DNA from: Campylobacterota bacterium
GTDB taxonomy: Bacteria > Babelota > Babeliae > Babelales > Chromulinivoraceae
Assembly (NCBI GenBank): GCA_002721975.1
Contig: PBME01000019.1
Location: forward strand, 1-46,456
Length of the DNA stretch: 46,456 nucleotides
Direction of reading: 5' to 3'
Below, one piece after another: positions 1 through 46,456 of the stretch (position 1 is the stretch's first letter; every line of letters starts with the position of its first letter). The notes below the pieces were generated by a model, which was not told where the DNA came from, did no database searches, and was given only the letters and a program-made list of their open reading frames with translations. Position numbers and translations under genes: made by a program.

Positions 1-777
1 TAAATAATCTTTAACTTCATAACTATAACCATGCTGTTTAACAAAAACTTGTACCCCATTAAGATATTGAGCAATATTTAAAGTATAAGTACTGCGCGGA
101 GAGTTTCTACTATCAAAAGATTTAGATGCATCACGTGAGTAAACACCTTCAGGTGATTGGTACTGAGTTTGAGGGTATATTTCAGGTGAAGAATGATCTT
201 GGTTTGCTACAAAAGTATCAACACCGTCATCATCACTTTGATCTTCTGAGGCCGTAATATCTGAAAGCGTAACACCTGAATTGATATCATCTCTCACATC
301 AGTAGCCTCAGAAACTTGCAATACTGATTCTGTTTTATAAGACTCCTGCTGCCCTATGTTAGAATACAAATTAATTCGTTCATTTTCTTTTTTAAATACT
401 ATTTTTGTAATACCTATACGTTGTAAACGCATATCAAAAAAACCTAGTATAGTATTATCTAAATAAATAATACCATATAACACTTCATCTACGAATGATA
501 CTTGCTGTTGAGTATGAGGCAAAATTATTACTTCTTCATCTGACTGATTATGACACACAATAATGCATTCAGTATTGTTAGTAATATGAACTTGATATTT
601 ATTATCAAAATGCCTCAACAAAGAAATTCCTAAATCTTCTCCGTCCTCAAAAGATGTTTCTGCTTCCTTACTGTAAGGCATACCTGCAACATTTGCTTGA
701 TTGTTACTATCTACATTAAAACTTGCTGACATTTGCAGCGTCATAAACAATGCTATGTACATACATATATACTTCAC
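1..777 (-). CDS. Secreted protein of unknown function, 3' end cut by the window edge
   Basis: An uninterrupted frame of 259 codons enters from the left edge. I place the start at a GTG at 777-775, because AAGGA lies 5 bases upstream and the in-frame TAA ending the previous gene blocks any earlier start. The first ~19 residues (MKYICMYIALFMTLQMSAS) look like a signal peptide. The middle part (about residues 45-120) is rich in alternating hydrophobic residues and probably forms beta strands; the later part is acidic and Ser/Asp-rich. It is the third gene of a minus-strand operon and resembles the two upstream proteins weakly in its beta-rich segment. I do not recognise a family. The true C-terminus lies outside the window. 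Confidence 0.7.
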   Translation of the reverse strand, partial: MKYICMYIALFMTLQMSASFNVDSNNQANVAGMPYSKEAETSFEDGEDLGISLLRHFDNKYQVHITNNTECIIVCHNQSDEEVIILPHTQQQVSFVDEVLYGIIYLDNTILGFFDMRLQRIGITKIVFKKENERINLYSNIGQQESYKTESVLQVSEATDVRDDINSGVTLSDITASEDQSDDDGVDTFVANQDHSSPEIYPQTQYQSPEGVYSRDASKSFDSRNSPRSTYTLNIAQYLNGVQVFVKQHGYSYEVKDYL

Positions 778-789
778 TACATTCCTTTT

Positions 790-1464
790 TTATACATAAT
801 TAGTTAACGTATCTACCTCTTGACCATGTACAAATATTTTAAAATATCTACAATTAACATTATTTTTATCATAGTATTCTTGAATCAAAACATTATCCAA
901 TTGATTCAGCATAAAAGGGTCAGATTGATCAGCTACATTATTATTTTCATCTACTACAGTTATGTAAAACATCACACTTGTTAATGGAAAACCTGGCATA
1001 TTTGAGAAAATTTCAAGTGATTCTTTGTAAGCTGGAACATTAACTGTTTGATTTAAAATACTACAAGATAATCTCATTTGATAACTGGTAAAATTATGCA
1101 CCGTTATTTTAAATTTTTCAGGAAACAAATCTTCTTTGTCTACTTGACTATCTTTTGCTTGATTATCTTTTGCTTCGCTAAAATAATCATTTACCATGTC
1201 ATCACGCTGATCGTGCAGCCAGCTTGTGCCAGCACGTTGTTGGTAATCTTTAAGTCGCTCTAGTAGTAATATATCTTCTTGTATTTCTTGATCTGCTTCT
1301 AACAACATCTCTCTTTCATATATATCATAAGAATCATCATCTTGCGCGTCAACGCTCCGCCCTGAACCACCTGAATCAGCATGCAATATTTGCTGTTCTT
1401 GCAAGTGATCACTTGCTATCACGACAGAAGCTATATGTAGCAATAACAATATATATCTTTTCAT
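790..1464 (-). CDS. Secreted protein of unknown function with SWLHDQ motif
   Basis: 224 residues beginning with a signal peptide (MKRYILLLLHIASVVIAS). An acidic helical stretch (about residues 45-80) ends in LLLERLKDYQQRAGTSWLHD, followed by Gln. The C-terminal half (about 115-220) is beta-rich, containing FKITVHNFTSYQMRLSC and a Val-Asp-Glu-Asn-Asn-Asn turn. Its ATG overlaps the stop of the upstream gene by four bases (ATGA), so the two are probably translationally coupled. The upstream gene encodes the same LL..L.DY....SWLHDQ motif and a similar beta segment, which makes the two diverged tandem paralogs. No known family is recognised. An envelope or host-directed role is inference only. Confidence 0.8.
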   Translation of the reverse strand: MKRYILLLLHIASVVIASDHLQEQQILHADSGGSGRSVDAQDDDSYDIYEREMLLEADQEIQEDILLLERLKDYQQRAGTSWLHDQRDDMVNDYFSEAKDNQAKDSQVDKEDLFPEKFKITVHNFTSYQMRLSCSILNQTVNVPAYKESLEIFSNMPGFPLTSVMFYITVVDENNNVADQSDPFMLNQLDNVLIQEYYDKNNVNCRYFKIFVHGQEVDTLTNYV

Positions 1465-1997
1465 CCTGTACTCTCCTTACATATCACCATATTAGTTACA
1501 TTGTTTACATGAAAATTTTTTGTTCCAGTTCCATCAATATTGGTAATTTCTTCGATCACTATATCTGAATTATTATCAATTCTTATGCGATTAGAACTTG
1601 CAACTATATTACCTTTTTTATCACTTATAATAACTTTGCTCCACAACATAGAATAACTAATATTAGGTGGACACTTTAATCTAGACATCTTGTTTACACC
1701 AGACAAACGATTAATTTCAGCTAACATTGTCTCTATCTTACAATTATATAGAGTTTTATTGTAAATATCTGTAACAAATTCTTTATCCATAGTAACATCT
1801 TCTTCGCACGCTATTGTATATACATTTGGAATTTGATCATGAAGCCAACTCAAGTCACCATACTTGTTATAATCTTGTAACTGTTTTAACAGCAGCTCAT
1901 CTTCTCTTTCAACTAATCGCTTATTTACTTGTTGTTCACTTGATACCATCAATGTATGTATAGATACTAACCACAGCATCAACCTTATAGATGTCAC
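1461..1997 (-). CDS. Secreted protein of unknown function, paralog of the next gene
   Basis: 178 residues. The start is a GTG at 1997 with AGGGA about 6 bases upstream; an in-frame ATG seven codons in is an alternative but sits too close to its own AAGG. The first ~20 residues are a signal peptide (ends near MVSS). Residues 30-55 carry the helical LLLKQLQDYNKYGDLSWLHD motif followed by Gln, shared with the downstream protein, and residues ~125-165 (VIISDKKGNIVASSNRIRI) align by eye with that protein's late beta segment. Four cysteines may form disulfides after export. First gene of a three-gene minus-strand operon. Function unknown. Confidence 0.78.
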   Translation of the reverse strand: MTSIRLMLWLVSIHTLMVSSEQQVNKRLVEREDELLLKQLQDYNKYGDLSWLHDQIPNVYTIACEEDVTMDKEFVTDIYNKTLYNCKIETMLAEINRLSGVNKMSRLKCPPNISYSMLWSKVIISDKKGNIVASSNRIRIDNNSDIVIEEITNIDGTGTKNFHVNNVTNMVICKESTG

Positions 1998-2082
1998 GTT
2001 TTATCCCTAAATATCATGTATATATCAGTTATTATTACCTTAGTAATACAGCAAAGCTTATTTATTTGTCAATAAATTGAAC

Positions 2083-2111
2083 TAGACGAAGCCCAGAAAA
2101 AGTCCTATAAT
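2083..2111 (+). promoter_or_regulatory. Putative sigma-70 promoter of rpmG
   Basis: TAGACG (2083-2088) and a perfect TATAAT (2106-2111) are separated by 17 bases, 44 bases upstream of the rpmG start. The -35 box matches four of six consensus positions. It fits the housekeeping sigma factor encoded in this window. Confidence 0.6.
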
Positions 2112-2154
2112 TAAAGAAAAATGGATTATTTTGAAATATTGAAAGGTCTAAAAC

Positions 2155-2316
2155 ATGGCAAAAAAAGGCAACCGTCAAATTATCAAGTTAAAAAGCACAC
2201 AAAGCCCACATATGTACTCAACATTTAAAAATAAAAAAAATACAACAGGGCGTTTAGAATTAAAAAAATATGATCCTGTTTTAAGAAAACATGTCATGTA
2301 TAAAGAAGAAAAATAA
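2155..2316 (+). CDS. rpmG: 50S ribosomal protein L33
   Basis: 53 residues, with start [12 protein letters not shown] and family-typical motifs [20 protein letters not shown] and [11 protein letters not shown]. Both length and motifs match bacterial L33, a small protein of the large ribosomal subunit near the E site. There are no cysteines, so this is the zinc-independent form. It stands alone between its own promoter and a strong terminator rather than next to rpmB, secE or another ribosomal gene. GAAAGG (2141-2146) lies upstream of the ATG with about 8 bases between. The identification is secure from sequence pattern. Confidence 0.95.
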
Positions 2317-2337
2317 ATCTTCTTTTTAAAAAAATTA

Positions 2338-2371
2338 AACTCCCGTAGATACTACTACGGGAGTTTTTTTT
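2338..2371. terminator. Bidirectional intrinsic terminator between rpmG and the convergent secreted-protein gene
   Basis: AAACTCCCGTAG and CTACGGGAGTTT form a 12-bp perfect stem around a 4-base ATAC-type loop, followed by a T run on the plus strand. On the minus strand the hairpin is followed by TTTAATTTTTTT. It lies between two convergent genes and probably terminates both. Confidence 0.9.
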
Positions 2372-2394
2372 ATATCTAATTTGATATTTACTTA

Positions 2395-3267
2395 CTAAAA
2401 CCAACCTTTTTTAGGGTTTGCTTTTGCTTCTTCTTGCTGACGAATTCTTTCTTGTTCAGCTTCTATTTTTTTTCGTCTTTTTGCAGCTTCTTTTTTATTA
2501 TACTCTTCAAGCTCTTGTAGTGCTGTATCAAATGCTTCTTTATATTTCAGATCGTTTGCTTTTTTATACTCGTTATATTCTTTCTTTAAAGCTTCTTGTT
2601 TTTCTGTAAATTGTTTTTCACGATCAGCATCTTGATTTTCATAATCTTCTTGAATTTTTTCTACTTCTTTGTCTTTTGCTTGTAGTTCTTTTTCTTGCAA
2701 CTTACGATCTTGTTTTACTATGTCTAAAGCTGTTTTTGCTATATCTCGCTCTATGTAACGAATGCTTCTGTTTTGTTGTGCCAGAGAATCACCTAATACT
2801 TGATTGACAATCCCATGACACGTTGCATACGCCATAACTGGTAAAGCAAAAGCTCGTGTTATGACACCAGGATTTTTCAAACCTTTTCTCATAGCAAATG
2901 CTCCTGCTCCTGCTAACCCAACATTAAAGATTGTCGGCATTGGTGTTTTATTAAATTCCTTACGAGCTTCTTGTGTTTTAATCCAAGCTAGTTCTATTTC
3001 TTCTTCCGAATCACTACTTTGGTTGATATAAACGTAATTACGCCATTGTGACAACAATTTACAAAATCGATCGTACTTTAAACCTAGTAATTCATCATCA
3101 TCTTGTGGTCCTTGCTCTACATCTTCTTGTTGACTGTCTTCTTGTTGAGCAAGTCTTTCTAGTCTTTCTAAAGCAGTTTCTCGCTTAACTTTACTTTCTG
3201 GAAACGCATTTAATAACATTGAATTCGTCATAAATAAACATATCCACAATACAGCATACTTTTTCAT
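2395..3267 (-). CDS. Secreted or membrane-anchored coiled-coil protein of unknown function
   Basis: 290 residues with a signal peptide (MKKYAVLWICLFMTNSMLLNA). Residues 25-60 are acidic and Gln-rich. A hydrophobic Gly/Ala-rich region (about residues 112-160, containing FNVGLAGAGAFAMRKG) could form one or two membrane helices. From about residue 170 to the end the protein is a highly charged Glu/Lys/Gln heptad-like stretch predicted to be a long coiled coil, ending KKGWF. AAGGGAG precedes the ATG by about 4 bases. The arrangement (signal, membrane hairpin, long coiled coil) recurs in other secreted proteins of this window. No family recognised. Confidence 0.8.
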   Translation of the reverse strand: MKKYAVLWICLFMTNSMLLNAFPESKVKRETALERLERLAQQEDSQQEDVEQGPQDDDELLGLKYDRFCKLLSQWRNYVYINQSSDSEEEIELAWIKTQEARKEFNKTPMPTIFNVGLAGAGAFAMRKGLKNPGVITRAFALPVMAYATCHGIVNQVLGDSLAQQNRSIRYIERDIAKTALDIVKQDRKLQEKELQAKDKEVEKIQEDYENQDADREKQFTEKQEALKKEYNEYKKANDLKYKEAFDTALQELEEYNKKEAAKRRKKIEAEQERIRQQEEAKANPKKGWF

Positions 3268-3440
3268 AAAAGCTCCCTTGGTTTTGCATGATTAGATCTT
3301 AAAATTATGCTAATTAAGTTAGCAAAATAATACCATGATACCGAGTTTTAGCAATAACTTTATAGACGAATAATACGATGCATGATAGGTTAAAATAAAA
3401 ATAATGTATTAATTTTATAGGTTAAATAATAGAAAGAACC

Positions 3441-4352
3441 ATGGGAACAATTCTTCTTTACTACAAATATATCGATATACAATATCCTGAAGCTATTAAA
3501 AAGTGGCAAAAAGAGCTATGTACTAAACTAGGCTTAACTGGCAGAATTATTTTAGCACATGAAGGTATTAATGGTACAGTAGCAGGAGAAGATGAGGCAG
3601 CAGAGTCATACATTAAAGCCATGAACGATCATCCTTTATTTAACAATATTGATTTTAAAAAATCTCCAGGTGGTGCCGAAGTATTTCCAAAACTAAAAAT
3701 CAGCGTAAAAAACGAAATTGTGCATCTGGGAGTTGATCCTAGTAAAGTCACCACTAAAGATGGTGGTAAACATTTAACACCTGAGCAAACACACGAATTA
3801 CTGTCTAACCCTCCAAAAGATTTTATTATTTTAGAAACACGCAACAACTATGAATCAGCAGTTGGAGGATTTGCAGGACAACTTGATCCTAACATCAATC
3901 ACTTCAGAGAACTTCCTAAATATATTGATGAAAACCTAGATAAGTTCAAAGATAAACAAGTGCTTATGCACTGTACAGGTGGTGTACGATGCGAACGAGC
4001 AACTGCTTACTTAGCACAAAAAAATGTTGCTAAAGAAATATTCCAAATCGAAGGTGGAATTGTACGCTATACAGAAAAATATCCCGATGGTTACTTCAGA
4101 GGTAAGAACTACGTATTTGATAAACGAATTACCGTTAAAATCAATGACGACATTCTTGGCAGTTGTTATGTATGTAATACAGCATGCGATGATTACTTTA
4201 ACTGCTTAAATGCTCAATGTAACAAACACTATATTTCTTGCAGTAACTGCTTAGAAGAACTTCAAAATACCTGTAGCGCATCATGTAAAAAAGCTATTCA
4301 ACAAAGAACAACTACTTCCAGAAAACCTTTAGAAAAAATAAAAAGCGTATAA
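3441..4352 (+). CDS. trhO: tRNA uridine(34) hydroxylase, rhodanese family (TrhO/YceA)
   Basis: 303 residues. TrhO hydroxylates U34 of certain tRNAs, a step towards 5-(carboxy)methoxyuridine at the wobble base. The N-terminal acylphosphatase-like domain contains LAHEGINGTVAG (residues 38-49). The rhodanese domain carries the active-site loop CTGGVRCE with Cys178. The C-terminal Cys-rich region (about 243-285; many CxxC pairs) is typical of longer family members. First gene of an operon; murB follows 13 bases downstream. The start is preceded by an A/G-rich AGAAAGAA at good spacing. Family assignment is firm. Confidence 0.92.
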   Translation: MGTILLYYKYIDIQYPEAIKKWQKELCTKLGLTGRIILAHEGINGTVAGEDEAAESYIKAMNDHPLFNNIDFKKSPGGAEVFPKLKISVKNEIVHLGVDPSKVTTKDGGKHLTPEQTHELLSNPPKDFIILETRNNYESAVGGFAGQLDPNINHFRELPKYIDENLDKFKDKQVLMHCTGGVRCERATAYLAQKNVAKEIFQIEGGIVRYTEKYPDGYFRGKNYVFDKRITVKINDDILGSCYVCNTACDDYFNCLNAQCNKHYISCSNCLEELQNTCSASCKKAIQQRTTTSRKPLEKIKSV

Positions 4353-4365
4353 ATCAAGGATAATA

Positions 4366-5343
4366 ATGAGTACTATTGATAAGCAACATCTGAGTAAAAA
4401 CCAGATTTTTTCTCACATAAAACAAAATATATCACTTGGTGATAAAAATTGGTTTCAAACTGGTGGCTGCGCTCAATACTATTCAGAACCAACAACAAAT
4501 AATGAGTTTCAACAAGCTTTACAATTTGCAGAGCTACAAAATCTTGATATTTTTATGCTCGGTCAGGGTGCAAATATTTTAATAAGTGATGAAGGCTTTC
4601 ATGGACTTGTTATTAAACCTCAACTAAATCAAATTACTCATCAAGCAACTACACCTAACGCTGCTACCGTCACAGCTGGAGCAGGTACTTCATTTCATGA
4701 TCTTATTGACTATTGTCTTGATCATAACTTAACTAATCTTGAAGAGTTTAGCGGCATCCCAGGTAGCGTTGGTGGCTCAGTATATATTAACCTGCATTAT
4801 TACGAATTTTTTTTAGCAGATTTTTTAGACCATGCGCAAATCATTCATAAAAAAACTGGTAAAATTACAACTGTAGATACTCATTGGTTTAAATTTGGTT
4901 ACGATGAATCTGAGCTACAAAATAAAGATTACTATCTTCTTTCTGCAACATTTCGTGTACAACAAGCAACAGACTTAGAAGTTGCACATGCTCGCGGAAG
5001 AAGACAAGAGATTATTCGCCATAGAACACGTCGATTCCCAACAACCGGTACATGCGGTAGTTTTTTTAGAAATTTTTTACCTCACGAAGTACAAAATACC
5101 GAAAAAAAACTTATCTACGTTGCTTATTATTTAGATAAAATAGGAGTCAAGGGCGAGTTAAGCGTTGGCAATGCAATAGTTTCATATCAACATGCAAACA
5201 TGATTGTCAACAAAGGAAACGCAACGAGCTCTGATATTATTAAACTAGCGCAAATTATGCAAAGTAAAGTACAAGAAGAATTTGGTATTAGACCTCAAGC
5301 AGAATGTCAACTTATAGGTTTTAAAGATAATCCTCTTGCATAG
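4366..5343 (+). CDS. murB: UDP-N-acetylenolpyruvoylglucosamine reductase
   Basis: 325 residues. MurB is the FAD-dependent cytoplasmic enzyme that reduces enolpyruvyl-UDP-GlcNAc to UDP-MurNAc in peptidoglycan synthesis. FAD-binding motifs LGQGANILISDEGFHG (around residues 65-80) and EEFSGIPGSVGGSVYIN (about 126-142) are present. The substrate domain has GTCGSFFRNF with the proton-donor Ser, VSYQHANMIVN, and the late catalytic Glu313 in PQAECQLIG. The usual GGPA near the N-terminus reads GGCA. AAGGA lies 6 bases before the ATG. The gene overlaps or abuts the MepB-like gene. It is isolated from other mur genes, as is mraY in this window. Confidence 0.93.
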   Translation: MSTIDKQHLSKNQIFSHIKQNISLGDKNWFQTGGCAQYYSEPTTNNEFQQALQFAELQNLDIFMLGQGANILISDEGFHGLVIKPQLNQITHQATTPNAATVTAGAGTSFHDLIDYCLDHNLTNLEEFSGIPGSVGGSVYINLHYYEFFLADFLDHAQIIHKKTGKITTVDTHWFKFGYDESELQNKDYYLLSATFRVQQATDLEVAHARGRRQEIIRHRTRRFPTTGTCGSFFRNFLPHEVQNTEKKLIYVAYYLDKIGVKGELSVGNAIVSYQHANMIVNKGNATSSDIIKLAQIMQSKVQEEFGIRPQAECQLIGFKDNPLA

Positions 5344-5353
5344 CACAAAGACG

Positions 5354-5830
5354 ATGCCGAATAAAAACTCTTTTCAAAAACAAGTAACTTTACTGTTAGA
5401 TTTGTATAACATTTCTTACCATGATGTTACCATAGAGCCTGAAAGTTATGCTTATTTGGCAGCTACCTTTTCACATAAAAATAATATTTATATATTTCGC
5501 AAAGCTAAAAAAACTCCTACAAAACAAGGGTTTTTTGTTACCTTATGGAAACGAAGCACGAAGGGTTCTATCATACCTTATGATCGTACCGATAATTTTG
5601 ATCATGTTATTATTTTTGTTACAGAAGAGAATAAATCTGGCTTTTTTCTGTTTGATAAAAAAATTCTTATCAAACACAACATTATTTCTCACACAGATGT
5701 TGAAGGCAAAAGAGCTATCCGTATCTATCCAAACTGGTGTTTGCCTACAAATAAACAAGCACTAACAACTCAAAAATGGCAATTACCGTATTTTTTTGAC
5801 ACTACTAAAAATAAAAACTTTCTATCATAA
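5354..5830 (+). CDS. MepB-family protein of unknown function
   Basis: 158 residues from the ATG at 5354; an in-frame TTG at 5336 inside the end of murB would add six residues, and neither start has a strong ribosome site. The sequence resembles the MepB family (Pfam MepB) as I remember it: ESYAYLAATF, then FVTLWKRSTKGSIIPYD, FDHVIIFV, GKRAIRIYPNW, and near the end TNKQALTTQKWQLPYFFD. MepB is best known as the third gene of the staphylococcal mepRAB efflux operon, but its biochemical role is not established. Here it follows murB with no MATE pump or regulator nearby, so the efflux link does not apply. Predicted cytoplasmic. The family call is moderately confident; the function is open. Confidence 0.75.
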   Translation: MPNKNSFQKQVTLLLDLYNISYHDVTIEPESYAYLAATFSHKNNIYIFRKAKKTPTKQGFFVTLWKRSTKGSIIPYDRTDNFDHVIIFVTEENKSGFFLFDKKILIKHNIISHTDVEGKRAIRIYPNWCLPTNKQALTTQKWQLPYFFDTTKNKNFLS

Positions 5831-5847
5831 TTCTCAAGCTAATCATG

Positions 5848-6915
5848 TTATGATCCCACTACAATCTTGATAGATCGAGGTGAATCTGATGCTTTATTAT
5901 ATGTTGCTTCATTTCTATTTTTAGGCTCCATAAGCGTACTAACCGAAGTAATATAATCTGTGCCTGCAACATTCACTTTTTGATTAGTTGAACTACTAGC
6001 TGTATATGTTTTACCAAAGCTTTTTGCTATTGCTTTACCTATTTTTAATGTAACAGAAGTATTCTTTTGTAGTGCTGGCAAAATAAGTGTTTCCCAATCT
6101 GCTGCCGTAAACTGTTGTGCTGTTAATTTTGACACCACTGCCTGTGCTCCTGAAGAAACAGTATCAGTAAGAATTTCTTCTACCTGAGCCGAATGATCTG
6201 CTTGATCACTAGATATATTGCTCAGATTAGTATCTACCGCAGCACTCACTTGAACTGTAAAGCTTGCTCCTTTAGGAACCATTGCCACATCTTGTGACCA
6301 TAGTTGTACTAAATAATCGCCACTGTACCATAATTGAGCAACTACTTTTACTTCATTTGTTTTTGCAATTTTGTCAGGAGCAATCACTTTTTGCATAATA
6401 GGATCCGTTGTTATAATGAGACATTGTGGACCAATGATATCCCAACCTTGCTGATTATTTAATGTATTGAGAGCATCCTGAACTTGCTGAGCTTGTCTAT
6501 TAATACCTGCTTGCGTAGCCTTTGACTCTTGTGATGCTTCAATTGCTTGTATTTTTTGAGCTTTTTGGCGAGACCAATACATAAACTGATTAAATAACTG
6601 TAATGTATGACCACCAGACATATCAATTCCAATTGCATTGTTAATTTGAGCTGTAAAACAATCATCTGCTCCAAATGTAGTTTGTTGATTAGCATCTGAA
6701 GATGTATGATAATACACTTTTGTACCAGTCATCGAAGAGCATAAAAAACTATTTTTCTTGATGCCAGCGCCTTGTGCTATTCCCTGAAAAACAACTTTGT
6801 TTTCTGCTGGTTGCACTGATGATACAGATTTTTGATTAACAGCAACTTGCTGTGATGCAGATAATACATGAAAAAAAACTATCAGTATTAACCATTTTTG
6901 ATTCCATTGATTCAC
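5848..6915 (-). CDS. Secreted protein of unknown function
   Basis: 355 residues. The start is a GTG at 6915 with AAGGA 6 bases upstream. The N-terminus (MNQWNQKWLILIVFFHVLSA) is a signal peptide. The rest is Gln/Ala/Thr/Ser-rich with few charged residues and few cysteines, and contains a helical Gln/Ala stretch around residues 115-150. The last third alternates hydrophobic and polar residues as beta-rich extracellular proteins do. It faces the murB operon end to end with a 17-base gap and no obvious terminator. I recognise no family. Its size and composition suggest a periplasmic or exported protein. Confidence 0.8.
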   Translation of the reverse strand: MNQWNQKWLILIVFFHVLSASQQVAVNQKSVSSVQPAENKVVFQGIAQGAGIKKNSFLCSSMTGTKVYYHTSSDANQQTTFGADDCFTAQINNAIGIDMSGGHTLQLFNQFMYWSRQKAQKIQAIEASQESKATQAGINRQAQQVQDALNTLNNQQGWDIIGPQCLIITTDPIMQKVIAPDKIAKTNEVKVVAQLWYSGDYLVQLWSQDVAMVPKGASFTVQVSAAVDTNLSNISSDQADHSAQVEEILTDTVSSGAQAVVSKLTAQQFTAADWETLILPALQKNTSVTLKIGKAIAKSFGKTYTASSSTNQKVNVAGTDYITSVSTLMEPKNRNEATYNKASDSPRSIKIVVGS

Positions 6916-6992
6916 AACACTTCCTTACTATAAAATATTATTTGCTTATACATACCATGTATAAAATATTTTCAATAGGAACACTACCACAT

Positions 6993-7021
6993 CTGTCAAA
7001 AATCTATTTTTTTGTTATACT
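6993..7021 (+). promoter_or_regulatory. Putative sigma-70 promoter of the tgt operon
   Basis: CTGTCA (6993-6998), a 17-base spacer and TATACT (7016-7021) lie 27 bases before the tgt ATG. The spacing is ideal and both boxes are close to consensus. Confidence 0.6.
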
Positions 7022-7048
7022 ATGTAGAAAAATATACTAATTAGAATC

Positions 7049-8185
7049 ATGAAAAAACCTTATTTTTATTTCGAAATTATTCACCAATCTTTAAAATCTC
7101 GTGCTCGTGTTGGAAGAATTCATACACCTCATGGAATTATTGATACACCTAACTTTGTTGCAGTGGGTACTAATGGAACGTTAAAGTCACTTGATAACGT
7201 GATGCTTGAAACGCTCAATCAACAACTTATGTTTTGTAACACTTACCATTTATTGTTGCACCCTGGCCCAGATGTCGTTGCTCAAGCAGGTGGTTTACAT
7301 ACATTTATCAATAGAAAAAGCCCTATTATTACTGATTCTGGAGGCTTTCAAGTTTTTTCACTAGCATATGGCGGTGTTGCATCTGAGCTCAAAAGCAAAG
7401 GTCAAAAAACTCAATGTAGCTCTGTTATTTCTATCAAAGAAAAAGGTGTTATTTTTCGTTCGTATCGAGATGGAGCACGCATAGAGCTTACACCAGAGTC
7501 ATCAGTACAAACTCAAAAAGCACTTGGTGCAGATATTATTATTCCTCTTGATGAATTACCACCTTATCATATGGATCAACGCAAACTTAAAAAATCTCTT
7601 GATCGTACACATCGATGGGAAAAACGATCTTTAGATGAACATTTACAAGATAAAAAACAACAAGCAATGTACGCTGTTGTGCATGGTGGTATTAATAAAG
7701 ATTTTAGAAAAGAAAGCTGTAAAGTATTAAGCAAATTACCTTTTGATGGCTTTGCTATTGGTGGTAGCGTTGGTAAAAATCGAGAAGAAATGATCGATAT
7801 GCTCCAGTTCACCATGCCATTGTTGCCTTATGACAAACCAAATCATTTGCTTGGTATTGGAGATTTGCCTTCTATTCAAGCTATGGTTCCATTAGGAGTT
7901 GATACATTTGATAGTTCACATCCTACCAAATGCGCACGTCACGGACATCTCTTCACATCACAAGGAACAGTTAAAATCATACAACAACGATGGAAAAATA
8001 TTCATAGTAAGATTGATGCAACATGCACGTGTTACACATGCCAAAATTACACCGCAAGTTATCTGCATCATTTATTTAAAGCGCATGAAGCTACAGCACA
8101 CACTCTTGCAACAATCCATAATATTGCTTATATGAATTGTTTAATGGTTGACTATCGTCAAGCCATATTAAACGGAGACATATAA
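7049..8185 (+). CDS. tgt: tRNA-guanine transglycosylase
   Basis: 378 residues. Tgt exchanges G34 of GUN-anticodon tRNAs for preQ1 (most bacteria) or queuine (eukaryotes and some parasites). Visible are DSGGFQ (Asp96, substrate binding), GVDTFDSSHPTKCARHG containing the nucleophilic Asp, and zinc ligands Cys326, Cys328, Cys331 and His357 (CTCYTC followed by IHN). Three departures from the usual bacterial pattern are seen. The pocket motif is LDELPPYH (168-173), with Leu where bacterial enzymes have Cys. The GGLAVGE-type loop is GGSVGK and one residue shorter. There is also an insertion of about 10 residues after SLAYGG. These may reflect queuine use. First gene of an operon with the methyltransferase and permease. 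Confidence 0.93.
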   Translation: MKKPYFYFEIIHQSLKSRARVGRIHTPHGIIDTPNFVAVGTNGTLKSLDNVMLETLNQQLMFCNTYHLLLHPGPDVVAQAGGLHTFINRKSPIITDSGGFQVFSLAYGGVASELKSKGQKTQCSSVISIKEKGVIFRSYRDGARIELTPESSVQTQKALGADIIIPLDELPPYHMDQRKLKKSLDRTHRWEKRSLDEHLQDKKQQAMYAVVHGGINKDFRKESCKVLSKLPFDGFAIGGSVGKNREEMIDMLQFTMPLLPYDKPNHLLGIGDLPSIQAMVPLGVDTFDSSHPTKCARHGHLFTSQGTVKIIQQRWKNIHSKIDATCTCYTCQNYTASYLHHLFKAHEATAHTLATIHNIAYMNCLMVDYRQAILNGDI

Positions 8186-8932
8186 ATGATGCAAAAAATA
8201 ACATCACAGCAAAATGATACCATCAAACATATTGTAAAACTTCAAAGTACATCATATCGAAACAAGCATAAACAATTTATAGCGCAAGGTTATAGTGTAT
8301 GCAAAACGCTTATTGATCAGCAATATCAACTTATTGATATATACATGACAGAATCAGCCTGGAACAAATATCATGAAACATATACTGATCTACCAATAAC
8401 ACTTGTTACAGATGCTATTATGCATAAAATAAGCACAACTGTAACACCTAGTGGTATTGTTGCTGTTTTTGCATTGCCTCAACAATCATACATACCTACT
8501 CATAACGCTATGGCTTTATACCATATCCAAGATCCAGGAAACCTTGGTACATTAATAAGAACAGCAGCAGCAATGAATATTGAAAATGTTTTTATTATTG
8601 ACGGCGTTGATCCTTATAGCCCGAAAGTAATACAAGCAACAGCAGGAACCATTGCTTATACCAATATTATCACGACTGATTGGCAGAACTTTATCAACAA
8701 ACATACACATATAGCAACATGCGCCTTAGTTGTAAAAGACGGTCAAAGTCCTGAATACATAAACATATCTAACTCTATTATCGTTATTGGCAACGAAGGA
8801 CAAGGATTGCCCATAGAAATTATCAAACAATGCTCTCAACATCTTACAATACCTATGCCTGGACAAACAGAAAGTCTTAATGCTGCAATAGCAGGATCAA
8901 TTGCTTTATATATCAAGTCTGTACAAAACTAA
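8186..8932 (+). CDS. SpoU/TrmH-family 2'-O-ribose RNA methyltransferase
   Basis: 248 residues. The SPOUT fold is identified by three motifs: QDPGNLGTLIRTAAAMNIEN (about 115-134, with the conserved Asn and Arg), IVIGNEGQGLP (about 197-207) and IPMPGQTESLNAAIAGSIAL (about 221-240). Together these form the trefoil-knot SAM site and dimer interface. The N-terminal ~95 residues match the substrate-binding domain of RlmB/TsnR-like enzymes, so the target is probably rRNA, although tRNA cannot be excluded. The gene starts directly after the tgt stop, with GGAGA 7 bases upstream; a second ATG follows immediately. Family firm, exact target nucleotide unknown. Confidence 0.9.
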   Translation: MMQKITSQQNDTIKHIVKLQSTSYRNKHKQFIAQGYSVCKTLIDQQYQLIDIYMTESAWNKYHETYTDLPITLVTDAIMHKISTTVTPSGIVAVFALPQQSYIPTHNAMALYHIQDPGNLGTLIRTAAAMNIENVFIIDGVDPYSPKVIQATAGTIAYTNIITTDWQNFINKHTHIATCALVVKDGQSPEYINISNSIIVIGNEGQGLPIEIIKQCSQHLTIPMPGQTESLNAAIAGSIALYIKSVQN

Positions 8933-8946
8933 TAAAAAGGAGTTTT

Positions 8947-10221
8947 ATGAAGACTCAGAAATTATCGCTTATTTCAGCTATTTTTATGAATATCAACATT
9001 ATCGCTGGTGCTGGATTGTTTATCAATACAACTTTATTAACTCAGCTTATTGGTGTTTACAGTTGTTTATCCTACTTGGTTATTGGCATTATTATGCTAC
9101 CTTTGATCAAAACAATAGCACACCTGGTACGACTACACCCTTCGGGAGGGTTTTATGCTTTTGTTAAACCAGTATCACCGTATCTTGCCTTTTTAACTTG
9201 TTGGATATATTTTTTTTCAAAATTAGCTTCTGGAGCATTGATTTTATATGTTGCTGCTGGATTTTTACAACAAGTCTTTCCACTATTATCACTCTATTGT
9301 CATCAACTATCTCTCAGCATTTTCATACTAGCTATATTTACCTATGCAAATTTGTTTAATATACAGATGGGCAGCATAATTCAAAAAATTTTTTTTAGTG
9401 CTAAAGCAATTCCCATCCTCGTTACGATTATCACTGGCATATTGACCTACAATAACTTGTATATCCCTACACAACAATACACCCTCATAGAATTTTCAAG
9501 CTCACTGCCTTTTGTACTGTATTGCTTAGCAGGATTTGAAGCAACCTGCTCAATTAGTCGAAAAATAGAAAGTCCTAGCATAAACGGACCAAAAGCTATT
9601 TTCTACTCTTTTTTCATCGTAATTATGGCATATACATTATTTCAATACTGTATATCAATTATGTTACTACCACACATTAATCATATTACGTCATATATAG
9701 ACGCTTTTCACATAATATGCCAACAATTGCCACTAGCACCAAGCATACAAAATACTATTACATCGCTTCTTAACTTCTTAATTAGTATATCAGCACTAGG
9801 AGGTGCATACGGTATTTTATTTTCTAACTCTTGGAATCTATATACTCTAGCAGAACATAATCATACCCCCTTTGCTAACCATCTTACAATGCTAAACGAC
9901 GACGATATTCCTACACAATCAGTATGTATCGAAAGCATGATCTGCTTACTATTTCTTATAATAACGCAAGGTAACCAAGTGCCACTTCAACAAACAGCTG
10001 CTTTTGGCGCTACGATAGCTTATACAACAAGCGCTATAGCGTTATTATGGCAAATTAATCGTATCCATATTTGGCATATATTGTCACTAATAACATGTTG
10101 CATACTCATCATTTCTTGTATCAATAACACCTTCATCCATGGTATTAATTCATTAGTCATCCTTATCCTGATGATCCTTGCTGGAGCACTTATTGATAGG
10201 CTGTCAAAAAAACACCCTTAG
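8947..10221 (+). CDS. APC-superfamily amino acid/polyamine permease
   Basis: 424 residues, almost entirely hydrophobic, with about 12 predicted membrane helices. The first helix has NIIAGAGLFI, the unwound Gly-rich substrate motif of APC transporters, and the loop HPSGGFYAFV matches the family's conserved GG-Y-ylr region after helix 2. Helix 6 has the FEATCSISRKIESP segment typical of the family. AAGGAG precedes the ATG. Such permeases import amino acids by proton symport or exchange. In a host-dependent bacterium it would bring in host amino acids (inference). It is the third gene of the tgt operon. Substrate cannot be assigned from sequence. Confidence 0.88.
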   Translation: MKTQKLSLISAIFMNINIIAGAGLFINTTLLTQLIGVYSCLSYLVIGIIMLPLIKTIAHLVRLHPSGGFYAFVKPVSPYLAFLTCWIYFFSKLASGALILYVAAGFLQQVFPLLSLYCHQLSLSIFILAIFTYANLFNIQMGSIIQKIFFSAKAIPILVTIITGILTYNNLYIPTQQYTLIEFSSSLPFVLYCLAGFEATCSISRKIESPSINGPKAIFYSFFIVIMAYTLFQYCISIMLLPHINHITSYIDAFHIICQQLPLAPSIQNTITSLLNFLISISALGGAYGILFSNSWNLYTLAEHNHTPFANHLTMLNDDDIPTQSVCIESMICLLFLIITQGNQVPLQQTAAFGATIAYTTSAIALLWQINRIHIWHILSLITCCILIISCINNTFIHGINSLVILILMILAGALIDRLSKKHP

Positions 10222-10225
10222 CCTT

Positions 10226-10254
10226 TTTACAACTATACAAAGCTGTGTCATAGT
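10226..10254 (+). promoter_or_regulatory. Putative promoter of the secreted-protein gene at 10302
   Basis: TTTACA (10226-10231), a 17-base spacer and CATAGT (10249-10254). It starts just after the permease stop. Each box is one or two bases off consensus. Confidence 0.4.
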
Positions 10255-10301
10255 AGTAGTACATTAAAAAAGTAAGTAAAGTAATTTAGTAGGAGGTTAT
10301 T

Positions 10302-11099
10302 ATGAAAAAATTACTATTTACAACTATCATGTTGGCAAGTATCACAAACTCAGTTTTACCAAGTGCAAGCACAGATTCAAGCTTTGATTTTAATTTAGAT
10401 TCAATAATTAACACAGTATCAGGGTGGACATCATATGGCACAGAACAAACCAAAAATGCTATTAGCTGGTCTTGGAATTTTATGAAAAAACATCCTTATA
10501 TAACAGCAGATACTATGATTGCAATTCATGCAATAAAAGATGCTGGTGTAAGAAATATATTGACAACAGAAACAATTGGTTCAATGATTTTTGCTCATAT
10601 ATTAATTAAAGTCGTACCAAATATGCCAGATATTAACTTGAAAGATTTAAAAGCTGATCCTAAAAAAACTTTTAACGATTGGCGTAAAAAAATCAATAGA
10701 AATGATCTACAAAGAATTGCTATTAAAACTGGTTTAGCAGTTGGTACTATCGCTGGCTTTTTAGGATTAAACCACTACTTATCTGGTGATGATTCTATTG
10801 TTAGTTATGCAAAAGAATATGGAGCAGAAGGATTATTATCAAAAACTGTACAACAAGCTGGTAAAACTACTGTTCAAACAGGAAAAGGAATGTTAAAAAT
10901 TGCTTTAGCAGGACCAGCAGCTCTTTCTTACCTGTTGAAATCTTCTTCTGCTATTGAACAAGCTAAAAAAGCAGCTATTGAAAACGCTAAACAAGCAGCT
11001 GAAGCAGCTAAAAAAGAAGCTGAAGAAGCATTAGCTAAACAAGCAGCTGAACAAACAGCTAATACAACTAAATCATTAGTAAGTTATTTCATGAGTTAA
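10302..11099 (+). CDS. Secreted membrane-associated protein with Ala/Lys coiled-coil tail
   Basis: 265 residues with a signal peptide (MKKLLFTTIMLASITNSVLPSAS) and a strong AGGAGG site 6 bases before the ATG. Two hydrophobic segments lie at about 85-105 and 140-158. The second is followed by HYLSGDDSI (158-166), a motif that recurs in the next two proteins. From about residue 217 to 255 the sequence is an Ala/Glu/Lys/Gln-rich amphipathic helix, probably a coiled coil. The gene has its own promoter candidate and a hairpin terminator. No known family. It is probably inserted in or attached to the envelope. Confidence 0.82.
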   Translation: MKKLLFTTIMLASITNSVLPSASTDSSFDFNLDSIINTVSGWTSYGTEQTKNAISWSWNFMKKHPYITADTMIAIHAIKDAGVRNILTTETIGSMIFAHILIKVVPNMPDINLKDLKADPKKTFNDWRKKINRNDLQRIAIKTGLAVGTIAGFLGLNHYLSGDDSIVSYAKEYGAEGLLSKTVQQAGKTTVQTGKGMLKIALAGPAALSYLLKSSSAIEQAKKAAIENAKQAAEAAKKEAEEALAKQAAEQTANTTKSLVSYFMS

Positions 11100-11120
11100 A
11101 GATACTATTATAATATGCAA

Positions 11121-11149
11121 AAAGTCTCTGGTGTTGCACCAGAGACTTT
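11121..11149 (+). terminator. Perfect 13-bp hairpin after the gene at 10302
   Basis: AAAGTCTCTGGTG and CACCAGAGACTTT pair perfectly around a TTG loop, 21 bases after the stop. The following T tract is short (TTTGTCTT), so it may be a terminator or an mRNA 3'-end stabiliser. Confidence 0.75.
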
Positions 11150-11265
11150 GTCTTATAAAACACCATAGGGCTTTTGACGACAAATGTCTGCTATGGCATT
11201 CTAAATATATGAGATAGTAATAAAGCACATAAAGTAAAATATATATGTATCCATGGAGGTTACAA

Positions 11266-12579
11266 ATGAAAAGAATACTAGTCTCATTAATGCTGGCATT
11301 TGTCAGCAATCAAGTATACGCACCACCTAAGAATCACAATAATAACAACAATAATCATCACCAACAGCAGCAAGCTCATGCACAAAATACCTGTGCACAA
11401 CAAACTGCAAATACTCAAACAGCTCAAAACAATTTAGTTACAAAAGCAACTAAGTTAGATGATAGCTTGTACGAGTTACAATCAAAACTAGAAGACATTA
11501 CAAAAGAAATCAAAACAATGATTGAAGAGCACACAGCAGCTAACCCAGTTGCTATAACAACTAAAAAAGTACTTGTTCTTCAAACATTGCTATTGCAAGC
11601 AAAACGTATAGCAGTAAAAGTGCATACTGATGCTACATCGTTGCCAGATACAACTGCAACGCAAAGTATTAAAAATCATTGTACAAATATCAGCAATCGT
11701 ATCAATGCAAATACATTTGTAATTCCTAATATACAGAATTTTATTACTGATCCTGTAACAAACAGCAACGGAATAAATACATGCATCACAGACGCAATGC
11801 CACATCTTGAACTGGCAATAGAAGAAACAGAAGAATTATTACCAGATTCAGTTACTGAATTTTTAAAAAACCATTGGGGTAAGATTGGTACTATCGCTTT
11901 ACTAGGTGGTAATTGGTATGCAGAAGGTAAGACATCATTATTAGGTTCTATCGTAGAATCATTTAAACAAGCAAAACCTTCATCATCATCTCCAAGCATA
12001 ACTTCTGATCATGCAATACTAGGATTGCTCACAGGAAGTATCTATCTAGCATATGCACATAGACAGTTTATACAAAATCAATTCAATAAAGTAAAAACAG
12101 TTATTACAACAACTAAAACAGGAATTAATAGTATATACGATACTATGTACGATATCTGGAAAGATAAAAAAAGCTTAGCAAAAGCAGCTGGAATAGCGCT
12201 AGCTCTAGGTGCATGGAACTATTATGCTCGCGGAGATAAATCAATACCAGCGCACTTACTCAATAATGGCTTACAAGGTATTGTACCATGCGTATTTGAT
12301 CAAGGTCGTGCAATTGTTATGAGCGGTGTCCAAGGATTACGAAACGCTGGTAGCAACACTCCAACAAGTAACAATGCGATTACACAATTAACCGAAACAA
12401 ACCCACTAATTAATATGTTTAAAAGCATTAAAGAATCTCCAGCAAAGCTTGCATATGATAATCCAAAAGAAACAGCATTAGGAGGATTAGCTGCTTTATT
12501 GGTTGGCAGAAAAACAATGTATGTACCTATAAAAAACGCAATCCTTAATATTAAAAATTTAAAACCATCTACGATATAA
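11266..12579 (+). CDS. Secreted protein with Asn/His/Gln tract and duplicated membrane module
   Basis: 437 residues. I choose the ATG at 11266 because GGAGG lies 6 bases upstream and the protein then begins with a signal peptide (MKRILVSLMLAFVSNQVYA); an ATG 21 bases earlier in frame lacks this. After the signal comes a low-complexity Asn, His and Gln tract (about 23-40), then helical segments. Two hydrophobic segments are followed by related motifs NWYAEGKTSLL (216-226) and NYYARGDKSI (318-327), which suggests an internal duplication. The same module appears once in each flanking secreted protein. The family is unknown and likely lineage-specific. An envelope location is inferred. Confidence 0.82.
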   Translation: MKRILVSLMLAFVSNQVYAPPKNHNNNNNNHHQQQQAHAQNTCAQQTANTQTAQNNLVTKATKLDDSLYELQSKLEDITKEIKTMIEEHTAANPVAITTKKVLVLQTLLLQAKRIAVKVHTDATSLPDTTATQSIKNHCTNISNRINANTFVIPNIQNFITDPVTNSNGINTCITDAMPHLELAIEETEELLPDSVTEFLKNHWGKIGTIALLGGNWYAEGKTSLLGSIVESFKQAKPSSSSPSITSDHAILGLLTGSIYLAYAHRQFIQNQFNKVKTVITTTKTGINSIYDTMYDIWKDKKSLAKAAGIALALGAWNYYARGDKSIPAHLLNNGLQGIVPCVFDQGRAIVMSGVQGLRNAGSNTPTSNNAITQLTETNPLINMFKSIKESPAKLAYDNPKETALGGLAALLVGRKTMYVPIKNAILNIKNLKPSTI

Positions 12580-12628
12580 CACAACAATAGTATTACGAAA
12601 CATTCAATTCAAATTTTGAGGTTTTTTT

Positions 12629-13441
12629 ATGAAAAAAAATATCATATTATCTTTTATTATAGGTATAAGCAGCATTGTATCGCCTGCAATAGCTAATTAC
12701 ATTCCCACAAGAGGACCTTTGCAATTACACGATGTAAGCAAAGATAATCTTGGAGTTATTACAGCAACCTTGCGTGGAAATAATGATTTACAACAAGAAC
12801 TTACTACTATACAAGCATTTTCGCGCTTATTTCCACAAGCAAAAACATATCAAAATATCGTACAAACTATACAACATGCACAAAGCCCGCTAGGCTATCA
12901 AGCTCTTGAAGCGCTTGAAAATGTCATCATGTACATCTATCACGAAAAAGCATTTGCTGTATACATCCCATACGATCCATGCCTACCAGTACAAGGATTA
13001 CGCTATACATGGCTTAATCCGCTAACATACATACAACCACAATATTGGCTTAGTGATAGCAACGAAGAACTTGATCAACTTATTAATGAGCTTGATCAAC
13101 TTGCAACTGTTGCTATGAGTAAAAATCCAATACTTGCAACACGTATGAAAGCAACCGTACATACATATCGCCACTGGAGAAAATACATATTAGCTACAAT
13201 TATAGGTTATTTTGCGCAAGATACGTACCGGAGAGATGGTGCAACATCAACGCTAAGCTTACTACTACATGGTGATAAAAAAGCATCTTTAAAAAATATA
13301 AAAGATGACGTATACAAAGCTTGTTCGTGCATATATAGCTGTGGATCTTATTTGCTTTCATCTTCTCAAGATAAAAAGAAATTTGTCACATGGCCGTCAT
13401 CAATAAGCTGGCCATCATTATTAAATACGCAACATATTTAA
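12629..13441 (+). CDS. Secreted protein related to the two upstream secreted proteins
   Basis: 270 residues with a signal peptide (MKKNIILSFIIGISSIVSPAIA). The middle is helical, with a repeated (I/L)N-E-LDQL pattern around residues 145-160. Near the C-terminus a hydrophobic stretch WRKYILATIIGYFAQDTYRR is followed by DGATSTLSLL (to about residue 212), resembling the module of the two preceding proteins. The C-terminus is Ser/Trp-rich. GAGG lies 7 bases before the ATG. Its TAA stop overlaps the stop of the convergent mraY through a shared TTAA, and no terminator is seen. Function unknown. Confidence 0.8.
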   Translation: MKKNIILSFIIGISSIVSPAIANYIPTRGPLQLHDVSKDNLGVITATLRGNNDLQQELTTIQAFSRLFPQAKTYQNIVQTIQHAQSPLGYQALEALENVIMYIYHEKAFAVYIPYDPCLPVQGLRYTWLNPLTYIQPQYWLSDSNEELDQLINELDQLATVAMSKNPILATRMKATVHTYRHWRKYILATIIGYFAQDTYRRDGATSTLSLLLHGDKKASLKNIKDDVYKACSCIYSCGSYLLSSSQDKKKFVTWPSSISWPSLLNTQHI

Positions 13442-14502
13442 CGCACTTTTAATGTAATTAAAGCAAATAAACATAAAACAATAGAAATTATATTAAAACG
13501 AACTGTTATTTTAGGCTCCTGCCATCCCAACAATTCAAAATGGTGATGAACAGGAGCCATTTTAAATAATTTTTTACCATAATATTTAATGGAAATATAT
13601 TGTCCTATCACTGACAAAACTTCAAAAACAAATAATCCTCCAGCAATAGGCAACAATAACTCTTGCTTAGAAACAATAGCCATCAATGCTAATCCAGCAC
13701 CTAGCGACAATGATCCAACATCACCCATAAAAATTTGTGCAGGATGAGCATTAAACCATAAAAAACCAAGGCATGCTCCTATTAAAACGCTGCCAACTAT
13801 GGCTACCTCTGCAGTACCTGTAAACGGAATATGTAAATACGAAGCAAAAGCATAGTGCCCTGCTAAATAACTAACAATAGAAAACACAGAAAAATTAGAT
13901 AACAATATACCCACAGCCAATCCATCAAGCCCATCTGTTAAATTAACAGCATTACTCATAGCAACAATGATAAAAACAAGCCAAGGAATGATAAAATATC
14001 CAAAATCAATATGGATATTTTTAAAAAAAGGAACACAAATCTCATAAGAAGGGCTTTTTGTATATATCCAAGCTAACACAACACACGTTGCCATAACTAC
14101 TTGCAGACTAAATTTTTGACGCGGATACAGCCCATTTTTATACCATATTTTATACAAATCATCTAAAAAGCCTATCGCACCAAAACCAACAAGCACCAAC
14201 ACAAAGAGCCATATTTCAAGTTTATACCAATCACACCATAACAACAGGTTGCTTATAGCAACTGCTAAAATAAAACACCCTCCCATAGTAGGAGTGCTTC
14301 CTTTGAGTTGATGATTTTCAGGCGTAAATGGACGAGCACTATTACGAAATGCTTGTTGAGAAAATGCAATAAAAGACTTACCAAACGCAAGTGACATACA
14401 TAAAGAAGTTAACAAAGCAGCTATAGATCGAAATGAAACATAATGCACAATATTGCATATAGAAAAAGAATCTTGCAACATTGACGCTAGATGATACAGC
14501 AT
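13438..14502 (-). CDS. mraY: Phospho-N-acetylmuramoyl-pentapeptide transferase
   Basis: 354 residues with about 10 membrane helices. MraY transfers phospho-MurNAc-pentapeptide from UDP to undecaprenyl phosphate, making lipid I. Family motifs present are KGSTPTMGG, the catalytic LDDLYKIWYKNGLYPRQKF, NAVNLTDGLDGLAVG, FMGDVGSLSLGAG and the C-terminal APVHHHFELLGWQEPKI. The length equals the usual ~360. An AAAAGG site precedes the ATG. Unlike most bacteria it is not inside a division/cell-wall cluster but stands alone, reversed, among secreted-protein genes. With murB it indicates that the lipid-linked stage of peptidoglycan synthesis is kept. Confidence 0.95.
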   Translation of the reverse strand: MLYHLASMLQDSFSICNIVHYVSFRSIAALLTSLCMSLAFGKSFIAFSQQAFRNSARPFTPENHQLKGSTPTMGGCFILAVAISNLLLWCDWYKLEIWLFVLVLVGFGAIGFLDDLYKIWYKNGLYPRQKFSLQVVMATCVVLAWIYTKSPSYEICVPFFKNIHIDFGYFIIPWLVFIIVAMSNAVNLTDGLDGLAVGILLSNFSVFSIVSYLAGHYAFASYLHIPFTGTAEVAIVGSVLIGACLGFLWFNAHPAQIFMGDVGSLSLGAGLALMAIVSKQELLLPIAGGLFVFEVLSVIGQYISIKYYGKKLFKMAPVHHHFELLGWQEPKITVRFNIISIVLCLFALITLKVR

Positions 14503-14692
14503 AAAATACCTTTTGTTAGAAAATGCACCCTTCCTATATGTAGTCTAGATCAGTCTCTTATGAATCGCAATAAAAAACGGTGGGGGGCTTTTGACCAATA
14601 TGTAAAGAATTTGTACTTTAATAATACGTTACATATTTGTCATAACATATTAAATTGAAATCTAATCCTAAAATTGTTAGAAGGAAACGATA
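14503..14692. promoter_or_regulatory. 190-bp divergent intergenic region between mraY and the 14693 gene
   Basis: Holds the upstream signals of both divergent genes. On the plus strand GGGCTTTTGACC (14585-14596) nearly repeats GGGCTTTTGACG (11168-11179) found upstream of another secreted-protein gene. Each contains a TTGAC that could serve as a -35 box. I see no convincing -10 box at ideal spacing, nor any small gene or RNA. Confidence 0.35.
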
Positions 14693-15070
14693 ATGAAAAC
14701 AAGTACTAAATACCTGTTAACTGCAATAGTCGGATTAGGAGTCATAAGTAAAGAAGCTTATTCAAATCCTACATCATTGGATGATCGTATTCATACACGT
14801 ACAGTAGAACATATGCAAAACATAGACGATCTTACCATGTCAAACCTATTTTTAAACAAGGCTAAAATAGAAAACTTATGTAAAGCTATACTTGCTATTT
14901 TAAACGAAAATAGTTTTGTGAACAGCAAACCTCAACTCAAAAGAGCTTTAGAAGCTAACAATATCACACATTTAAAACAAATTATTGCTGAATTACCTGA
15001 GCAAACTCAAAAAGTAATCATAGCAAAAATTAAAGATGATAGAATCAAAAACTTCTTAGGTCTTTCTTAA
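14693..15070 (+). CDS. Small secreted protein, first of a tandem duplicate pair
   Basis: 125 residues: a signal peptide (MKTSTKYLLTAIVGLGVISKEAYS) and then an all-helical domain. Conserved with the next protein are NIDDLTMSNLFLNKAKIENL near residues 45-64 and the C-terminal LPEQTQKVIIAKIKDDRIKN followed by FLGLS. AGAAGGAAA precedes the ATG. Only one cysteine remains in the mature part. The pair sits between mraY and another secreted-protein gene and shares one terminator, so they are probably co-transcribed. I recognise no known family; a periplasmic or exported helical protein is likely. Confidence 0.82.
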   Translation: MKTSTKYLLTAIVGLGVISKEAYSNPTSLDDRIHTRTVEHMQNIDDLTMSNLFLNKAKIENLCKAILAILNENSFVNSKPQLKRALEANNITHLKQIIAELPEQTQKVIIAKIKDDRIKNFLGLS

Positions 15071-15080
15071 TAGCTGTATC

Positions 15081-15455
15081 ATGAATCGTATTGTAAATAT
15101 TTCATATTTTTTATTTTACTTTAGCTTTATATTGCCTACCCACGAACAAACAATAGAACACAAAATAAATAATTGCGTTACCAAACATAGCAAGAACATT
15201 GATAATTTAACCCTGTGGAATGTCGTATATAATAAAAGTAAAATTGAAAATATGTGTTTAGAAGTTTTAGATATTCTAGAACAAGAAAATAATTCTCAAC
15301 ATCTCGATACTGTTCTGTTAAACATTAAAAAAGCTTTAAAAGAACGTAACGAAAAGTTGCTATTACAATATTTACCTAAGTTACCACAAGAAACAAAATC
15401 TTTAATTTTGAAAAAGATTAAAGATAAAACAATAAAAATATACCTCGGTTTATAA
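15081..15455 (+). CDS. Small secreted protein, second of the tandem pair
   Basis: 124 residues. The N-terminus MNRIVNISYFLFYFSFILPT is hydrophobic and probably a signal peptide. NIDNLTLWNVVYNKSKIENM and LPQETKSLILKKIKDKTIKI then YLGL align without large gaps to the preceding protein, and both end a few residues after GL. The gene starts 10 bases after its partner's stop and lacks a good ribosome site, which suggests translational coupling. Identity is low enough that the duplication is not recent. Function unknown. Confidence 0.8.
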   Translation: MNRIVNISYFLFYFSFILPTHEQTIEHKINNCVTKHSKNIDNLTLWNVVYNKSKIENMCLEVLDILEQENNSQHLDTVLLNIKKALKERNEKLLLQYLPKLPQETKSLILKKIKDKTIKIYLGL

Positions 15456-15503
15456 ATTCATACTAGATAAAACACAGCTAACGCTATGACATACAAATTA
15501 CAA

Positions 15504-15539
15504 AAGAGTCGACTTTTTAGTCGGCTCTTTTTCTTTTCA
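15504..15539 (+). terminator. Intrinsic terminator after the tandem small secreted genes
   Basis: AAGAGTCGACT and AGTCGGCTCTT form an 11-bp stem with one G-T wobble around a TTTT loop, followed by TTTCTTTT. It lies 48 bases after the stop. Confidence 0.88.
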
Positions 15540-15573
15540 AAACAGAAACAAACTTTAAAGTTACTCTGCAAAC

Positions 15574-15603
15574 TTGTTTTTATATTTTGTAAACATGTAC
15601 ATT
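15574..15603 (+). promoter_or_regulatory. Putative promoter of the secreted-protein gene at 15628
   Basis: TTGTTT (15574-15579), an 18-base spacer and TACATT (15598-15603). It follows directly on the previous terminator, so a promoter is expected here. The -35 box is weak. Confidence 0.4.
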
Positions 15604-15627
15604 ATGTGTAAAAACAAAGGAGTTTTT

Positions 15628-16350
15628 ATGAAAAAACGAGTACTTATAAGTTTACTATGCATATCCCAATTTGCGATAACAAGTAGTCAAAGACCGCCAA
15701 CCATAACAAGTATGCCACCAACCACTAACCAACAAATTTTACAAACACTACAAGAAATCCGAGAAGATCGACAATCAAATACAGACTGTTGCGCACGAAC
15801 TACAGCTAGCTTAGCACTGGTAGTAGCAGTAGCAGGTGTAAGCGGATTAGCTTTATTAGATTCTCTGCAACTTAATAAACTCAATGATGTCAACAATTTG
15901 CTCAGCAATGTAAACGGTACACTCACAAACTTACCTTCTGCCCTACCGAATGTATCTGTAGATATACCTCAAATTAACACTACCGATTTATTACAACAAC
16001 TGGTACCCGCTCTACGTGATTCATTATTGCCACAATTAACAACATTCAATCAAACAGAACTAACACAAAGCATTACAAGTACCATTCAAAGCTCTTTAGG
16101 CAATGTAACCAATCTTGTAAATTTATTAAAAACAACAGCATTACCTCTAACACTACCAAGCGGATCTGGCTCAGGATCAGGCTCAGATCAATCATCAATT
16201 CTCAAAAATCATAGTATTACTAGTAACGAAATTTCAGCACTAACACAAGAAGAGAAAATAGAACTTTTACTACAAAGCATGATTATAATTGCGCTTCATA
16301 TCTTACAAAATAAAGACTCTCTTGATACAAACACAGCTTGTACTACATAA
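15628..16350 (+). CDS. Secreted protein of unknown function with Gly-Ser linker
   Basis: 240 residues. The ATG at 15628 is chosen because AAAGGAG lies 5 bases upstream and a signal peptide follows (MKKRVLISLLCISQFAITSS); an upstream in-frame ATG has no such site. Pro/Thr-rich residues 22-35 lead to a hydrophobic Ala/Val/Leu helix (about 62-82) that could cross the membrane. The region 90-180 is Asn/Leu/Thr/Gln-rich with regular leucine spacing. A GSGSGSGS linker (near residues 180-187) precedes a C-terminal helix. Flanked by its own promoter and terminator. No family recognised. Confidence 0.8.
   Translation: MKKRVLISLLCISQFAITSSQRPPTITSMPPTTNQQILQTLQEIREDRQSNTDCCARTTASLALVVAVAGVSGLALLDSLQLNKLNDVNNLLSNVNGTLTNLPSALPNVSVDIPQINTTDLLQQLVPALRDSLLPQLTTFNQTELTQSITSTIQSSLGNVTNLVNLLKTTALPLTLPSGSGSGSGSDQSSILKNHSITSNEISALTQEEKIELLLQSMIIIALHILQNKDSLDTNTACTT
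16161..16187 (+). repeat. Short coding repeat encoding a Gly-Ser linker
   Basis: GGATCTGGCTCAGGATCAGG followed by CTCAG repeats a GG(A/C)TC(T/A) six-base unit about four times and encodes alternating Gly and Ser. It is probably a flexible linker that can change length by slippage. Confidence 0.6.
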
Positions 16351-16376
16351 TACCCTTGTAAAATCAATCTTTCTTT

Positions 16377-16406
16377 AAAAAGAGCTCGTAGTCATGAGCT
16401 CTTTTT
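16377..16406. terminator. Intrinsic terminator after the gene at 15628
   Basis: AAAAAGAGCTC and GAGCTCTTTTT form an 11-bp stem around an 8-base loop, ending in a T run, 26 bases after the stop. Confidence 0.85.
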
Positions 16407-16420
16407 ACTCATAAGCTCAT

Positions 16421-16449
16421 TTGAGAAAAACTGTATTTATAGGTATACT
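16421..16449 (+). promoter_or_regulatory. Sigma-70 promoter of the mnmG operon
   Basis: TTGAGA (16421-16426) and TATACT (16444-16449) are 17 bases apart, each five of six to consensus, immediately after a terminator and 34 bases before the mnmG ATG. This is one of the clearest promoters in the window. Confidence 0.72.
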
Positions 16450-16483
16450 TTTACTATAACCTTTTAACCTTGTTGTAAAAATT

Positions 16484-18295
16484 ATGAGTACCATAAATCA
16501 ATCATTTGATGTCATTATTGTAGGCGGTGGACATGCAGGTGTCGAAGCAGCATATGCTTCTGCAAAACTTGGATGCAAAACAGCTTTATTAACTTTAGAT
16601 AAACATAAAATCGGCCTTATGCCGTGCAATCCTTCTATTGGCGGCATCGGTAAAGGTCACATTGTATTTGAAATAAGTGCTTTTCATGGTCTCATGCCAC
16701 AATTATGTAGCAAAAGTTACTTGCAAGCTCATATGCTCAACACAAAAAAAGGACCTGCAGTACAAGGGTTAAGGTTACAAATTGATAAAGATAAGTATTC
16801 TCAGCTTGCTACACAAAATTTAGAAAACACCCACAATCTAACTATCATTGAAGAAATGGTAGATGAAATTCTTGTGGCAGATAATAGCGTTACTGGCATT
16901 CGATGCGCCTCTAATGCAATACTGCATGCAAAAAACATTGTGTTAACAACCGGAACTTTCTTAAATGGTCTTATCCACATAGGAGAAAAAAGTTTTGCAG
17001 CTGGTCGACGTGGTGAACAAGCAGCAACAAAACTTTCTAATTTTTTAACAAAACTAAATCTACGAATGGGACGCTTAAAAACAGGCACGCCTCCTAGATT
17101 GCTTACTAAAACTATTGATTTTTCTCAGCTTGAAAAACAAGAAATTGAACATCTTGATTATCTCTACGAATTTGAACCTATTGATGTGAAAAACACTCAT
17201 GCTTGCTATATCGCTCGAACAAATGAAACAAGTCATGAAATTATTCGTAAAAACCTTGCAAAATCAGCTATGTACAGTGGCAACATTAAAGGAACTGGAC
17301 CACGTTATTGTCCATCAATAGAAGATAAAATCTCTCGATTTAAAGATAAACCTGCGCATCATGTTTTTGTAGAGCCGGAAACTAAAGAATATGTTGAATG
17401 TTACCCAAGCGGTATATCAACGTCTTTGCCAGAAGAAGTGCAAAAAGAATTTATCAACTCTATCAAAGGTTTTGAAAATGCTGTTATATCAAAACCAGGA
17501 TATGCCGTAGAATATGACTTTGTACATCCAGATCAATTGCGGCACTCATTGGAAGTAAAACATATCAATGGTCTTTTTTTAGCAGGACAAATTAACGGTA
17601 CAACTGGGTATGAAGAAGCTGCAGGACAAGGATTAATCGCTGGAATTAATGCTGCTCATAAACATCTTAAAAAAGAACCGTTTATTCTTGATCGTCAAGA
17701 AAGTTATATCGGAGTTATGATTGATGATTTAATCACTCTTGGTGTAGATGAGCCATATCGAATGTTTACATCGCGAGCAGAACGTAGATTGTTATTACGT
17801 CAAGATAATACTTTTTTACGTCTTATGCCAAAAGCTTATGATCTTGGATTGATCAACGAAGACTTGTATCAAAAATTCTTACAAGAAAAAAATATTGTTG
17901 ATGCAGCAATTGAGCTTTTAGATAAAACATACACGAATGCTCAACTTGTTAAACATATGGAGCTTGAGCCTCATCCTCAAAAATTAGTTAAAAATCTCGG
18001 ACTTGATGTTTCTTCTCGTAACGCTTTAATTATTTTGTCTCATATCAAGTATCGTGAATATATCAAACGAGAAGAGGCAGAGATTGAGAAATTTAAAAAA
18101 TATAAAGACCTTGCTATGCCTAGCAATGAAGCTGTTTTTCAAGCAGCAGGTATATCTATAGAGCTTAAACAAAAAATTAGTAAACATCAGCCACAAACAA
18201 TTGCTCAAGCAACCTTAATTCCAGGCATGACGCCTGCAGCAACATCTATGCTTATTTTGCTTGCTCGAAAACCTAACATGGGAAAAAATAGATGA
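16484..18295 (+). CDS. mnmG: tRNA uridine-5-carboxymethylaminomethyl modification enzyme, FAD subunit
   Basis: 603 residues. MnmG (GidA) works with MnmE to install the (carboxymethyl)aminomethyl group on U34 of tRNAs. The N-terminal FAD site IIVGGGHAGVEAAYASAKLG (about 11-30) is followed by CNPSIGGIGKGHIVFEI, the KKGPAVQGLR segment and AGRRGEQAATKL with MGRLKTGTPPR. Later come GLFLAGQINGTTGYEEAAGQ and FTSRAERRLLLRQDN, all family signatures. The C-terminal helical domain that binds MnmE and tRNA is intact. The length is slightly under the usual ~620. Its stop overlaps the ABC-F start by four bases. The 3' end of its partner mnmE is at the right edge of the window. Confidence 0.96.
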   Translation: MSTINQSFDVIIVGGGHAGVEAAYASAKLGCKTALLTLDKHKIGLMPCNPSIGGIGKGHIVFEISAFHGLMPQLCSKSYLQAHMLNTKKGPAVQGLRLQIDKDKYSQLATQNLENTHNLTIIEEMVDEILVADNSVTGIRCASNAILHAKNIVLTTGTFLNGLIHIGEKSFAAGRRGEQAATKLSNFLTKLNLRMGRLKTGTPPRLLTKTIDFSQLEKQEIEHLDYLYEFEPIDVKNTHACYIARTNETSHEIIRKNLAKSAMYSGNIKGTGPRYCPSIEDKISRFKDKPAHHVFVEPETKEYVECYPSGISTSLPEEVQKEFINSIKGFENAVISKPGYAVEYDFVHPDQLRHSLEVKHINGLFLAGQINGTTGYEEAAGQGLIAGINAAHKHLKKEPFILDRQESYIGVMIDDLITLGVDEPYRMFTSRAERRLLLRQDNTFLRLMPKAYDLGLINEDLYQKFLQEKNIVDAAIELLDKTYTNAQLVKHMELEPHPQKLVKNLGLDVSSRNALIILSHIKYREYIKREEAEIEKFKKYKDLAMPSNEAVFQAAGISIELKQKISKHQPQTIAQATLIPGMTPAATSMLILLARKPNMGKNR

Positions 18296-20151
18296 TCCAA
18301 GTTAAAAACTTAGAGTTACAATTTGGAGAACAAATAATTTTTGATAAGATCAGCTGCATTATTAATAATAATGATCGTATAGGACTTGTTGGTAGAAACG
18401 GAACTGGTAAGTCTACCCTGCTAAAAATTATTGGAAATCATCTACAAGCTGATGGCGGAACTATTGATATTCAAAGCAAAGCTCGAATTGCGTATATGCC
18501 TCAAGAAGTTGTGATTGTTTCTACTAAAACGGTACTTGATGAAACACTTGCGACATTTGACTATTTATTTGCACTTGAAGAAGAAAAAAAAGAACTTGCT
18601 TTAACTATTCATGCTAACCCTACAGAAAAACAAGTTAATCGCTATGCAGAAATTGAACATGAGTTACAAGAGCAAAATTTTGCTGAAAAAAAAGTTCAAG
18701 CTCAAAAAATTCTTGCTGGATTAGGATTTAACAATACAAAGCAACTATCTAAAGTTAGCGAACTTAGTGTTGGATGGCGTATGCGTGTCGTTCTTGCAAA
18801 ACTATTACTACAAGAAGCTGACTTTTATCTCTTTGACGAACCAACTAACCACCTTGATCTTCCTACAAAAAATTGGTTTTTACATTTTTTACAAAATAAT
18901 GTTCGTGGGTATCTTCTCGTATGTCATGATCGCTATTTTTTAGATAAAGCTTGCAACACTACATATGAACTATCGTTAGGCAAATTAACAATATTTCAAG
19001 GTAATTATAGCTTTTACAAGAAACAAAAAAGTTTTATGCTTGAGCACCAACAGCTTGCTTATAAAAAACAACAACAAGATATAAAACAAAAAGAGCGTAC
19101 TATTGAAAGATTTAGATCAAAAGCTACCAAAGCAAAAATGGCACAAAGCATGATCAAAGCGCTTGAAAAAGTTGAGCGAATCCAAATTGAAGATGTTCAA
19201 AAAACAATCACTCTAAAGCTTGAAGAACCAAAGCGCTCTGGGTATGAAGTTGTAACAATAAAAAATGTATCTCATGCATTTAACACAACTTTATTTAAGC
19301 ATGTTACCTTTACTATTGAACGCCAAGATAAAGTAGCTATTGTTGCACCAAACGGTACTGGTAAAACAACTTTATTTAATCTAATTGCTCAAAAGTTACC
19401 ATTACAACATGGAACAATACAGCTAGGTCACAATGTCAAAGCAGCTTTATTTGATCAAGATCAAGAAAAAATTCTTGATCCACATAAAACTATTTTTCAA
19501 GAAGTGTATCAAGCATCTGAAGCAACAGATTTGCAAGTACGATCAGTTCTTGGAGCTCTTTTATTTGGGCAAGATGATATCAACAAGCTTTGTTCTGTTT
19601 TAAGTGGAGGAGAACGCAACAGGGTTGCAATGGCTAAAGTTATTTTAAGCAAAGCAAATTTTTTGTTACTTGATGAACCTACAAACCATTTAGACATAGA
19701 ATCAAAAGAAATTATATTACAAGCACTACAACAATTTGAAGGTACTATACTGTTTGTATCACACGATCAAGATTTTGTTAACAAATTAGCTACTAAAATT
19801 ATTGAATTAACACCACAAGGGTCATATGTGTATCTAGGTAATTATGATAGCTATCTAGATGCTAAACAAGCTGTAGCTAAAGAAACAGTTACAGAACAAA
19901 AGCAACAAAAATCAAATAGTAACAACTCGCAACAAAGTTTTGATCTGCAAAAAAAATGTAAAAATCTAGAGAATAAAATTGATAAACTCGAACAAGACCT
20001 TGCTGATATCCTGAAACAATTAGAAACAGCAACATATGGCACACCTGAATTTGAAAAATTAGAACATACGTATAAATCTTTACAAAAAACTATCTCGCAA
20101 GAAACAAGTAAATGGGAAGATTTACTTATACAACTTGATGAAGGAATCTAA
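18292..20151 (+). CDS. ABC-F family ATPase (ribosome-associated)
   Basis: 619 residues with two ABC ATPase domains and no membrane segment. Domain 1 has GRNGTGKST, the degenerate signature LSVGWRMRV and FDEPTNHLD. Domain 2 has APNGTGKTT, LSGGERNRV and LDEPTNHLD. The linker between them (about 240-305) is long, charged and helical, as in the tRNA-interacting arm of ABC-F proteins. The C-terminal ~90 residues form a coiled coil like those of Uup and YheS. ABC-F proteins bind the ribosomal E site and rescue or regulate stalled translation. The exact subfamily cannot be fixed. Overlaps mnmG and touches lgt (TAATG). Confidence 0.93.
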   Translation: MIQVKNLELQFGEQIIFDKISCIINNNDRIGLVGRNGTGKSTLLKIIGNHLQADGGTIDIQSKARIAYMPQEVVIVSTKTVLDETLATFDYLFALEEEKKELALTIHANPTEKQVNRYAEIEHELQEQNFAEKKVQAQKILAGLGFNNTKQLSKVSELSVGWRMRVVLAKLLLQEADFYLFDEPTNHLDLPTKNWFLHFLQNNVRGYLLVCHDRYFLDKACNTTYELSLGKLTIFQGNYSFYKKQKSFMLEHQQLAYKKQQQDIKQKERTIERFRSKATKAKMAQSMIKALEKVERIQIEDVQKTITLKLEEPKRSGYEVVTIKNVSHAFNTTLFKHVTFTIERQDKVAIVAPNGTGKTTLFNLIAQKLPLQHGTIQLGHNVKAALFDQDQEKILDPHKTIFQEVYQASEATDLQVRSVLGALLFGQDDINKLCSVLSGGERNRVAMAKVILSKANFLLLDEPTNHLDIESKEIILQALQQFEGTILFVSHDQDFVNKLATKIIELTPQGSYVYLGNYDSYLDAKQAVAKETVTEQKQQKSNSNNSQQSFDLQKKCKNLENKIDKLEQDLADILKQLETATYGTPEFEKLEHTYKSLQKTISQETSKWEDLLIQLDEGI

Positions 20152-20927
20152 TGCAACCTGTCTTATTACCTATATATGGTCCAATAGCTATTCATGCATA
20201 TGGATTATGCATAGCAGTTGGAGGATTAATTACATTTGGACTATTAAGCAATGACAAACAAGCTCGTTCAGTAATTTCAAAATCTGTACTTACCAATCTT
20301 TTTCAGTTAATAATTCTTGCTGCATATCTTGGAGGCAGAATCGTAACGATGATTACAGAACAAAGTATCATGCGCGACCCATTATTTTTGTTTAAATTTT
20401 GGGAGCCTGGATTTTCTATTTTAGGAAGTGTTATTGGTGTTACAGTAGCTCTTGCAAGTTATTTTTATAACAAGCAAATATCTTTGTTACTATTTTTAGA
20501 CAGGGGAGCTATTTATATACCAATATTGCAAAGTTTTGGAAGAGTTGGATGTTTTTTTGCTGGTTGCTGTTATGGTATGCCTTCTACAAGTTGGTATGCA
20601 GTTACCTACACCGATAGTGCTCACATGGCACCGTTGCACTGTTCATTACACCCTGCGCAATTGTACAGCGCTGCTACATTATTTATAATTTTTCTTTTTT
20701 TATATTTTATACAACAGTATCGAGTAAAAAATCGTGGAGAATTATTTTGTTCATATATAGCCTTAATTGCTACAGAACGATTCTTGATAGATTTTGTAAG
20801 ATGGGATAGAGTGTTTATAGTAAGTCCTTCTTTTTTACAGTTATTTTCTGTACATCAATGGATTGCACTTGCCATGTGTTTTGGAGCAATGTTAGGAGTA
20901 CTTGTTATTCGTAAATTACAGCAATAA
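20151..20927 (+). CDS. lgt: Phosphatidylglycerol-prolipoprotein diacylglyceryl transferase
   Basis: 258 residues with about seven membrane helices. Lgt adds diacylglycerol to the lipobox Cys of prolipoproteins. AYGLCIAVGG near the N-terminus, GGRIVTMI, FGRVGCFFAGCCYG (the signature loop, with the essential Arg), HPAQLYSAATL and ERFLIDFVRWD are all present. The signature loop has the GCFxAGCCYG variant rather than GNFxNGExxG of proteobacterial Lgt; the former is also found in other phyla. The ATG shares a base with the ABC-F stop. The window's Pal-like lipoprotein is an expected substrate. Confidence 0.92.
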   Translation: MQPVLLPIYGPIAIHAYGLCIAVGGLITFGLLSNDKQARSVISKSVLTNLFQLIILAAYLGGRIVTMITEQSIMRDPLFLFKFWEPGFSILGSVIGVTVALASYFYNKQISLLLFLDRGAIYIPILQSFGRVGCFFAGCCYGMPSTSWYAVTYTDSAHMAPLHCSLHPAQLYSAATLFIIFLFLYFIQQYRVKNRGELFCSYIALIATERFLIDFVRWDRVFIVSPSFLQLFSVHQWIALAMCFGAMLGVLVIRKLQQ

Positions 20928-20931
20928 TTAT

Positions 20932-22683
20932 ATGGATTTATTTAATTTTATAAAAAACCAACTTGATATTATTACGGTTATATCAGAATATACAAATCTA
21001 AAAAAAACAGGTTCTCAATACTGGAAAGCTCTCTGCCCTTTTCATCATGAAAAAACTCCTTCTTTTAGCGTCAGTCCACATAAAAAAATATTTTATTGCT
21101 TTGGCTGCCAAGAAACTGGTGACGTAATTAACTTTATTGAAAAAATAGAAAACATATCCGCATATGAAGCAGCACAACACATTATTCAACGATACAATAT
21201 AGATGTACCCGATACAATAGAAAAAAACAGTAGTTTAAAAAAAGAAAAAACACCCTTTCAACTATGTCAACTTGTAGCTCAATGGTGCAATAACAAATTA
21301 TTAAAAAATAAAGTTGCGTTAACATACATACAAGATAGAAAAGTATCATCTAATACTATTTCTCAATTCACAATAGGCTTTTTTCCTGTAGGAACAAAAG
21401 CAATACAAGATCTAGTTTCTTACATTATGAACAATGGGTTTTCAACAAAAGAATTACTGCAAGAACATATTTTATTTCAAGGTAAGGGAGCTTTATACTC
21501 ACCTTTTGAAAATCGTATCATGTTCCCTATTAAAGATCATCTAGGACAAACATGTGGTTTTGGTGGAAGAATATTTAAACCAAACGACCAACGGCCTAAG
21601 TATTACAACTCAAAAGAAACTACTTTTTTTAAAAAAGGCAAAATATTATTTGGATTAGATATTGCTAAACACTATATTCAAAAAAGCAAAACTGCTTTTA
21701 TTGTCGAAGGATATACCGACTGTATAGCTATGTATCAACACGGATATCATAATACCGTTGCAACATTAGGAACAGCATGTACTCTTGATCATCTCAAACA
21801 ACTTGCAAAACATGCACAAACTGTTTATATGCTGTACGACGGAGACAATGCTGGGAAACAGGCTATCTTAAGATTAACACAATCATGTTGGCAACTTGAT
21901 ATGGACCTGAAGGTTATTTTATTACCTCCTAATCAAGATCCTGCTTCTATTTTAGAAAAAGAAAAAACAATAGATACATACATAGCAACTGGCTCTGATA
22001 TTTTTACTTATTTTTTACATGCAACTGGTAAAAATTTTCAAAAACATAGTATCCGAGACAAAATGATCGCTATTAATGATTTACTACATATTATTAAAAA
22101 TATTCAAGATGATTTAAAACAAAATATTTTACTCATGAAAGCTGCAGAAATCATGCAGATACCTTTAGATATTTTAAAAAAACAGTATACTAATAGAGAT
22201 AAACCAGTAATCACTAACACTCAAAAAACTTCATCTATTCAGAAACAAATAGACCCTGATAACGAATTAGAAGTACAAATTTTAGCAACTATATGCCATG
22301 ACCCAACAGTGATTACGAAACAAGATGAAACATTACTGCTTGCAAAACTTTCAGAGCCTATTAAAAATATTTTTACAAAAATTATGCAACATCACAACAG
22401 TGCTAGCTCATCATTAGAAGCTCAAAAGTTAGAAAACATATTAACTCAACAAGAATTACAGTATACACAGCAGATTTTATTTAAGATTGAAACAACTAAC
22501 ATAAAACAAACCTTTGTTAACCTTATGTCACAGTTTCAAAAAAAACATTGGAAATCGCTGGTATCTCATATTAAAATGAAACTTATGCAAGCAAAGCAAG
22601 CAAATAATAGACAAGAAATGTTAGAGTTACTAGAAGTTTTTGAAAAATTAAAAAAAGATCTTTATAAAAATGGACGTTTATGA
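20932..22683 (+). CDS. dnaG: DNA primase
   Basis: 583 residues from the ATG at 20932, five bases after the lgt stop; an in-frame start inside lgt would add ten residues without family support. DnaG makes RNA primers for replication. The N-terminal zinc-binding domain has Cys35, His38, Cys56 and Cys59 with the same spacing as in E. coli. The catalytic core follows: TOPRIM Glu in [17 protein letters not shown] and the acidic pair in [12 protein letters not shown]. The C-terminal ~150 residues are the helical helicase-binding type. The gene overlaps rpoD by four bases, giving the classical dnaG-rpoD pairing without rpsU. Confidence 0.96.
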
Positions 22684-24512
22684 CGAAAAAAAAACCTATG
22701 ACAAAAAAAGCACAACCAAAATTAACAAAAGCTGATATAGTTCAAAAAATTATTGAAGATGCTCAAGGTAAAAGATATGTTACCTACGAATCTATTATAG
22801 AAGCCGCAGAAAAACATAATTTTACAGAATCTGAAACAAGTAATCTTTTAAGAGATTTAGAAAATAAAAACATCGATCTTATCATGCAAAAAGAACTTGA
22901 TGCTGACCATGGTTCTGATGATACAGATTTATTAAGTGATGACGACAATCAATCTGTTAAAGTAAAAACAAAAATAGCAGCTGATTTGCCAGAAGAAGAT
23001 GAAGATTCTGAGAAAGATGAAAGTGAAGCATTACGAGGCGTGCCAGATATTCCTCAGATAGCAGATGGTGTAAAATGTTACTTACGAGATATTGGTAAGA
23101 TACCTCTTCTTAATAAAAAAACAGAAAAAGTTATTTCTGACAAAATCGCTGCTGGAAAATTAGAATCTATCGAAGCAATCTCAAGATTTCCTATTATTCA
23201 TAAAGAATTTGTTTCTTTAGAAGAGCGAATTCAAAAACGTACTGTTGCCTTAAAAGATATTGTGCAATTTTCTGAATTTGATGAAGAAAACTTACCAAAA
23301 TTAGAAGAAGAGCGCGAAGCACTCCTTGCAACTATTTCTGAAATTAAAAAACTTGTTAACAATGAGTTTAAAATTTATAAAAGTTATCGAGATAAACTAT
23401 CTTCAGAAGATGCAAAAAAAGAGATGTTAGGCAAAATTAAAGAAAATAAAGAAAAAATTAGCGAAGCAATTATGTCTATCAAGCTTTCTAATAAACTTAT
23501 TAGAAAACTTGGGCGTAAAATAGAAAAATTAATTAACAAAATTACAGAACGTAAACAATTTGTTGATAAAATTGATGCAACTATCGCAGAGTTGAAAAAA
23601 AAGAGAACAGTTGCTGCTAAAGAAGAAATTGCTGAACTTGAAACTCAACAACGTATTGCAAAAAAAGCAATTAAAAACACTGAGAATGAAATCGGCTTTA
23701 ACTATAAAGATGCAATTAAAAACTTTAGCATATTTACCAAGGGACAATTAAAAGATAAACAAGCTAAATCTGACCTTGCTAAAGCAAACTTACGACTTGT
23801 TGTTAATATTGCTCGTAAATACATTAATCGAGGATTACACTTTTTAGATTTAATACAAGAAGGTAATATTGGATTAATGAAAGCTGTTGAAAAATTTGAA
23901 TTTGAACGTGGTTATAAATTTTCAACATATGCTACTTGGTGGATTAGACAAGCAATCACACGTGCTATTGCAGATCAATCACGTACAATTCGTGTGCCTG
24001 TACATATGGTTGAAACTCTCAACAAAATTAATAAAATTAAACATATTTTTTTACAAGAACATGGTAGAGAACCTACCAACACTGAACTTGCAAAAAAATT
24101 AAACATCGATGAAAAGAAAATAAAAAACATCATTAAAATTTCTAAAGAACCAATCTCTTTAGAAACTCCAATTGGTGATAGCAATGATGCGTCAATTAAA
24201 GATCTTATTGAACATGAAGATAGCTTCTCTCTATCTGATGCTGTTGCAAGTACAGATTTAAAAGAAAAAATTAGAGAAATACTTAAAACTTTAACTCCTC
24301 GAGAAGAAAAAGTTTTAAAAATGCGATTTGGCATTGATGTTGCATCGGAACATACTCTTGAAGAAGTTGGTAAAGATTTTTCTGTAACACGTGAACGAAT
24401 TCGTCAAATTGAAGTAAAAGCATTAAAGAAATTAAAACATCCTTCAAGAAGTAAGAAATTATTAGCTTTTTTTGAAAAAGAATTGCAAAATCTAGAAGAA
24501 GAAGAAGAATAA
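22680..24512 (+). CDS. rpoD: RNA polymerase primary sigma factor (sigma-70, RpoD)
   Basis: 610 residues. A region 1.1-like N-terminus is followed by an acidic stretch (about 85-120). Region 1.2 reads [20 protein letters not shown]. There is a charged, coiled-coil non-conserved insert of about 200 residues. Regions 2.1-2.4 contain [20 protein letters not shown] and [20 protein letters not shown], and region 3 starts [11 protein letters not shown]. Region 4.2 ends in the -35-binding helix-turn-helix [20 protein letters not shown]. All core-binding and promoter-melting segments are intact, so this is the housekeeping sigma. It agrees with the TATAAT/TTGACA-like promoters seen around it. Translationally coupled to dnaG. 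Confidence 0.96.
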
Positions 24513-24564
24513 GTGTTAAGGTTTATCAAACTAACTAATTTATATTGAGCTAAAAAGGAATATA

Positions 24565-25881
24565 TTGAATATTGATATGCAAAGTCTATTGTTTGACTCT
24601 GGTATATTTGTAATTTCTTTAGGCGTATGTGCTTTATTTGCATTTATGGAAACCAGTGTTACAGCTATGCGACTTTTTAAAATTAAAGAGTTAGAACGTA
24701 CCACAACTCGATATAAAAGTTTTTTGCATAATTTAGAACACCGCCCTCAATATGTATTAATTTCTATATTAATTGCAACAAACACTGTCTGTATTATGTC
24801 TGCTGATTTAGCAAAAGATATCATTGTTAAATTATTAGCACATTTACATCTACCAGAAGGTGTTGTAACAACAGTGGGTATTGCTACTGGTGCTATTATT
24901 GTTTCTTTATTTGGAGAAATTATTCCCAAAAGTATTGCTCAAGCAAAAAGCAGTCTTTTATCATCAATGTTATGGCTTGCAAATCTCATTTATTTACTAT
25001 TAACGCCAATTAGTATTCCATTGATCAAAGTTTCAGAGTACTTTACAAAGTCAGATGGAGATGATGATCAAATTGTTTCAGAAAAAGAACTACAATTCCT
25101 TGTTCATTATGTAGAAAAAAAAGGAATTATGGAATCTGAAAAAGTTAATATGTTAAAAAATATTTTTAGAATGGGCAGCACACACGTTAAAGAAATATTA
25201 ATCCCTAATAGCAATATTATTAGTGTTGATATTAAAAGCGATATAGATACTATTCTTAAACTATTTGAAAATTATCGTTATTCACGTTTTCCTGTGTTTG
25301 AAGATAATCCAGAAAATATTGTTGGTATTATTTATCAAAAAGACCTGTTCTTAAACCTGCAATTACATAAAAACAAATTTAGTTTAAAAGATATTACAAA
25401 GCCTATCATCTTTGTGCCTGACAGTTTAAAAGTGAGTGAATTATTAAAAGAATTTAAAACAAAATCTATTCATATGGCTATGGTACTTGATGAATACGGA
25501 AGCACAACAGGTCTTGTCACTCTTGAAGATGCATTAGAAGAAATTGTAGGTGATATTACTGATGAGCATGATCCAAATCAAAGCTCTGATAAAATAACTA
25601 TTATCACCAAAAATAAAGAATGGCTTGTTGATGCAACAGCAGACCTAGATCGCCTTGAAGAATATCTGCAAATTAAATTTAGAGTCGAAACAGCAGTTAC
25701 GCTCGGTGGTTTTTTAACAGAACAAGCACAACATCTTCCTATTAAAGGGGAAAAAATTTACTATAAAAATTATTGTTTCACTGTAGAAAAAGCTAATCAA
25801 AAAAGAGTTTTGCGTGTTTACATAAAACAAACTGATCACCCTGACAAGTGTAAAGCTGAGCCAAAAAAATCAAAAAAATAA
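24565..25881 (+). CDS. CNNM/CorC (HlyC-type) membrane protein with CBS pair
   Basis: 438 residues. The start is a TTG at 24565, with AAGGA 5 bases upstream; the next ATG, four codons in, would be 17 bases from that site. The DUF21 membrane domain has about four helices (residues 8-150). It is followed by a CBS pair (about 205-330), including YRYSRFPVFEDNPENIVGII and MVLDEYGSTTGLVTLEDALE then EIVGDI, and by a C-terminal CorC/HlyC domain (about 345-425). Relatives act in magnesium or other cation export, or are called hemolysin C-like on thin evidence. Nucleotide or Mg-ATP probably binds the CBS pair. It follows rpoD by 52 bases. Transport role inferred from family. Confidence 0.9.
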   Translation: MNIDMQSLLFDSGIFVISLGVCALFAFMETSVTAMRLFKIKELERTTTRYKSFLHNLEHRPQYVLISILIATNTVCIMSADLAKDIIVKLLAHLHLPEGVVTTVGIATGAIIVSLFGEIIPKSIAQAKSSLLSSMLWLANLIYLLLTPISIPLIKVSEYFTKSDGDDDQIVSEKELQFLVHYVEKKGIMESEKVNMLKNIFRMGSTHVKEILIPNSNIISVDIKSDIDTILKLFENYRYSRFPVFEDNPENIVGIIYQKDLFLNLQLHKNKFSLKDITKPIIFVPDSLKVSELLKEFKTKSIHMAMVLDEYGSTTGLVTLEDALEEIVGDITDEHDPNQSSDKITIITKNKEWLVDATADLDRLEEYLQIKFRVETAVTLGGFLTEQAQHLPIKGEKIYYKNYCFTVEKANQKRVLRVYIKQTDHPDKCKAEPKKSKK

Positions 25882-25914
25882 TACTCATTATACAATTAAA
25901 AAAGGAGTTGTATT

Positions 25915-26277
25915 ATGAAATATCTACTATCTATTATGTTAGGAATCATATCAAGTATATCTATTATACAATCTGAACATATCGTTTATGAAACAAATAT
26001 AGTGCAAAATTCTATTAATATTGCTGAAGATATAGCAGGATTAGCAGTTGTTTGTAAAAAATCTAAAGATCCAGAACTCCTTAAAGAAATTATCAAAAAA
26101 TTAGTTTTAGATATTGTTAATATCACTAACAATATTATAGAAAAAAGAAAACAAAAAAAATTAGCTAAAATGAAATATATTGATGATATCGATTACATAG
26201 ATAATTCACAAGATCACGTCGACAATATTGTGAACAATATATTAAGAAAAATTGAAATCATGGAAAGTGCATTATGA
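25915..26277 (+). CDS. Small secreted helical protein coupled to the enolase-like gene
   Basis: 120 residues. AAAGGAG lies about 7 bases before the ATG. The signal peptide is MKYLLSIMLGIISSISIIQS. The mature part is short, helical and Ile/Asn/Asp/Lys-rich, with one cysteine. Its stop overlaps the ATG of the enolase-like gene by four bases (ATGA), so their translation is coupled. The coupling of an exported protein with an apparently cytoplasmic pseudo-enzyme is unusual. No family recognised. Confidence 0.75.
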   Translation: MKYLLSIMLGIISSISIIQSEHIVYETNIVQNSINIAEDIAGLAVVCKKSKDPELLKEIIKKLVLDIVNITNNIIEKRKQKKLAKMKYIDDIDYIDNSQDHVDNIVNNILRKIEIMESAL

Positions 26278-27482
26278 CAGTAAAAAAAATGTATGCAACA
26301 GAAATTTTTAATGCACAAGGATTACCAACATTACAATGCACAATTATACTTGCTAACAATCAAACTATTACGAGTTCTATTCCTTCTGGCTTTCCACAAC
26401 AATCCTTAGCAGCTCGTTACCTATATGATAAAGATGAACGTTTATTACATTATGGCATGTTGCAAGCTGTAGATTATATTAATAACACTATTGCTCCATT
26501 ATTTATTAATCAACCAATTAATGCTCTTGCAATGGATTCTCAACTTATGGATCTTGATACATCATTACACAAATCAGAAATTGGTGCTAATACAACTCTT
26601 GTGGTAAGTTACGCTTTATTTAAAGCGCAAGCTTCTTCTGAAAATATTTCTCTATATCAGTTGCTACAAAGTTTATCTGGTACTAAAGAAATTACATTAC
26701 CTACTCCAATTATCTCTGTAATAGAAACAGACAATGCAATACATGAGTTGTTACTTATTCCACAACAAGATACATTTCATCATAACATTGATGCGGCTGC
26801 AGCATTTTATCATCATGCTCAAAAAATACTTACTACAAAAAACATTTCTACCGCAGTTGGAAAATATGGATCATTTGTTCTTGATAATAATTTAACTGAT
26901 ATGTTATCACTCACTGAGGAAATATTAAAAACATTACCACAATATACATATCAAGTAGGTATTACTATTAATCATACTAATATATATGATCATGCGACTA
27001 AAACATATCACTGGAATAATAAAAATATACTATCTACTGATCTTATTAATGCTTATGAAACAATTTGTGATAACCATTCGTTTATAACATATATTCAAGA
27101 TGGCATGGGCCAACAAGATCTATTAGGATGGCAAGATCTAACTCAACGTTTAAACCATATTTCTATTGCTGCAGATACTATTTTTAGCAGTAATAGCATG
27201 CATATTAGAAAGGGAATTTTACACAACATTGGCAATCATACAATCATACGTCCTGAATATATAGGTACAATTAGCCAAACAATTGCTGCTATTGATGCAT
27301 GTAAAAAAAACAATCGTTCTTTTATTATAGCTAGTGATCAAGGTCAAACTTGTGACAGTTTTTGTATTGATTTAGTCATTGGTACAGGAGCAAGTCACAT
27401 CAAAGCTGGTGGTATAACGCGTGCAGAATTTACTTCTAAATATAATCGTGCAATAGAAATAGAAAAAAGCATACTTTCATAA
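26274..27482 (+). CDS. Enolase homologue lacking most catalytic residues (probable pseudoenzyme)
   Basis: 402 residues, co-linear with enolase from end to end (usual length ~430). Recognisable landmarks are EIFNAQGLPTLQCTI (normally REILDSRGNPTVEV), IPSG, LDTSLHKSEIGANTTLVVSY, GWQDLTQRL, YIGTISQTIAAI, IKAGGITRAEFTSKYNRAIE. The active site is largely gone. The GDEGGF motif reads GKYGSF (197-198 replace Asp-Glu). The first metal Asp is Asn233, the IED Glu is Gln275, the catalytic Lys of the KxNQIGT motif is Arg326, and SHRSGE reads SDQGQ. The GG-HADN-QEF stretch is shortened and lost. Asp301 and Lys377 remain. The frame is open and intact, so the gene is maintained. Glycolytic activity is very unlikely; a structural or binding role is inference. 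Confidence 0.85.
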   Translation: MTVKKMYATEIFNAQGLPTLQCTIILANNQTITSSIPSGFPQQSLAARYLYDKDERLLHYGMLQAVDYINNTIAPLFINQPINALAMDSQLMDLDTSLHKSEIGANTTLVVSYALFKAQASSENISLYQLLQSLSGTKEITLPTPIISVIETDNAIHELLLIPQQDTFHHNIDAAAAFYHHAQKILTTKNISTAVGKYGSFVLDNNLTDMLSLTEEILKTLPQYTYQVGITINHTNIYDHATKTYHWNNKNILSTDLINAYETICDNHSFITYIQDGMGQQDLLGWQDLTQRLNHISIAADTIFSSNSMHIRKGILHNIGNHTIIRPEYIGTISQTIAAIDACKKNNRSFIIASDQGQTCDSFCIDLVIGTGASHIKAGGITRAEFTSKYNRAIEIEKSILS

Positions 27483-27494
27483 AAGTGATTATAT

Positions 27495-30056
27495 TTATAA
27501 AACTGTTCTCGTTGTAAAAGGATTAACAGCATACTTTAATTGATCGCCAAGTTTATTCATTTCTTCTTGTTGCATCTGAGACATATGATGCTTCTTATGA
27601 GTTGCATCACTAAACCAACCTATTCCTAATGGCTCATGAGAAGAATTATGCTGTTGTACATTATCAATTCTATTATTAAAAGTTTTATCGCTAACAGGTA
27701 AGCCTTCTTTATCTGACAAGTCAGCTACTTTATGATCTATACGTACAGAACCACGATCTTCATTTTCTTGAAAGAACCAACGCGTAATTGGATCACGTAA
27801 ATTAGAAAAATTTTCTTCATAGTCTGCAAACTGCTGACTCATATAATTAGCAGATGCCTTTGTAATAGAGCCCATACCACCTTGTGTACGCGGAGCAACA
27901 ACAGTTGGTCGTAATAGTATAAATAATTGATCTTTTGTTGAATCTTTAAATCTATTAGCAGCAAAACTACCAATAATCGGTATACGTTCTAATAAAGGTA
28001 TAGATTTTTTAGATTTTGAAACATGTTCTTTTGTCAGTCCACCTAAAATAACAACATCTCCACTACGCATAGAAATATTTGTCGATAGATTTCTAGATAT
28101 TTGAGAACCAGAACCCTCATCTGCTGGATTAAGCCACAAACTCAATGCTATATTGATATCTAAATTTACTGTATCATTCGCACTGATAATAGGTGTAAAT
28201 ACTATAGAAATAGGCGCTTCTTGTTGACCAAAACTAATTGTAGGTGAAGCACTTGAACTAACACCACCTGCTAAATTTTTTACAGCTGAACTTGTTAAAC
28301 TAGCTTTTTTATTGTTAGATGCTAATATTACAGGCCGCGTTAATACTTTGGCAGATTTATGTGTTGATAATAGCTGAAAAAATGACCAAACACCGTTTTT
28401 AATTTTACTATCACTCAACATAAATACCGTCGAGTTATAAAATGTTGCTGGTGCAGTATTTGTTGAAGTTAAACTTTCTTGACCAGAGGTATATTGCTCT
28501 GAACCCCATGAGTTTGTTGCCGGATTCCACGATGATTCGTCATAGCCACCTCCGCTAGTACCATCAGTTGCTGATAAAATTCGAGATAAATCCCCTAATA
28601 AATCACGATTAGTTATATTTCCTTCGCTATCAGTTGTTTCATTAATAATATTATTGATTGTTAACCCAGCTTGCGCTTGCATATCTTTAGGAAAAATAGA
28701 AGTACATAAACCACGTGTACGCAACTGCGAACTTAAACGACGAACAAACTGTAAATCTAAATCTAAAACTAACGCTTCAACAATTACTTGTTTTTGAGGT
28801 ATATCAACTACTTTGATTAACGGTTCTAATCGACGCCAGTCTCTTTCTGGAGCTGCAATAATAATTCTGTTGCCACCACGTTGAACAGTATTACCACCAC
28901 TACCTCCATAACTATTTGAAGAACTTGAGCTACCTGTTAAACCTTGTGATACTTGTTCTTGAATTATTTTAATTTGAGGATCAAAAGCTAAATCTGAAAC
29001 AATACTTCCTGTTGACTGTCCTGTTGTTGTTCCTTGCCCTTGAATTAAATTATTAAGAACGTTAACAAAATTAGTTGCGTTTAACCATTCTAATTCTACA
29101 ACGTGATAAAAAGACTTTCCCCTTTGCAAAGGTACATCTAAATACTTTTTAATAAAATCTTTAATATGATAAACATCTTCTGACTTACCCATTAATACTA
29201 GTGAATTAACTTTGCGAGTTCCTTTGGGATCTAAATCAATAACATTTGCCAGATCAGAAAAATAGCGCGCTCGTTGAGTACCTGTTGCAAGAGAAACGTA
29301 ACCACTTGTTTTTTTATTATCTTGTCCACCCATCATGCTTGTTAAAATTTGAGCAACCTCAGAAGCTTTTGCATACTCTAGTTTAAAAATTTCAACTGCT
29401 TCTTTATAGCCAGTCTCATCAAATACTGAAAGTATATGCATCACTTCTTTCACCATTTCTGAACGTGTTGTAAATATAATAGCATTTGCATTCGGATCAA
29501 AGATCACTTTGTCATCAAAATCAGTTGTTCCTAATATATTTGTTACTAATGTTTTGATCTCTGATTGTTGCTTTGATAATTGAATTGAATGACAAAAATA
29601 CACATAACGTATTTTATCATGTGAGTCAGGCAATAGTTGATAATTCATATTAATGTATAAAGGAACTGGCTCTTTTAATGCTTTTTTATTCGCCATAATT
29701 TGATATGTATGATCATCTGTATATACCAGAGAAAATCCTGCTTGATCTAACATCATAACAATCAAATCCCAAGCCTCTGTTTTCGTTACTTGTCTGCCCG
29801 CATCAAAAGTAACCTTTGATGATATTTTATCTGTTTCTGGATATACCAAATTAATATGTTTTTGTTCAGCAAAATCATTTAAAATATCTACCAAATCAGT
29901 TTGCTCATACTTAAAATCAACTAACTGGCTTGTTGCTAAAGTATGAGATTTTTTAGCGTTATGTTGACGATCACTTTTTAAAGGTAATTCTTCTGCTTGT
30001 ATGCATAGCCCATGCAACATAGATATATATACTAAATATTGAATATATCTTTTCAT
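27495..30056 (-). CDS. Type II secretion secretin, second copy (GspD-like)
   Basis: 853 residues with a signal peptide (MKRYIQYLVYISMLHGLCIQA). The N0 domain begins near VDFKYEQTDLVDILNDFAEQ. N1-N3 repeats follow, including FKLEYAKASEVAQILTSMMG and VELEWLNATNFVNVLNNLIQ. The secretin barrel domain spans about 430-730 and has the hallmark VVILGGLTKEHVSKSKKSIP then LLERIPIIG. Secretins form multimeric outer-membrane channels for type II secretion or type IV pili. After the barrel, RDPITRWFF (754-762) matches a motif at the same place in the other secretin of this operon. Both also share LPD...RYVYF in N1, so they are ancient duplicates. Last gene of the minus-strand run. Confidence 0.92.
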   Translation of the reverse strand: MKRYIQYLVYISMLHGLCIQAEELPLKSDRQHNAKKSHTLATSQLVDFKYEQTDLVDILNDFAEQKHINLVYPETDKISSKVTFDAGRQVTKTEAWDLIVMMLDQAGFSLVYTDDHTYQIMANKKALKEPVPLYINMNYQLLPDSHDKIRYVYFCHSIQLSKQQSEIKTLVTNILGTTDFDDKVIFDPNANAIIFTTRSEMVKEVMHILSVFDETGYKEAVEIFKLEYAKASEVAQILTSMMGGQDNKKTSGYVSLATGTQRARYFSDLANVIDLDPKGTRKVNSLVLMGKSEDVYHIKDFIKKYLDVPLQRGKSFYHVVELEWLNATNFVNVLNNLIQGQGTTTGQSTGSIVSDLAFDPQIKIIQEQVSQGLTGSSSSSNSYGGSGGNTVQRGGNRIIIAAPERDWRRLEPLIKVVDIPQKQVIVEALVLDLDLQFVRRLSSQLRTRGLCTSIFPKDMQAQAGLTINNIINETTDSEGNITNRDLLGDLSRILSATDGTSGGGYDESSWNPATNSWGSEQYTSGQESLTSTNTAPATFYNSTVFMLSDSKIKNGVWSFFQLLSTHKSAKVLTRPVILASNNKKASLTSSAVKNLAGGVSSSASPTISFGQQEAPISIVFTPIISANDTVNLDINIALSLWLNPADEGSGSQISRNLSTNISMRSGDVVILGGLTKEHVSKSKKSIPLLERIPIIGSFAANRFKDSTKDQLFILLRPTVVAPRTQGGMGSITKASANYMSQQFADYEENFSNLRDPITRWFFQENEDRGSVRIDHKVADLSDKEGLPVSDKTFNNRIDNVQQHNSSHEPLGIGWFSDATHKKHHMSQMQQEEMNKLGDQLKYAVNPFTTRTVL

Positions 30057-30073
30057 AATATTGCCCTATCCCT

Positions 30074-30619
30074 CTAATCTGATTGCGGTATTAATGTAGC
30101 AATAGACATTGATACATTAATCTTTTTTGTCGTATTCATTTTGGTTATATCAACAAACTTTATATAAACACGAGGTTCATTTTCAATATCTTGCAACAAC
30201 TCACATAATTGTTTCGTTGTAATCTGAGTTAAGTTAATACTTAAGTTTTCTTCGGTATAACCATTTTCTAATTTTTGCTTTGCTATTTTATCTGTTGCAT
30301 GTTTAAAAATATTTAATTTTTGTGCAGAACTTTGAAAAAACTTTTGAATATAAAAATTTTTATCTTTTTTTAAAAGAGCATCTACCTGTGCACGTTGCTG
30401 CTCAACACCTTTAAATTTTGTTAATATTTCTTGTACTTGTTTTCTTGCGTTATTTAATTGTTGAATTTTTTCTTTTGCATCTTGTACAAGATATATATGT
30501 CGAACAATAATACCACATACAAACAATACACATATACCAACATATATAATTGTATATAATTTAAATTCTTTTTTATCTAAACCACGAATAAAATCACGAA
30601 AGGAATCAAGTATCATCAT
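30074..30619 (-). CDS. GspM/PilO-like inner-membrane assembly protein
   Basis: 181 residues. A short cytoplasmic N-terminus is followed by one membrane helix (about 22-42, YTIIYVGICVLFVCGIIV), a periplasmic coiled coil (about 48-95) and a small alpha/beta C-terminal domain. This is the layout of GspM and PilO, which pair with GspL/PilN below the secretin. AGAAGGA lies 5-6 bases before the ATG at 30619, and the gene overlaps the upstream GspL-like gene by 14 bases. Assignment rests on topology and position rather than strong motifs. It sits between a GspL-like gene and secretin 2. Confidence 0.7.
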   Translation of the reverse strand: MMILDSFRDFIRGLDKKEFKLYTIIYVGICVLFVCGIIVRHIYLVQDAKEKIQQLNNARKQVQEILTKFKGVEQQRAQVDALLKKDKNFYIQKFFQSSAQKLNIFKHATDKIAKQKLENGYTEENLSINLTQITTKQLCELLQDIENEPRVYIKFVDITKMNTTKKINVSMSIATLIPQSD

Positions 30620-32294
30620 GTTGATCCTTCTCTTTTACTTTAAATTGAATTGTAAATGCTAATTCTCGAGGTTTTTCAACTAACTGTAACAGTTCTAATT
30701 CAGCTAATTCTTCTTCAAATACCTCTAGTGCTTCAAAATCTTTTAACGTTCCAGTTAATGAAATTTTATCAGGAGCAATCATCAATTTTTTAACATCTAA
30801 ACCGATAGATTCTTTATCAATATGTACACTTAAATCTTGTAAATACTCTAAATAAGACTGTTCTGTTTGTTTAGAAAAAGAAAACCAAAGCTTATGTTCT
30901 TTTTCTAGCGTATTTTGCGCTTTACTTACAATATTTTTTAAATTTTTTTCACCCTTAAGATCAATTTTCATTGTTTTATTAACAGTAGAAATTAAATCTT
31001 TTTTAGAAACAATATAAGCAGAGTCCCAACGTTGTAATTCTGTCATACTGTGATATAAAATTCCACCTATACTTGCTATTGTTAATAACAATAGCATACT
31101 TACTTGCTTATAAAACAATATATTGTCAGATTTATGGCTAACAGCATGCAAAAAATTACTAGTATCATTGTATTTAGTAAATAAAGCAATGGATAAATTA
31201 GTTGTATCCTGTACATGTAGCTGTACATTTTTTGATGTACTAATATTTAATGACCGAAATAGAGATTCGAGAGATATCTTTTCTATAGATATATCAAAAT
31301 ATTGCTGTGCTAGTTCTTGAAATCTATATAACACACAACCTAAACCTGCAAAAATAATCTTTTGAGGCTTTTTATAATTTTGTGCAATCTGCTTTTCAAA
31401 AAAAGTTATAGTTTTACGTATATGATCAAATAAAACTAATAATTCTTGCTGTATTTCATGGTGATAAGATTCAAGGTCAGGACTATCTATTATTTGTTGA
31501 GCCACATCATAAAATGAAAGCTCTAACTTTTTACTAATTGATTGTGCTACATCTGCTATTCCATAAGGAACAACTCGAACTGCTTTTAAATATCCATTAT
31601 CAATATATAAAATTCTGGTAACATCAAATCCAACATCAATAAACATTTCTACTACTCTACTTGTTGGTGCAAATTTTTCATGTACATCTTTACTGAGCAG
31701 TTTTGTATTTATTTTTTTTGATTTCTTTATAGCAGATACATGTAATGGATACAAACCATAATAATACAATGTATATAAAGCAAACATATCGACAGTCATT
31801 GTATGTAATGCAACTCCAGCTTTTTCAAATAAAGCTATTTGCGTATTAACATCTTCTTTTAATGCTGCTGCAACAAGTATTTTTGACTGCTTTTTAGTTT
31901 CATTTTCTTCTGTAATAATAAAATCGATAACAGCCTGCTCTAAAGAAAAAGGCAAAAGACCTTCTACTTCATAAGCAACAACCATTTCTAATTTTTCTCG
32001 CCCTATAAAAGGTAATTCTAACTCTTTAAAAACGACTGACGAACTAGATAATGAAGTAACAATTTCATCATATGATCCAATTGTTGAAATAATTTTTTTA
32101 ATAGCAGTAACAATTGTTTGCGTTGTAAAATCTTTTAAAACGATTCTAATTTTATTTTTTATAACAACTTTATCTTTTGTATATACAGTCAAAATACCTT
32201 GTAATGCTAATTGCGTAATATCAATACTTAAAACTTTTCTAGTAAATACATATGAATTTCCAATTTTACTTGGAATCAAAATATCTTGTATCAT
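30606..32294 (-). CDS. GspL-like protein (PilM-like actin fold fused to PilN-like part)
   Basis: 562 residues from the ATG at 32294, chosen because GGAGG lies 6 bases upstream; a TTG just before is possible. Residues ~20-350 form the PilM/GspL actin-like cytoplasmic domain, with LSIDITQLALQG near the start, ELELPFIGREKLEMVVAYEV, EGLLPFS and MFIDVGFDVTRILYIDNG. A membrane helix lies near 400-418 (MLLLLTIASIGGILYHSM). A coiled coil and a ferredoxin-like periplasmic domain with KLMIAPDKISLTGTLKDFEA follow. In type II secretion GspL recruits the motor ATPase GspE and links it to GspM and the pseudopilus. The stop of secretin 1 overlaps the start (TGATG). Confidence 0.85.
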   Translation of the reverse strand: MIQDILIPSKIGNSYVFTRKVLSIDITQLALQGILTVYTKDKVVIKNKIRIVLKDFTTQTIVTAIKKIISTIGSYDEIVTSLSSSSVVFKELELPFIGREKLEMVVAYEVEGLLPFSLEQAVIDFIITEENETKKQSKILVAAALKEDVNTQIALFEKAGVALHTMTVDMFALYTLYYYGLYPLHVSAIKKSKKINTKLLSKDVHEKFAPTSRVVEMFIDVGFDVTRILYIDNGYLKAVRVVPYGIADVAQSISKKLELSFYDVAQQIIDSPDLESYHHEIQQELLVLFDHIRKTITFFEKQIAQNYKKPQKIIFAGLGCVLYRFQELAQQYFDISIEKISLESLFRSLNISTSKNVQLHVQDTTNLSIALFTKYNDTSNFLHAVSHKSDNILFYKQVSMLLLLTIASIGGILYHSMTELQRWDSAYIVSKKDLISTVNKTMKIDLKGEKNLKNIVSKAQNTLEKEHKLWFSFSKQTEQSYLEYLQDLSVHIDKESIGLDVKKLMIAPDKISLTGTLKDFEALEVFEEELAELELLQLVEKPRELAFTIQFKVKEKDQHDDT

Positions 32295-35071
32295 CAAGCA
32301 CCTCCTTGCTGTTGCAAGCTATTACTAATTGCATTTTTTGCATACAACGAACCTGAGTGAGATACATTAAAATCATTTTCAAAAGATATAGTTTTTGCTT
32401 CTGTAGCATTTTTACTCATTTTTTTTGATAATCGATTTTTTTTATCTTTCTTATGTTTTTTTATTTTTGTATCAGAATGATATTGTTCTTTTATGGCTTT
32501 TTGTTTTTGATGACGCTTTGCATTTCGCTCTTTACGTTTTTTGAAAGTTTCTGTTTCTTGAGCATACCCTTTTAGTTTACGTAAATTTTTCGAAGATTCT
32601 CCAAAAAATGCTTTTTGTATTGGATCACGCTTTGAAGCAAACCAATTTAATTCATCCATCATTTCAATATTTTTTTCAGCTTCTTCCATTTTGTACTGTG
32701 TATAACGATCTAATCCTTTTTTATCAACCGGATCTAATAAACGAGGTGATATAAAGATTAAGAAATGATTTTTAACAATGCTTTTTGTTTTTGATTTAAA
32801 CAACCAACCAAAAATAGGAATATGCTCTAAAAGAGGTACCCCTCTATGGGTCGATGAATAACTTTCTTGCATGATACCACCAAGAACTAACACTTCTCCA
32901 CTTGCAACTGATGCATACGTATCAATTTGTTTTTTATCCATAGCAGCACTTGTCTCACTACCAGCAACACTAAATTGATCATTTTTCACAGAGATTGTTA
33001 AATTAACAATATTATTTTTATTAATTTGTGGTGTAATAGTAAACCCTAAAGTAGAAGGCTGATCTGTAAAACTATTTACTGTTCCATTTTGAGCTATTGT
33101 TTGACCTGATATAACTCGTCTTTGTTCACCGATTGCTACTTTTGCTTGAGAATTATTTGATACTACGACAAACGGATTTGATACAACATGTGTCGAAACC
33201 ATAGATTTAAGAACCTTAAACAATGCCCAAATAGGCTTACCAAAAGTTACCAATATGCTACCAGCTTCATTAACCACCGATGAACCTAATAATCTTGCAA
33301 GCGAAGATTTAATAGAATACTCTTCATTCGCTCCAGGATTTGTTGTAATAATAGAAGTTGAACTACCAGCAGTATTTAATATTCCAGATGTTTGAGCACT
33401 AATATTTTGAGCAAAGGTTTGACTACTTCTATTATCAGCAGATCCTGAATTGGGACCACGTGGTCCACTTATTTGTGACCCTAGAACTTTTGCCTCACTA
33501 TCGTTAATTTGCACAATAAGCACTTCTAGTCCTATTTGTTTTTGAGGGATATCAAGCTCTTTAATTAAAGGAATAAGTGCTTCATAATCTTCTTTAGTAG
33601 CATTGATAATTAACGAGTTCGATTGCGATTCTGGTACAATAGTCATTTTAGAAAAATATTGTACACCATCGCGAACGCTACCTGCTTGTCCACCAGAAGT
33701 CCCAGATCCATACTGTACCACCTTATTTAACAACTGTTGTATATCTGATGCATTAGTATACTGCAATTGATACGTAAATAACGGTGGAGAATCTCGATCA
33801 ATATCAACATCTACATGCTGTTCGATAAAATCTTCTATTTTGCGTATTGCTTTATCTGAACCTAATAAAATTAATGAATTAGTTCTTTTATCTGCAAACA
33901 TTGAAACATCTTGTGGAAAATATTCTAATGATGGATCTTTTTTACCTGGAACCCATGCTCGCTGTGGCTGATTTGTTCCTGAACCAGTTGGTTTTAATGA
34001 ACGATATAACGTAATAACATCTTCAACATTTGTACGCTTCAATTTTAAAACAGATAAAGTTTCTGGCAAAATTGACTTATCAAGTTCTTGGACTATTTGC
34101 ATTAATGACTTAATATTTGAAGATCGATCTGTAAAAATCAAAGCCTTAAGCTCATTGAATACATCAAGCTTTGCTGAACCTGATTGCATTTTCAATAAAA
34201 TCGGTTGTATTTTAGTAGGATCAATATTTTTTAAAAAATAAACATAACGAACAACCATTTCATTATCAGGTAAAATATCAGGATTCAATCCTATATATGA
34301 CGGAATAGCTTCGCTATTAGCTTTTGAAAAAGCAACAATCTTATAAAAACCTTCTTGTGCCATAGGTACAACATCAAGACCAGCTATATGTAAAAAAGTA
34401 ATAAAAAGATCCCAGCTTTCTTTCTTTGTTAATATTTTATTCGTTCTAAAAGAAATTTTATGTCCTGCAAGACCTTTTATATCTTTAGCTTTTGCATCTT
34501 TTGCTTGCCCTTCAGCGCTAATAATATCTTCTGGCACAAATTTAATATTATGAATTTTTTCCATATATGAAGCAACATTAGACAAGTCTGTTTCTTCGAA
34601 ATTAAATGTTACTGATTCATGATCATCTACAAATCCATCATCTTGATATAAAACATTTTTTTCTGGTTCAACTCGAGAAGAACCTGTAGCATTATTTTCT
34701 TTTGTTTCTACATTTTTATTATTATTTTTTTCTTGATTATCAGTATCAGTTGCAACTGTTTTTACATCAGTATCATCTACGTTGTTAGAGATAGCACTTT
34801 GTTGATTGCTTTGATCTTGCTTTAACATACTGTTCGAAGATTGTTTTGCAGCCATACCAGCAAACATAGAATTTGAAGAAGATGTGTTATCTTGTTTTTC
34901 AATTATTGGCTTCGTGTTAACTGTACTGTTAATGCTAGACATAATATTATTTTTTAATTTTTTTTCTGTAGGTTTAACGTCTGAAAAATCCATGTTTATG
35001 GATGAATCAGATGTCAGACATTGCTGACTCATAAATAAAAGAAGTAAACTATACTTTACTAGTGTTTTCAT
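32294..35071 (-). CDS. gspD: Type II secretion secretin, first copy (GspD-like)
   Basis: 925 residues, longer than usual. It begins with a signal peptide (MKTLVKYSLLLLFMSQQCLTS) and a Ser/Asn/Gln-rich, probably disordered stretch to about 148. N0 spans about 153-250, N1-N3 about 268-510, and the secretin domain about 511-782, ending VLVLGGIMQESYSSTHRGVP then LLEHIPIFGWLF and IFISPRLLDP. RDPIQKAFF (815-823) lies beyond the barrel and matches the second secretin. Residues ~842-890 form a Lys/Arg-rich tail unusual for a secretin. It follows the gspC-like gene, the order seen in gsp operons, and is the better candidate for the canonical GspD. Confidence 0.93.
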   Translation of the reverse strand: MKTLVKYSLLLLFMSQQCLTSDSSINMDFSDVKPTEKKLKNNIMSSINSTVNTKPIIEKQDNTSSSNSMFAGMAAKQSSNSMLKQDQSNQQSAISNNVDDTDVKTVATDTDNQEKNNNKNVETKENNATGSSRVEPEKNVLYQDDGFVDDHESVTFNFEETDLSNVASYMEKIHNIKFVPEDIISAEGQAKDAKAKDIKGLAGHKISFRTNKILTKKESWDLFITFLHIAGLDVVPMAQEGFYKIVAFSKANSEAIPSYIGLNPDILPDNEMVVRYVYFLKNIDPTKIQPILLKMQSGSAKLDVFNELKALIFTDRSSNIKSLMQIVQELDKSILPETLSVLKLKRTNVEDVITLYRSLKPTGSGTNQPQRAWVPGKKDPSLEYFPQDVSMFADKRTNSLILLGSDKAIRKIEDFIEQHVDVDIDRDSPPLFTYQLQYTNASDIQQLLNKVVQYGSGTSGGQAGSVRDGVQYFSKMTIVPESQSNSLIINATKEDYEALIPLIKELDIPQKQIGLEVLIVQINDSEAKVLGSQISGPRGPNSGSADNRSSQTFAQNISAQTSGILNTAGSSTSIITTNPGANEEYSIKSSLARLLGSSVVNEAGSILVTFGKPIWALFKVLKSMVSTHVVSNPFVVVSNNSQAKVAIGEQRRVISGQTIAQNGTVNSFTDQPSTLGFTITPQINKNNIVNLTISVKNDQFSVAGSETSAAMDKKQIDTYASVASGEVLVLGGIMQESYSSTHRGVPLLEHIPIFGWLFKSKTKSIVKNHFLIFISPRLLDPVDKKGLDRYTQYKMEEAEKNIEMMDELNWFASKRDPIQKAFFGESSKNLRKLKGYAQETETFKKRKERNAKRHQKQKAIKEQYHSDTKIKKHKKDKKNRLSKKMSKNATEAKTISFENDFNVSHSGSLYAKNAISNSLQQQGGA

Positions 35072-35089
35072 ATTTTTTACTTATATCCT

Positions 35090-36235
35090 TTATTGTCTTT
35101 TAGATATATATCCATTTGACAATATGTTTTTTTTACGAGCTTCTATTAATTTTCTTTGTTCATCCATTTGTATTTGATGAGCAGTAGGAGCTAGCTTAAC
35201 TCTTTGTTCTAATATTTTCTTTTTATACTCTTGATCATCAAGTGATATTTTTCCTTGTGGTCCTTGTTGTGTATTATTCTTTGTTTGATTCTGATGCATT
35301 TTATCATGGTCGCTTAACACAAATTGCATCTCAACCATATCTCCTGATCGATTAACTTTTACTTCAATTTGATCACCTATTTTTTTAGTAATAACGTGAT
35401 CATATATTTTTACGCGACTATCTAAGTCTGTCAATTTTATACCATCTACCTGCACAATAATATCATCACTGCTAAAACCAAGCTTACTACCCAGGCTATT
35501 TTTTACTGTTCTACCAACACGACAACCGATACTTTTTCCTTTTTTATATACTGTTGTCAAATCAAGCATATCAATAAAATCTCCTAAGCTTTTGACTGCT
35601 TTTACAAATGATTCTAAAGGTATAAAATATTTATTATTTTGTGCAACTATATTAAGACTTTCTAAGCTACTTTGTTCATCATAAGCAAGATCTTTTTTCG
35701 CATCTTTATCTCTTAAGTATAAAGTTTCTTGTTGTCCATTTGATCTAACAACTATAACCCGATTCGGTAATATTTTTAAAACTTGAGCATCTTGTATCAT
35801 TTCACCAACACGATAATTTTGTTCTGATTTAGAATCTTTAAATTGCACTATTGCAACACTACGTTCAATATTATCATGTAAATAGATAACACCTTTTAAA
35901 GTCGCCTGTAAAGGAGCTATAAACACTGGCGATTTTTCTATAGGGATACTTAATGGTATTGGTGCAGGCTCTACAGGGATCGGAGGTATTTTATCATCAT
36001 TAATTCCTGGAGCAACAGTCGGTACTTCTGGAACATATGTTCCAAAAATATCGTTCACTCCATAAATTTTCTGAATATTAACATCTAGTCCCTGCTGTTT
36101 TTCTTGTAACTGAACAGCGCTTGGCTGAATAGAAAATTTGCGAGGAATTACAGTATGTAATAACAATAATGTTAATTCACTGACACATAAAATTACTAAT
36201 AATATAATATTTATCAACCACAACGGCTGTCTCAT
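35090..36235 (-). CDS. gspC: GspC-like type II secretion protein with PDZ domain
   Basis: 381 residues from the ATG at 36235, which has AAAGGGA 8 bases upstream; starts 18-21 bases earlier lie in front of that site and are less likely. Residues 5-28 are a single membrane anchor. A Pro-rich linker (about 70-100) is followed by the homology region that binds the secretin N0 domain (about 105-170, with LKGVIYLHDNIERSVAIVQF). A PDZ domain follows at about 235-320 (IGCRVGRTVKNSLGSKLGFS, DDIIVQVDGIKLTDLDSRVK). The C-terminus is charged. GspC bridges the inner-membrane platform and the secretin, and may select substrates through its PDZ domain. Its place directly before a secretin supports the call. 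Confidence 0.88.
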   Translation of the reverse strand: MRQPLWLINIILLVILCVSELTLLLLHTVIPRKFSIQPSAVQLQEKQQGLDVNIQKIYGVNDIFGTYVPEVPTVAPGINDDKIPPIPVEPAPIPLSIPIEKSPVFIAPLQATLKGVIYLHDNIERSVAIVQFKDSKSEQNYRVGEMIQDAQVLKILPNRVIVVRSNGQQETLYLRDKDAKKDLAYDEQSSLESLNIVAQNNKYFIPLESFVKAVKSLGDFIDMLDLTTVYKKGKSIGCRVGRTVKNSLGSKLGFSSDDIIVQVDGIKLTDLDSRVKIYDHVITKKIGDQIEVKVNRSGDMVEMQFVLSDHDKMHQNQTKNNTQQGPQGKISLDDQEYKKKILEQRVKLAPTAHQIQMDEQRKLIEARKKNILSNGYISKRQ

Positions 36236-36302
36236 GTAATATATCCCTTTCATCAATTATTCACAACAACCTACTCTGTTTAAAAGAACATTGTCAAGAA
36301 TC

Positions 36303-37289
36303 CTATGGAACAGGAACAGTATCTATAATTGTTTGAATAATTTGATCTGCCGTAATATCTTCAGCAATTGCTTGATACGTTAATAATAAACGATGTCTTA
36401 ACGCTGACTTAGCAATAAATTTAATATCTTCAGGAATAACAAAATGTCTTCCTTGTAAAAAAGCATAAGCTTTACAAGCTTTCACAATAGTAATAGTTGC
36501 ACGAGGCGATACACCATACTGAATAAACTCATGTAGTTTTTCTAATCCATATTTTTGAGGATCACGTGTTGCAAATACAACATCTAAAATATATTGAATT
36601 AATCTTTCATCAATATGAATTTGTTCTACCACTTTTCTTGCTGCTATAATTTCATCTTGATTTAGTACAGCTTGCACTTGAGGCTTACTTGTTAACCGAC
36701 GCAAAATTTCTTTTTCTTGTTCTAACGTAGGGTAAGAAATTAACAGTTTAAACATAAATCTATCTACCTGAGCTTCAGGTAGCTGGTATGTGCCTTCATT
36801 TTCTATCGGATTTTGTGTTGCAAACACTAAAAATGGATCTGGTAATGTATACGTTTTTGATCCAATAGTAATTTGACGTTCTTGCATTGCTTCAAGTAAA
36901 GCTGCTTGCACTTTAGCAGGAGATCGATTAATTTCATCTGCTAATACTAAATTTGCAAACAATGGTCCTTTTTTTGTTTCAAATTCATATGTTTTAGGGT
37001 TATAAACCAATGTTCCAACAATGTCTGCTGGTAACAAATCAGGAGTAAATTGTACCCTACTAAAAGAAAGACCTAACGCTTCAGAAATTGTTTTAATTAA
37101 TGTTGTTTTTGCTACACCAGGAACACCTTCTAACAAAATATGACCACTTGTTAAAATGCCAATACAGCTTAATGTGATAATCGATTCATTACCTACAATA
37201 ACTTTACTTATTTCTCTTTTTAAAATATCAAATTTAGAATTTATTTCTTTAACGCTTTGCGCAAGTTGCATAGAATTATGTGTTTCCAT
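36303..37289 (-). CDS. MoxR-family AAA+ ATPase
   Basis: 328 residues. Walker A is GVPGVAKTT (about 56-64) and Walker B LVLADEINR (about 118-126), with SPAKVQAALLEAMQERQITI behind it. The sensor segment FATQNPIENEGTYQLPEAQV then DRFMFKL and the C-terminal lid VSPRATITIVKACKAYAFLQ are all family-typical. GGAGA precedes the ATG. MoxR ATPases act as chaperones, usually beside a DUF58 protein and von Willebrand A proteins. None is present here. Instead the gene lies between mlaF and gspC in a continuous run. A role in assembling the adjacent secretion system is possible but unproven. Confidence 0.92.
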   Translation of the reverse strand: METHNSMQLAQSVKEINSKFDILKREISKVIVGNESIITLSCIGILTSGHILLEGVPGVAKTTLIKTISEALGLSFSRVQFTPDLLPADIVGTLVYNPKTYEFETKKGPLFANLVLADEINRSPAKVQAALLEAMQERQITIGSKTYTLPDPFLVFATQNPIENEGTYQLPEAQVDRFMFKLLISYPTLEQEKEILRRLTSKPQVQAVLNQDEIIAARKVVEQIHIDERLIQYILDVVFATRDPQKYGLEKLHEFIQYGVSPRATITIVKACKAYAFLQGRHFVIPEDIKFIAKSALRHRLLLTYQAIAEDITADQIIQTIIDTVPVP

Positions 37290-37303
37290 AGTATCTCCAA
37301 TAT

Positions 37304-38083
37304 TTACATTTTATTTTTATCATCAGGTATTTCTTGCTGTATAGGACCCTTGGTCAACCCTCTAATAAATTGATGTACATAAGGATCTTGTGATTCCCAA
37401 ATAGTAGATGCATCAACATCACTAATAATTTTTCCTTTATACAAAAGAGCAACTTTATCAACATACTTAAATATTTCTGTATCATGCGAAATAATAACAG
37501 TTGTTATACCCAATTTCTCTTGCATATCAGCTATTAATTCGTGAATAACTCTTGCTGTAATAGGATCTAAACCCGTTGTTGGTTCATCATATAAAATTAT
37601 CTCAGGATTGCTCATTAACGTTCGCGCTAAACCAACTCGTTTTTTCATTCCACCAGATAATTCAGATGGATATTTATCAATGACATCTTCTCGCAAATTA
37701 ACCAAAGCAAGCTTTTCAGCTACTTTTGCTCTAATTTCTGCTGGATCTTTACCCGCATCTAAATCAACAATTGCAACATTTTCAAATACTGTTAATGAAT
37801 CTAATAATGCCGCAAACTGAAACACATAACCAAATTTTTTAAAATTACTTTCACGTGCCTTACCAGTCAACGATACAATATTGACACCATCAACTATAAT
37901 TTGACCACTATTAGGAGCAATAAGCCCTATAATTTGTTTTAATAAAACTGACTTACCTTCACCAGATTGACCAATAATACAAGTAGCTTTGCCTTCTGGA
38001 ATATCAAGATTTAAACCATCAGAAATCCAACGGCCTTCATCAAAACGTTTTTTTAAATCAACTATTTTAATTTTATTCATCAT
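37304..38083 (-). CDS. mlaF: Lipid-transport ABC ATPase, MlaF type
   Basis: 259 residues. Walker A reads GQSGEGKSVLLKQIIGL (the GxSGxGKSV form typical of MlaF), with the Q-loop at FGYVFQFAALLDSLTVFENV, signature SGGMKKRVGLARTL, Walker B IILYDEPTTGLDP and the switch histidine in VIISHD. MlaF powers the MlaE permease, which moves phospholipids between inner and outer membranes. Its start overlaps the mlaE stop by one base (TAATGATG). No MlaD (MCE protein) follows, unlike most mla operons. The C-terminus is slightly extended. Family call firm. Confidence 0.93.
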   Translation of the reverse strand: MMNKIKIVDLKKRFDEGRWISDGLNLDIPEGKATCIIGQSGEGKSVLLKQIIGLIAPNSGQIIVDGVNIVSLTGKARESNFKKFGYVFQFAALLDSLTVFENVAIVDLDAGKDPAEIRAKVAEKLALVNLREDVIDKYPSELSGGMKKRVGLARTLMSNPEIILYDEPTTGLDPITARVIHELIADMQEKLGITTVIISHDTEIFKYVDKVALLYKGKIISDVDASTIWESQDPYVHQFIRGLTKGPIQQEIPDDKNKM

Positions 38084-38865
38084 TATGTTTTTTCAAACAA
38101 CAACATAGCTAAAAAGTAGTTTGATACTAAAATGGTAATAGATGATAATACCACACTTTGAATAGTAGACAAACCAACTCCTTTTGCTCCACCACGAGTA
38201 TAATAACCACAATAAGACCCTATAGAGGTCAAAATGAAACCAAACACACTGCCTTTAATCAATCCACCTGTAATATCAGAAAGAACGAGCGTTTCTTTTA
38301 TCCCGTCGATAAATTCAACTGCATTTAGATTATGATAATATTTATAAACTAAATAACCGCCCCAAATACCACTTGTAATCGTAAACATTGTTACAAAAGG
38401 CAAAATCAAAATACCAGCAAGTACTCTTGGTACCATTAAATAACGAAATACATCTATACATAACGTTTCTAGTGCATCTACTTGTTCTGTAATTCTCATG
38501 GTACCTATTTCAGCAGCAACACTAGATCCACTTCTACCAGTAACCATAATACCGGTTAATACAGGACCAAGCTCTCGGGTTAATGCCAATGCTACAACGA
38601 GTCCAATCTTATCTTCAGATCCAAACTTTGCAAAACCATAATAGGTTTGCAAGGTTAATACTGCTCCTGAAAATATACCTATCAAAGCACAAATTGGTAA
38701 TGAATCTACACCGATTCGTTCCATTTGGGTAAATAATTTTTTAACATCTAGACGCTGAGAAAACATAACAGCAAATATTTTTGCTACAAACTGTCCATAC
38801 TCTCCAAATCTATCGCATATACGTATTGCCGATGCTCCAACAGTATTTATAAATTTAATCAGCAT
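38083..38865 (-). CDS. mlaE: Lipid-transport ABC permease, MlaE type
   Basis: 260 residues with about five membrane helices. The MlaE hallmarks are LPICALIGIFSGAVLTLQTY, RELGPVLTGIMVTGRSGSSV, AAEIGTMRITEQVDALETL and KGSVFGFILTSIGSYCGYYT then RGGAKGVG. The motif EQVDALE is diagnostic. GGAG lies 6-7 bases upstream of the ATG. It forms a lipid transporter with MlaF. It follows secG by 26 bases and belongs to the long minus-strand run. The presence of an MlaE/F pair agrees with an outer membrane. The direction of lipid movement cannot be read from sequence. Confidence 0.93.
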   Translation of the reverse strand: MLIKFINTVGASAIRICDRFGEYGQFVAKIFAVMFSQRLDVKKLFTQMERIGVDSLPICALIGIFSGAVLTLQTYYGFAKFGSEDKIGLVVALALTRELGPVLTGIMVTGRSGSSVAAEIGTMRITEQVDALETLCIDVFRYLMVPRVLAGILILPFVTMFTITSGIWGGYLVYKYYHNLNAVEFIDGIKETLVLSDITGGLIKGSVFGFILTSIGSYCGYYTRGGAKGVGLSTIQSVVLSSITILVSNYFLAMLLFEKT

Positions 38866-38891
38866 ACAAACTCCACTACTTTGTGAAATAC

Positions 38892-39200
38892 TTACTCAGC
38901 ATTCTCATCTGTAGGTGCAGATTGTTGTGCCTGTTTTGGCAAGTAAGATGAAAAATTACTTTTACCATATCTTCCTTTTAAAACAGATAATCCTAACGAA
39001 CCTGTCAAAATGATTACTAAACATGCCCATGTTATTTTTTGAAATATGTCTTGTCCACCAGAACTACCAAATAACGCTTGATTACTTCCACCTAAATTAC
39101 CTAATCCCATGCTGCTTTTACCTCGTTGTAATAGCACAAGAAATACAGTAAATACACAAATGAATCCATACAAAAATGTTAAAAATGAGACCATAAACAT
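38892..39200 (-). CDS. secG: Preprotein translocase subunit SecG
   Basis: 102 residues, two membrane helices (about 3-22 and 52-72). The loop contains LLQRGKSSMGLGNLGGSNQA followed by LFGSSGG, the SecG signature. SecG assists SecYEG during Sec-dependent export. GGAGA lies 7 bases upstream of the first ATG; a second ATG two codons later is less well placed. It heads the nine-gene run secG-mlaE-mlaF-moxR-gspC-gspD-gspL-gspM-gspD2, directly behind an extended -10 promoter. The Gln/Pro-rich C-terminus is variable in the family. Confidence 0.93.
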   Translation of the reverse strand: MFMVSFLTFLYGFICVFTVFLVLLQRGKSSMGLGNLGGSNQALFGSSGGQDIFQKITWACLVIILTGSLGLSVLKGRYGKSNFSSYLPKQAQQSAPTDENAE

Positions 39201-39241
39201 TTATTTTCTCCAGTAAAATTACAAAATAACTGCGTTTTCAA

Positions 39242-39269
39242 AATTATACCACGTATCCCGCTTAAAACA
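39242..39269 (-). promoter_or_regulatory. Promoter of the secG-mla-moxR-gsp run
   Basis: On the minus strand TTGTTT (39269-39264), a 16-base spacer and a perfect TATAAT (39247-39242), extended to TGGTATAAT. It sits between the previous stop and secG, about 42 bases before its ATG. It is the only clear promoter I find for the nine genes downstream. Confidence 0.65.
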
Positions 39270-39279
39270 AGCACAGCAA

Positions 39280-39855
39280 CTATCTTCTATCATATAACCA
39301 ATTTGCAGGCATTGCAGGCCTAACTCGTGTATCATATGCAACAGTACGAATTGCAGAAACATTATCTTCTAAGTCATTTTTATATCGCATTTGTGATTCA
39401 TACTGGTAATAATAAAGATTTTTAATCCACCATATCAACATTCCCAGAACACATGTTGCATAAAATATTTTTTTATATTTTACTTTTCGTGATATTTTTT
39501 GATTGCTCCATAAAGTAGGAATATATGTTGCTAGTAATTTAATAATATGCAAAACATCGCGACCCATTTCAAAAATAATACGTTCGTATAAAATCTCTGA
39601 ACCTGTAATAACCCCACAATAATGTAACGCAACTATTTCAACAACTTTTTTGTATACATCTTTTGAAGTAAAGTAAATTTCTTGTAAAATATAATCTTCA
39701 TCATGTTGAGTTTCATCTAATAGTTTTTTAACAGATGTTTTTAATGTATAAATTTTAAAAGAGTGAAACATATTTTTTGAAGAAGCAGATGCAACAAAAT
39801 TATACATTACAAGTATAATGCCAAAATAGAATTTATTATGGTTACTCACGATCAC
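39280..39855 (-). CDS. Hypothetical membrane or secreted protein
   Basis: 191 residues from a GTG at 39855; another GTG two codons in and an ATG at codon 17 are alternatives, and none has a good ribosome site. The N-terminus (FGIILVMYNFVASASS) is moderately hydrophobic and may be a signal peptide. A clear membrane helix lies near 131-147 (IFYATCVLGMLIWWIKN) after a basic stretch. The remainder is helical, ending PAMPANWLYDRR. It is divergent from the secreted-protein gene at 39921 and precedes the secG promoter. No family recognised. Confidence 0.65.
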   Translation of the reverse strand: MIVSNHNKFYFGIILVMYNFVASASSKNMFHSFKIYTLKTSVKKLLDETQHDEDYILQEIYFTSKDVYKKVVEIVALHYCGVITGSEILYERIIFEMGRDVLHIIKLLATYIPTLWSNQKISRKVKYKKIFYATCVLGMLIWWIKNLYYYQYESQMRYKNDLEDNVSAIRTVAYDTRVRPAMPANWLYDRR

Positions 39856-39920
39856 ACCATTAAATTTAATTCTGCTCTTGTATACTTAAGCCACTTTACA
39901 AAATAATAATGTAAAATACT

Positions 39921-40694
39921 ATGAAGTACATGATGAAACATAAAAAATATAATTTTTTCAATTATTTTATTATTCCTGCATTTTTAACAATCAATACACA
40001 AATTGGTTATTCAAATGCTTTACAACATAACAAAGTAAATTCATATAACATAAATAAAACTGTAAAAATACAAAAATTTTTCAGTTTATTAAAGTTAGCA
40101 ACAGTACCAATACTCCTGGGAACAACGATTTTTTTAAATAAAAAAAACTTTATACGCAATATACAAAAAAATCCTATAATTTCTCTAGCTGCTTCATGCT
40201 TCATATATAGTTTTATAACAGATTCTATCAATAGATATTATCAAATTAATCGCACTTTATATTTACTAGAACACTCTAAAATAATGAGCCATTATCTTTT
40301 GTATGCTCATGCTTTAAAAAACAGCATGCGACAAAATTCAACACGTGATCCAAATTATAGTTTTAAAGAAGAAGAGTTTTTTTTATTGGTAACAGACCAT
40401 CTTCCTTTATCTTTTGCAGAGCTGGAACAATTTACATTTGACCTTCTTGCCCAATGCTCAAGCAATATAGAAAAACTACAATTAAAAACAGATACAACTA
40501 TCGAAAAACAAATGTACGAACTTACTAAAGAACATATAACGTTAGATGATTTACTATCTTTTTACCAAAACAATAAGAACTTATATCCTTATTTACAACA
40601 AGCATTACAAAATCCTGTACAAAATTATAATACAATTGTCTTACAGTTAAACACTTTAATTAAAAAGAATTTAGAATATATAATAAAACAATAA
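39921..40694 (+). CDS. Secreted or membrane protein of unknown function
   Basis: 257 residues. The N-terminus (MKYMMKHKKYNFFNYFIIPAFLTINTQIGYS) looks like a long signal peptide with a basic start; the second or third Met is also possible because no strong ribosome site is visible. Two hydrophobic segments at about 50-68 and 78-95 may form a membrane hairpin. The C-terminal 150 residues are helical, Gln/Leu/Lys-rich and contain LPLSFAELEQFTFDLLAQC. The arrangement resembles other secreted helical proteins of this window. Followed by another secreted-protein gene 33 bases downstream. Function unknown. Confidence 0.7.
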   Translation: MKYMMKHKKYNFFNYFIIPAFLTINTQIGYSNALQHNKVNSYNINKTVKIQKFFSLLKLATVPILLGTTIFLNKKNFIRNIQKNPIISLAASCFIYSFITDSINRYYQINRTLYLLEHSKIMSHYLLYAHALKNSMRQNSTRDPNYSFKEEEFFLLVTDHLPLSFAELEQFTFDLLAQCSSNIEKLQLKTDTTIEKQMYELTKEHITLDDLLSFYQNNKNLYPYLQQALQNPVQNYNTIVLQLNTLIKKNLEYIIKQ

Positions 40695-40727
40695 TCAAAT
40701 GTTTTTATTATAAATAAAAGGAAGTAG

Positions 40728-41378
40728 ATGAAAAAATATATAATGTATGTTTTAGTCATGCTGCATATACACAATACACTTACAACTGTACAACAAAAAA
40801 TACCTGTTTGTTCGGCTATAATTAAAAATCAAAGCAACATCCCTGCTACTGTAAGAGAGGTCACCTTTAACTATCAACTTCAAGGAGATGCAAAGTCTAA
40901 AAAAACTCTTTCAAGCGCAACAACTTTACACCTAAAAAGCTATGAACAAAAATCAATATTACTATCTATTTTATTACCCGAAGGACAAGTAAAAAAACAC
41001 AAATCAGTTGTATCTATGGGCATTTCTCAAATAAAAGTAAGTAAAAAAACAAGCAAAACAGTAGATACTATTTCTATCACTCCACCCTGGACAGCAGCAT
41101 CAAAAGAAGATGCTATTTGTATTGACCATGATGGTACTCAATGGAAATTAACCCCATGTAATAAAAAATCAAAAAGTACAACAAAAAATAAAAAGAATAA
41201 AAAAATAACATCTCAAGATAGTATAGATGCGGTCATGACTGCTGCTTTACATAAACAAAATACATCTACTAACAACAAAAAAGCACATAAAAAGTCTACA
41301 CAAAAAAACAAAGTAGCTAGCAATAAAACAAACACTCCTCAACCAAATAAACCTGCTTCTGTTGCACAAAAACCTTAA
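40728..41378 (+). CDS. Secreted protein with beta domain and Lys-rich tail
   Basis: 216 residues. GGAAG precedes the ATG by about 4-5 bases. Signal peptide MKKYIMYVLVMLHIHNTLTT. Residues 25-125 form an alternating pattern compatible with a beta sandwich and contain three cysteines in total with CIDHDGTQWKLTPC. From about 140 onward it is Lys/Thr/Asn/Gln/Pro low complexity (KKSKSTTKNKKNKK and similar) and probably disordered. The basic tail could bind nucleic acid or acidic surfaces if exposed (speculative). Ends at a bidirectional terminator shared with the convergent Cys-rich gene. Confidence 0.75.
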   Translation: MKKYIMYVLVMLHIHNTLTTVQQKIPVCSAIIKNQSNIPATVREVTFNYQLQGDAKSKKTLSSATTLHLKSYEQKSILLSILLPEGQVKKHKSVVSMGISQIKVSKKTSKTVDTISITPPWTAASKEDAICIDHDGTQWKLTPCNKKSKSTTKNKKNKKITSQDSIDAVMTAALHKQNTSTNNKKAHKKSTQKNKVASNKTNTPQPNKPASVAQKP

Positions 41379-41393
41379 AAAGCTAACATAAAA

Positions 41394-41415
41394 AAGGGCA
41401 GAACTAACTGCCCTT
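41394..41415. terminator. Bidirectional terminator between convergent secreted-protein genes
   Basis: AAGGGCAG and CTGCCCTT form an 8-bp stem around a 6-base loop. The T run is stronger on the minus strand (CCCTTTTTT) than on the plus strand (CCCTTCTC), so it mainly serves the gene at 41438. Confidence 0.78.
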
Positions 41416-41437
41416 CTCTCAATTTTATTGCAAAAAA

Positions 41438-42004
41438 CTACTCACTATTTTTATTTTTTGCTAACTCAAAATATTGTGCCATCACACAGTTATAGCGGCC
41501 TGACTGATCAAATCCTTCACCTACATGTTTTTTTATCCTATGATGTTGTAATGCACAAAACCGACAACATGCTGGTAAACACTCAGCTATATTTGCCAAG
41601 CAGTAACAAAAACTTCCACACATAGCACCTGGCATGCATAAATTCTCATCTTCTTCGCTATCTAATGTACGACATAATTCCATATCCATCAGCGAAAAAC
41701 ATTGTGATACTAATTTGCAAGGATTACATTCTTGGTCATCATTATCTTGATATCTCACTTTACAATAAACTTTTGTATGCTTAAAAGGAGGACATACATT
41801 ACAGTCTAAAGAACAACAAGATTTTTTTTCCGATGTTGATTTACTTGATTCAAGTGAAATATCGTTACCATATTTTTTATCAGGTATATCATTTTCTTTT
41901 TTTACAACTTGCTCATGAGGCAAAGGTTCACTACTTTTATCACTAGCATTAATACCATGTATCAATAAAAGATGTAACAATAAAGCTAGCTTAAAACTAT
42001 TCAT
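41438..42004 (-). CDS. Secreted cysteine-rich protein of unknown function
   Basis: 188 residues with a signal peptide (MNSFKLALLLHLLLIHGINA). Residues 22-60 are charged and Ser-rich. The rest contains 18 cysteines, including SCCSLDCNVCPP, ECNPCKLVSQC, and CGSFCYCLANIAECLPACCR then FCALQHH. Such density in an exported protein suggests many disulfides or metal sites. The CCRFCALQ stretch faintly recalls Cys-rich eukaryote-type domains such as PLAC8, but I cannot support that. It ends close to the convergent gene, with a terminator between. It follows gatB by 9 bases, so it is probably read from the same transcript. Confidence 0.78.
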   Translation of the reverse strand: MNSFKLALLLHLLLIHGINASDKSSEPLPHEQVVKKENDIPDKKYGNDISLESSKSTSEKKSCCSLDCNVCPPFKHTKVYCKVRYQDNDDQECNPCKLVSQCFSLMDMELCRTLDSEEDENLCMPGAMCGSFCYCLANIAECLPACCRFCALQHHRIKKHVGEGFDQSGRYNCVMAQYFELAKNKNSE

Positions 42005-42013
42005 ACTAAATAA

Positions 42014-43492
42014 TTAGTTTAAATGTTTCTTTAAAAGAGCTTGAATAATTTTTGGATTACCTGCTCCTTTTGTAGCTTTCATTGTTGCACCTACAAAAAA
42101 TCCAAATAAATTTTGCTTACCTGATTTATAATCTTCAACTAGTTTTGCATTTTCAGATAAAATTTGCTCTACAATTTTTTCTAATTCTTGTTCAGAACCG
42201 ATTTGCTTTAAACCATGTTGCTCTACTAATTGTTCTGGATCAGAACCATCTTGAGCTACCATTTCAAATAATTGACGAGCACCTTTATTATTGATTGTTC
42301 CATTATCCAAAAGCTCAACTATTTTTGCTAGCTTTTTAGGTGTAACTTTACATGCAGCAACTGGAATTTTTTGATCATTTGCATATCCAAGAAGATCTCT
42401 TAAAAACCAATTTACTGAAGTTTTATGATTGTATGATTGCATTAAAGATTCAAAATAACGAGTATATTCAATATCAGATATCACAATATCAGCTTCATAT
42501 TCTGATAGATTAAAATCTTTTATATATCTATGAAATTTAACATAAGGCAATTCAGGCATTTTTGCTTTTATACGATCAAGCGTTACATCACTTACTTCAA
42601 CTAATGATAAGTCAGGATCTATACAGTAACGATAATCAGCCATTCCTTCTTTTGATCTCATAGGTAATGAACGACGATTTTTAGAATCCCACAAGCGTGT
42701 TTCTTGACGAACTTTACCACCCTGTTCTATCAACTCAATTTGGCGCTCAACTTCGTACTCAATCGCATCTGATATAAATTTAAATGAGTTAATGTTTTTT
42801 AACTCACAACGAGTTCCAAGCTCTTGTGCAGTTTTTTTACGAACAGATAAATTTGTATCTGCCCTAAAAGAACCTTCTTCCATATTACAAGAACTGACAC
42901 CTAAATACTGCATAATCTGTCTAATTGTTTTTAAATAAGCTTTTGCTTCTGCTGCATTTGCTATATCAGGCTCTGAAACAATCTCTAATAATGGAGTACC
43001 TGTACGATTAAGATCAACATAGCTCTCACCAGTTAAATCTGAATGAATATTCTTACCTGCATCTTCTTCTATATGTATACGATTAAGGCGGATCTTTTTT
43101 TCTGTTCCATCTTCTAAACGAATCATAACATGACCATTGGTACAAATAGGAACTTCACCTTGAGTAATTTGATAATTTTTAGGAAGATCTGGATAAAAAT
43201 AATGTTTACGCTCAAATTCTGAAACTGGAGAAATATTACAATTTGTTCCTAGTCCTGCCATAACTGCAAATTCAACTACTTGCCTATTGAGCACAGGTAA
43301 CACACCTGGATAACCAGAACAAACAACACAAATGTTTTGATTTTGTTGATCTGTAAGAGCATTAGAACAAGAACAAAATATTTTACTTTTTGTATCAAGT
43401 TGAACATGTATTTCTATACCAATATCCATACGATATTCAGGATACCTTGTAAGAGCAGTTGATTTTTCGCTACCAGATTTTTCTTCCACCAT
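42014..43492 (-). CDS. gatB: Aspartyl/glutamyl-tRNA amidotransferase subunit B
   Basis: 492 residues from the ATG at 43492; AAGGA sits just upstream, and the following GTG codon is at ideal distance from it, so the exact start is uncertain. A start at 43564 inside rng would add 24 residues outside the family. GatB binds misacylated Glu-tRNA(Gln) or Asp-tRNA(Asn) and converts them with GatA and GatC. Signature: DIGIEIHVQLDTKSKIFCSC, CVVCSGYPGVLPVLNRQ, ERKHYFYPDLPKNYQITQGE, IHIEEDAGKNIH, SYVDLNRTGTPLLEIVSEPD and the C-terminal YqeY-like helical tail. The paired Cys motifs bind zinc. gatA and gatC are not in the window. Confidence 0.95.
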   Translation of the reverse strand: MVEEKSGSEKSTALTRYPEYRMDIGIEIHVQLDTKSKIFCSCSNALTDQQNQNICVVCSGYPGVLPVLNRQVVEFAVMAGLGTNCNISPVSEFERKHYFYPDLPKNYQITQGEVPICTNGHVMIRLEDGTEKKIRLNRIHIEEDAGKNIHSDLTGESYVDLNRTGTPLLEIVSEPDIANAAEAKAYLKTIRQIMQYLGVSSCNMEEGSFRADTNLSVRKKTAQELGTRCELKNINSFKFISDAIEYEVERQIELIEQGGKVRQETRLWDSKNRRSLPMRSKEGMADYRYCIDPDLSLVEVSDVTLDRIKAKMPELPYVKFHRYIKDFNLSEYEADIVISDIEYTRYFESLMQSYNHKTSVNWFLRDLLGYANDQKIPVAACKVTPKKLAKIVELLDNGTINNKGARQLFEMVAQDGSDPEQLVEQHGLKQIGSEQELEKIVEQILSENAKLVEDYKSGKQNLFGFFVGATMKATKGAGNPKIIQALLKKHLN

Positions 43493-43517
43493 ATTCCTTA
43501 GTCTAACAATAGTACTG

Positions 43518-45023
43518 CTATTTTTCTTCCAGTTTAAATTCATTTTTTTGTAAAGCCACATCACTTACAAGTGTTAGTTGAGAACCGAATTCTTTTTCTA
43601 ATGCAAGAATCGAATTAAATTCAACACTCACAATAAAATCAAACACTTCATTGTTAACAGCAAGTGACATTTTTTTTCCTATTAACTGTTCTTGCAAGGT
43701 ACGTTTAACATTACGTAATACTTCATAACTTTCTGCTCGAACAGACATCAGCCAACCAAGACCAGAGCAACAATGACAAACATTCATCAGTTGTCGCATT
43801 AATGTTTTTCCTGATCGCTTTCTTGTCATTTGCACAATACCAAATTCAGAAACTTGTAATACAACTGACTGAAACTTATCTAATTCTTTAAGCATTTTTT
43901 CAAAATACGCAACAAGTTTATGACGATTTTTTTGATTTGACATATCAATAAAATCAATAACTATAAGACCACCTATGTTACGCAGCTTTAGTTGCAATAC
44001 AGTCTCTTTTGCAGCTTCTAAATTAGTTTTTAATATTGTTTCTTCTAAGTTGCCTTTACCTGTAAATTTACCTGTATTAACATCGATCACTGTTAAAGCT
44101 TCTGTTGTATCTATAACAATGGATCCACCTGACTGTAAATGTACTTTTGGTTCAAGTGAAGATTCTATTTGCTTATCAACATGATATTGATCAAACAAGT
44201 CATTTTTTTGTGAGTAAGTTTTAATTTTAAATTTATGCTCTGGAGCTACTTTGCTAATATAGCGATAAATCATATCATGATTTACTTCATCATCTGTAAT
44301 AATTGATTCAACTTCATCATCTAAGTGATCTCTGATGACCTGCAAAGAAATATCCATGTCTTCATGAATTTTTGACTTAGACTCCGCTTTCGTGTACTGA
44401 GAAAGCATTTTATTCCAACCCGAAATTAAAAACGCTAAATCTTTATAGATTTCTCCCTCACTTTTTCCTTCAGCAGATGTACGAATAACAGCTCCCATAC
44501 CAGAAGGTAGATGTTTTGTTACAACTTCTTTAAGACGAACTCGTTCTTGCCGATCTTCAATCTTTTTAGAAACACCTATGCGAGGAATATTTGGAGTTAA
44601 AACTACAAACCTTCCTGGAAACGTAAAACAAGTTGTTAGCTTAGCTCCCTTTTCATCTACGGGCTCTTTGCTAACTTGAACCAACATATCTTCACCTTCG
44701 TTTAAAATCTTTGATATATCGATTTTTTCAGGTGATAAACGAGGTTTTGTTTCTTCTTCTATTTCAACTTGTTCGCCCATAATTCTATTGGCAGCTAAAT
44801 CACGATCAATTTCTGATACATGTAAAAAACCTGCACGTTCTTGACCGATGTCAACAAATGCTGTCTGTATTCCAGGCAATATCTTTGATACATTTCCTTT
44901 GAAAAACGAACGCTCTATAACTTTATCAGTACTTTGACCAAAAAAGATACTCTCTAGCTTGCCTTCTCGCAAGATAGCTATTCGAGTTTCCCAAGGATTT
45001 TTATTTATTAAAATTTTTTTCAT
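43518..45023 (-). CDS. rng: Ribonuclease G/E family endoribonuclease
   Basis: 501 residues, the RNase G size, with no long C-terminal scaffold. It cleaves single-stranded A/U-rich RNA in rRNA maturation and mRNA decay. The S1 domain is at about 35-125 (KGNVSKILPGIQTAFVDIGQ). The catalytic Mg sites are Asp314 (TVIDVNTG) and Asp357 (IVIDFIDM), 43 residues apart as in E. coli RNase E. The zinc link is Cys416/Cys419 (CHCC). An acidic insert in the S1 region is variable in the family. The gene lies upstream of gatB with 25 bases between and is divergent from the Pal-like gene. Confidence 0.94.
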   Translation of the reverse strand: MKKILINKNPWETRIAILREGKLESIFFGQSTDKVIERSFFKGNVSKILPGIQTAFVDIGQERAGFLHVSEIDRDLAANRIMGEQVEIEEETKPRLSPEKIDISKILNEGEDMLVQVSKEPVDEKGAKLTTCFTFPGRFVVLTPNIPRIGVSKKIEDRQERVRLKEVVTKHLPSGMGAVIRTSAEGKSEGEIYKDLAFLISGWNKMLSQYTKAESKSKIHEDMDISLQVIRDHLDDEVESIITDDEVNHDMIYRYISKVAPEHKFKIKTYSQKNDLFDQYHVDKQIESSLEPKVHLQSGGSIVIDTTEALTVIDVNTGKFTGKGNLEETILKTNLEAAKETVLQLKLRNIGGLIVIDFIDMSNQKNRHKLVAYFEKMLKELDKFQSVVLQVSEFGIVQMTRKRSGKTLMRQLMNVCHCCSGLGWLMSVRAESYEVLRNVKRTLQEQLIGKKMSLAVNNEVFDFIVSVEFNSILALEKEFGSQLTLVSDVALQKNEFKLEEK

Positions 45024-45247
45024 ATACTTAATTTTATATTACAAAATAGCTTATAGCTTCCTACTCTTTCTTTGAGTATACACCATTTACATCTATTTAA
45101 AAACTTCTACCTGATAAATCCAATATTTATGGTTTTTAATATTAAAAAGTTGTACAATTTGACTTTTCAAACAAGGATCATAAACTATCTGAAAAGTTCA
45201 ATATTGCGTAATCTATTGATCAATATAACGCTGTAAAGGCACTCTAT
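45024..45247. promoter_or_regulatory. 224-bp divergent region between rng and the Pal-like gene
   Basis: Contains promoters for both directions. For the lipoprotein I see TTGACT/TAAACT (listed separately). For rng, minus-strand TATACT (45080-45075) could be a -10 box but lacks a good -35. The long leader before rng could be its own cleavage target, as in RNase E autoregulation, but no hairpin proves this. No small gene seen. Confidence 0.4.
45159..45186 (+). promoter_or_regulatory. Putative promoter of the Pal-like lipoprotein gene
   Basis: TTGACT (45159-45164), a 16-base spacer and TAAACT (45181-45186). The -35 box matches five of six positions and the -10 box four. Confidence 0.55.
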
Positions 45248-45874
45248 ATGTATAAATCAAAAACTATTTTTTTTACATACAATATAATATTACTACTCAG
45301 CTTGTTAAGTGGCTGCACGAAAGAAAAAACACAAATACATAAACAATCTTTTCTTTCAAAAGCTCAAAAAGCAAAAGATACTGCTTCTATAAAAGCATTT
45401 GATCTTGATCACAACGATATGACAACTTTCGCTTTAGACCAAAATCAATCACAACGTTCACAAACAACAACAAATCAACAACAAAGTAATTTATTTTCTT
45501 GGGAAAACCTTGCAGCTGAAAACACAAAACAAGAGTTTAAAAAATTAATTTTTAACTTTGATCGATACACGCTCGAACAAAACCAGCAAAAAGAGCTCAA
45601 GCATAATATCAAACAAGCTAAAAAAATGATCAAAGATGGCAAAACTATCGTTATAGAAGGACATGCTTGTCATTCTGCAGGATCGGCAATTTATAATCTT
45701 GCTCTATCTGAAAAACGAGCTCGACATGTAGCTAAAAAATTAGCTGATGCAGGAATAGATCCAACACATATAAAAATTGCACCTCGAGGCCATGAAATGC
45801 CAATTGTTAAAAACGGCAACAGAGAGGAACAAGCAATTAACCGACGAGTAGAACTCTTTGCAATTGATAACTAA
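45248..45874 (+). CDS. pal: Pal-like outer-membrane lipoprotein with OmpA C-terminal domain
   Basis: 208 residues. The signal ends in a lipobox LLSGC with Cys23, so it is a predicted substrate of the Lgt encoded here. A Gln/Thr/Ser-rich linker (about 30-90) leads to an OmpA-type peptidoglycan-binding domain (about 97-207), with LIFNFDRYTLEQNQ, VIEGHACHSAGSAIYNLALS, EKRARHVAKKL and the end NRRVELFAID. Normally the motif is GH-x-D; here Cys141 replaces the Asp that grips diaminopimelate, while Arg157 is kept. AAAGG lies 9 bases before the ATG. It probably ties the outer membrane to the wall, possibly with altered ligand binding. No tol genes are adjacent. Confidence 0.88.
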   Translation: MYKSKTIFFTYNIILLLSLLSGCTKEKTQIHKQSFLSKAQKAKDTASIKAFDLDHNDMTTFALDQNQSQRSQTTTNQQQSNLFSWENLAAENTKQEFKKLIFNFDRYTLEQNQQKELKHNIKQAKKMIKDGKTIVIEGHACHSAGSAIYNLALSEKRARHVAKKLADAGIDPTHIKIAPRGHEMPIVKNGNREEQAINRRVELFAIDN

Positions 45875-45877
45875 CAC

Positions 45878-45909
45878 AAAAAAGCGCCTTTTAAATAAGG
45901 CGCTTTTTT
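45878..45909. terminator. Bidirectional terminator after the Pal-like gene
   Basis: AAAAAAGCGCCTT and AAGGCGCTTTTTT form a 13-bp perfect stem around TTAAAT, with U runs on both strands. It separates the convergent lipoprotein and 45929 genes. Confidence 0.92.
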
Positions 45910-45928
45910 ATTTTCGTCACAGAGTTTT

Positions 45929-46252
45929 TTATTTATTATCTGGCCTTAAACCAATCAGAGCTGCTTGACGATCTGCGCATTGTCCACTAAGATCCCAATT
46001 TTCCAATACAGATACCATAGAAGCAGCTAACCAAAATGCAAGAGGAAAAGTTGGTCTACCAAGCGTTACTGCCTTGAAACCAGTTGCCACCGTGAACGCA
46101 GAACAAGAAAAAAATGCTGCCCTTATCAGAGCTTTTTGATATCGAATCTCATCTAATTCTTTAAGCAATTGCTTTCTTTCTTCTTTAACATTTGCATGAA
46201 TGACACACGGCATAAATGTCATCAAAAACAATATGCTTAATACTTTTCTCAT
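45929..46252 (-). CDS. Small secreted/membrane protein of unknown function
   Basis: 107 residues. AAAGGAG precedes the ATG by about 5 bases. Signal peptide MRKVLSILFLMTFMPCVIHA. A charged helix (about 21-42) is followed by a hydrophobic segment pair (about 44-88, AAFFSCSAFTVATGFKAV and FPLAFWLAASMVSVL). The C-terminus NWDLSGQCADRQAALIGLRP is polar. This charged-helix plus membrane-hairpin design resembles other secreted proteins here. The gene starts 22 bases after the stop of mnmE and may share its transcript. Function unknown. Confidence 0.75.
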   Translation of the reverse strand: MRKVLSILFLMTFMPCVIHANVKEERKQLLKELDEIRYQKALIRAAFFSCSAFTVATGFKAVTLGRPTFPLAFWLAASMVSVLENWDLSGQCADRQAALIGLRPDNK

Positions 46253-46274
46253 AAAACTCCTTTGAGGTTATACA

Positions 46275-46456
46275 TTACTTTCCTACGCAAAACTGCTTAA
46301 AAACCTTATCCATAGCAGCTTCACTTACAGATCGACCAGTTACCTCAGAGAGTGACTGTAATGCTTCTCGAAGATGATAGGCAACTAATTCATACTCAAC
46401 AGGATGCTCAAGCATAGGTACTATCTTTTTTAATTGTTCTAAAAATGTACATAACA
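46275..46456 (-). CDS. mnmE: tRNA modification GTPase MnmE, C-terminal end (cut by window edge)
   Basis: The last 60 codons of a minus-strand frame run in from the right edge. The protein end reads EYELVAYHLREALQSLSEVT, then GRSVSEAAMDKVFKQFCVGK and stop. The Cys-x-Gly-Lys terminus after a helix with F..FC is the diagnostic end of MnmE, whose Cys is needed for activity. MnmE is the G protein partner of MnmG (encoded at 16484) in wobble uridine modification. GTPase and formyl-THF domains lie outside the window. Confidence 0.93.
   Translation of the reverse strand, partial: LCTFLEQLKKIVPMLEHPVEYELVAYHLREALQSLSEVTGRSVSEAAMDKVFKQFCVGK

Follow-up and report, generated by a model that had tools for sequence, protein, structure and literature searches.

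Two paralogous GspD-type secretins share a type II secretion operon in Candidatus Dependentiae

We analysed a window of 46,456 nucleotides (contig PBME01000019.1, assembly GCA_002721975.1) from a genome of the phylum Candidatus Dependentiae. The assembly (G000) amounts to 979 kb and is 91.6% complete. On the minus strand, to which all gene coordinates below refer unless stated otherwise, the window carries genes in the order mlaE-mlaF-moxR-gspC-D1-gspL-gspM-D2, with intergenic spacings of at most 46 nt and overlaps between several genes. The run begins with three conserved neighbours, recognised by profile matches and by comparison with relatives: a MlaE permease (38083..38865), a MlaF-like ABC ATPase (37304..38083) and a MoxR-type AAA ATPase (36303..37289). 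They are followed by a GspC-like gene (35090..36256), the sole copy in the genome, encoding a T2SSC domain (31.9 bits, passing the cut-off of 27) and a PDZ domain. The two secretins, D1 (32294..35071, 925 aa) and D2 (27495..30056, 853 aa), are both complete, as originally predicted; ORF coordinates and lengths were verified, and Pfam and AlphaFold2 agreed. A GspL/PilM-like inner-membrane protein (30606..32297) overlaps D1 by 4 nt; it matched PilM_2 above cut-off (9e-18) and scored 18.8 with T2SSL against a cut-off of 25.5. A GspM-like protein (30074..30619; T2SSM 25.3 bits, slightly below the cut-off of 27.8) overlaps GspL by 14 nt, and D2 starts 17 nt downstream of it. Both genes had been predicted to flank the secretins; they are present but located between them. 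D2 is the final gene of the run and reaches a convergent enolase gene (26274-27482), the product of which is divergent (231.6 bits against an NCBIfam cut-off of 300).

The Pfam Secretin domain was above cut-off in both proteins (4.4e-34 in D1 and 1.9e-25 in D2); Secretin_N matched three stretches of D1 and two of D2, and the GspD N0 domain was sub-threshold in each. AlphaFold2 models based on phylum alignments revealed N0, N1, N2, N3 and a beta-domain in D1 and D2 alike, the architecture that had been proposed from the sequence. Domain blocks were mostly modelled with a pLDDT of about 80-93, low confidence being found chiefly in linkers, insertions and tails; since the pTM of the single-chain models was low, the domain order alone was taken from them. 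In D1, the N0-N3 periplasmic domains cover aa 157-506 (33554..34603), with a helical insertion in N0 at about aa 181-197, and the beta-domain covers aa 512-779 (32735..33538). In D2, N0-N3 cover aa 45-417 (28806..29924), with a Ser/Gly-rich insertion in N3, and the beta-domain covers aa 423-720 (27897..28790) and retains the secretin signature (Gly672-673, Pro687 and Pro693 invariant). Both N-termini display positive charges followed by a hydrophobic helix, which is consistent with a signal peptide. A PDB fold search returned Klebsiella PulD (6hcg) as the top match for D1 and for D2.

D1 and D2 are 25% identical across 824 aligned columns (E 3e-69). GspD was the best-scoring subfamily model of both, with 271 and 211 bits against an NCBIfam equivalog cut-off of 351 that neither reached; we therefore call them GspD-type rather than GspD equivalogs. 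The PilQ model gave 164 and 98 bits (cut-off 284, not reached), and a PilQ or type III identity was rejected for either copy because these scores were lower than those with GspD. The combination of one PilQ with one GspD, which the original prediction had set against a duplication, was thus absent. We also rejected the idea that D2 is a pseudogene, as ORFs were intact almost everywhere among Dependentiae regions. The only broken copies, perhaps assembly errors, were D2 at locus L067 and D1 at L068, L189 and L215.

Within the window genome, a profile search found D1 and D2 as the only secretins, together with single copies of the full T2SSE ATPase, PilM/GspL and GspC, one T2SSF protein with both its domains and one pseudopilin operon behind gspF. 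GspE passed its own cut-off (TIGR02533, 654.9 bits against 630.25) and fell below that of PilB (634.2 against 675.65). The best models were GspF for the platform protein (327.5, curated cut-off 424) and GspG for the major pseudopilin (75, curated cut-off 88.85). The canonical operon of E. coli K-12 has E to K between D and L; in the window genome C-D1-L-M-D2 are grouped, and E and F-to-K are located elsewhere. No prepilin peptidase (PF01478) was detected in this 91.6% complete assembly, and exactly one was present in each of the 25 other Dependentiae genomes sampled; its absence is probably an assembly gap, and at this completeness more machine parts could have been missed. Since the two secretins have no others beside them and the genome encodes a single GspC, GspE, GspF, GspL and pseudopilin operon, D1 and D2 most likely both serve one type II secretion system (T2SS).

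Secretins were present in 96 of 101 Dependentiae genomes. We inspected the operon region in 95 genomes, the window genome included. By our count, both secretins occurred as C-D1-L-M-D2 in 87 (split across contigs in 4 of them, and with gspC sometimes past the contig end), and in the remaining 8 the contig stopped within or beside gspL. No intact region among the 95 genomes had lost D1 or D2 singly, so that relatives keep both copies wherever the contig allows, a point on which the original prediction had asked for a check. Five genomes contained no secretin (G017, G087, G008, G073 and G078). Two of these, G017 and G087, are 96-97% complete and keep GspE, and it is possible that they lost the whole C-D1-L-M-D2 block. 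Additional copies were found as well: four genomes of family f2 have an additional D2, and in G041 each of the two secretins is present twice (tandem loci L044, L048, L191, L218 and L058). Several Dependentiae families also encode, elsewhere in the genome, a third, PilQ-like secretin of about 450-620 aa that forms its own clade (L003-L010, L012, L013, L015-L018, L020-L022, L024, L027 and L028). Outside the phylum, none of 77 GspD loci had a second secretin within the sequence at each locus, which extended at least 5 kb either side in 51 of them. A genome collection was scanned with a 9-row D1 alignment, and plasmid searches recovered outgroup secretins alone.

In a 98-row tree, D1 and D2 formed a single clade (SH-aLRT 100) separate from 34 other GspDs, from HofQ of E. 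coli and from the PilQ-like protein that is the third secretin of some Dependentiae. In agreement with this, the D1 profile scored typical D2 proteins at about 500-575 bits, against 230-360 for outgroup GspDs. The two motifs noted at the outset were recovered in both copies: LPD...RYVYF at D1 267-279 and D2 142-154, and RDPI at D1 815 and D2 754. Nineteen alignment columns hold a residue common to most D1 and D2 and rare among 82 outgroup GspDs, among them Arg275/Tyr276, which are part of RYVYF, and an Arg located three positions past the gate hinge. A C-terminal DP[ILV]xxxFF motif (DPIxxxFF at aa 816-823 of D1, 32603..32626; DPIxRWFF at aa 755-762 of D2, 27771..27794) was found in 41/56 D1, 45/56 D2 and 0/82 outgroup GspDs. 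The common clade and these derived residues uphold the predicted duplication within the lineage; its age is greater than that wording implied, as it predates the radiation of the phylum as sampled. The free tree placed the D2s of families f5, f12, f15, f16 and f18 beside D1. This paraphyly was unsupported, because constraining D2 to be monophyletic raised the likelihood by 15.6 over the free tree (p-AU 0.73, 68-row version). With the constrained tree scoring higher, the best account of the sequences is one D1/D2 split preceding the radiation of the sampled phylum. A recent duplication or gene conversion was rejected, D1-D2 identity within a genome being only 0.8 points higher than that between genomes of the same family. 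Retention of the pair by nearly the whole phylum, from one ancient duplication, suggests that the machine normally uses two kinds of gate subunit.

The two copies have diverged, and the gate of D2 is under a looser constraint. Gly453 of V. cholerae GspD aligns to Gly648 of D1 (33128..33130), and the G453A chain differs from the wild type precisely there. Gly453 has been called a putative hinge, and the G453A substitution holds the channel partly open (PMC7545093). The glycine was invariant in D1 (56/56); the window's D2 has Ser590 at this position (28287..28289), and only 17/56 D2 proteins have glycine. Among outgroup GspDs it was found in 77 of 82, the 5 exceptions indicating that it is common in GspD and not strictly defining. 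Fifteen of the 17 glycine-bearing D2s belong to family f19, where 15/19 keep the residue, so that relaxation of the gate is not universal in D2. D2 also evolved faster, with a mean distance of 1.48 against 1.28 for D1.

Covariation was estimated as partial correlations of distance matrices at the domain level, with equal column numbers (sd about 0.06), an analysis that supersedes a whole-protein mirror-tree. The correlation with GspC was 0.36 for the N0N1 domains of D1 and 0.06 for those of D2; as the contact between D1 N0N1 and GspC is physically known, the former value works as a positive control. Between D1 and D2, it reached 0.32 for N2N3 and 0.27 for the barrel, exceeding the 0.12-0.16 found for neighbouring domains within one protein. 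A comparison of own-genome with cross-genome identity indicated too little gene conversion, if any, to account for this signal. We gave the D1-D2 values modest weight, because covariation of paralogs may reflect shared domain-specific rates rather than contact.

Of the arrangements raised by the original prediction (a mixed ring, two channels or a stack), our results slightly favour a shared complex. We hypothesize that one T2SS has two paralogous, subfunctionalised secretin subunits, which most likely belong to a single outer-membrane complex; our confidence in this reading is evenly balanced. D1 would be the canonical, GspC-docking and gated part of the channel. D2 would act as its obligate partner. 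It is probably expressed from a transcript shared with D1 and would most likely sit in the outer-membrane complex of D1, as a mixed ring or as rings of one apparatus, and not in an independent machine. More specifically, and only tentatively, the T2SS channel of the phylum could be a natural heteromeric ring of two obligate paralogs, a GspC-docking subunit with the hinge glycine and a partner with an altered gate. The main rival of a shared complex is that D1 and D2 build two separate homomeric channels on one inner-membrane platform (single GspC, L, M, E and F plus pseudopilus), used for different cargo or at different stages. We regard this as possible although somewhat doubtful. Both copies are complete secretins and D2 has all the domains for a ring of its own; the re-duplication of D2 in f2 and the doubling of both in G041 also resemble channel diversification. 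There is a precedent in Pseudomonas aeruginosa, where a second GspD likewise serves one T2SS: the alternative GspC/GspD pair XphA/XqhA (PaQa subunit) functions with the remaining Xcp parts (PMC6567927). XqhA, however, lies outside the xcp locus with its own GspC and separate regulation, whereas D2 is found phylum-wide in the same operon as D1, showing neither an alternative GspC of its own nor a separate locus. The single GspC would have to serve both channels, yet D2 N0-N1 did not covary with it; neither copy was lost singly in the 95 genomes despite genome reduction, and gating might go wrong in a ring built of D2 alone and lacking the hinge glycine, by analogy with G453A.

D2 might instead serve as an accessory ring or assembly partner that is stacked upon the D1 channel or lies next to it, and not as a channel subunit in the cell. 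Its faster evolution and the relaxed conservation of its gate hinge would fit such a role, but an accessory ring would not need the full beta-domain of the model and the secretin signature that D2 has kept, and we consider this unlikely. That the copies work in different machines, such as the T2SS for D1 and a type IV pilus for D2, was already disfavoured and is very improbable. Genes of a T2SS or of type IV pili are mentioned in papers on Babela massiliensis and Chromulinavorax destructans (PMC4378268, PMC6561590), and a PilQ-like secretin exists in some lineages. That protein nevertheless belongs to a different clade, D2 scores best with GspD and clusters with D1, and the window genome contains a single assembly ATPase, a single platform protein and a single pseudopilin operon.

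D1 and D2 resemble canonical GspDs (PulD, XcpQ and EpsD) in the order of N0-N1-N2-N3 and beta-domain and in having GspC, GspL and GspM as neighbours. They differ in being two paralogs per system, with the E and F-to-K genes elsewhere, in sharing the C-terminal DP[ILV]xxxFF motif and an Arg that replaces the VP motif of the gate loop, and, for most D2s, in the missing hinge glycine. Secretins are generally regarded as homomeric rings. PulD variants of different lengths co-assemble in vitro, mixed rings being seen as ladders (PMC4604470); these mixed multimers were made from engineered variants of one gene, whereas D1 and D2 are natural paralogs. A T2SS has been reported in B. massiliensis and JCVI TM6SC1 (PMC4378268, PMC6561590), being the only secretion system of B. 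massiliensis (PMC4378268), and C. destructans has been described as having a 'derived pulD channel' (PMC6561590). These are presumably the same system as that of the window. The available parts of both papers make no mention of a second secretin for any of the three organisms, and a survey of type IV filaments does not mention Dependentiae or TM6 (PMC6668835). We found no report of the pair in the open-access literature, the scope of our search, outside which lie most subscription papers and possibly comparative genomics of TM6.

That a phylum of parasites of eukaryotes maintains two diverged secretins in its reduced genomes implies a need for the second subunit. The pair offers a natural test of heteromeric secretin rings and of the gate-hinge mechanism. 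The T2SS is also a likely export route for the many signal-peptide-bearing proteins reported for C. destructans (PMC6561590). Beside gspE and a TamB-like gene (L099 4282-5448), two neighbouring short secreted proteins were named phospholipase-D-like by eye from their translations. Lipid transport genes were repeatedly linked with T2SS genes: MlaE-MlaF-MoxR lies directly upstream of them at gspC in many Dependentiae (36303-38865 in the window), and a MlaD-like gene adjoins the gspF-pseudopilin operon (L100 4071-5651).
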